37,362 nt of DNA from Elusimicrobiota bacterium (GTDB lineage Bacteria; Elusimicrobiota; Elusimicrobia; 2-02-FULL-39-32), in assembly GCA_016180425.1 (NCBI GenBank), contig JACPBF010000021.1, positions 1-37,362 of the forward strand. The letters run 5' to 3'. The notes beneath the pieces were generated by a model, which was not told the DNA's origin, did not search any database, and was given only the letters and a program-made list of their open reading frames with translations. Shown here in pieces: positions 1 through 37,362 of the stretch. Positions within the stretch are counted from its first letter, which is position 1; each line of letters opens with the position of its first letter. The position numbers and the translations under genes are program-made.

Positions 1-355
1 TAAAATATTCCAGACCTTTATCCGCCCGCACGCTCGACGCGGGTATCGCCGCACTAAAAAGAGTCCCCGCAGAAACTATGGATCCTGCGCCAAATGTACC
101 GGATGCGCTAAGCGTTTTCATCGCCACTTTCTCGTAAGCCACGCCCCATTGCGACTCCGAGAAATTCCTATAGTAAAGCTCCGCCTTCCTTACATTAGAT
201 CCAAACGCTGTAACCGTTGCCGTCACCACCAAATCCTCTCCCTCCCTCGCCTGCGCCAACGGTTCATGCTGGATGGATGGCGGCGGCACTGTGATTTTAA
301 AACTCCACACAAAATCCCCGCCCGCTTTCCCATCCCCATTCCCATCCAACCTCAT
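1..355 (-). CDS. Partial surface protein with Ig/Fn3-like domain (cut by window edge)
   Basis: The frame reads leftward off the window edge; the ATG at 355 is the first in frame after a stop, with GGGAAG six bases upstream as a possible ribosome site. The visible 118 residues begin with a calcium-loop-like DGNGDG stretch. An Ig/Fn3-like beta domain follows, with features such as HEPLAQAREGEDLVV, a KAELYYR strand and a closing IPASSVRADKGLEYF. I associate this pattern with Ig-like modules of large bacterial surface proteins; no catalytic motif is visible. No signal peptide is seen, and the preceding 27-codon ORF looks like its displaced N-terminus in another frame, so the gene may be frameshifted. 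It lies downstream of the 110-aa gene in the riboswitch-led transcript. The family assignment is only general. Confidence 0.55.
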   Translation of the reverse strand, partial: MRLDGNGDGKAGGDFVWSFKITVPPPSIQHEPLAQAREGEDLVVTATVTAFGSNVRKAELYYRNFSESQWGVAYEKVAMKTLSASGTFGAGSIVSAGTLFSAAIPASSVRADKGLEYF

Positions 356-435
356 TTCGTTCTTCCCATGTTAAAAACCTTAGTAAAATTTTGACCATAA
401 GAACCGTTTCGCGAATATGAATAATTAATTTCCAT
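352..435 (-). other. Short ORF that looks like the frameshifted N-terminus of the next gene
   Basis: ATG at 435 opens 27 codons (MEINYSYSRNGSYGQ...FNMGRTK) ending at a TGA that overlaps the next ATG. It starts 14 bases after the stop of the 110-aa gene, with GAGGGG upstream. One extra base in the ATGGGAAG stretch (about 362-369) would join it to the downstream frame as FNMG-KNEMRLDGNGDG, which reads like continuous protein. The choices are a real indel, a sequencing error or a programmed shift; the sequence alone cannot separate them. Confidence 0.45.
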
Positions 436-449
436 TTCCTATTTACCCC

Positions 450-782
450 TCATGCCGTTAATATCTCAACTTGATCGAGCATTTCGGCCGGAACATTGTT
501 CTTCTTCAATTTATAAAAGATGGCTCTCACAAGTTTGGAAATGCGTTCATGGGAAGAAGACGCTATAAAATAAAAAATAAAATCTTTGCCCTGCTCGTGT
601 GGAACAATGGCGTTTGGCGGGGCGGAAAATTCTTTCTTTATAATTTTTCGGATTTCTGGGTCATCAACAATCATTACGTATCTCTTGGTAGGTATGTTTG
701 AACAACGCCTTTCGGTATGAATAGTTCGATTTTTATTAGACCGATCTCTTCTTTCCCTATTAATCACAAAGATTCGAGGCAT
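450..782 (-). CDS. Hypothetical 110-aa protein led by a c-di-GMP riboswitch
   Basis: I do not recognise this family. The 110-residue protein is basic at its start (many Arg and Lys in the first 35 residues). It has a central VMIVDDPEIRKIIKKEF segment that superficially recalls a receiver start but lacks the rest of that fold. A mixed alpha/beta C-terminal half ends in VEILTA. No signal peptide or membrane segment is seen. The ATG at 782 has GAAAGGA about 11 bases upstream. It is the first gene after the promoter at 1096-1123, the aptamer at 865-950 and the terminator at 815-872, so its expression is probably riboswitch-gated. The partial Ig-like gene follows after 14 bases. The regulated leader is the main argument that this is a real gene. 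Confidence 0.65.
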   Translation of the reverse strand: MPRIFVINRERRDRSNKNRTIHTERRCSNIPTKRYVMIVDDPEIRKIIKKEFSAPPNAIVPHEQGKDFIFYFIASSSHERISKLVRAIFYKLKKNNVPAEMLDQVEILTA

Positions 783-814
783 CTATATACCATCCTTTCT
801 TATTAAATTTTAAA

Positions 815-872
815 TAAAAAACCGGATAACAAATCTTCTTTTAAAATACAAAAGAAGAATTATTATCCGGTA
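815..872 (-). terminator. Intrinsic terminator overlapping the riboswitch 3' end
   Basis: Read on the minus strand, CCGGATAA pairs with TTATCCGG, and inside it CTTCTTTT pairs with AAAAGAAG; a run of six T follows. The hairpin starts inside the last bases of the aptamer (GUUACCGG), so aptamer closure and terminator base are mutually exclusive at those bases. This is a textbook transcriptional expression platform. If read correctly, ligand binding would weaken the terminator and turn the downstream genes on. Confidence 0.8.
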
Positions 873-950
873 ACTGGTTGCCCGCGCCCTTAAGCACAGA
901 CCCTATAGCTTTGTAAACTCGCCCTTGAAGCAAATTTACCCTGGTTTCAA
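865..950 (-). promoter_or_regulatory. Candidate cyclic-di-GMP-I (GEMM) riboswitch, copy 1
   Basis: The minus-strand RNA carries the GEMM blocks in order: CCAGGGUAAA at the 5' side, a wobble-rich hairpin, ACAAAGCUAUAGGGUCU as the conserved core (usual form ACGCAAAGCCA..GGGUC), a GUGCU/GGCGC hairpin, and GUUACCGG closing the aptamer against GGUAA. It differs from the consensus by ACAAAG instead of CGCAAAG and by lacking a clear GNRA loop on the first hairpin, so it is the weakest of the three copies in this window. The overlapping terminator and downstream gene support it. Confidence 0.7.
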
Positions 951-1095
951 AAACTGCTTGAAACGATATCCATTAAATGGACTTTTTCGGATTGGTTCTT
1001 ACCAACTGTTAAAGAACACTTGCTGGCCGGGAAGAAACTTCATTGTTTGGCAGGTGAATCAACTCAGGAGATGAGTTATCCTGCAATCGTTTACA

Positions 1096-1123
1096 AGTAT
1101 AACAGAGATAATCCATCTGTCAA
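1096..1123 (-). promoter_or_regulatory. Sigma-70 promoter for the riboswitch-1 transcript
   Basis: TTGACA (1118-1123) and TATACT (1096-1101) on the minus strand, spacer 16. Start expected near 1088. The approximately 140-base leader before the aptamer can form several simple hairpins (AACTCA/TGAGTT, GTTCTT/AAGAAC, GTTTCAA/TTGAAAC). The hexamers and spacer are identical to those of the promoter at 10557-10584. Confidence 0.75.
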
Positions 1124-1501
1124 GGGTCTCGTCTTGCTATAGCTCCGACGAATTGGGAAGCCTAAAGACGGTAATATTTTTACTGATGGTGGATAAAAAA
1201 GTTTAGGGTAAAGGAAGAACGCCAAGATCCATTATATTATTTATGAGTCAATAGATTTTGGTTTCCATGGGTGTACATAAGAGTGGGGATTGTAACGATC
1301 GGACTGAAACGAGTAGATGCCCTGCGTTTTGTGGCAAGGCCTGTAGGCTTCAACCGGAATCGAACCGTATTTGGATGCGTTGAGTCAGCAGCTGTTGGAG
1401 ACGTTTACTATCAATAAGAGTTTCCGTGAGCGCCGCCCACATTTTTTGCGAGAAGACCATTAAGCTGCCCATGGTGAGCTTGATGCGTTCTCGCAATAAG
1501 T
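1124..1501. other. Non-coding stretch; degenerate, no gene recognised
   Basis: No convincing gene. Short plus-strand frames here (for example around 1345-1455, reading DALSQQLLETFTINKSFRERRPHF before a stop at about 1457) have the look of eroded coding sequence but match no family I know. The stretch ends where the IS66-like fragment begins. Confidence 0.4.
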
Positions 1502-1929
1502 GTAACCGTTTAGTCGAAGGATGTAAATTTTTTCCCACCTGCCAACCCAAGCCGTAATCCGGCGACAAATTTAGGACAGGAGACGTCCCAAAGTGACAGT
1601 CCCTCAACGACGTAGCACTCGTCCCATCGGGGACAGTCCCTTCCTACAAAAAAATCCTTCAAGAGGAGGGACGATACCCTATCGGGTGCAGCTTCGTGAG
1701 CACTCAACGAAGCAGCCCCCTTTGGGGGCTCGTGCTTTAGGACAAGTCACCCCTGCAACGAACCCTGTTTTAATGGGACACCTAGCAGAGCTAATTTATT
1801 TTGCATCTTATGCCGTTTGAGAATGATTTCTCTTAAAGCCTCCGGCGGACTTGTTCCATTGAGTTTTGCGGTCTGAATCATATTCATAAAGATGGAATTA
1901 GAGTATTTATGATCCGTCGATATAAGTGC
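1502..1929 (-). mobile_element. IS66-like element fragment, left copy (3' end)
   Basis: This is the 3' part of an insertion sequence: the transposase C-terminus (1747-1929) followed by about 245 bases of downstream element sequence to an end reading GTAACCGTTTAG at 1502. An end beginning GTAA fits the IS66 family. Bases 1502-1803 match, in inverted orientation and with substitutions and small indels, the fragment at 3348-3608. The two outer ends point away from the ATPase gene at 2099-3277. The 8 bases flanking the outer ends (caataagt and cttcctcc) are not a target duplication, so this is not a clean composite transposon. Confidence 0.6.
1747..1929 (-). pseudogene. IS66-like transposase C-terminal remnant
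   Basis: Minus-strand reading gives about 60 residues between two stops, containing TAKLNGTSPPEALREII. TAKLNG followed by a short helix is the signature of the IS66 transposase C-terminal domain. The remnant ends LLGVPLKQGSLQG-stop. Everything upstream of this, including the catalytic core, is gone or unrecognisable. The right-hand fragment keeps only the last 18 or so codons of the same protein (NKLTLLGVPSKQGSLRW). Confidence 0.6.
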
Positions 1930-2098
1930 TTATTTTAAGTGCAGAAACTAAACTAGGGAACCAGATGGCTTAAGATAGAAGATGGGAGCGGGAGAAAGTT
2001 AAAAGAGACTGTGTAGATAAGACTAAATAGTTTTTGCTAGCTGGCGAAAAATCAGTTCTGGATGTCGGCTTTCGTCAGTATGGTAATTTGGACAATGA

Positions 2099-3277
2099 TT
2101 ATATGAGCGAACTCAAGAATTTGTCTGCGCTTAGGATGCGTGTATCCTCTTTTATAAAATCTATGTTATCTTGCTTTACCACTTCATAGGAAAATGGAAT
2201 TTGCAACTTTGAACTAAAATATTTCAAAGAATGAGGGATGTCCTTGAAGGAATTCTTAACCTCTACGCAAAACCATGGTTTATTTTGAAGGGTGACCAAA
2301 AAATCTACTTCCCTTTGCTCCTTATCTCTTAAATAATAAAGCTGGGTCTTATATCCTTCAGAATCAAAAAGAAAATGACAGAATTTAAGAAGATGGCAGG
2401 CCACCATGTTTTCAAATCGAACGTTTTCATCCTCAATCTCAGACCAATCCCACAAATACATCTTAGGCTCTTTTCTCAAGGATTTGATGAGATAATTGGA
2501 ATATGGATAAATTCTGAAGTGGTAATAAAATTTTTCCAATATATCAACCCATAGAGAGATTGTTTTATGTGTCACATTGAGATCTTCTCGCAAAGAATTC
2601 AGAGAAAAGAGAGAGCCTACTTTTTGAGGCAGGAGCTCAACTAATATCTGCAAAGCCGATAAATCCCTTACATTTTCTATATCTCGAATATCCTCTTTGA
2701 TGAGCCGATCCACCCGGTCGTTGTGCCAGTGCCTTAGCATTTTTTCACTTTGCTTTATAAAAACTTCAGGGAACCCGCCGAACTTGAGCAAACACTTAAA
2801 CAGCTCTTTCTTTTCCTTATTGGGTTCCGTAAAAACAAGCTTTTGCAACGGCGCGCCCCTAAACTTTGCGTTCGAAAGTTCCTGCAAAGAAAATGGATGA
2901 AGACGATAAGGACGGTATCTGCCCAACAAAGAATCGCCTCCTTTTCGATAGATATCCAAACGAGCGCTACCGGTAACCAGTATTTTAAACTGCTCCTTAT
3001 GTTTATCGTACTCCCCCTTCAAATAGTTCTTCCAATTCTTATATTTGTGAATTTCATCATAGATAAACAACGTTTTATCAGCTGGGAATATTCCAGATAA
3101 AATAATTTTCCTGTCTTTACGGTAGTCCCAGTTTAGATATGTTGTATTGTCGGAAAAGAAATTTTCTCCAAGTTGTTGGGCAAGGGTTGTTTTTCCAACC
3201 TGGCGAGGACCGGAAATAAATACCATTCTCTCCTTTAAATCCTCTAAGATATATTTTTCGAGATATCTCTTTAACAT
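2099..3277 (-). CDS. AAA ATPase of the AAA_14/DUF4143 family
   Basis: This is a 392-residue P-loop ATPase with an N-terminal AAA_14-type domain: Walker A GPRQVGKTT at residues 23-31, Walker B LFIYDEIH at about 70-77, and sensor-like ILVTGSARLD. A winged-helix-like middle follows. The DUF4143 C-terminal region carries a nuclease-like EVDFLV...VEVK arrangement (about 333-355). Members are common, scattered by horizontal transfer, and their physiological role is unclear. The ATG at 3277 is preceded by AAGGAAGG, and a good promoter sits at 3308-3335. It is a single-gene unit flanked on both sides by inverted IS66-like fragments, which suggests acquired cargo. The full family length and intact motifs argue that the gene is functional. 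Confidence 0.88.
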   Translation of the reverse strand: MLKRYLEKYILEDLKERMVFISGPRQVGKTTLAQQLGENFFSDNTTYLNWDYRKDRKIILSGIFPADKTLFIYDEIHKYKNWKNYLKGEYDKHKEQFKILVTGSARLDIYRKGGDSLLGRYRPYRLHPFSLQELSNAKFRGAPLQKLVFTEPNKEKKELFKCLLKFGGFPEVFIKQSEKMLRHWHNDRVDRLIKEDIRDIENVRDLSALQILVELLPQKVGSLFSLNSLREDLNVTHKTISLWVDILEKFYYHFRIYPYSNYLIKSLRKEPKMYLWDWSEIEDENVRFENMVACHLLKFCHFLFDSEGYKTQLYYLRDKEQREVDFLVTLQNKPWFCVEVKNSFKDIPHSLKYFSSKLQIPFSYEVVKQDNIDFIKEDTRILSADKFLSSLI

Positions 3278-3307
3278 ATTCCTTCCTTAATCGCAGGCAT
3301 CCAGAAG

Positions 3308-3335
3308 ATTATACAAAAGTATAAATTGAAGTCAA
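3308..3335 (-). promoter_or_regulatory. Sigma-70 promoter of the DUF4143 ATPase gene
   Basis: TTGACT (3330-3335), 16-base spacer, TATAAT (3308-3313) on the minus strand, giving a leader of roughly 25 bases before the ATG at 3277. Confidence 0.7.
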
Positions 3336-3347
3336 ACTTTTTCTACT

Positions 3348-3608
3348 AGGGTATAAAATAAATTGACTCTGCTGGGCGTCCCATCAAAACAGGGTTCATT
3401 GCGGTGGTGACTTGCCCTAAAAGGACGAGAGTGCGTCTGCGACGCCTCCTGTACTAAAGCACGAGAGTGCTTCGTCCCCACTCTTAAAAGATTCTTTTGT
3501 AGGAAGGGACTGTCCCTTTGGGACGCCTCCTGTACTAAATTTGTCGCGGGATTACGGCTTGGGTTGGCAGGTGGGAAAAAAATTCACATCCCTCGGCTAA
3601 ACGGTTAC
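3348..3608 (+). mobile_element. IS66-like element fragment, right copy (inverted)
   Basis: The plus strand carries the last codons of the IS66-like transposase (NKLTLLGVPSKQGSLRW, stop at 3408-3410) and the downstream element sequence, ending at 3608 with the complement of GTAACCGTTTAG. It is the inverted, diverged counterpart of 1502-1803. An 18-base direct repeat, gacgcctcctgtactaaa, occurs twice (3441-3458 and 3522-3539) only in this copy, showing a local duplication after the copies separated. Confidence 0.55.
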
Positions 3609-3891
3609 CTTCCTCCATGATTTGACCGAACTCTACTATAAGCCTCCAATAGTGTTGGCCATGAGTAGATTCTGTCATATAACGCATGGAACTTCCTAGT
3701 CTTACTCCGTTGGCACAAAAAATTTCTCTTCTGCACTGGGGTTAGCTACTGGGCGTCTCGGCACTTATCCTGACGGGACTTTCACCCGCAAGTTGACTTC
3801 AGCTTTTCTGGACGCAGCATAAATTTAAATATATCAAAAAACCTCTTGCTCAGGCTGGCAATAAATAAAACTTGTTAAAAAATATTTAAAC
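3609..3891 (-). other. Degenerate group II intron-like sequence
   Basis: No gene. Read on the minus strand, the stretch from about 3824 contains CTTGCGGGTGAAAGTCCCG followed by CAGTAGCTAACCCC. I associate this with domain I of bacterial group II introns. An ATG further on opens MRYMTESTHGQHYWRL, which runs straight into the IS66-like end at 3608. This would fit an intron whose reverse-transcriptase gene was broken by the IS. No domain V hairpin was found, so the assignment is weak. Confidence 0.3.
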
Positions 3892-5100
3892 TTATTCCAC
3901 CCTTAAAGCTTCCGCCGGGCTTAGCTTAGAACCTTTTAAGGCAGGGAAAATCCCAAAAACGATTCCAACAACTAAAGAAAATAAAAATGAGACCGCTAAA
4001 GAATTTCCTACGATAGAGGTACTTATCTTATGATTTGTCATCCATGGAATCAAATAGGAGACAACCACACCTAAAAAAATCCCAATCACACCACCTAAAG
4101 TACAGATCACACAAGCTTCAATCACAAATTGATAAAGAATATCTTTTTGAGAAGCGCCTAAAGCTTTGCGTATTCCAATCTCCCTTGTTCTTTCAGCGAC
4201 TGAAGTCAACATCACATTCATAATTCCTACACCACCTACTAAAAGAGAAATGCTCGCGATTGCTCCTAAAAAAGTGGTAAAAAGAGCTGTTTGTTTCTCT
4301 ATCTGAGCTAGAATCTCTTTTGGGTCTTGAATACTAAAATCATCCATGGTTTTAGAATTCTTTTCTATGGAAGACTGGATTTGCTGTAGGGCATTGCCAG
4401 AATAATTTTTGTCAACATAAAGAGAAATTTCATCAATTCTAAGATCCGATTCTAACCTTAAAGCCGTGGTATAGGGAACCAGAAGATCATTAGGGTCCAT
4501 GCTCTCTTCATCTTCCATCAATGCCTCGCCCATTGCCTGATTGGAAAATGGTTCCACAACCCCTACTACATTCAGAGCTGCTTGGCCAAGAGAAACAGTT
4601 TGCCCTACTGGAGTGGCAGTTTCAAACAAAAGCCGCGCCAGTTTTTTGCTGATTAAACAAACCCGAGATCTTTGAGTAACATCGAACTCATTGATGTTTC
4701 TTCCTGAAAGCAAGGTGATCCGATGAGTCTTTAAATAAGAAGGATTTATCATTGCAATGGATCTTTTAAGATGTTTCTTAGGGGTACGCACTTCAAAGGT
4801 CTTATATATCTTAGGCAAAACACTTTTTATAAAAAGAAGCCCTTTAAACATTTCTAAATCATCTGTTTTTAATTCGATTTGGCGATTGGTTTTTTCATTA
4901 TACTTGGCATTGACTACATAGATAAACGAATCTTCAGTTCCAATGCTTTGCAAAACTTCTTCTTTGGCTCCGTTGGTAATCGCGACCACAATAATAACTG
5001 CGGCAATACCAATAATGATTCCTAACATGGATAGGAAAGCCCTGACCTTGTTGCTCTTTAGATTCACAAAGGAAATAGAAAAACTTTCTGAAATATTCAT
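3892..5100 (-). CDS. MacB/LolC-type ABC transporter permease (FtsX domain)
   Basis: A 402-residue inner-membrane permease. Transmembrane segment 1 spans about residues 20-43, followed by a large periplasmic MacB-type domain (about 45-270). Three C-terminal membrane segments (about 280-304, 330-356, 367-389) form the FtsX domain, containing ERTREIGIRKALGAS and ending PAEALRVE. This four-TM layout is that of MacB/LolC permeases, which work by mechanotransmission rather than by passing substrate through the membrane. Here the nucleotide-binding domain is a separate gene 3 bases upstream instead of fused as in E. coli MacB. Last gene of the exporter unit. The substrate cannot be told from sequence. 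Confidence 0.9.
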   Translation of the reverse strand: MNISESFSISFVNLKSNKVRAFLSMLGIIIGIAAVIIVVAITNGAKEEVLQSIGTEDSFIYVVNAKYNEKTNRQIELKTDDLEMFKGLLFIKSVLPKIYKTFEVRTPKKHLKRSIAMINPSYLKTHRITLLSGRNINEFDVTQRSRVCLISKKLARLLFETATPVGQTVSLGQAALNVVGVVEPFSNQAMGEALMEDEESMDPNDLLVPYTTALRLESDLRIDEISLYVDKNYSGNALQQIQSSIEKNSKTMDDFSIQDPKEILAQIEKQTALFTTFLGAIASISLLVGGVGIMNVMLTSVAERTREIGIRKALGASQKDILYQFVIEACVICTLGGVIGIFLGVVVSYLIPWMTNHKISTSIVGNSLAVSFLFSLVVGIVFGIFPALKGSKLSPAEALRVE

Positions 5101-5103
5101 TTT

Positions 5104-5763
5104 CTATCCTTGAAGTTTTCCATCCGCAAAGTGAAGCACTCTTTGAGTTCTCTTTGCAATCCTTGGATCATGAGTCACTAAAAGAATTGTCATTCCGTCC
5201 CGGTGCAAATCCAATAAGATATCCATAATCTCTTCACCGGTTTTTGTATCCAAAGCTCCGGTTGGTTCATCTCCTAGCAAAACCGTTGGGCGGTTGATCA
5301 AAGCTCTGCAAATAGCGACACGTTGACATTCACCGCCGGACAATTCAGACGGCCTGTTTTTTATTCTTTTTCCCAACCCAATCTTTTCCAGAAGTTTTTT
5401 CGCATCCTCTTTTCGGTGCATTTCTCCCGCATAAGCAAGCGGCAGAATCACGTTGTCCAAAGCTGTATATTGGGGAAGAAGGCGGTACGATTGAAATATA
5501 AACCCCATCATTTTGTTTCGAAACATCGCCATTTCTCTATCGGGCAGATTGGAGATATCTTTTCCGTTGGAAAGAACTTTTCCTGTGGTTGGCTGATCAA
5601 GAAGACCCATCATGTATAGGAGAGTGGACTTGCCAGAACCAGATGGTCCCATAATTGCGGCAAACTCGCCTTTTTCAAGCACCAAATCAACTCCACGCAC
5701 AATCTGCATGGTTCGATCTCCTAACTTAAAGGACTTGGTAACGTTAGCGAGCTGAAGTATCAC
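5104..5763 (-). CDS. MacB/LolD-type ABC transporter ATPase
   Basis: A 219-residue ABC ATPase with every motif intact: Walker A GPSGSGKST (39-47), Q-loop Q91, signature LSGGE (141-145), Walker B VLLGDEP (161-167) and switch His198. It is most like the LolD/MacB subfamily that drives FtsX-domain permeases. The start is GTG at 5763, overlapping the end of the membrane-fusion gene by 20 bases, which implies translational coupling. It powers the tripartite exporter with the permease that follows after 3 bases. Confidence 0.93.
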   Translation of the reverse strand: MILQLANVTKSFKLGDRTMQIVRGVDLVLEKGEFAAIMGPSGSGKSTLLYMMGLLDQPTTGKVLSNGKDISNLPDREMAMFRNKMMGFIFQSYRLLPQYTALDNVILPLAYAGEMHRKEDAKKLLEKIGLGKRIKNRPSELSGGECQRVAICRALINRPTVLLGDEPTGALDTKTGEEIMDILLDLHRDGMTILLVTHDPRIAKRTQRVLHFADGKLQG

Positions 5764-6838
5764 TCTTTATTTTTACAATTTCGTTATCTTTAATAAAATC
5801 TATATCAGAACTAATGACCTTTTCTCCTGGATTCAAGCCTTCTGAAATTTCAACCATGTCATTGGCAACTCTCCCAGTCACAATTGTTTTCTTCTTTGCG
5901 CGGTTTCCAGCTTCTAGCACATACACATATTTTTCGTTTCCTTCAGTTTTAATTGACAGGGTAGGCAGCCAAATCACCTGTTTAATCTCACTTCCATAGA
6001 TAAATCCTTGCGCTGTTAAATTAGGTCGGAGTTCTAACCCTTTAGTATCTAAAATTTCAATTTTAATTCCAATTTTAGAAAAGGCCCCGCTTTCCGCCTG
6101 TGACTCGATCCTTGCAACCTTACCTTGCAAAGTAACGTTAGGAAACGCGTCAATCTGCACATCCGCATTCGCACCCTCAAAAACATTCTGGATATTCAGT
6201 TCATCCACTTTTGCATTCACTTGGAATTGGCCGGGCGTGCCAATGACAAAAAGCGGTTTGTTTTGTTCTATGGACTGCTGATTTTGCACATAATCAATCA
6301 GCACCATACCGGAACTCTCCGACACCACCAAAGTTTTTTCCATATTTTTTCTTTCTAAAGCAAACTCTTGTTTCACTAAATCAAAATTGGTCTGGGCTTT
6401 TGCCAAATCCCCGTCTGCCTTCTCTACGCTGCTGCGCGCAACCGCCTGTTTGGCAAAGAGATCCCTTTGAGTTACAAGTTCTTTTCTTGCTTTCACCACC
6501 TCATTTTCCGATTCCTTTAATCGGTTCGTCTCCTTTTCAAACGTAATCTTTTGTTTGGTGGAAGAAAGTTTTAGCAAGATATCTCCTGCCCGCACCCGCT
6601 CGCCCTCGGACACATATTTTTTTACCACAGATTCAGCAATTTCAGATTTTACCTCCACAGCATTTTTATAGGCTAAAAGCCCGGTGGACAAAATTTTTAT
6701 TTTCATATCTTTTCTTTCCACAATTTCCATGTTCACTGACCGGGCATATTTAGAAGGGTTTATCCATAAATTGAGAGCAAGAATGCCAACCGATCCCAGC
6801 GCAATGGCTCCTGTTTTATGTTTCCAATTTAATTCCAT
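5744..6838 (-). CDS. MacA-like periplasmic adaptor (membrane fusion protein)
   Basis: A 364-residue HlyD/MacA-type adaptor that bridges inner-membrane transporter and outer-membrane channel. A single N-terminal membrane anchor lies at about 11-27. Next come a lipoyl half-motif (AVEVKSEIAESVVKKYV, VRAGDILLKL), an alpha-helical coiled-coil hairpin (about 105-175, rich in Glu/Lys/Gln), the second lipoyl half (ESSGMVLIDYV), and beta-barrel and membrane-proximal domains ending EGLNPGEKVIS. The ATG directly follows the TAA of the TolC-like gene. Order and content match MacA of MacAB-TolC systems; substrates of relatives include macrolides, siderophores, peptides and exopolysaccharide-related molecules, so none is assigned. 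Confidence 0.9.
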   Translation of the reverse strand: MELNWKHKTGAIALGSVGILALNLWINPSKYARSVNMEIVERKDMKIKILSTGLLAYKNAVEVKSEIAESVVKKYVSEGERVRAGDILLKLSSTKQKITFEKETNRLKESENEVVKARKELVTQRDLFAKQAVARSSVEKADGDLAKAQTNFDLVKQEFALERKNMEKTLVVSESSGMVLIDYVQNQQSIEQNKPLFVIGTPGQFQVNAKVDELNIQNVFEGANADVQIDAFPNVTLQGKVARIESQAESGAFSKIGIKIEILDTKGLELRPNLTAQGFIYGSEIKQVIWLPTLSIKTEGNEKYVYVLEAGNRAKKKTIVTGRVANDMVEISEGLNPGEKVISSDIDFIKDNEIVKIKSDTSAR

Positions 6839-8284
6839 TTATTGCTCCACACTAATTTCATCCAGTTTTTTTCCAACCAAAAATCCTAAACGGTCTCGCG
6901 CTTTATTATAGGATAAAAGTAAATTGAGGTACTCTAAATCCAGATCTCTTAACTTACTCTCGGCATCAAACACATCTATCAACCGGTCTAACCCTCTTTC
7001 GTAGCGAAGACGCACAGCGCTTACATTATTTTCCGCTTGCTTGCGAGTTTCTGCAAAGTCCGCAATCTGTTCTTCTGAGCGCACCAATTCTAAGTAGCCG
7101 TTTTGAACTTCCACCAATATGGCCCGCGTCCCTTGATCTAACTGTCTTTTAGCATTTTCCAAAGCGATCTTACTTTGTTTCACTTTTAAGGCATTGATTC
7201 TGAAATCAAACAAAGACCAATCCAAACTGCCGCTAACGCTCCAGCTCTCGGGTTTTTCATTGGTTATCAGAGTATCATATTTATAATTAAATGTGGTATT
7301 GAGCTGAGGGCGGTTCGTTTCTTTAGATTCCTTTAGCGAAATTTGAGCAAGCGTAAGATTTGTTTTTGTATTCTGCAGATCTAAACGATTAGTGAGCGCA
7401 AAATCTTGCAAAAATTTTAGAGTAAATTTAGCTGGGACATATTGAAGCTGGGTCGTGAGATTGACTGGTTGATTTTCTGGATATAAGACCAAATTTTTAA
7501 AATTATTAATTGTTTGTTGGGTGGCGATTTCCGCGTTGCGTAAACGCCTTTCATCTAACTTCAAACTGATCTGGGCTCTGGTTAATTCCACCGGCGCTGT
7601 TTTACCAGCATCCACCAATGCTTTTGTGATATTGAATAATACTTTAGAAGATTTTAATTTTTGCCTTTCTACCTCAATTTTTTCCAAACTGATCATTGCA
7701 TCATAATAGGAGGACCGAGCTTCAACCTCAATTGAGTGCAATTCCCTTTGGAAAGAGCGCGTGGAATTATCAAAGCCCATTCTGTTTCTTTTCCAGCTTC
7801 TCCATTTTTGATTTCCAACAAATAGATAGATTTGCTGTTTGTAAGAGGCGGAAAGATTGGGAAGAGTTCGATCCCAGGTTTTAGCGGAAGATGTAATTTC
7901 ACCGTCCGTAAGGGTATCTGTGTTTGTTCTTGTTCCTTGTCCACTGCCTGAGATGCTAACATCACCGCCCCAGATAAATGGCTGAGCCAATGAAACCTGG
8001 CCGGTAAGGCTGTCGTTAATGGTTTTACTAGTTTTTTGAAGGCTCTTTGATTGGGATGCTGAAAAAGAGGAGGTGACTTTTGGAGCTAAAAGATCTCGGC
8101 GCGTGGCGGAATTAGAATATTTGGCTGATTGGTAGTTGTCAATTGTAATTTGAGCGTTTAAACTTTTTTCTAGAACTAATTTCACAAAATCGTCTAAACT
8201 AATATTGATCGCTTTGGGTTCTTCAGCTTTGAGTACGTTTGCAAAGGGTGTAATGACAAAAAAAAGCGCGATGATCCAAATCAA
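6839..8284 (-). CDS. TolC-family outer membrane efflux protein
   Basis: About 481 residues, the usual length for a TolC/OEP channel. An N-terminal signal peptide (IWIIALFFVITPFANVLKA) is followed by two repeats of the outer membrane efflux domain. They have the typical long Gln/Asn/Leu-rich helices and the second-repeat pattern NVSAVRLRYERGLDRLIDVFDAESKLRDL near the C-terminus (shown split: NVSAVRLRYERG, then LIDVFDAESKL). No ATG lies at the start: the frame begins at TTG 8284, 5 bases after the response-regulator stop, so the start is uncertain. It forms the outer-membrane duct for the adaptor and ABC pair downstream. Confidence 0.9.
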   Translation of the reverse strand: MIWIIALFFVITPFANVLKAEEPKAINISLDDFVKLVLEKSLNAQITIDNYQSAKYSNSATRRDLLAPKVTSSFSASQSKSLQKTSKTINDSLTGQVSLAQPFIWGGDVSISGSGQGTRTNTDTLTDGEITSSAKTWDRTLPNLSASYKQQIYLFVGNQKWRSWKRNRMGFDNSTRSFQRELHSIEVEARSSYYDAMISLEKIEVERQKLKSSKVLFNITKALVDAGKTAPVELTRAQISLKLDERRLRNAEIATQQTINNFKNLVLYPENQPVNLTTQLQYVPAKFTLKFLQDFALTNRLDLQNTKTNLTLAQISLKESKETNRPQLNTTFNYKYDTLITNEKPESWSVSGSLDWSLFDFRINALKVKQSKIALENAKRQLDQGTRAILVEVQNGYLELVRSEEQIADFAETRKQAENNVSAVRLRYERGLDRLIDVFDAESKLRDLDLEYLNLLLSYNKARDRLGFLVGKKLDEISVEQ

Positions 8285-8289
8285 ACTTT

Positions 8290-9354
8290 TTATATTAATA
8301 GCGCCATGGCGCCAAGGGTTAAGGATATGCTAACAACCACAATCCCAGCGACTTTTTTAAATGAAAGGTCGCTTATTTTAGTGACGCCAATGGCAGCAAT
8401 GGCCATGGTCCAGATTGTAAAAAAATCTACTAGATGAGTTGCGATTTTTAATCCTTTGGTCTGTATTGCTGGAAGAAATAGCCCGATCCCTGCAGAAAAA
8501 TGCGCGACTTCTGCCTGATACCCAGCAATAAAAACAAATATGCAGGACAATAGTTTTGAAAGCATTAAAGGCATCAAGGCAATGGTAAAAACAGCGGACA
8601 AAAGAGATAGTGAAAGATCTTTTTTAAATAAAAATTTAAAAACAAAAAAAGTTAGAAAAGCGCTTCCAATCAATACAGCTCCCAGAGATAGCATAGTAAA
8701 AAAGAAAATCCCCATAAGCCCTTTTGTTTCCCCGTGAATGATAGAAGGAACCGCAGGCAAGAGAGAAGAACCCAGTAAAAAAACAATGATCAAATTAATG
8801 TCCCACCCTTTTAGCGCGTCCAAAATATTTTGAAAAACGGATTTGGGATCAATGAAAGAATAACCAATGGTTTTAAGCAATGAAAACCGTGGAATTTCAA
8901 CTTTTACCGGTACAGATGGAGAAGCAGCGGCAGTTTGCGCGGCTTGCTCATCAATTGTGTGTTTTGTTTTATCAAGCTCAACGCGTCTTAAAAGTGCTCG
9001 TATGCGGCTGGAGAGCTCTTCCAGCACAAATGGTTTTGTTACATAATCATCTGCGCCGGTATCCAGCCCTTTCATTTTATCCTGCGGACTAATGGCATTG
9101 GCAGAACACATAATAATAGGAATAAATTTGGTTTCGCGGTTGGATTTGATATTTACACAGTAGTCTGTTCCAAGCATGTCAGGAAGCACGACATCCAGAA
9201 GAATTAAATCCGGTTTTCTTGCTTTAATTTTTTTGCTGGCTTCTTCGCAGGTTTCAGCGCACTCAACGCTATATCCATTTTCCAATAGAAAACTTTGAAG
9301 CAGATCACGGATAGTTTCAGCGTCGTCCACAACCAAAATGTGTTTAGCTGCCAT
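8290..9354 (-). CDS. Response regulator receiver domain fused to a Yip1-like membrane domain
   Basis: This 354-residue protein has an unusual architecture. Residues 1-122 are a complete receiver domain: acidic pair D10/D11, phospho-acceptor D54 in LILLDVVLPDM, switch S84, and K107 in TKPF. A linker (123-150) follows, then a hydrophobic domain starting PRFSLLKTIGYSFIDPKSVF with about five membrane segments (186-206, 213-243, 251-278, 309-325, 335-354). That resembles Yip1-family integral membrane proteins. It has no DNA-binding or enzymatic output domain. It lies immediately upstream of the exporter genes, which suggests phosphorylation-dependent control or assembly of the exporter at the membrane; that role is inference. 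No strong ribosome site precedes the ATG. No histidine kinase is present in the window. Confidence 0.85.
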   Translation of the reverse strand: MAAKHILVVDDAETIRDLLQSFLLENGYSVECAETCEEASKKIKARKPDLILLDVVLPDMLGTDYCVNIKSNRETKFIPIIMCSANAISPQDKMKGLDTGADDYVTKPFVLEELSSRIRALLRRVELDKTKHTIDEQAAQTAAASPSVPVKVEIPRFSLLKTIGYSFIDPKSVFQNILDALKGWDINLIIVFLLGSSLLPAVPSIIHGETKGLMGIFFFTMLSLGAVLIGSAFLTFFVFKFLFKKDLSLSLLSAVFTIALMPLMLSKLLSCIFVFIAGYQAEVAHFSAGIGLFLPAIQTKGLKIATHLVDFFTIWTMAIAAIGVTKISDLSFKKVAGIVVVSISLTLGAMALLI

Positions 9355-9448
9355 TTGTAAATGTTACAAAAAATAAAAAGGAGGGTCTAGTAAAGAAATC
9401 TTTAGGATTAGATCTTAAAAAATCAGGTTCAAATTTATTTTTAAGGGC

Positions 9449-9838
9449 TCAATTTCCAAAAATAACAAGCGCACTTCCTTTCTCATCTGTAGTCACTTTA
9501 GCAGCTCGAGAATAATGTTTATTGACAGTTCCTGTTGTGTCTTCAATAGATATGTCGCCCTCAACCTGCACAACATAGCTTTCATTCGCTTTACAGCCAG
9601 AAAAAACAAATTCTTTATCAGTTACCTTAACTGGTTTTTCATATATCTTATCCCAGGAAATTGTAAGCAGGGTAAGGGTTAAGTCGCCTTTTGCATTTTC
9701 AATTTGAATAGAACCTCTAATCGTTCCTTTAGTTTTTGCAGAAATTCCTAAATTTTGCGCAGAAAGCTGATTGAAACTGTAAAAACTTAAATAACCTATA
9801 AAAACTACAGCTGCAAAATATTTTTTTACCTTCTTCAT
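9449..9838 (-). CDS. Small exported protein, unknown function
   Basis: The gene encodes 129 residues. I chose ATG 9838 because a perfect AGGAGG lies 8 bases upstream, and the protein then begins with a clean signal peptide (KKVKK, hydrophobic core, cleavage after LSAQ). An in-frame ATG at 9862 would add 8 residues and overlap the previous gene. The mature part is a roughly 100-residue, beta-rich domain (TKGTIRGSIQIENAKGDLTL ... VYV-type strands ... ALVIFGN) with one Cys, probably an immunoglobulin-like or carboxypeptidase-regulatory-like fold; I do not recognise a family. It is the second gene of the riboswitch-2 unit, 20 bases after the 155-aa gene. The next gene starts 94 bases on without a clear terminator between. 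Confidence 0.75.
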   Translation of the reverse strand: MKKVKKYFAAVVFIGYLSFYSFNQLSAQNLGISAKTKGTIRGSIQIENAKGDLTLTLLTISWDKIYEKPVKVTDKEFVFSGCKANESYVVQVEGDISIEDTTGTVNKHYSRAAKVTTDEKGSALVIFGN

Positions 9839-9858
9839 GCCTCGCACCTCCTGCAAAT

Positions 9859-10326
9859 TCATCCTGCTTGTGGACGACCTCCTTTTCTTCCTCCTCCTCC
9901 TCCTCCTTTACCTCCGCCACCATCACTACCACTACTTTTTTCAGGGGGTTTTATTCTATACCGACTTACTCTTGTGCGGTCCCATGTGTGTCTAAACGCG
10001 GTTCCAGGCAAGTCCCACGTATCTTTTTCATATTCGATTTTGTACTGAACATTAAACTCAAGCTTTTTATTTGAAAAAAGGCACCTAGCATTGCCGCGAT
10101 CACACTGAAAGCGATAATGATAAAATCCTACTTCTTTTATCTTAGCTTGGTTATAATAAGTATGACTGGTATCTGCACCATAATCCCCCACGATGGTAAA
10201 GGTAGTACCATCTGTAAAGTATTGATACTCAGTTACTATCAGCTCTTCTGCAAAACTTTTATCACAAAATCCAATCATTCCTAATGTAATGAGGGAAGCA
10301 GCTAAACAAAACTTTATGATTTTCAT
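9859..10326 (-). CDS. Small exported protein with Gly-rich basic tail
   Basis: The gene encodes 155 residues from ATG 10326, with GGGGG 10 bases upstream. Longer readings in the same frame would run through the terminator and the riboswitch and are rejected. It has a signal peptide (MKIIKFCLAASLITLG..., cleavage near SFAEE). The following roughly 100-residue domain has Tyr/His/Asp-rich strands and two Cys close together (QCDRGNARCLF). The C-terminal tail is SSGSDGGGG, then alternating Gly with Lys/Arg, ending RPQAG. No family recognised. It is the first gene behind a c-di-GMP-I riboswitch with terminator, so expression is probably c-di-GMP dependent. The tail could bind polyanions or the cell surface; that is speculation. 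Confidence 0.75.
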   Translation of the reverse strand: MKIIKFCLAASLITLGMIGFCDKSFAEELIVTEYQYFTDGTTFTIVGDYGADTSHTYYNQAKIKEVGFYHYRFQCDRGNARCLFSNKKLEFNVQYKIEYEKDTWDLPGTAFRHTWDRTRVSRYRIKPPEKSSGSDGGGGKGGGGGGRKGGRPQAG

Positions 10327-10350
10327 GACATTATTTCCCCCATTAGAAAT

Positions 10351-10384
10351 AAAAAACCATCTCTCCTTTAAAGGAGTGAGATGG
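10351..10384 (-). terminator. Intrinsic terminator between riboswitch 2 and its genes
   Basis: Minus strand: CCATCT pairs with AGATGG, with CTCCT/AGGAG stacked inside, followed by TTTTTT. It lies 39 bases after the aptamer and 25 bases before the ATG at 10326, so it must be read through or disrupted for expression. Confidence 0.88.
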
Positions 10385-10422
10385 TTTTGTGATAGTGTGA
10401 TAAATTTTAAATTCATTAGAAT

Positions 10423-10507
10423 CCTTCGGTAGCTTGGCGATCCTTTGATTGAATCTAAAAAGGACCCATCGCTTTGCGCCCCCACCTTACAGTGGATTTG
10501 CCTTTTC
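10423..10507 (-). promoter_or_regulatory. Cyclic-di-GMP-I (GEMM) riboswitch, copy 2
   Basis: The RNA shows all GEMM blocks: AAAGGCAAA, a CCAC/GUGG hairpin, GGCGCAAAGCGAUGGGUC as the conserved core, a long GGUCCUUU/AAAGGAUC hairpin, and GCUACCGAAGG at the end. The downstream bases UGAAUUUAAAA can pair perfectly (one G-U) with UUUUAGAUUCA in the second hairpin, a possible switch between aptamer and alternative fold. With the promoter and terminator around it, this is a complete transcriptional riboswitch. Confidence 0.88.
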
Positions 10508-10556
10508 CCCTACTAATAGCCAGGGGTTTTCGAGACTCCAGACTTACGACAACCTA

Positions 10557-10584
10557 AGTATAGCTGGAATACCATTTTTGTCAA
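10557..10584 (-). promoter_or_regulatory. Sigma-70 promoter for the riboswitch-2 transcript
   Basis: TTGACA (10579-10584), 16-base spacer, TATACT (10557-10562) on the minus strand; transcription start near 10549, about 40 bases before the aptamer. Confidence 0.82.
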
Positions 10585-10643
10585 GGATTATTTTTTTTGT
10601 GTTACTTTTTTTGCAGGAGGACATTAAAAGTGCCGCCCATGCC

Positions 10644-11915
10644 TTAAAAAACAATTTTTCCATTAACTAAAGTCATTTTCACTTTGCCTTTAAAAGTTCT
10701 GCCTAAAAAGGGTGAGTTAAAACTTTTTGATTGCACATTTTCCTTTTTATAAGTCCACTTTGCTTTTGGATCAAAGATAAAAATATCCGCGGGAGATCCC
10801 TGGGAAAGATTTCCAGAAGGCAATCCAAAGATGCGAGCTGGGTTCTCTGTTAAAAGTTTTACCGCTTTTAAAGGAGAAAGAATTTTCTTTAAAATAAGTT
10901 CTTCATAGACTAAAACAAAAAGGGTTTCTAAGCCAATAATCCCAAAAGGAGCTTGCTCAAAACTTTTCTTTTTAGATTCTAAAGAATGGGGGGCATGATC
11001 CGTGGCAATTAAATCAATGGTTCCATCTTTTAAAGCTTCCTTAATTGCTTTTACATCCTCATCTCTTCTTAAAGGAGGTTTCATTTTGGCAAAAGTTCCA
11101 TGCCCTTTAACAGCTGTTTCTGTCAGAGTAAAATAATGCGGACAGGTTTCTGCGCTGACTGGAATTCCTTTTCTTTTTGCGGCTCGAATCAGTTCCACAG
11201 ATTCTTTGCATGAGACATGGGCGCAATGAAGAGGAGAAAGGGTAAGTTGCGCTAAAAATATATCCCTTGCCACCATCACAGCCTCTGATTGAGAAGGAAT
11301 TCCGCAAACCCCTAGTTTTTGCGAAACAGGGCCTTCATTCATAGAACCATTTTCAGATAACTGATGGTCTTCACAATGCTCTATGACTACCTTTCCTAAC
11401 TTTTTTGCTTTTTCAAGAGCTTCTCGCAAAACCGCAGAATCCATCACGCACCGCCCATCATCAGAAAAAGCTGCGCACCCTGCTTTTACCATTTGAGAAA
11501 AGTTAGTTAATTTTTTTCCTTGTAACCCTTGTGTTACAGCTCCCACTGGATAAACTTTTGCCAAAGATTTTTGAGCGCGTTTTAAAACAAATTTAATTTT
11601 TTTTGGAGTATCAATGGGAGGAGAGGTGTTGGCCATGGCAAGAAGCGAAGTAACCCCGCCGCTCACAGCTGCTTTTGCGCCAGAAAATATGGTTTCAGAA
11701 TTTTCTCCGCCCGGCTCTCTTAAATGCACATGCGCATCCACTAAGCCTGGCATGACCCACTGATCTTGGGCAGGGATCAGCTTAAAATTCTTTTGAGGAA
11801 TAATTTTTTTGGCAATTTTTGATATCTTGCCATTTGTAATAAGGAGATCAAAAAAACCATCTCTATTATTTTTAGGGTCAATCACCCGACCTCCAAAAAT
11901 AAGCAAATTTTCCAT
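10644..11915 (-). CDS. pyrC: Dihydroorotase (class I)
   Basis: Catalyses ring closure of N-carbamoyl-aspartate to dihydroorotate, third step of pyrimidine synthesis, in the cytosol. At 423 residues it is the normal size of class I dihydroorotases. Metal ligands are visible: DAHVHLR (D60, H62, H64), then EHCEDH, HCAHVSC and the catalytic ATDHAPH. The C-terminus ends in the usual amidohydrolase beta strand with TLVNGKIVF. It is the last gene of the nucleotide cluster, 59 bases after pyrB. No strong ribosome site is seen. No clear terminator follows before the next promoter at 10557-10584. Confidence 0.95.
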   Translation of the reverse strand: MENLLIFGGRVIDPKNNRDGFFDLLITNGKISKIAKKIIPQKNFKLIPAQDQWVMPGLVDAHVHLREPGGENSETIFSGAKAAVSGGVTSLLAMANTSPPIDTPKKIKFVLKRAQKSLAKVYPVGAVTQGLQGKKLTNFSQMVKAGCAAFSDDGRCVMDSAVLREALEKAKKLGKVVIEHCEDHQLSENGSMNEGPVSQKLGVCGIPSQSEAVMVARDIFLAQLTLSPLHCAHVSCKESVELIRAAKRKGIPVSAETCPHYFTLTETAVKGHGTFAKMKPPLRRDEDVKAIKEALKDGTIDLIATDHAPHSLESKKKSFEQAPFGIIGLETLFVLVYEELILKKILSPLKAVKLLTENPARIFGLPSGNLSQGSPADIFIFDPKAKWTYKKENVQSKSFNSPFLGRTFKGKVKMTLVNGKIVF

Positions 11916-11974
11916 AAATTTTTAATTCTTTAGATTTTAGCTGGAATACGCATTAGAAAATAAAATATTCGGGG

Positions 11975-12934
11975 TTAGGGATTTTCTAGCGCAGCCTGCG
12001 GGTTTAAAGTTGAGCCAGCCAAGAGGTAAAGAACTGCCATACGAATCGCAATGCCATTGGTCACCTGTTCTAAAATAACAGAACGCTCTCCATCCGCCAC
12101 AGGAGAGTCAATTTCAATGCCTCGATTCATAGGGCCTGGATGAAGCACAATGCAATCTTTTTTTAGCCAGCTGATTTTGTTTTGATGCAGACCGTATCGT
12201 TCAATATATTCTGTTAAGGAAGTGATAAAACCTTGAGATTGCCTTTCTTTTTGAATGCGCAGGACATTAATGGCGTCCGCGTCTTCTACCGCTTTTTTAA
12301 GGTCATATTCTATGCGCACTGATTTGCCAAATGCCCTTTTTATCTCTTCCGGCAGCAAAGATTTAGGGCCGCAAAGCGTGACTTTAGCTCCCATTTTAGT
12401 CAGCCCCCAAAGATTAGAACGCGCTACCCGGGAATGAAGAATATCTCCTAAAATAACTACTCTAAGCCCTTTAATTTTTTTCTTTTTTTCCCGCAAAGTA
12501 AATAAATCTAGGAGACCTTGCGTAGGGTGTTCATGGGTTCCATCTCCAGCATTGACCACATGCACATTAAGATTTTTTGAGAGAAGTTCCGGCGCCCCAT
12601 TTTCTGAATGACGAATCACAATAAAATCTACCTTCATCGCTTCCAGAGTTTTTCCCGTATCCAGCAAACTCTCCCCTTTCTGCACGGAACTTAAAGGCAC
12701 CGCTAAATCCAAAGTATCTGCGGCTAAACGTTTAGCCGCAAGCTCAAATGAAGTGCGGGTTCGAGTAGAAGGCTCGTAAAAAAGAAATGCAACTGTTTTG
12801 CCGCGTAAAGTAGGAACTTTTTTTATGGAGTGGGTAAAAAGTTTTTTGAAAGGAACTGCGGTATTTAATATAAGCTCAATCTCTTCTGAAGAGAGGGATT
12901 CTAAATTTAATAGATCCTTACGATTGAGTTTCAT
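11975..12934 (-). CDS. pyrB: Aspartate carbamoyltransferase catalytic subunit
   Basis: Condenses carbamoyl phosphate with aspartate, the first committed pyrimidine step. 319 residues. Carbamoyl-phosphate loop PSTRTRTSFE starts at residue 55, HPTQ is at 136-139, and HPGPMNRG at 265-272. No pyrI regulatory-chain gene is adjacent, so this is probably a type with stand-alone trimers or complexed with dihydroorotase; the pyrB-pyrC neighbourhood would permit the latter. It sits 40 bases after pyrR with a weak TTAGGG ribosome site. Confidence 0.96.
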   Translation of the reverse strand: MKLNRKDLLNLESLSSEEIELILNTAVPFKKLFTHSIKKVPTLRGKTVAFLFYEPSTRTRTSFELAAKRLAADTLDLAVPLSSVQKGESLLDTGKTLEAMKVDFIVIRHSENGAPELLSKNLNVHVVNAGDGTHEHPTQGLLDLFTLREKKKKIKGLRVVILGDILHSRVARSNLWGLTKMGAKVTLCGPKSLLPEEIKRAFGKSVRIEYDLKKAVEDADAINVLRIQKERQSQGFITSLTEYIERYGLHQNKISWLKKDCIVLHPGPMNRGIEIDSPVADGERSVILEQVTNGIAIRMAVLYLLAGSTLNPQAALENP

Positions 12935-12974
12935 CCCTAATAAAGTTTACTAGATTTCAAGAAAAAAACAAACT

Positions 12975-13511
12975 CTATTTTTTAAGTACCCAGATTCCAT
13001 CTTCACCATCAATTTCTTTTACTTTAATTTGGATCTCTTCATTTTTTCCAACACTGATCTCTGTCCCGCAGTAATCTGCTTGAATAGGCAGTTCCCTGCC
13101 AGCCCTATCCGCCATTACAGTTAAACGAATTAGTTTAGGCCTGCCTAATTCTAAGAGAGCATCTAGCGCGGAACGGATGGTTCTGCCGGTATAAAGTACA
13201 TCATCCACAAGTAAGATCGTCCTGCCTTCTATGGAAAAAGGAATATCTGTTTCTTTGACTAAAGGCTGTTTGCCAATCTCTCCCACATCGTCCCGGTAAA
13301 GAGTGATGTCCAAAGAGCCAACAGCCACTTGGCTCTTATATTTCTTTTGCAAAATAAGAGCGATCCTTTTAGCTAAAATCACTCCTCGGGTATGTATGCC
13401 TACCAAGCCAATAGAACCCTCTTTTAAAGAATCTTTATTTTCTTTTACAAATTTAGAAACAATCTCTTCTAAAATTTTCTTAAAATCTTTTTCTCCTATT
13501 TTTTTATTCAT
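12975..13511 (-). CDS. pyrR: PyrR bifunctional regulator / uracil phosphoribosyltransferase
   Basis: A 178-residue type I phosphoribosyltransferase fold with the PRPP loop LLVDDVLYTGRT at 100-112. Known family members bind pyr mRNA in response to UMP/UTP and also convert uracil plus PRPP to UMP. It precedes pyrB and pyrC, the classic context. I could not find an obvious PyrR-binding attenuator between pyrR and pyrB (40 bases). Control may act elsewhere, or the protein may serve mainly as a salvage enzyme. ATG lies 2 bases after the purF stop, with AAAGAG upstream. Confidence 0.94.
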   Translation of the reverse strand: MNKKIGEKDFKKILEEIVSKFVKENKDSLKEGSIGLVGIHTRGVILAKRIALILQKKYKSQVAVGSLDITLYRDDVGEIGKQPLVKETDIPFSIEGRTILLVDDVLYTGRTIRSALDALLELGRPKLIRLTVMADRAGRELPIQADYCGTEISVGKNEEIQIKVKEIDGEDGIWVLKK

Positions 13512-13513
13512 GA

Positions 13514-14962
13514 TTACTCTTTTAATAAAGCTGTCTTCTGATCAATTCTAGTGGGATAATTCCCAGAGAAACAGCCTGTACAAAAATTTGACTCTGTCCC
13601 TTTTGCCGCTTTTAGCATCCCTTCCACGCTCAAATAACTTAAACTGTCCACGCCTAAAAATTTGCGGATATCCTCCACAGAGTGGGTAGAAGCGATTAAC
13701 TCCTCTTTTGTGGGAGTATCAATTCCATAATGGCATGGCCCTTTAATTGGCGCAGAGGTAATCCTCATATGAATTTCCTCTACCCGGGTGGTTTTAAGCA
13801 ATTGTATCAATTTTTTGGACGTAGTCCCTCTGACAATGCTGTCATCCACTAAAATAATTTTTTTCCCAACAAGATTCTCTTTAATAGGATTATATTTTAC
13901 TCTAGTCCTAAAATCACGCATAGGGATGGAAGGCTCTATAAAAGTTCTACCCACATAGTGGCTGCGAATAAAACCCACTTCAAAAGGAAGGCCAGCTTCC
14001 TCTGCGTAACCGCTGGCAGCAACCACAGAAGAATCTGGCACAGCCACAACGCAGTCTATATTGGTCGGGGGAGGCGCTTCTTTAGCTAATTGCCGTCCAA
14101 GCTCTTTGCGCACTTCATAAACGCTCTTATTAAAAATTTTCGAGTCTGGTCTGGCAAAATAGATAAATTCAAAAATACAAAAAGCGGTTTTGGACAATGG
14201 TTTATCCAATAATGAAACGCTCTTTAATTCCTTTTTATCTTGAATCACCACCATTTCACCCGGCTCTATTTCTCGCACCACTTTCGCTCCAATTAAATCA
14301 AGGGCGCAAGTTTCAGAAGCCACGACCCAGGTTAAGCCAATCCTACCTAAAATAAGAGGTCTAAATCCAAATGGATCCCGTACCGCAATCATGGTTCCAT
14401 GACCATTGCCGTTAGAATTTTGATCGCTGGCAAATAAAAATGAATAAGCTCCTTCTACTTTTTTTAAAGAAGAGCGAATCGCATCCACAAGATTTTTCTC
14501 TTTAGAGCGCGCAATCAAATGCAGGATGACTTCACTATCTGTTGTAGTTTGAAAAATAGCGCCGCTTGCTTCCAACTTTTTTCTTAAAAATTGAGCATTT
14601 GTTAAATTGCCGTTATGCCCAACTGCAAGCTGACCGTAAGGAGTGGTCACTAAAAGAGGCTGGGCATTTTTAAGAACAGAACTGCCAGTCGTAGAATAGC
14701 GCACATGGCCAATGGCAGACCGTCCTTTTAAAATAGCAAAATGTTCTTTTTTAAAAACATCAAAGACTAAACCCATGCCAATGTGCCGATTCATCTTTCC
14801 ATTAAAGGAAACAATCCCTGCGGATTCTTGTCCGCGGTGCTGGAGAGCGGTTAACCCTAAATAAACTAGGTGAGCCGCGTCTCTATGAGAATAAACCCCG
14901 CAAACTCCGCACTCTTCTTTTAAATCCGGATGTTCACTATTTCTGTAAAAATTTTTTTCCAT
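13514..14962 (-). CDS. purF: Amidophosphoribosyltransferase
   Basis: First committed step of purine synthesis (PRPP + Gln to phosphoribosylamine). 482 residues. A 17-residue propeptide precedes the nucleophile Cys18 (EECGVCGVY), which must be unmasked by cleavage. The glutaminase domain carries QHRGQESAGI; the PRPP loop is LVDDSIVRGTTS (371-382). Cys262, Cys410, Cys461 and Cys464 match the four ligands of the Bacillus-type 4Fe-4S cluster, so this is the Fe-S, oxygen-sensitive class, fitting an anaerobe. A terminator lies just upstream (15011-15042), so purF-pyrRBC may be partly uncoupled from the genes before it. Confidence 0.97.
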   Translation of the reverse strand: MEKNFYRNSEHPDLKEECGVCGVYSHRDAAHLVYLGLTALQHRGQESAGIVSFNGKMNRHIGMGLVFDVFKKEHFAILKGRSAIGHVRYSTTGSSVLKNAQPLLVTTPYGQLAVGHNGNLTNAQFLRKKLEASGAIFQTTTDSEVILHLIARSKEKNLVDAIRSSLKKVEGAYSFLFASDQNSNGNGHGTMIAVRDPFGFRPLILGRIGLTWVVASETCALDLIGAKVVREIEPGEMVVIQDKKELKSVSLLDKPLSKTAFCIFEFIYFARPDSKIFNKSVYEVRKELGRQLAKEAPPPTNIDCVVAVPDSSVVAASGYAEEAGLPFEVGFIRSHYVGRTFIEPSIPMRDFRTRVKYNPIKENLVGKKIILVDDSIVRGTTSKKLIQLLKTTRVEEIHMRITSAPIKGPCHYGIDTPTKEELIASTHSVEDIRKFLGVDSLSYLSVEGMLKAAKGTESNFCTGCFSGNYPTRIDQKTALLKE

Positions 14963-15010
14963 AATTTAATTCAAGCCTTACTGTTTTAAAAAAAATGAGA
15001 AGCGATCCCT

Positions 15011-15042
15011 AAAAAACATACTCGATCTTAAAGGGTATGTTT
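15011..15042 (-). terminator. Probable intrinsic terminator between purQ and purF
   Basis: Minus strand: AAACATAC pairs with GTATGTTT around a 13-base loop, running into six T. It starts a few bases after the purQ stop. No obvious promoter for purF was seen in the next 50 bases, so partial read-through is likely; it could also be an attenuator. Confidence 0.6.
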
Positions 15043-15045
15043 ATT

Positions 15046-15798
15046 TTACCTTTTAACAGAATCTACTGCTCCTTTCCAAAATAAAAATCCAGGGGTCTTA
15101 ACTTTTAGTTTACGTTTAGTCCAGGCTGGATGCTGGAATTGAGTAATATATCTTTCTGGATGAGGCATCAATCCTAAAACATTCCCTTTTTGGTTACAAA
15201 TCCCAGCGATCGCGTTCATGGAACCATTTGGGTTTTTTCCCTCATAACGAAAAACCACCTGTTTATTTTTCTCAATCTCCTGCAAAATTTTTAAATCTTT
15301 AGTTAGAAAATTTCCTTCTCCATGCGCAATCGGCAGTTCAAAATGCAGTGGAATCCCTTTTAAATATTGCGCGCAAGAGTTTTCTCTTTTCAATGCAACC
15401 CATTCGCACTGAAATCGTCCAGAGAGATTTTGAGTTAAGGTTGAATTTTGTTCAAAAGAAAAATTTCCATCCCCGGGGAGCAGACCAGTTTTAACTAAAA
15501 CCTGAAATCCATTACAGATGCCAATAATAAGATGTCCTAAACGCGCCATTTGTTGTAACTGCGTTCCAATTTTAAATTTAAGTTCATTTGCCAGAATTTT
15601 ACCAGCGGCAATATCGTCCCCGTAAGAAAAACCGCCTGGGATCACACATATGGAAAAGGTCAGCAGCTGCTCTGGTTTTTGCAAAATCTGATTTAAGTGC
15701 AAGACGTCAACTTTTGCTCCCGCGCTCTTAAGAGCCTGACTTGTTTCCAGATCACAATTAGTGCCTGCGCTGCGTAAAACCAAAGCTTTAACGCTCAT
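15046..15798 (-). CDS. purQ: FGAM synthase glutaminase subunit PurQ
   Basis: Releases ammonia from glutamine for the PurL reaction. 250 residues from ATG 15798, whose ATGA overlaps the purL stop; a longer reading from TTG 15822 is less likely. It is a class I glutamine amidotransferase: SAGTNCD at the start, GGFSYGDD, nucleophile Cys in GICNGFQ, and HPERYI supplying the catalytic His and Glu. Works with PurL and the PurS-like protein encoded directly upstream. Last gene before the terminator at 15011-15042. Confidence 0.96.
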   Translation of the reverse strand: MSVKALVLRSAGTNCDLETSQALKSAGAKVDVLHLNQILQKPEQLLTFSICVIPGGFSYGDDIAAGKILANELKFKIGTQLQQMARLGHLIIGICNGFQVLVKTGLLPGDGNFSFEQNSTLTQNLSGRFQCEWVALKRENSCAQYLKGIPLHFELPIAHGEGNFLTKDLKILQEIEKNKQVVFRYEGKNPNGSMNAIAGICNQKGNVLGLMPHPERYITQFQHPAWTKRKLKVKTPGFLFWKGAVDSVKR

Positions 15799-18200
15799 TG
15801 TTTTTCTGAAAAAGAGTTCCAAATTTTTTCCATCTCTAAGACTCCTAAATTTACTATTCTTTTTTTGCGAGAAAAAATTTTTAATGTCAGCTCCTTTTTC
15901 ACTTTACCTAATAAGGTAATCGGGGCAGAAGAAAAAATCTTTTTTAAGCGATTCAGTTGTTTTGGTTCTACTTCAATTAACCAACGGCTAGAAGACTCTG
16001 AATAAAGAAAAGCAGCATCTGAGAAATTTAAATCCAAGGGCAAATGAATTTCCGCTCCTAAAGAGCCTCCAATGCACATTTCAGAAAGCGCAACTCCTAA
16101 GCCTCCCTCGCTTAAATCATGACAGCTTTGAACTAAACCTGATTGAATCGCTTTTTGCAAGGATTGCATGATGCCATAAGCTCCTTTTCCATTCACTTTA
16201 GGAACTTCTCCTCCCTTTAACCTTAAGAGATCGTAAAGCATGGATCCTCCCAACTCTTCTTTTGTTTCACCTAAAAGAAAAATCAAATTCCCGATTTTTT
16301 TAAAATCCATGGTTACGCATTTGCGGACATCCTCTACAATGCCTATAGCTGAAATTAAAAGTGTGCCGGGAATAGAGAGAACCTCTCCTTTTTGATTGCG
16401 CCAGGTATTGTTTAAACTGTCTTTACCTGAAATAAAAGGAACATTAAAAATTTTAGAAAAATCATAACAAGCTTGGGCTGCTCGCACAAGACCTCCTAAA
16501 ATCTCTTCCTGGTTCACATCGCCCCAACAAAAATTATCTAAAATCGCGCATTTTTTTAGATCTCCTCCCACACTCACTAAATTGCGCAGAGCTTCATCCA
16601 TGACATTGGCCGCCATCCAATAAGGATCCAATTCTCCAAACCTTGGATTAATGCCATTGGAAACTACAATCCCTTTCCATGAATCTAAGTCTGGCCGGGA
16701 AACACTCGCATCGCTGGGACCATTCTGATTTAATCCCACAAAAGGTTTAATCACGCTGCCTCCCTGCACTTCATGGTCGTACTGTTTTATGACCCATTTT
16801 TTGGACGCGATATTCGGCTCTTTTAACAAAGATTTTAAAAGAAAAGATGGATTTTTATAAAAATCAATTTTAGGAACTTCGCAAATCTTCTGTTGGGGAA
16901 AAATTTTCCAGACCGCTTTTTTTCTAACCCTAGGAATTCCTTTATGCAAAAAATTTAGTTCCAAATCGCATGTTTTTTCTTGCTTGTAAAAAACTTCCAA
17001 TCTGCCGCTATCCGTAAACTCCCCAATGACAGAACATCCCACATCTTCTAAAAGACAGATCTCTTCTAATTTTTTTAAATTTTCTTTAGGCACGGACAAG
17101 ACCATGCGCTCTTGAGACTCAGAAAGCCAAATTTCCCAGGGTTTTAATCCCTGATATTTTAAAGGCACATTTTCCAAATAAACTTTTGCCCCGCAACTAG
17201 AGGCGAGTTCGCCCACGCTGGAAGAATACCCTCCTGCCCCGCAATCTGTGAGAGCAGAAAAAAGATTTTGATCCCTGGCTCTTAAAATAGCTTCCATGGC
17301 TTTTTTTTCCATAATCGCATGGCCGATCTGCACCACGCTTGCGGAAATATCTTTTTGTAGGCTAAGCGATGAAAATGTGGCTCCATGAATTCCATCCCTG
17401 CCGGTTTTTCCTCCAATAGATACAATCAGTTCTCCTGCTGAAACTTTCTTTTTAACCTTATCCTTCGGCAAAAAACCAACTGTGCCGCAAAAAACAAGAG
17501 GGTTTGCAAAAAACCCTTTATGAAAAAGCACCGCTCCATTGGTTGTGGGAATGCCCATTCTATTTCCATAATCTCTTACACCCGCAATCACTCCTGAAAG
17601 AATTCTTTCCGGAGGCAAAATATTTTCTTCTAAGCCTGGACTAAAAGAAGCTCCAAACTCACCCACACAAAAAATATCAGTATTTAAAATTGGTTTTGCT
17701 CCTAACCCCACGCCTAAAATATCCCGAATTACCCCGCCAATGCCTGTGCCGGCTCCTCCATAAGGTTCCAGAGCTGAAGGGTGATTGTGCGTTTCTACTT
17801 TAAAAGCAACAGCCCGTTTTTTGTCAAAACTAATCACGCCCGCATTATCCTCAAACACTGAAAGACAGAACTTCTTTTTTAGTTCCAAAGTTGCGCGCAC
17901 AATGGTTTGATCTAGGAGATCGTCATAAATTTTTTGTTTTTTTCCTTCAGAACTTTCTTCAGTATAAATGATCTCCCCTTTAAAAGTTTTATGTTTGCAG
18001 TGTTCAGACCAAGTTTGAGCAATAGTTTCTAGCTCTATATCCTTAGGCTCTCTAGCTTCCAAACGAAAATAGTTTTGAACCTTAAGCATTTCTTGCAAAG
18101 AAAGTGAGAGTAATTTCTCTTTGGAAACGCGCAGCAATGATTCGTTGTCAAGAGAAAGAAGAGCGATCGTCTCCGCAGCTAAATTTTCTACTTTTGTCAT
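15795..18200 (-). CDS. purL: FGAM synthase large subunit PurL
   Basis: ATP-dependent conversion of FGAR to FGAM, fourth purine step. About 801 residues from ATG 18200 (ATGA overlap with the PurS-like gene); an in-frame ATG at 18221 would add 7 residues. It is of the separate-subunit type (small PurL with PurS and PurQ), though slightly longer than the usual ~740. Motifs seen: TWSEHCKHK, FKVETHNHPSALEPYGGAGT, GGKTGRDGIHGATFSS, DCGAGG and HDLSEGGLGVALSE. The two halves carry duplicated PurM-like ATP-binding folds. No strong ribosome site, so translation is probably coupled to the gene before it. Confidence 0.96.
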   Translation of the reverse strand: MTKVENLAAETIALLSLDNESLLRVSKEKLLSLSLQEMLKVQNYFRLEAREPKDIELETIAQTWSEHCKHKTFKGEIIYTEESSEGKKQKIYDDLLDQTIVRATLELKKKFCLSVFEDNAGVISFDKKRAVAFKVETHNHPSALEPYGGAGTGIGGVIRDILGVGLGAKPILNTDIFCVGEFGASFSPGLEENILPPERILSGVIAGVRDYGNRMGIPTTNGAVLFHKGFFANPLVFCGTVGFLPKDKVKKKVSAGELIVSIGGKTGRDGIHGATFSSLSLQKDISASVVQIGHAIMEKKAMEAILRARDQNLFSALTDCGAGGYSSSVGELASSCGAKVYLENVPLKYQGLKPWEIWLSESQERMVLSVPKENLKKLEEICLLEDVGCSVIGEFTDSGRLEVFYKQEKTCDLELNFLHKGIPRVRKKAVWKIFPQQKICEVPKIDFYKNPSFLLKSLLKEPNIASKKWVIKQYDHEVQGGSVIKPFVGLNQNGPSDASVSRPDLDSWKGIVVSNGINPRFGELDPYWMAANVMDEALRNLVSVGGDLKKCAILDNFCWGDVNQEEILGGLVRAAQACYDFSKIFNVPFISGKDSLNNTWRNQKGEVLSIPGTLLISAIGIVEDVRKCVTMDFKKIGNLIFLLGETKEELGGSMLYDLLRLKGGEVPKVNGKGAYGIMQSLQKAIQSGLVQSCHDLSEGGLGVALSEMCIGGSLGAEIHLPLDLNFSDAAFLYSESSSRWLIEVEPKQLNRLKKIFSSAPITLLGKVKKELTLKIFSRKKRIVNLGVLEMEKIWNSFSEKQ

Positions 18201-18685
18201 CGGTATTTGATAAGTTGGCATTGTTGCACTAAAGGATTTAACAAATGACGATTTGCAAAAAGGATTAATTTTTCATCCGCGATTCTCTCTCTTACTTCAG
18301 CGGATTCTTTAAATTCATAACGCATGCCAAAAAAAGCATTTTCAATCGTCAGGATATTTAAATCTCGAATCGCTTTTAATACGCTTTCAGCCACTGGATC
18401 TGTGACGCCGGATTTAAACCAAACATCCAAAAAAATAGTTTTAAAATCTTTTGGCTTGGCGTCAATTATAAATTTTTCAGCAATTGGATCGCACAAAAGC
18501 TCTTGAGCTATCCTTTGAATCTCCTCTAAAGAAAAATTTCCTTCCAAGCCATATAACTGTTCTATTGTATTACACTCAACATCCCCTAAATGCGCGGTAC
18601 GCAATAAATCTTCTACTTTTTTACGATTCTGTAAAGATTTTTTTTTAAGAATTGAAGAAACCTGAACTAATACTTTTTTAGTCAT
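18197..18685 (-). CDS. purS: Tandem PurS-like subunit of FGAM synthase
   Basis: 162 residues, about twice the length of ordinary PurS (~80). The first half (4-75, KVLVQVSSILKKKSLQN ... EKFII) and second half (82-162, KTIFLDVWFKSGVTDPVAES ... LLNPLVQQCQLIKY) each show the beta-alpha-beta PurS plan. The second is the better match: GVTDPVAESVLKAI resembles the conserved opening helix, and NPLVQ the closing strand. PurS bridges PurL and PurQ; a fused pair could replace the PurS dimer. Position between purC (8-base overlap) and purL (4-base overlap) supports the role strongly. Confidence 0.82.
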   Translation of the reverse strand: MTKKVLVQVSSILKKKSLQNRKKVEDLLRTAHLGDVECNTIEQLYGLEGNFSLEEIQRIAQELLCDPIAEKFIIDAKPKDFKTIFLDVWFKSGVTDPVAESVLKAIRDLNILTIENAFFGMRYEFKESAEVRERIADEKLILFANRHLLNPLVQQCQLIKYR

Positions 18686-19586
18686 CTAACTTCCTCGCCC
18701 CCGTAATGCGCAAGTAAGCTTCCAGATACTTGGCTCTGGTTTTCTCCACAATCTCATTCGGGAGTTCAGGAATTGGGGGTTCGCGATTCCAGCGAATAGA
18801 ATCTAGATAGTCTCTGACAAACTGTTTGTCAAAGGAAACCGGGGATATCCCTGTCTTATAATCTTTTTTCTCCCAAAACCTGGAAGAATCTGGGGTCAGG
18901 CATTCATCAATTAAAAAAATTTGATTTTCCCCTTTTGTCCCTTTTTTTATGCCAAATTCAAATTTCGTGTCTGCTAAAATTAGCTCTAAAGAAAAAAGTT
19001 TTAAGGAAGCAAGACGATAAATAGAAATGGATATTCTTTTTAGATCCTCGCTTAGAGCTTCCCCTAAAATTTTTTTCATCTCTTCCAAAGAGATATTTTG
19101 ATCGTGTTTCCCTCCTTCCTCTTTGGTGGCTGGGGTAAAAATAGGTTCTGGCAGTTTTTCCGATTCCTTTAAACCAGAAGGAAGCGAAACCCCGCACACT
19201 TTTCCAGTGGCTCTATATTCTTTCCAGCCTGAACCAGAAAGATATCCTCGCGCCACGCATTCAATAGGAATTTTGTCTGTTTTCCAAACCAACATAGAGC
19301 GCCCTTTAAGAAGCTCCTCATGTTTTTTAAGTTGAACAGGATATTCTTTAACATCTGCGGTAATAAAATGGTTCTTGAGGTAAGTTTCCGTTTGTTTAAA
19401 CCAATAAATAGAGAGCTGATTTAAAATTTTTCCTTTATCTGGGACTAAAGTTGGGAGCACATAATCATAAGCAGAGATTCGGTCTGAAGAAACAATTAAA
19501 AGCTGCTCTCCTAAATCATACACATCCCGCACTTTCCCGCGAATGAAAAGCGGAAGATCAATAGCGGTTGGAGAAATTAAATTCAT
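18678..19586 (-). CDS. purC: SAICAR synthetase
   Basis: Joins aspartate to CAIR, eighth step of purine synthesis. 302 residues, the longer form similar to the yeast-type enzyme rather than the ~240-residue bacterial form. Motifs: GKVRDVYDLG at the start, SSDRISAYD, VARGYLSGSGWKEY, and IDECLTPDSSRFW for Mg-ATP binding. Starts 78 bases after guaA and overlaps the PurS-like gene by 8 bases. Confidence 0.96.
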   Translation of the reverse strand: MNLISPTAIDLPLFIRGKVRDVYDLGEQLLIVSSDRISAYDYVLPTLVPDKGKILNQLSIYWFKQTETYLKNHFITADVKEYPVQLKKHEELLKGRSMLVWKTDKIPIECVARGYLSGSGWKEYRATGKVCGVSLPSGLKESEKLPEPIFTPATKEEGGKHDQNISLEEMKKILGEALSEDLKRISISIYRLASLKLFSLELILADTKFEFGIKKGTKGENQIFLIDECLTPDSSRFWEKKDYKTGISPVSFDKQFVRDYLDSIRWNREPPIPELPNEIVEKTRAKYLEAYLRITGARKLDD

Positions 19587-19664
19587 ATAAATAAGATTCC
19601 AAAAATTGTTTTGCGAAGGAATTTGTTTGCTTGTAACTTTTATTTAAAACTTCTTTAGTAAAAA

Positions 19665-21191
19665 TCATTCCCATTCTATAGTTGCCGGTGGTTTGGAAGA
19701 TATGTCATAAACCACGCGATTGACTCCTCTAACCTCATTGATGATGCGGTTAGAAATTTTGACCAGTACTTCTCGCGGCAAATCAGCCCAATCTGCGGTC
19801 ATGGCATCTTGAGAAGTAACGGCTCTCACTGCAATCGCTTGTTCATAAGTGCGCGCATCCCCCATCACCCCAACTGTGCGCACAGGAAGCAGCACTGCAA
19901 AAGCCTGCCAGAGTTTTTCATACAAGCCGCTGGCGCGAATCTCTTCCTCTATAATTTTATCCGCGAGACGAACGGTCTCTAATTTTTGTTCTGTAAGTTC
20001 TCCTAAGACTCTCACGGCAAGACCTGGCCCTGGAAAAGGATGGCGTCTCAAAATTTCTTCTGGAAGCCCCAGCTCTTTACCCAAAAGCCTCACTTCATCT
20101 TTAAATAAAAACTTTAATGGCTCAAGCAAAGAAAATTTCATTTTTTTGGGAAGCCCGCCCACATTGTGGTGCGTCTTAATCACTGCGGACGGCCCTCTAA
20201 CAGATTGGCTTTCAATCAAATCCGGATAAAGAGTGCCTTGCACTAAAAAATTGAATTCCCCTAATTTTTTAGATTCAGATTCAAAGACCCGGATGAATTC
20301 TTTGCCAATAATTTTTCTCTTTTTTTCTGGATGAGAGACCTTTTTTAATTTTTTTAAAAATCTCTTTCTGGCATCTACTATTTGAAGCGTTTCCCCAAAT
20401 TTTTTGCCAAAAATATTTTTTACTCTTTCTTCTTCTCCAACGCGCAAAAGCCCGTTATCTACAAAGATACAGTTTAATTGTTCCCCTATCGCTTGATAAA
20501 CTAAGCTGGAAGCTACTGCAGAGTCCACTCCTCCGGAAAGAGCGCACAAAACCTTTTTAGTCCCAACCTTTTCTTTAATATTTTGAATTTCTCTTTGCGC
20601 AAAAGAAGAAATTTCCCAATCCCCTTTTTCCGCGCAGATCCTAAAAAGAAAATTAGAAAGGATCTCCTTACCTTGAGCGGTATGCATCACCTCTGGATGG
20701 AACTGCACTCCATAAAGCTTTTGTTCCAAATTTGCCATTGCAGCTTGCGGGGAGCTTGCGCTTTTAGCCAGCCTGACAAAACCTTTTGGCAAAACCTTGA
20801 CCTCATCCCCATGGCTCATCCAGACAGACAGCTCTTTTGACAGCCCTTGAAAAAGCAAAGATTCACTTTCCACAAAAATTTTTGCATGGCCAAATTCCCG
20901 AACTTCGGCTCTCTCTACTTTTCCTCCAGAGGCATGAGCTAAAAGCTGCATCCCATAACAGATTCCTAAAACAGGAATATCCAGACTAAAAAAATCTTTA
21001 GAACAACTAGGGGAACCATCCCCATGCACGCTGGCAGGCCCTCCAGAAAGAATAATTCCTTTAGGATTTTTCGCTTTTATTTCAGCTGGAGAAGCTGTAT
21101 AAGGAAAAATTTCACAATAAACTTTTAATTCTCGCACTCTGCGAGCGATTAACTGCGTGGTTTGAGAACCAAAATCAAGGATAACAATCAC
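19665..21191 (-). CDS. guaA: GMP synthase (glutamine-hydrolysing)
   Basis: Amidates XMP to GMP. 508 residues in one chain. The N-terminal class I glutaminase has nucleophile Cys78 in GICYGMQLL and GVQFHPEV around His165. The ATP-pyrophosphatase domain carries the P-loop SGGVDS at 219-224. The C-terminal dimerisation domain has [14 protein letters not shown] and ends PPATIEWE. The start is GTG 21191, overlapping the purE stop as GTGA. Together with the GuaB3-type gene upstream it would form the guanine branch, if that enzyme makes XMP. Confidence 0.97.
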
Positions 21192-21718
21192 TGGAGATGG
21201 GAAAGAGCTTTGCGAAAGCCTTCGAGTTCTAATTTTTTTGCTTTAGACTCAACTTGAGATTTCATTTTTGATTTGTATTGAACCAACTTGTTTTCAATTT
21301 TTTTATCAGAAAGAGCTAAAATCTCACAAGCTAAAAGAGCCGCGTTTTTAGCCCCATTGATCGCCACTGTAGCCACAGGCACCCCTTCAGGCATCTGCAC
21401 AATAGAGAGCAATGAATCTAATCCATTCAATTTAGAGGTTTTAATTGGCACCCCAATCACTGGCAAAGATGTTAAAGCAGCCACCATGCCGGGCAAATGA
21501 GCAGAACCGCCTGCTCCAGCCAATATCACTTTAATCCCTCTTTTTTTAGCTTGGCTTGCGTAACGCGCCATACGTTTAGGAGTTCGGTGCGCAGAAACAA
21601 TTGTAAGTTCATATGGAACTTTAAATGAATCAAAGATCTCAGCCGCGGATTTCATGATCGGGAGATCAGAATCGCTTCCCATAATAATAGCTGCTAAAGC
21701 TTTCTGATTATTTTGCAT
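21188..21718 (-). CDS. purE: N5-CAIR mutase, class I PurE
   Basis: 176 residues; converts N5-CAIR to CAIR. Class I signature [12 protein letters not shown] near residues 14-25, SAHRTP, and the [11 protein letters not shown] loop. Pairing with purK (11-base overlap) confirms the class I, carboxylase-dependent route rather than the direct CO2-using class II PurE. The C-terminal 20 residues are an extra Lys-rich helix. Confidence 0.96.
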
Positions 21719-22880
21719 CAGGCACCAGAGGCAAAACCTTAATGAGCTGCTGCGCTTTTCCTGCTTTTTCTAAAGCTTCTTCTACTGTGGGCGCTAAAAT
21801 AGTTAGATGGCCAAGTTTTCTTCTTTTCTTTAAATATTTTTTACCATACAGGTGCAGTTTTACGCCTGGAATCTTAAGCACATCTTTAATGCCTTCAATT
21901 GTGTAAGGATGTTCATCTTCTCCTTCCCCAATAATATTTAGCATTGCGCACGGGCTTAAAAGCAAAGGAGGCACTAAAGGAAGATTTAAAACAGACCTTA
22001 AATGAAGTTCAAACTGAGAATGGTCGCATGCTTCAATTGTGTAATGACCGGAATTGTGGGGCCTGGGAGCGATCTCATTAATTAAAAGTTCCCCATTCGC
22101 GCAAAGAAACAGCTCCACGCCAAAAACCCCCACCCCATTCAAAGATTCAATCGCGCGTTTTGCGATTCTTTGCGCCTGCTCAATGATGGCTTTTGAGATT
22201 TGCGCAGGCACAATCGTCATTTTTAGCATATGGTCGTCATGAATATTTTCTACCACAGGATAGGCCTGGATTTCTCCTTCAAAATTACGAGCCACCATTA
22301 CGGAAAGCTCTTTAATGAATGGAACAAACTTTTCCAACATATATTTTCTTTGAGTAAGATTTCCATTCAAAGAATGGGTATGCAATAAACTAGAGAGGTC
22401 GTCTATTTGCTTTAAAGTGAAATTTCCTCTGCCGTCGTATGAGTCTTTTCTTAATTTTAAAATCGCGGGAAAATGAACCTGAGAAATACATTCAGCCAAA
22501 TGTTCTCTGGAAAGGATTTCAAAAAATTCCGGCACAGGGATTCCATAAGTCTTAAGATATTGTTTCTGTAAAAATTTATCTTGAATGATCCGTAAAGTTT
22601 CAGGAGCAGGAAAAATTTTAAACCCTTCTATCTCCAAAGTTTTTAAAATTTCAGTGTCTCCTAACTCAATTTCATACGTAAGGATATCGCAGCTTTCCGC
22701 AAGCTCACGAATAGCATTTTGATTTTTAAAATCAGCCACGATTTGTTTAGTGGCAACAGTGGCTGCCGGACAATGGGGCGTAGGATCTAAAACCACAATC
22801 TCTATCGCCATCCGCCTTGCTTCTTGGGCAATCATTTTACCGATTTGCCCTCCTCCAATAATGCCAACAATAGTATTCAT
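21708..22880 (-). CDS. purK: N5-CAIR synthetase
   Basis: ATP-grasp enzyme of 390 residues that carboxylates AIR with bicarbonate. Visible: [10 protein letters not shown] at the N-terminus, [18 protein letters not shown] in the ATP-grasp core, GVFGVELFL, and the metal/phosphate motif [18 protein letters not shown]. Followed by purE with an 11-base overlap. The 68-base gap to the gene upstream contains only A/T-rich sequence with a short TTTTGG-type repetition. Confidence 0.97.
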
Positions 22881-22948
22881 TGTTTATTTGCGAACCGAAA
22901 ACCCAAAATCCAAAATCTTAAATTCAAATAATCTTCTAATCATAAATT

Positions 22949-24115
22949 TTATTTACCCATGCCTAACTTCTGCGCTTTTTGATAAACTTTTCCTTCGCTC
23001 TTTATATCCGGAGCAATAATAATTTCAACCAATTGCATCTCCTTAATAGCGCGCGCTCCTAAAGAACCCATGGCTACTTTTAAAGCTCCAACTAAATTTT
23101 GCGTTCCATCGTCCACATTCGCAGGGCCTAAAAGAATTTCTCTTAACAAGGCGGTGGTTCCCACCCAAACCCGGGTTCCTCTGGGAAGGTACCGGTCCGG
23201 CATGGCCATGCCCCAATGATATCCCTTACCAGGAGACTCTGTTGCTTTTGCAAGCCCTGAACCAATCATCACAGCGTCTGCGCCGGAAGCGATCGCTTTA
23301 CAAATATCCCCGCTAGTCACCATGCCGCCATCCGTAATAATAGAAATATATTTACCGGTTTTTTTAAAATAAAAGTCTCGGGCTTGAGCGCAATCCACCG
23401 TAGAAGTCACTTGCGGAACACCCATGCCTAAAACGCCTCTCGTGGTGCAGGCAGCTCCTGGACCAATCCCTACCAAAATTCCAGAAGCTCCGGTTTCCAT
23501 TAAAGCCAAAGCCTGATCGTAAGTAACGCAATTGCCAATCACAACAGCCATTTTCTTTTTTAAATTTTTACAAATTCTTGCAAAATCCACAGAAGCGTAT
23601 TTAGAAGATTCATGGCGCACGCTGGTAACTGTGGATTGGATAAAAAATAGATCCGCTCCAGCCTCCAGAGCAATTTCCGCAAAACGTTCCGCTCGTTTTG
23701 GTATTGCGGATATCGCGGCTGGAACCCCTGCTTTTTTAATTTGCTGAATTCGAAGTTTAAGCAGCTCTTCTTTGATGGGCTCTCTATAAATCTGCTGCAA
23801 AAGGTTAGTGACTTCATCTGGTTTTGCATTTACAATTTTCTTTAAAATTTCCTGAGGTTTTTCATATCTGGTTTGAATCCCTTCAGAATTTAAAACCGCT
23901 AACCCGCCGCAATGCCCCATCTCAATAGCGAAATTAACATCTACCACTCCATCCATGGCGCTGGCAATAATTGGAATTTTAAGTTGCACATCTCCAATTT
24001 TACTAACTACATCCACTTCTTCCGGATCAATGGTAACTAACCCAGGCACAAGCGCCACTTCATCAAAACCATAAGCTCTTCTTGCTTCCCGATCTTTTCC
24101 TATAAAAAATGCCAT
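22949..24115 (-). CDS. guaB3: GuaB3-type IMP dehydrogenase/GMP reductase family protein, no CBS domains
   Basis: 388 residues from ATG 24115, chosen for AAGGAG 7 bases upstream; in-frame ATGs further upstream lie inside the dcd gene. A TIM barrel of the IMPDH/GMPR family with catalytic Cys223 in GIGPGAACTTRG, phosphate-binding SDGG-like TDGG (261-264) and SAMDGVVDV. The opening RRAYGFDEVALVPG and the absence of the ~120-residue CBS insert mark the GuaB3 subgroup known from cyanobacteria and actinobacteria. Whether it makes XMP from IMP or reduces GMP to IMP cannot be decided by sequence; I recall GuaB3 enzymes being reported as GMP reductases. The operon with guaA argues for IMPDH activity. 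19 bases after dcd. Confidence 0.88.
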   Translation of the reverse strand: MAFFIGKDREARRAYGFDEVALVPGLVTIDPEEVDVVSKIGDVQLKIPIIASAMDGVVDVNFAIEMGHCGGLAVLNSEGIQTRYEKPQEILKKIVNAKPDEVTNLLQQIYREPIKEELLKLRIQQIKKAGVPAAISAIPKRAERFAEIALEAGADLFFIQSTVTSVRHESSKYASVDFARICKNLKKKMAVVIGNCVTYDQALALMETGASGILVGIGPGAACTTRGVLGMGVPQVTSTVDCAQARDFYFKKTGKYISIITDGGMVTSGDICKAIASGADAVMIGSGLAKATESPGKGYHWGMAMPDRYLPRGTRVWVGTTALLREILLGPANVDDGTQNLVGALKVAMGSLGARAIKEMQLVEIIIAPDIKSEGKVYQKAQKLGMGK

Positions 24116-24134
24116 AGTTTCTCCTTTAAAAAGT

Positions 24135-25466
24135 CTATTTAACCAATTTGGGAAGAGTAATCTCTGTTTGCTTTTGATACTTGCCTTTTTTGTCAGCATA
24201 AGAAACTTCACAAATCTCATCGCTTTCTAAAAAAAGAACCTGGGCAATTCCCTCATTGGCATAAATTTTTGCTGGCAGCGGCGTTGTATTAGAAATTTCT
24301 AAAGTGACAAAACCTTCCCATTCTGGCTCAAAAGGAGTTACGTTCACAATAATGCCACAATTGCCCACGAAAACACCTGACTCCAAAGCAAAATTACCTT
24401 CTTCAGGAACAGTTAAACAATAGACATCATGGTCTCCTGACAGTTCTCGAACATTCGCTACTTTATGATTTTTTGTTTGACGATTTCCCCTAAAAGCGCT
24501 TACAACTTCAGGGAATCTATTGAAGACTGAGCGATCGCAATGCAACATTCTTGCTGCTCCACGAATAGCATAACTGTGCCCTTGTGGATCAAAATCTTCA
24601 CCATAAGAGATATGGTTATGATGCTGAATATGAGCTCTTGAATCCATCCTTGTAATATTCCATGGCCGATTATTTCGACGGTCGTGGTCAATATGGTGAC
24701 GATGTGTGTTTGGCATATCTTCATAAATCCCATGCTTTAGGTTCCACTCATCCGCTAACCTGTGCGTGGGAAACATATACCCATCCAACGGCTGATAAAG
24801 CATCTCATACCCTCTAGCCATATCTCGATAAAGAGGCATGAGTGAAGTTCCCGGACGAAGTTGACCGGCTTCCATTACTCTTCCATCTCGCATAAAAAAA
24901 CGATGGTCTGGCGTACAAAAAATAGATTCCCCTGAATCTAAAATAACTTCTATCAAACTATCTCTTCCAATATACCTAGGAGCTTCGAGTAAGGTAACTA
25001 CTATACGACCAAAAGATCCGAGACTATACCCCCAAAAATCTTCACCCTTCTCTGATCTAACTGCCATCTCTTCCAAAGTAGGAGAAGTTCCATCCACTAA
25101 AGCAACGCGCGTATCTCCACGGAAACAGCGCGCATAAGTTGATTTTCCCAGGCAAATTGTAATCACATTGCGTGGAATTCTAAAATATTCTACTGTTCTA
25201 GCCAAGGCAAAAGAATTAGGTGGAATCGTAATATAAGTGTCTGTGGCAATATCTATAAAGGCTTTGGGATCAAATGCTTTTGGATCCACAGTTGCGCCAT
25301 ACGCATTGGTAAACACTTTAAAATCCCGACCTACTCTAATGTCATATCCATAAGAAGAAACACCGTATGAAATCACTCCTTGATTGACCTGCCCTTCTTG
25401 AAAAGGTTCAATCATGCCAAACTCTTTTGCCATTTTTTTAATCCACCCATCTGATTTAACAGACAT
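24135..25466 (-). CDS. dcd: dCTP deaminase interrupted by an intein
   Basis: 443-residue precursor from ATG 25466 (AAGGAG 7 bases upstream). After removal of a 256-residue intein (114-369) the mature enzyme is 187 residues, the normal dCTP deaminase length. It makes dUTP from dCTP, supplying dUMP for ThyX. Exteins join as [16 protein letters not shown], the conserved active-site stretch (family form GKSSYAR.GI), and the catalytic Glu lies in FVTLEISN. It starts 23 bases after nrdJ, so reductase and deaminase are co-expressed. The enzyme is inactive until splicing. Confidence 0.95.
24360..25127 (-). other. Intein in Dcd (HNH-type homing endonuclease domain)
   Basis: Residues 114-369 of the Dcd precursor. 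N-terminal splicing block [13 protein letters not shown], block B CTPDHRF (Thr and His), and C-terminal block [18 protein letters not shown] ending VFVGN before Cys. The penultimate residue is Gly instead of the usual His. The inserted nuclease looks like an HNH/NUMOD type ([15 protein letters not shown] plus a second cluster HIQHHNH), not LAGLIDADG. Terminal Asn and +1 Cys are intact, so splicing should be possible. Confidence 0.9.
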
Positions 25467-25489
25467 ATCTTTTCTCCTTTGAACTAAAC

Positions 25490-28400
25490 TTATCCGCAGC
25501 GGGAATAACCGCAATCTTTGCAAACTGCGCAGCCATTTTCAAAAATTAGATTGACTCCGCAATCTGGACATACTCCAACAAAGTCTCTTGTAGGACCATA
25601 CTCTCTTTTAGGAGGATCTTGAACCATAGGCGCAGGATTTTTAATTTCTGGAGCTGCCTCTGCTTTGTCCGCAAGAGCGGTTTTGGCAAAATCTAATTTT
25701 AGCTGCTTAACAAATTTTATAGGTTCTGGCAATGTGGATGCGCGTGGATAAGCTTTTTGCGGATTAAATGAATCTCCATACAAATAGCGTCCTAAAGCAA
25801 GAGCGATTCCTTGAGCCACAGTAGTCACGCAAACCACAGTGTCATCTACAGAACGGTCAAACGCCACTTCTCTGGTTCTTACGCGCCACATCTGTTCAAT
25901 CACTTCTCTGGGATCTATCGCTGCTCTTAAAAGCAGGCTGGCCAGCCTGCCGGTAACCTCTGCTTCCGCATCTAAAGATTTTACAAAAACTTCGCAAAGC
26001 CCTAGTTCGTCTTCATTGATGGTCACATAAATTGGACCGCGCGGGGTCTCAATTCTTTCTGTGCGGCCTTCAGTGACTTTAGGCCGTTTTCTGGATGGCA
26101 AAGGATGCGCGGAACCTGCCCCTCCTGCCTTGGCAAGTTTTTCTTTTTCTTTTCTTTTTGCTTCCTCATCCGTAATCAAAACCCCTTCTCTGGAGCCTTC
26201 CCGATAAACTGTAATGCCTTTGCATCCCATTTTCCAAGCAAGGAAATAGATTTTTTCTACATCCTCCTCGGTAGAATCGCGATGGATGTTCACTGTGGAT
26301 GAAATGGAATGGTCAATATGCTTTTGAATAGTTGCCTGCATATAGACTCTTTTTTCTGGAGCGATATGGTGAGCTGTAACAAAAAATTCCGGCAGTTGAG
26401 AATCATCTTTTAAATTAAATCTTTTCATGTAGATGTCCACCAAAGGATGATAGACTTTAAAAAATTCCTGACTTAAAGACTCTGAACGCCTTACATAAGA
26501 AAGATCAAAGATAGGCTCAACCCCGCTGGTCGTGCCTGCCAAAGCTGCTCCGGAACCCACTGGCGGCACTGTAAGCACAGCCACATTTCTTAATCCATGA
26601 GCCTCCACTCTTTTTAACACATTTGAATCAAGCCTTTGAATAAATGGAGACTTTAAATGCTGCTCTGAATCATAAAGTTTAAAAACCCCTTTTTCCAATC
26701 CAATATTCACGCTTTCATCATAGGCGAAATTTTTGATCCGCTCAAAAAGACCATCCACAAAACTAATCGCTTGATCTGTATCGTACTTTAACCGCATTTG
26801 GCAAAGCATGTCGCCTAACCCAGTAAAACCAAGACCAATTCTGCGAGAAGAAACTGAGGCTTCAGTTTGAGCTTTTAAAGGATGTTTATCCGCGTTGTAA
26901 TCTAAAACATTGTCTAAAAATCTTACGCCATAACGAGCCGCTTTTTCTAAAGCGGTCCAATTCACTCTGGAGTTTTCCGTAAATTCTTCTTCCACAAACT
27001 TAGAAAGATTAATATTGCCTAAGCAGCAATCCCCATACCCCTCAAGGGGTATCTCACCGCAATTGCCAGTGACAATCCCATTAAAAATTAAGGAATGGTT
27101 ATAAAATTGCGTTGCATCATAAACCGCTTCCTCCCCCGCGTAAGTAATCGCTCTCACTTTTGCTAAAAATCTCTCTTTTTTTCTAGAGAAACTAAATTTT
27201 CTTTCCTTAAACCATTGTTGAAACTTCTCACTTTTTTCTTTTTGCAAGAATCCAATCTTTTGCATAAAATAAACCACATTCTCGCCATGCAGCCTTAAAC
27301 TATAACATTGACTGGAATCGTATTCCCGTTTTTCTCCTGCTCGGGTTGTGTAGAAAAATTTTGATTTTTGATTTCTCTTTTCTTCATAAATATGACAAAA
27401 GATTCCAAAATTGGAAAGTAAAACCTGAATCTCTTTTAAAAAACGAAGATTAATGGAAGTAAGAGAAAGGGCAATTTCATCCTTTTTCCTCTTGCGAGTC
27501 CAGACACTGCCATCCGCGCTAAAGAGGCCCTGCAAATAGCCGCGCACGCAATCTTTAGTTCCTTGCCATACTAACTCAGGCACTTTTAATTTGGATTCCT
27601 TGGAAAAAGAATATAGCTCTTTAAAAATTCTGGCTAATCTGACTGATCCAATTCTTATTTTTTTAAGTTCTGAGATTTCTTGAATTGCAAGGGAACTGTT
27701 TCTTGAAATCCATTCCGGAGCTCTATCTAAACGAGCATAATCTGTGCTGATCACGCTTTCAGCAGCCCTATGCACTTCCTCAATAACTTCCTGGTTCTCA
27801 TTCCATAATTCAATCAGAGCTTTTTTATCGCCAAAAGTTCCGTCCCCAGCAATTAGCCCGGAAACCAAACCAAGCTCGTAATAGCCTGTTTGTCCAAACT
27901 GTCCTTCGCCAGATTGAATCAAAAGAATTTCTCCTTGCTTGATCTCTTTTAATTTTTTCTTTTCTATGTTAAATTTTGTAATGTTTCTTTTTTTCCCATC
28001 TTCATAAGAGACATGATAGGGTTTAGCCACATAAAACTCATGCCAATCTGTTGCCTTAATTTCATAACCCGCATCTGTTTCCACTTTATACACTTTTGCT
28101 TTATCCGAGGTTTTAAAGATAGGGGTGCTGGTTGTTGTAGTTACGCCATAAAGGTCAGACTTGCCGTCTGTTCTTTTATCTATAGTTACTGTCAATGGTT
28201 TTTCTTCGGTGTAAAGCTCTTTGACTTGAACCAATCCATGCTCAGTGTGAATTCTTGTATCGCCAGTTACACAAGGATTAGTGGAAATGACCTCCATGCC
28301 ATTATATTCTGAGGTAGATTCTTTTTTAATGGAATCCCAAAAAAGCACTCCAGGCTCTGCCCAGTCTCTTGCGCCTTTAACCAGCTCTTTCCACACTTCC

Positions 28401-29221
28401 CGAGCCCGAACTTTGCGAGTCACCCTGACTTTTTCATTTTCAAAATAAAGCTCAAAATCTCCATCTTTTTCAACCGCTTTCATTAAAGCATCTGATACCC
28501 TTACAGAAATATTGGCAAAACGCACGGTTCTTAAATCTCTTTTCACCCGCACAAAGTCCAGAATGTCTGGATGAGAATCGCGAGTGGTAATCATTAAAGC
28601 GCCTCTTCTGCCAGATTGGCCGATGGTGCCTGTGGTCAAAGAAAATAGATCCATAAAAGAAACTGAACCTGTGCTAGTCAATGCCGCGTTATTGACCCGA
28701 GCGCCTTTTGGACGCAAAATAGAAATGTCAGTTCCCACTCCACCGCCATAGGAATAGGTTCTAGCCGCTTCTTTCATCCAATCAAAAATAGCTTCCAGCC
28801 GATCCTCTTTTACAGGGATCACATAACAATTTAATAAGGTAACGTTTCTTGGGTTGCCAGCTCCAAAAAGAATCCTTCCTCCTGGAATAAATCTAAAATC
28901 TGATAAAAGCCAATAAAATTTTTCTTGCCATTCATTTCTTAACGCTTCATTCTCTTCTACGCTCGCCAGCTCTTTCGCCACTCTTTGCCACATCTCTACC
29001 GGTGTTTTTTCTACTACCCGGCCGCTTCTATCGCGCAGCGCGTATTTATCTAAAAAAACTCTGCACCTTAAAATGTCATCATTAAAAAATTCTTTGGTTT
29101 CTTGAGTTAACGGAGCAGGGGTTAAAGCCACTTCTTCTTCTAATGGGAGATTGGGAACTGATGGACTCACTTCCTCTGAACTGTTACTAGAATTTACCCT
29201 GCCTTCTAAGGGTGGATTCAT
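25490..29221 (-). CDS. nrdJ: Class II (B12-dependent) ribonucleotide reductase with intein
   Basis: 1,243-residue precursor from ATG 29221 (AAGGAGG 11 bases upstream; a TTG 11 codons earlier is less likely). Removing the 404-residue intein (317-720) leaves an 839-residue NrdJ. Exteins join as [14 protein letters not shown], so the +1 Cys of the intein is the thiyl-radical cysteine itself. Also seen: [43 protein letters not shown], a TSCPD-like domain ([20 protein letters not shown]), and a zinc-ribbon tail CPDC...CKDC with a terminal SRCG. It needs adenosylcobalamin and works with or without oxygen. Encoded directly after its likely repressor NrdR. No cobalamin riboswitch was seen. Confidence 0.96.
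27062..28273 (-). other. Intein in NrdJ (LAGLIDADG homing endonuclease)
   Basis: Residues 317-720 of the NrdJ precursor. It begins [13 protein letters not shown] and ends FNGIVTGN before Cys. Block B-like ATDWHEF is present. Two LAGLIDADG helices are visible, [11 protein letters not shown] (451-461) and [11 protein letters not shown] (561-571), so the nuclease looks intact. As in the Dcd intein, the penultimate residue is Gly rather than His. NPC/GE is a recurrent intein site in ribonucleotide reductases. Confidence 0.93.
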
Positions 29222-29243
29222 AAGCGTTTTTTCCTCCTTGAAA

Positions 29244-29756
29244 TTAATTGGCAATCTTTAATTTTGAAATTTTTGATGACACAACTTTGGAAACAGCGTT
29301 TTTCTCCTTTCTATTTTTTAGTTTATCAATCTCTTCTAAAAAAGAATTGACATCGGAAAAATTCCTATAAACAGAAGCAAATCTTACATAAGCGACCTGA
29401 TCAATCGCATGCAATTTTTCCATCACCTTTTCTCCAATCACTTTGGAGGAAATTTCCATCACATAATCCTTTAACTCATACTCCACTTCCGCCACAACCA
29501 GGTCTATCGTGTCCATAGAAATCGGCCTTTTTTCACAAGCGCGCAAAATCCCTTGGCGCAATTTAGCTCTGTCATAAGGTTCCCGGCGCTGATCTGATTT
29601 TACAACCATTAAAGGCATTTCTTCCAACCGCTCGTAAGTGGTAAAACGCTTATGACAATTTTTGCAGATTCTTCTGCGCCGAATGACGCTTGCGGATTCA
29701 AGGGGTCTTGAATCTAAAACTGAATCATTCGAATGACGACAAAAAGGGCATCTCAT
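29244..29756 (-). CDS. nrdR: NrdR transcriptional repressor
   Basis: 170 residues. N-terminal zinc ribbon with Cys3, Cys6, Cys31, Cys34 and the basic stretch SVIRRRRICK, followed by an ATP-cone domain (about 49-139: VVKSDQRREPYDRAKLRQGI ... VAYVRFASVYRNF). It senses ATP/dATP and represses reductase genes at paired NrdR boxes. First gene of the cluster, immediately before nrdJ, so autoregulation with the reductase is expected. A Lys-rich tail of about 20 residues extends past the usual end. No Shine-Dalgarno is evident. Confidence 0.96.
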   Translation of the reverse strand: MRCPFCRHSNDSVLDSRPLESASVIRRRRICKNCHKRFTTYERLEEMPLMVVKSDQRREPYDRAKLRQGILRACEKRPISMDTIDLVVAEVEYELKDYVMEISSKVIGEKVMEKLHAIDQVAYVRFASVYRNFSDVNSFLEEIDKLKNRKEKNAVSKVVSSKISKLKIAN

Positions 29757-29762
29757 ATCAAT

Positions 29763-29772
29763 ATATTGAACT
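29763..29772. promoter_or_regulatory. Possible NrdR-box core next to the nrdR start
   Basis: CAATATATTG is palindromic and matches the ten central positions of the NrdR box (ACACWATATATWGTGT), but the outer ACA/TGT bases do not match. It sits just before the ATG at 29756. A second imperfect inverted repeat, ACACAATCTGTGGT, lies near the expected transcription start (about 29917-29930). Neither is a full box. Confidence 0.3.
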
Positions 29773-29795
29773 TTCTAATAGCATGACCTCTACCT

Positions 29796-29828
29796 ATAGG
29801 CGCTGCCTCATTTCTTTGGCAGCTATAA
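29796..29828 (-). other. Leader hairpin upstream of nrdR
   Basis: In the RNA, TATAGCTGCC pairs with GGCAG and CTATA, with a 3-base CGC bulge and a 10-base loop. No T-run follows, so it is not a terminator. It lies in the roughly 170-base nrdR leader; function unknown. The rest of 29757-29931 shows nothing else I can support. Confidence 0.4.
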
Positions 29829-29931
29829 GATCAATTTTTTAAAAACAACAGTTTGCAACTTTAATGAACATGAAGAATGTTAGACTGGAATGAAAAAGAA
29901 CTTTTTTACTACCACAGATTGTGTTAATTGG

Positions 29932-29960
29932 ATTTTAACATCTATATGTAGAGTTGTCAA
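29932..29960 (-). promoter_or_regulatory. Sigma-70 promoter of the nucleotide cluster
   Basis: TTGACA (29955-29960), 17-base spacer, TAAAAT (29932-29937) on the minus strand, start near 29925. It is the only strong promoter found upstream of nrdR and probably drives the genes from nrdR at least to purQ. Confidence 0.78.
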
Positions 29961-30065
29961 GGTTTGATTTTCCCTCTTAAGAATAGAAAAAATTTTGTTT
30001 AACAGGGATTGGATTCAAGAAATTAATTGAAGATTCTTACAACCAATCACGATTCAAAATGATCT

Positions 30066-30094
30066 TTGTTTTCCTGCAAAGAAATAGGTATAAT
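30066..30094 (+). promoter_or_regulatory. Sigma-70 promoter of thyX-purA
   Basis: TTGTTT (30066-30071), 17-base spacer, perfect TATAAT (30089-30094), about 35 bases before the thyX ATG. It diverges from the nrdR promoter roughly 105 bases away. Confidence 0.7.
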
Positions 30095-30129
30095 AAACTC
30101 TCGTCTTAAAAAATAAAAATAAATTTCCA

Positions 30130-31731
30130 ATGAAAATAAATCTAGAAAATTTAAGCGAGCTAGAAAAACTTTCTCGCCAATTTTTCCCTGAACCCAGAGT
30201 TCTTTTGATCAATGCTTTTCAAGTTCCTTATGATAATTCCGTAGCTACTGCCAAAACCTGCTACTCCTCTAAAGTCATTTATCCAGAAGATGTGAGTAAA
30301 GATGAATCCGCTAGGATTCGCAGGGATGCGATTGCAAAAAGCACTTACCTAGCCGGCCACCACACCACTTTACAGCACGCCACGTTTCAATTTGTAATTG
30401 AGCGGGTGAGCCGTCAGCTGATTTGGAGTTTTCTCCACAGCCATCCATTTTACAATAGCGAGCAGGTAAGCCAGCGCTATGTGGCAGTAGCGCCTTCTAA
30501 CTTTGCCCTGCCTCCCATGAATGAAGAAGAAAAAGAAGAGTATTTGAAAACCATCCAGATCAGCATGGCTGCGTATGAAAAACTGCAAGTTCTGCTTAAA
30601 CCCACAGTAGAAAAAGAATATCTAAAAATATTTCCAAACAGAAGTTTGTCAGAAAAAAAATGGCAGTCTGCGATTAAGAAAAAAACCCAGGAAATTGCGC
30701 GTTATGTTTTGCCTTTAGCCACGCACGCGCATCTTTATCACACCATTTCTGCTTTAACTCTTCTGCGCTATTTAAGGCTCTGCCAAATTTTTGACGCGCC
30801 TTTAGAACAAAAAATTGTTGTTTTTAAAATGACGGAAGAGGTAAAAAAATGGGATCCTGAGTTTTTTAAAAACGCGGAAGACCCCATGGCTTTAGAAGAA
30901 ACGCCGGAATACCAATATTTTCTTGACCAAAATGATCTCCCAACTCTGGAAGCGGAAGATTTTAAAAAAGAGTTTGACGATTCTTTAGGATCTTACAGCT
31001 CCAAACTCCTGGATTACAAAGTGAATGCTGAAAAAACCATGGCTCATGCGGTTAGGACGATTCTTGGCCAAACAGCCAAAAATTTAGAAGATTCTAAAGC
31101 GATCGGCATGGCGCTGAACCCAGGTAAAAATCGTTATCTTGCGGAAACTTTAAATTTAAACTACCAGGCAAAATTAAGCCGCGCCATGATCCATCCCCAT
31201 TTTACTTTTAGAAAAAAAATCTCTCATACCGCGGATTCCCAAGACCAAAGGCATCGCACTGTGCCCGGATCAAGGCCCATACTCTCCAAACATTTTTCTT
31301 CTCTTCCAGACTACATCATTCCACAACTGATCAAAATGAATCAAGAAGCTTATGAATTTTATACACAAACCATGAAAGAGCTTTGGAGCCAGATGAATCG
31401 TCTTTTAAACCAAAAATTAGAAATCGCTCATCTGCTTTATCTCCTGCCCAATGCTTTCCCTATCCGCTTTGAAGAGTCTGGCAGTTTAATTGATTTTCAC
31501 CATAAATGGACGCATCGGCTCTGTTACACTGCCCAAGAAGAGATTTGGAAAAACTGTTTAGAAGAAACCACGCAGGTTCAAGAAATTTTTCCAAATATTG
31601 GAAAATATCTTTTTGCGCCCTGCGCATTAAGGAAATATGCTAGTCGGAAACCTTTCTGCCCAGAGGGGGATAGATTCTGCGGCGTGCCTGTCTGGACGCT
31701 CAATCTTAATCAATATCAAAGGATCCTATAA
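30130..31731 (+). CDS. thyX: Double-length FAD-dependent thymidylate synthase ThyX
   Basis: Methylates dUMP to dTMP with FAD and methylene-tetrahydrofolate. 533 residues, twice a standard ThyX (~220-250): two ThyX-like halves in one chain. The RHRX7S-type motif is split between them. The first half keeps SEQVSQRYV (110-118) but has SHP (104-106) in place of RHR; the second half has RHR (374-376) but not the SxRY part. Each half has its LP...LRYLRL or LLP...HRL core helix. The C-terminus carries APCALRK ... CPEGDRFCG, a Cys set typical of this ThyX type. I recall chlamydial ThyX being of similar length. Followed by purA after 1 base. Confidence 0.92.
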   Translation: MKINLENLSELEKLSRQFFPEPRVLLINAFQVPYDNSVATAKTCYSSKVIYPEDVSKDESARIRRDAIAKSTYLAGHHTTLQHATFQFVIERVSRQLIWSFLHSHPFYNSEQVSQRYVAVAPSNFALPPMNEEEKEEYLKTIQISMAAYEKLQVLLKPTVEKEYLKIFPNRSLSEKKWQSAIKKKTQEIARYVLPLATHAHLYHTISALTLLRYLRLCQIFDAPLEQKIVVFKMTEEVKKWDPEFFKNAEDPMALEETPEYQYFLDQNDLPTLEAEDFKKEFDDSLGSYSSKLLDYKVNAEKTMAHAVRTILGQTAKNLEDSKAIGMALNPGKNRYLAETLNLNYQAKLSRAMIHPHFTFRKKISHTADSQDQRHRTVPGSRPILSKHFSSLPDYIIPQLIKMNQEAYEFYTQTMKELWSQMNRLLNQKLEIAHLLYLLPNAFPIRFEESGSLIDFHHKWTHRLCYTAQEEIWKNCLEETTQVQEIFPNIGKYLFAPCALRKYASRKPFCPEGDRFCGVPVWTLNLNQYQRIL

Positions 31732-31732
31732 T

Positions 31733-33028
31733 ATGCCAAGCATTGTTGTGGTTGGAACTCAGTGGGGAGATGAAGGCAAAGGAAAAATTGTCCATCTCCT
31801 AGGAAAAGAAGCGGACATGATTGTCCGTTACCAAGGAGGGCCTAACGCGGGGCACACGGTTGTTTTTGACGATAAACTGTTTGTGCTGCATCTAATTCCA
31901 GCGGGGATTCTAATCCCTAAAAAAATCTGCGTTATTGCTAATGGGGTGGTGGTAGATCCGCTTGCGCTCCAGGAAGAAGTAAAGCTGCTTGAAGAAAGAA
32001 AAATTAAAGTTGAAGGAAGGCTGTTCATCTCAGAGCTTGCGCACCTTATTTTACCTTATCACAAAATTTTAGATGTGGCTAAAGAAGAATCAAAAAAAGG
32101 AGAAACTAAAATTGGAACCACGCGTAAAGGCATTGGCCCTGCCTACGCAGATAAAGTGGAGCGGGTAGGGATCCGTTTAAGCGATTATTTAGAAGAAGAT
32201 ACTTTTAAAGAACTCCTGGAACAAAATTTAAAATTAAAAAAAGAATATTTAGGGAGCCCCTCTCAGATTGAAGAGCTTAAAAATCAAATTCTTACCCAGG
32301 CTAGCTCTTTAAGACCTTTTTTAAAAAAATTCGCGTGCGATAGTTCTTTATCTCTTAATTTGGCTTTAAAAAAAGGGAAAAAAATAATTTTTGAAAGCGC
32401 TCAAGGCACAATGCTGGATATTGATTTTGGAACCTACCCTTACGTAACCTCCTCTAACCCTATTGCCGGAGCAGTAGGCTCAGACTGCGGCATTGGTCCA
32501 AACAAAATTGGCTCTGTGCTAGGCATTGTAAAAGCCTATACCACCAGAGTTGGGGAAGGACCTTTTCCTACAGAATTAGATGATGAAGTAGGAAAAAAAT
32601 TAAGAGAGGTGGGAAAAGAATTTGGCGCTACCACAGGCAGGCCTCGCCGCTGCGGCTGGTTTGACGCTTTAGTGGTTCAAAGATCCGTAAACGTCAATGG
32701 CATAGAAAAGTTAGCCTTAACCAAACTAGATGTGCTTCAAGGAATTAACCCTTTAAAAGTTTGCATCGCCTATGAACACCATGGGCGAATCCTAAAACAT
32801 TTTCCCAATTCAAGAAAAGTATTGCAGGAATCTAAGCCTATTTACAAAACTTTAAATGGTTTTGGCGAAATTGGAAAATCTGTTCGGCGCTTTAAAGATC
32901 TGCCTCTTCCAGCGCAAAAATATGTTCAATTTTTAGAAAAAATTTCCGGAGCAAAAATCTCTTTTGTCTCTTTAGGTCGCAGCCGCGATGAAACCATCCG
33001 AATCACCCAAACCTCTCTTTGGAACTAA
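31733..33028 (+). CDS. purA: Adenylosuccinate synthetase
   Basis: GTP-dependent formation of adenylosuccinate from IMP and aspartate, first step of the AMP branch. 431 residues from ATG 31733 (AAAGGA 7 bases upstream), which fits the family; a longer in-frame reading overlaps thyX. Motifs: P-loop QWGDEGKGK at 10-18, NAGHTV, GTTRKGIGPAYADK, SSNPIAGA and the GTP-binding TKLDVL. Co-transcribed with thyX. PurB, which completes AMP, is not in the window. Confidence 0.97.
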   Translation: MPSIVVVGTQWGDEGKGKIVHLLGKEADMIVRYQGGPNAGHTVVFDDKLFVLHLIPAGILIPKKICVIANGVVVDPLALQEEVKLLEERKIKVEGRLFISELAHLILPYHKILDVAKEESKKGETKIGTTRKGIGPAYADKVERVGIRLSDYLEEDTFKELLEQNLKLKKEYLGSPSQIEELKNQILTQASSLRPFLKKFACDSSLSLNLALKKGKKIIFESAQGTMLDIDFGTYPYVTSSNPIAGAVGSDCGIGPNKIGSVLGIVKAYTTRVGEGPFPTELDDEVGKKLREVGKEFGATTGRPRRCGWFDALVVQRSVNVNGIEKLALTKLDVLQGINPLKVCIAYEHHGRILKHFPNSRKVLQESKPIYKTLNGFGEIGKSVRRFKDLPLPAQKYVQFLEKISGAKISFVSLGRSRDETIRITQTSLWN

Positions 33029-33114
33029 CCCAAATGAGTCATGATTTCTGATTTTCTTACATAAAACTTTTTTTCAACTTTTTGTAACAAAGATGCAACA
33101 CTTTTTTACCCCCC

Positions 33115-33143
33115 TTGACTCTTCCTACTTCTCCTGTTAAAGT
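33115..33143 (+). promoter_or_regulatory. Probable promoter of the giant-protein transcript
   Basis: TTGACT (33115-33120), 17-base spacer, TAAAGT (33138-33143). Start would be near 33150, giving a leader of about 240 bases that contains the hairpin at 33156-33190 and the riboswitch. Confidence 0.55.
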
Positions 33144-33155
33144 TACGGTATGATT

Positions 33156-33194
33156 GAACGCGTAAGAATTTAACATTCTTACGCGCGTTCTTTT
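33156..33194 (+). terminator. Strong hairpin with T-run: purA terminator or leader hairpin
   Basis: GAACGCGTAAGAAT pairs with ATTCTTACGCG...TTC (two-base CG bulge, 5-base loop), followed by TTCTTTT. It would end transcription from thyX-purA. If the promoter at 33115-33143 is used, it would be the first structure of the new transcript and could act as an attenuator. Confidence 0.55.
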
Positions 33195-33266
33195 AAGGTC
33201 AAAGGGTCAGAATCACTCCGCCTAACCTAAAAGTTTTCTCTTAGTTTTTAGAGTTTTAGGAGAAAT

Positions 33267-33293
33267 ATGGGCAGAGATCACATAACCCGATAA
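33267..33293 (+). other. Possible 8-codon leader peptide abutting the riboswitch
   Basis: AGGAG four bases before ATG opens MGRDHITR-stop. It has the best ribosome site in the leader, and its TAA overlaps the first bases of the aptamer (AAAGGCAA). Ribosomes here would block aptamer folding. It may be chance; nine codons is too short to judge by coding bias. Confidence 0.3.
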
Positions 33294-33386
33294 AGGCAAC
33301 CTCTAATGAAAGTTAGAGTGCGTGCGCAAAGCCACGGGACTTAACTCGCCAGATGTTTGGTGAGCATGCCAGCCGGGCCGCCGAAC
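33292..33386 (+). promoter_or_regulatory. Cyclic-di-GMP-I (GEMM) riboswitch, copy 3
   Basis: GEMM blocks in order: AAAGGCAACC; hairpin CUCUAAU-GAAA-GUUAGAG with the GNRA tetraloop expected to dock in the second helix; core GCGCAAAGCCACGGGACUU; hairpin CUCGCC/GGUGAG; and GCCAGCCGGGCCGCCGAA closing the aptamer. It ends 4 bases before the ATG at 33390 and no Shine-Dalgarno lies between, so control is probably translational: the closing helix would fall within the ribosome footprint. No terminator is seen between aptamer and gene. Confidence 0.9.
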
Positions 33387-33389
33387 GTT

Positions 33390-36300
33390 ATGAAAACTAA
33401 CCAATTTAATAATAATCCGTCCTGGCTGCGTCATACGTCATTAGGTATGGCTATAGTCTTTTTTTATGTTCAGGTGGGATATGGAGTGATCGAGCCTTTG
33501 GCTCAAAGTCAAAGAGAGAAGAAGTACGCAAAATTGTGGGAAGAGAGAAAAGCTGCTGTAAAGAAGTTAAGGAATCAAGATCAAGGAGAAGAGAACGTTG
33601 GAGAATCCTCAGCAGTCGTAACACCAGCCAGAGTAGTTCCACCCAAACAAGAAGATAGTTTTATTTCACAACTTCCAGCTTTAAATCTTAACATTTTAAA
33701 GAACTCCATTTTTAGAGTAGAGCCCTTTGCGCCAAGCGCCAGCGACTACTCTATTGACTCAGATGATAAAGAAATGAAGATTTCTCGGTTAGTTAAGTCG
33801 CTTCCTACTTGGTTTCAATCTGTGCCTGTTCAGTTTGCGAATTTAGAAGATCTTTATCTGCCTCCTAATTGGAAGATGAATGATTTCATGGTGATCCATA
33901 TCATGAAGAGAGTTCATTCATCCTCCAAATCTAAGATCGTAGTGGGATTAGAAGGAGCAGAGGGATCCTTTAATTTTACTCCCTATCGCTCGTTTCCAGA
34001 CAAACAGATTGTAAAAGAAGTTGCAGATCATTTACTCAAAGAATCTTTAATTTCTGGTGTAGAGTTTGTGGGAATGACATTGAATCTTACAGATTCTAAC
34101 CTATCTCCACAAACTCCCAGACATACCACATCTCCCCAAAGTCTCAGATATTCATCCTTAGCAGGCAATAGAGAATCTCCCCAGTCTAACCCATCTCCAC
34201 AAACTCCCATATCTTCATCCTTATCTTTAGCGGGTCATCCGCTCTTATTCTGGGGTATAGAAGATAGAAACCTATATTCCCAGCATGTGCGAGCTTTTAA
34301 AGATTCTGTTTTAATAGAGAAACAGGCGAAACAATCGCTCTTTCAATTAAAGTCTGTAATGAACCATCTAAAACCAAACATCTTAAATCCAGAACTACAA
34401 AAACTAGATTCTAATATTAGTCAATACTATCAAGGCACACTCAGTTTAAGCAGTTATTTAAAACATTTAACTGAACCTGGAATTCCATCAAACTCGCCCA
34501 TGATTCGCAACTATATGAATGCTCTGGTTTTAGAAGAAACTCTGGACTTTGATAAAGTTGAAACAGAAAGAAGATATCTGACTAACGCATTAACAGAAAA
34601 GTTATCTAAATCAGAGCTAACCAATCTGGTCTCTGCCAGCTTATCTTATAGACTGGGGAATATCAGTTATGGACTGTTTTATCACTACTTGTTAGAACTC
34701 TGTAAAGCTTATGGAATTGGCTTAAGCCAATGGCCAGAAATGGACAAATATGTTCGTTATGTATTGATCTCAGACAAGATTAAGAGTGCAGATTTATTTA
34801 GAGAGATGGGTGAATTAGAACAAAAAAGGGTCAAGAGCCTGATCTCTACACCAAACGAAAAAGCATTTATTGATTTATCCCAAGACGTAGGTGTAATAGA
34901 AAAAATGGTTGAGTTTAAGTTAAGTCCAGAAGAGTGGGAACAATACGCAAAGAGAAAGGATGAGATTAAAAAGATAGGAGTCAGGATCGCAGAGCTTAGA
35001 GAGATTATATCTAACAGAGCTAACCTGCCAAACAGGGGAAAGATCAAAATAAAGACAACTAACCTTTTAGATAAGAAAGAGATTAGAGATAGCAAAATCG
35101 AAAGTGAACAGATCAGAGAGAACAAAGAATCAGTTTCTACTATCAGTGATCTAACCTTTAAATTTGAAGTTCTTGAATCTTTTGAGAGATTCAATGAAGC
35201 AGCCATGTCTAGGAACTCTGCTCTGGTCAATAACCTTTTAAAGAAAGTTTATAACCAAACTTCTAGTTCTTCAAATTCCTCTATTCGCCAGCCATCCATT
35301 GCAGTTCTAGTAGCAGGCGGGTTCCATACTACAGGTGTTACAGAACTGCTCAAACAAAAGAAAATAGCGTATGCGGTCTTTTCTCCAAAACTTGGGATTG
35401 TGGAAGGGTCAGGCGCGGATTATTTGAACCTATTCCGCAGAGATAAAACTCCATTAGAAAAACTCTTTGTAGGTGAACGGATCACACTTAAATCTCCCAT
35501 TGGAACTACGACTGAACCTCTAGGAGAAGAAGTCCCATTTGTTCTGCCAGCTCTGGAAGGAGAGTTCTCCACATTGGCGGTCGCGAGGTATGTATTAAAG
35601 AATCTTAAATTACACACAAACATAAGCAAAGAGTTAAGAAAAGAATATACCAAAACTATCTTAAATTGGATTCAGGATGAGAACCAATTCCATACGATCC
35701 ATAAAATACAAATAAGAGAGATTGAAGAGAGTAGAGATCATAATGGGACCATTAACAATCTAAGAATTACTTTAGATATTACAGGACCTATTAATGGTGA
35801 ATCTAAAACTCGTACACTGACTGTATCTCAATTTGCTAAAGAAGAGGGTGGTGCAGGTGCGGTGGGTACAGGTACAAGCGCAGGAGCGGGAGGGGTGGGT
35901 GCGGGGACAAACGCAGGTACGGGAGTGAGTGGGGATGGGAATGGAGATGCAGATGTGCGCGCAGGTGCAAGAGTAAGTGGGGGCGTGAGTGTGGGCGCAG
36001 GTCAAACCATTGGAATGAATAACTCTGCAAAAGAGGTTATGAGATTTAAGTATGGAGACGAAACTATTGTTTTTATTCAAGAACCGCGTACTCTTACTCA
36101 AAAAGCAATGGAAACAGCTGGCGTTACTGCTCGCTCCATACTCCCACTGGTACTGCCTATTTGGAAAAAGATATTTAGTCAGACCTTATTGAATAATCGT
36201 TTATTTGTTTCAACAGTAATTCCTATTTTAGAGTTGTGGGGATTGCCAGGATTTTCTTTAGCTTTAGCATCTCTCTTAGGGATCTGGGTTTCTGCTGTTC

Positions 36301-37362
36301 CTGTAGGACTGTTAATCTGGATTTCCGTGCCTGTGGGAGCGTTTCTCTTTGCTCTGTTGCATGGAATCCCTCAACCTCAAGAAGGAGATATGATCTCTCA
36401 AGGTAAAGAATTAATCCCTCAAGAAACACGAGCTCCGCCACTTAACACAACACAAACTGCTCCTACAACTGGAGTTGGTTTAAAGGGATGGAACAGTCCT
36501 CAAACAGATACTGGTATAAAAGTGTCTGCCCCTCTTATAGGAATCCAAACCTACAAACAGTTCATGGTTAGATTTGTCGCAACTATGGTGATCGCCTCTA
36601 TCGCAATTCTTTTATCATCCTTCCTCACCCCGTATCTCTTACCTCATGCTTTGCCATTCATTCAGAACATAATTCATCCTTTTGGTTTAGATATTTCATC
36701 AAAGATTGTACAGGACTTACTCACCTATTTATTCGCTGGGGGACTGCATGGAGTTTTTAACTGGTTTGCGCCTCAAGAGTATAGGCTAAGCATTACTGGA
36801 ACTTTACCGCCGCTAGTAACACCAGTCACACCTCCAACACAGATGACTCCAGAAAATAAGATTAGCATTCTACCCTCTCCACCAGAGAGGCAGATCGCGG
36901 TAGTCAAAAAAACCCAAGGCTCTAAAATCGTTTCACTCCAATCATTTAGAAGAGATAAAGAAAAAAGAGATGGCGACTCAAGCTCTGCTGACACACCCAC
37001 AGGTAAGGGCGCATTTACAGGCGTTAGCGCTGGTAAAACTGCTGTTACAAGCGTTGGTACGAGTGCCCAGACAAAAGAATGGATTAATCCAATGAATTGG
37101 ATTCCCAATATAAAAGCCATCCTGATCTCTGCTGTACTATTGGCGCAGACACTAAATCCCGCAGCGGCTTTCAACAGGATCGCGTCAAATCTTCTGCTCC
37201 ATCTGAACCAGCCTATTCTTGCGGAAAAGGTATTTAATTTTCAGATTAAACAGCGAGAACTAAAGATTGCAAATCAGGAGATGAGCAGGATCGCTCCTTC
37301 CATATTAGAGGATATGGAATCTTTAAACAGAACCCCTATCCCGGATTTAAAAGACAAACTAA
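33390..37362 (+). CDS. Giant exported protein, N-terminal part (runs off the right edge)
   Basis: An uninterrupted frame of 1,324 codons with no stop in the window. The N-terminus looks like a signal peptide or anchor (hydrophobic core LGMAIVFFYVQVGYGVI, then AQSQ). Next, residues 185-215 read VGLEGAEGSF ... FPDKQIVKEVADHLL, and 637-650 IAVLVAGGFHTTGV. I associate both with very large Omnitrophota proteins, from memory. Further on are a helical, Lys/Glu-rich part (about 470-620), a Gly/Ala-rich low-complexity linker (818-873), hydrophobic clusters that are probably transmembrane (915-992, 1057-1098, 1110-1127, 1238-1262), and Pro/Thr linkers. The ATG at 33390 lacks a ribosome site and sits 4 bases after a c-di-GMP riboswitch; GTATG at 33447 is an alternative start. 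No enzyme motif is certain. Total length is unknown. Confidence 0.85.
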   Translation, partial: MKTNQFNNNPSWLRHTSLGMAIVFFYVQVGYGVIEPLAQSQREKKYAKLWEERKAAVKKLRNQDQGEENVGESSAVVTPARVVPPKQEDSFISQLPALNLNILKNSIFRVEPFAPSASDYSIDSDDKEMKISRLVKSLPTWFQSVPVQFANLEDLYLPPNWKMNDFMVIHIMKRVHSSSKSKIVVGLEGAEGSFNFTPYRSFPDKQIVKEVADHLLKESLISGVEFVGMTLNLTDSNLSPQTPRHTTSPQSLRYSSLAGNRESPQSNPSPQTPISSSLSLAGHPLLFWGIEDRNLYSQHVRAFKDSVLIEKQAKQSLFQLKSVMNHLKPNILNPELQKLDSNISQYYQGTLSLSSYLKHLTEPGIPSNSPMIRNYMNALVLEETLDFDKVETERRYLTNALTEKLSKSELTNLVSASLSYRLGNISYGLFYHYLLELCKAYGIGLSQWPEMDKYVRYVLISDKIKSADLFREMGELEQKRVKSLISTPNEKAFIDLSQDVGVIEKMVEFKLSPEEWEQYAKRKDEIKKIGVRIAELREIISNRANLPNRGKIKIKTTNLLDKKEIRDSKIESEQIRENKESVSTISDLTFKFEVLESFERFNEAAMSRNSALVNNLLKKVYNQTSSSSNSSIRQPSIAVLVAGGFHTTGVTELLKQKKIAYAVFSPKLGIVEGSGADYLNLFRRDKTPLEKLFVGERITLKSPIGTTTEPLGEEVPFVLPALEGEFSTLAVARYVLKNLKLHTNISKELRKEYTKTILNWIQDENQFHTIHKIQIREIEESRDHNGTINNLRITLDITGPINGESKTRTLTVSQFAKEEGGAGAVGTGTSAGAGGVGAGTNAGTGVSGDGNGDADVRAGARVSGGVSVGAGQTIGMNNSAKEVMRFKYGDETIVFIQEPRTLTQKAMETAGVTARSILPLVLPIWKKIFSQTLLNNRLFVSTVIPILELWGLPGFSLALASLLGIWVSAVPVGLLIWISVPVGAFLFALLHGIPQPQEGDMISQGKELIPQETRAPPLNTTQTAPTTGVGLKGWNSPQTDTGIKVSAPLIGIQTYKQFMVRFVATMVIASIAILLSSFLTPYLLPHALPFIQNIIHPFGLDISSKIVQDLLTYLFAGGLHGVFNWFAPQEYRLSITGTLPPLVTPVTPPTQMTPENKISILPSPPERQIAVVKKTQGSKIVSLQSFRRDKEKRDGDSSSADTPTGKGAFTGVSAGKTAVTSVGTSAQTKEWINPMNWIPNIKAILISAVLLAQTLNPAAAFNRIASNLLLHLNQPILAEKVFNFQIKQRELKIANQEMSRIAPSILEDMESLNRTPIPDLKDKL
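34096..34209 (+). repeat. In-frame imperfect direct repeat, period 90 bases
   Basis: A 24-base unit at 34096-34119 recurs at 34186-34209 with one difference, 30 codons apart and in frame, encoding SNLSPQTP and SNPSPQTP. The surrounding SSLAG is also partly repeated. This indicates a local duplication in a Ser/Pro-rich linker of the giant protein. Confidence 0.75.

Follow-up and report, generated by a model that had tools for sequence, protein, structure and literature searches.

A recurrent c-di-GMP-I riboswitch with a predicted gene-internal expression platform on giant genes of Elusimicrobiota

The rightmost gene on a 37,362-nucleotide stretch of Elusimicrobiota DNA (contig JACPBF010000021.1; hereafter the window) opens directly behind a c-di-GMP-I riboswitch. 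An Rfam covariance-model scan matches the aptamer to RF01051 at 44.8 bits, above the gathering score of 35, bearing out the c-di-GMP riboswitch that a sequence-only reading had placed ahead of the giant gene. The window's own genome contains ten c-di-GMP-I aptamers, six of which precede close paralogues on contigs C10, C19, C21, C32, C34 and C41; C41 is our label for the window's contig, leader and protein, other C labels without a prefix denote further contigs of the same genome, and G001 is a genome of the same genus. A seventh aptamer, on C39, precedes a related N terminus. The paralogue aptamers score 40–75 bits, and that of the G001 orthologue, at 33.8 bits, falls slightly under the gathering threshold. 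The genome also encodes GGDEF proteins, indicating that c-di-GMP is probably made in the host, and we infer that the C41 copy of the aptamer binds it. The earlier reading had proposed a search of Omnitrophota proteomes; the genome belongs to Elusimicrobiota. Features of the locus are listed in Table 1.

Table 1. Predicted and annotated features of the C41 leader and giant gene, in window coordinates
Feature	Position	Strand	Support
Candidate sigma-70-like promoter, TTGACT-17-TAAAGT	33115–33143	+	Consensus match only
Perfect hairpin GAACGCGTAAGAAT..ATTCTTACGCGCGTTC, close to the probable mRNA 5′ end	33156–33190	+	Kept in 5 of 6 abutting leaders
P1 5′ strand; 33281–33283 (CAU) opposite the start codon	33281–33287	+	One register in six leaders
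c-di-GMP-I (GEMM-I) riboswitch aptamer core	33285–33385	+	RF01051, 44.8 bits
Candidate antiterminator strand, aptamer 3′ half, pairing with 33417–33437	33359–33381	+	−21.4 kcal/mol; synonymous-shuffle p = 0.058
P1 3′ strand, holding the start codon	33386–33392	+	One register in six leaders
Start codon ATG, 4 nt 3′ of the aptamer, without Shine-Dalgarno	33390–33392	+	Same spacing in five relatives
Giant-protein ORF, 1,324 codons without a stop before the contig end	33390–37362	+	Orthologue of 6,984 aa
Predicted terminator hairpin within the ORF, codons 12–23	33424–33458	+	Synonymous-shuffle p = 0.023
U7 tract of the terminator, encoding FF of VFFY	33459–33465	+	GTC TTT TTT TAT in 6 of 6 abutting leaders
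Conserved N-terminal domain, about residues 130–730, shared by paralogues that occur in many copies per genome	33777–35579	+	

The frame stays open to position 37362, as had been noted, and since the contig itself ends there, the missing stop is in part a consequence of the assembly. The contig's final 137 bp are 96% identical to C24 and its final 160 bp 88% identical to C17, so the assembly broke in a repeat; if C41 continues as C24 does, the frame would end about 46 codons on. The claim of a very large gene is upheld by the orthologue in G001, which is complete (50478 to 29526 of its contig), encodes 6,984 aa, carries its aptamer 4 nt before the ATG and is 71% identical to C41 over residues 899–1278. 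Within the window's genome the C41 protein has dozens of matches, in frames that reach 10,906 codons, and complete paralogues measure 1,824, 2,365, 5,085 and 5,781 aa. The conserved N-terminal domain occurs in 20 of 117 sampled genomes of the class, mostly with 10–23 matches apiece. Giant paralogues of very different length have both this domain and the C terminus in common, the latter ending in LLALQQ or a close variant in C34 (L024), C10 (L025), C32 (L027) and G001_C10 (L097).

What these proteins do is only hinted at by their relatives. Pfam and NCBIfam models gave nothing above threshold on the window protein, which has a conserved N-terminal hydrophobic segment and in which no adhesin domain was found. 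Its sisters carry a PP2C domain (C10) and ABC1 kinase and M48 peptidase domains (C21 and the G001 orthologue); because these are phosphatase, kinase and protease domains, the earlier label of a surface protein, for which only the hydrophobic segment speaks, is unsupported. The AF2 model of the N-terminal domain (pLDDT 62) is too weak for a fold to be named and gave no Foldseek hit. A comparison with EreA/ChaN/TraB-like proteins placed Ere-type structures in VIA-align rows (3b55, 2rad and 6xcq, Z 4.9–5.3), within background, and calmodulin-like PDB matches of the domain profile (E 0.0013) were set aside as probably reflecting charged helices.

Alone among six aligned members, C41 lacks the HIQDAHENxEAQKNIARII block (at 33886–33930), its end matches a copy on C24 in which a stop follows within 46 codons, and sister C19 has an in-frame TAG, all of which would suit a decaying copy, truncated or non-functional, within a working family. 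We consider this unlikely, given 1,324 codons open without a stop, the identity to the orthologue over residues 899–1278, and a leader and P1 that are intact. In C19 (locus L031) the riboswitch and embedded terminator are likewise intact and the TAG follows after 287 codons, so that this sister is a possible pseudogene.

The earlier reading ended the last helix of the aptamer at about 33386, before the ATG at 33390, and found no ribosome site between them. The four-base spacing and the lack of a Shine-Dalgarno sequence (none is present in GAACGUU) are both confirmed, and the spacing is the same in C41, C32, C34, C19, G001_C10 and G004_C132, the six leaders that we call abutting. The end of the helix lies elsewhere: P1 passes through the ATG, so the aptamer does not stop short of the start codon. 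Pairing of the flanks 33281–33287 and 33386–33392 takes a single register in all six abutting leaders, with AUG facing CAU in four of them, and 85.7% of cells in the six-row alignment are paired, as against 21–42% when the alignment is slid. Two pairs have changed on both sides, giving a covariation score that was reached in 6 of 500 shuffles. The C41, C32, C34 and G001 leaders are related, so this support counts as roughly three independent lineages; these are genera-level lineages, and compensatory changes are present among them. The comparison thus establishes the predicted P1 register through the start codon. It is specific to the giant family, the register over the AUG not being regular in other abutting leaders of the class, and in ligand-free minimum-energy folds the AUG is not freed in most leaders.

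The start codon had also been proposed to be hidden by pairing with 33431–33437. Hiding is likely, with P1 in the place of that partner. The pairing of CGUUAUGA with 33431–33437 does exist, with a one-base bulge; we rejected it as a mask because neither the close paralogue C32 nor the orthologue G001_C10 has the complementary segment, and because 33430–33436 constitutes the 5′ arm of the terminator hairpin. An upstream in-frame ATG inside the aptamer (33366) was discarded as a start, being absent from C34, C19 and G004. Further upstream, a short ORF encoding MGRDHITR (33267–33293) has a good Shine-Dalgarno sequence (AGGAGAA) and codons that overlap the P1 5′ strand; it is kept in C34, has lost its start (ATA) in C32 and is absent from G001_C10.

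Direct translational control by c-di-GMP, as first suggested, survives in that P1 likely hides the start codon. Translation is probably not the only level of control, since the ORF contains a predicted intrinsic terminator. In C41 a hairpin of −11.7 kcal/mol is followed directly by U7, within codons for ...GMAIVFFY, and was also picked up by an independent scan. We recoded the first 50 codons with synonymous codons and recorded the share of trials yielding an equally strong terminator: 2.3% for C41, 3% for G001_C10, 0.3% for C34 and 35% for C32, with none of 300 trials matching the native terminator in C19 or in G004. The predicted terminator occupies the same ORF position in all six abutting leaders and is stronger in C34, C19 and G004, those of C19 and G004 being strong despite differing encoded residues; in C32, the nearest paralogue, it is weak (−7.2 kcal/mol, p 0.35). 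The VFFY codons read GTC TTT TTT TAT in every abutting leader. A second type of leader, found in C10, C21 and C39 and in their G001 and G005 counterparts, has an ordinary intrinsic terminator between aptamer and ORF, and in three of three such sisters TTC breaks the tract. Together these comparisons demonstrate, at the level of sequence, an embedded terminator in C41.

The same data bear on a switch acting on translation only, in which P1 conceals the start codon once c-di-GMP binds, while the hairpin and its U-tract are incidental features of the ORF. The conserved P1 register, an ATG without Shine-Dalgarno and the retention of P1 in C32, where the terminator is weak, all fit such a switch. 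We nevertheless regard it as distinctly unlikely: U7 is lost only in sisters that have another terminator upstream, and the synonymous-shuffle and control-ORF tests show that, across the class, embedded terminators are more than incidental. Of 86 c-di-GMP-I riboswitches in the class, 33 are followed at 0–9 nt by the first ATG of an ORF of 100 aa or longer. Among 28 ORFs that abut a riboswitch in this way, 14 have an embedded terminator at p ≤ 0.033; among 78 control ORFs, 2 do (Fisher 3e-8). Both sets passed an equal hydrophobicity filter, some of the genes are related to each other, and for a few, such as that at 10425–10512 of the window, the start may lie beyond the terminator. The predicted arrangement is thus repeated in paralogues, in the orthologue and in other families of the class. 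We tentatively extend it to a class-wide gene-internal platform in Elusimicrobiota, in which P1 would hold the start codon, a ligand-gated terminator would lie in signal-peptide codons, translation start and elongation of giant genes would be gated together, and the ribosome may antiterminate.

For C41, the reading that we favour with moderate confidence is a c-di-GMP-I riboswitch whose compact expression platform overlaps the gene under its control, c-di-GMP leading both to closure of P1 and to formation of the terminator. With c-di-GMP bound, P1 would close over the start codon and the terminator encoded by codons 12–26 would form, halting RNA polymerase about 75 nt into the gene. Without c-di-GMP, the aptamer 3′ strand could pair with the terminator 5′ arm and transcription would go on; as an alternative or additional route of antitermination, a ribosome starting at 33390 would keep the hairpin open and could replace the antiterminator. 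In C41 the pairing of 33359–33381 with 33417–33437 is not significant by itself, nor is such pairing significant in the other abutting leaders, and we do not treat the antiterminator as a general trait of these leaders. Among sisters with an upstream terminator, complementarity of the aptamer 3′ strand to the terminator 5′ arm is present in C10 (p 0.014), G003_C48 (0.004) and G007_C41 (0.012), the latter two being related in sequence. This pairing in the sisters suggests ligand-induced termination, and because ligand-stabilized P1 covers the AUG, an OFF polarity is indicated; the polarity, the antitermination route that acts and the coupling of the two layers are all inferred.

The same two lines make it improbable that c-di-GMP instead relieves termination and starts synthesis of the giant protein. 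Known c-di-GMP riboswitches have both polarities, which counts in favour of such an ON switch. A further point in its favour is Bc1 of Bacillus thuringiensis, with its opposite effects on transcription and translation (PMC11218506). Covering of the AUG by ligand-stabilized P1 and the complementarity seen in several sisters both stand against it. It is most improbable that the true start is Met20 (33447), within the terminator 3′ arm, which the earlier reading had named as an example of a downstream start that would refute it, with the riboswitch a transcription attenuator and AUG 33390 unused. Met20 is conserved in nine of nine relatives compared, and a precedent exists in the metA leader of Sinorhizobium meliloti, a SAM-II riboswitch (PMC9373788), but codons 12–19 keep W, R, T, S and L with mostly synonymous changes in core relatives (45 synonymous versus 36 non-synonymous pairwise codon differences), and in C10, C21 and G005 the first ATG lies just past the separate terminator, upstream of the same residues.

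The aptamer of the favoured OFF switch is of a known kind: it has the sequence and fold of RF01051 c-di-GMP-I riboswitches, which exert one-gene cis control through terminator or start-site platforms. Unlike in the usual members, the start codon here lies in P1 at a fixed 4-nt spacing and the predicted terminator lies in the ORF rather than in the 5′ UTR. The closest parallel is the S. meliloti metA SAM-II leader, in which the aptamer is followed by AUG1, a validated intrinsic terminator and an in-frame AUG2; AUG2, beyond the terminator, serves as the start, and no ligand control of the terminator is predicted (PMC9373788). That leader likewise places a terminator inside a potential coding frame behind a riboswitch, but its ligand and aptamer differ, and in C41 the U-tract is coding with either start. 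Bc1 resembles C41 in its c-di-GMP-I aptamer, its combined effects on transcription and translation and a start codon that is paired in the ligand state; it differs from C41 in that its platform occupies a long 5′ UTR, where two terminators precede a normal ribosome site, and that its effects at the two levels are opposite (PMC11218506). The literature searched, which included few subscription papers, yielded the metA leader as the one close precedent for a terminator within coding sequence behind a riboswitch (PMC9373788), and no such case for c-di-GMP.

Giant ORFs are known in Omnitrophota (PMC10066038), and a second report describes huge proteins as enriched in Elusimicrobiota (PMC11573180). 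The cases in the two reports resemble ours in coming from uncultured bacteria and in having ORFs of thousands of codons with few recognized domains. Unlike the Omnitrophota ORFs, the C41 family belongs to Elusimicrobiota and has PP2C, ABC1 and M48 domains in sisters; the Omnitrophota paper makes no mention of c-di-GMP or riboswitches (PMC10066038), and the literature searched yielded no link between c-di-GMP and giant Elusimicrobiota genes. The system is thus a known riboswitch class with an unusual, predicted gene-internal platform on giant genes, and it is real and recurrent. If our reading is correct, a riboswitch can have its whole expression platform within coding sequence, where codon choice serves RNA structure no less than protein, and c-di-GMP is tied to giant genes in Elusimicrobiota. 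Halting about 75 nt into the gene would spare the cost of making a transcript as long as 21 kb.

Several neighbouring and related loci add detail. The upstream neighbours of the C41 leader (30130–33028) encode adenylosuccinate synthetase and, in an ORF of 533 aa, a ThyX-type thymidylate synthase; neither has an evident connection in function with the giant gene. The hairpin at 33156–33190, kept before the aptamer in C32, C34, G001_C10 and G004_C132, is possibly an mRNA-stabilizing element. A second c-di-GMP-I aptamer in the window (10425–10512, minus strand, 62.6 bits) is followed after 8 nt by the ATG of an ORF (9859–10416, same strand) that runs through a strong predicted terminator (−16.9 kcal/mol), and a second ATG, with a signal peptide, lies at +98. 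Elsewhere in Elusimicrobia, c-di-GMP-I riboswitches abut the start codons of proteins of about 540 aa (loci L147, L149, L154, L155 and L156), mainly PorV/PorQ-like proteins plus TPR, with one FecR-domain protein. At L062 (G001 contig C16, 151666–154304), a c-di-GMP-I aptamer with an upstream terminator is followed by an open frame of 13,472 codons.
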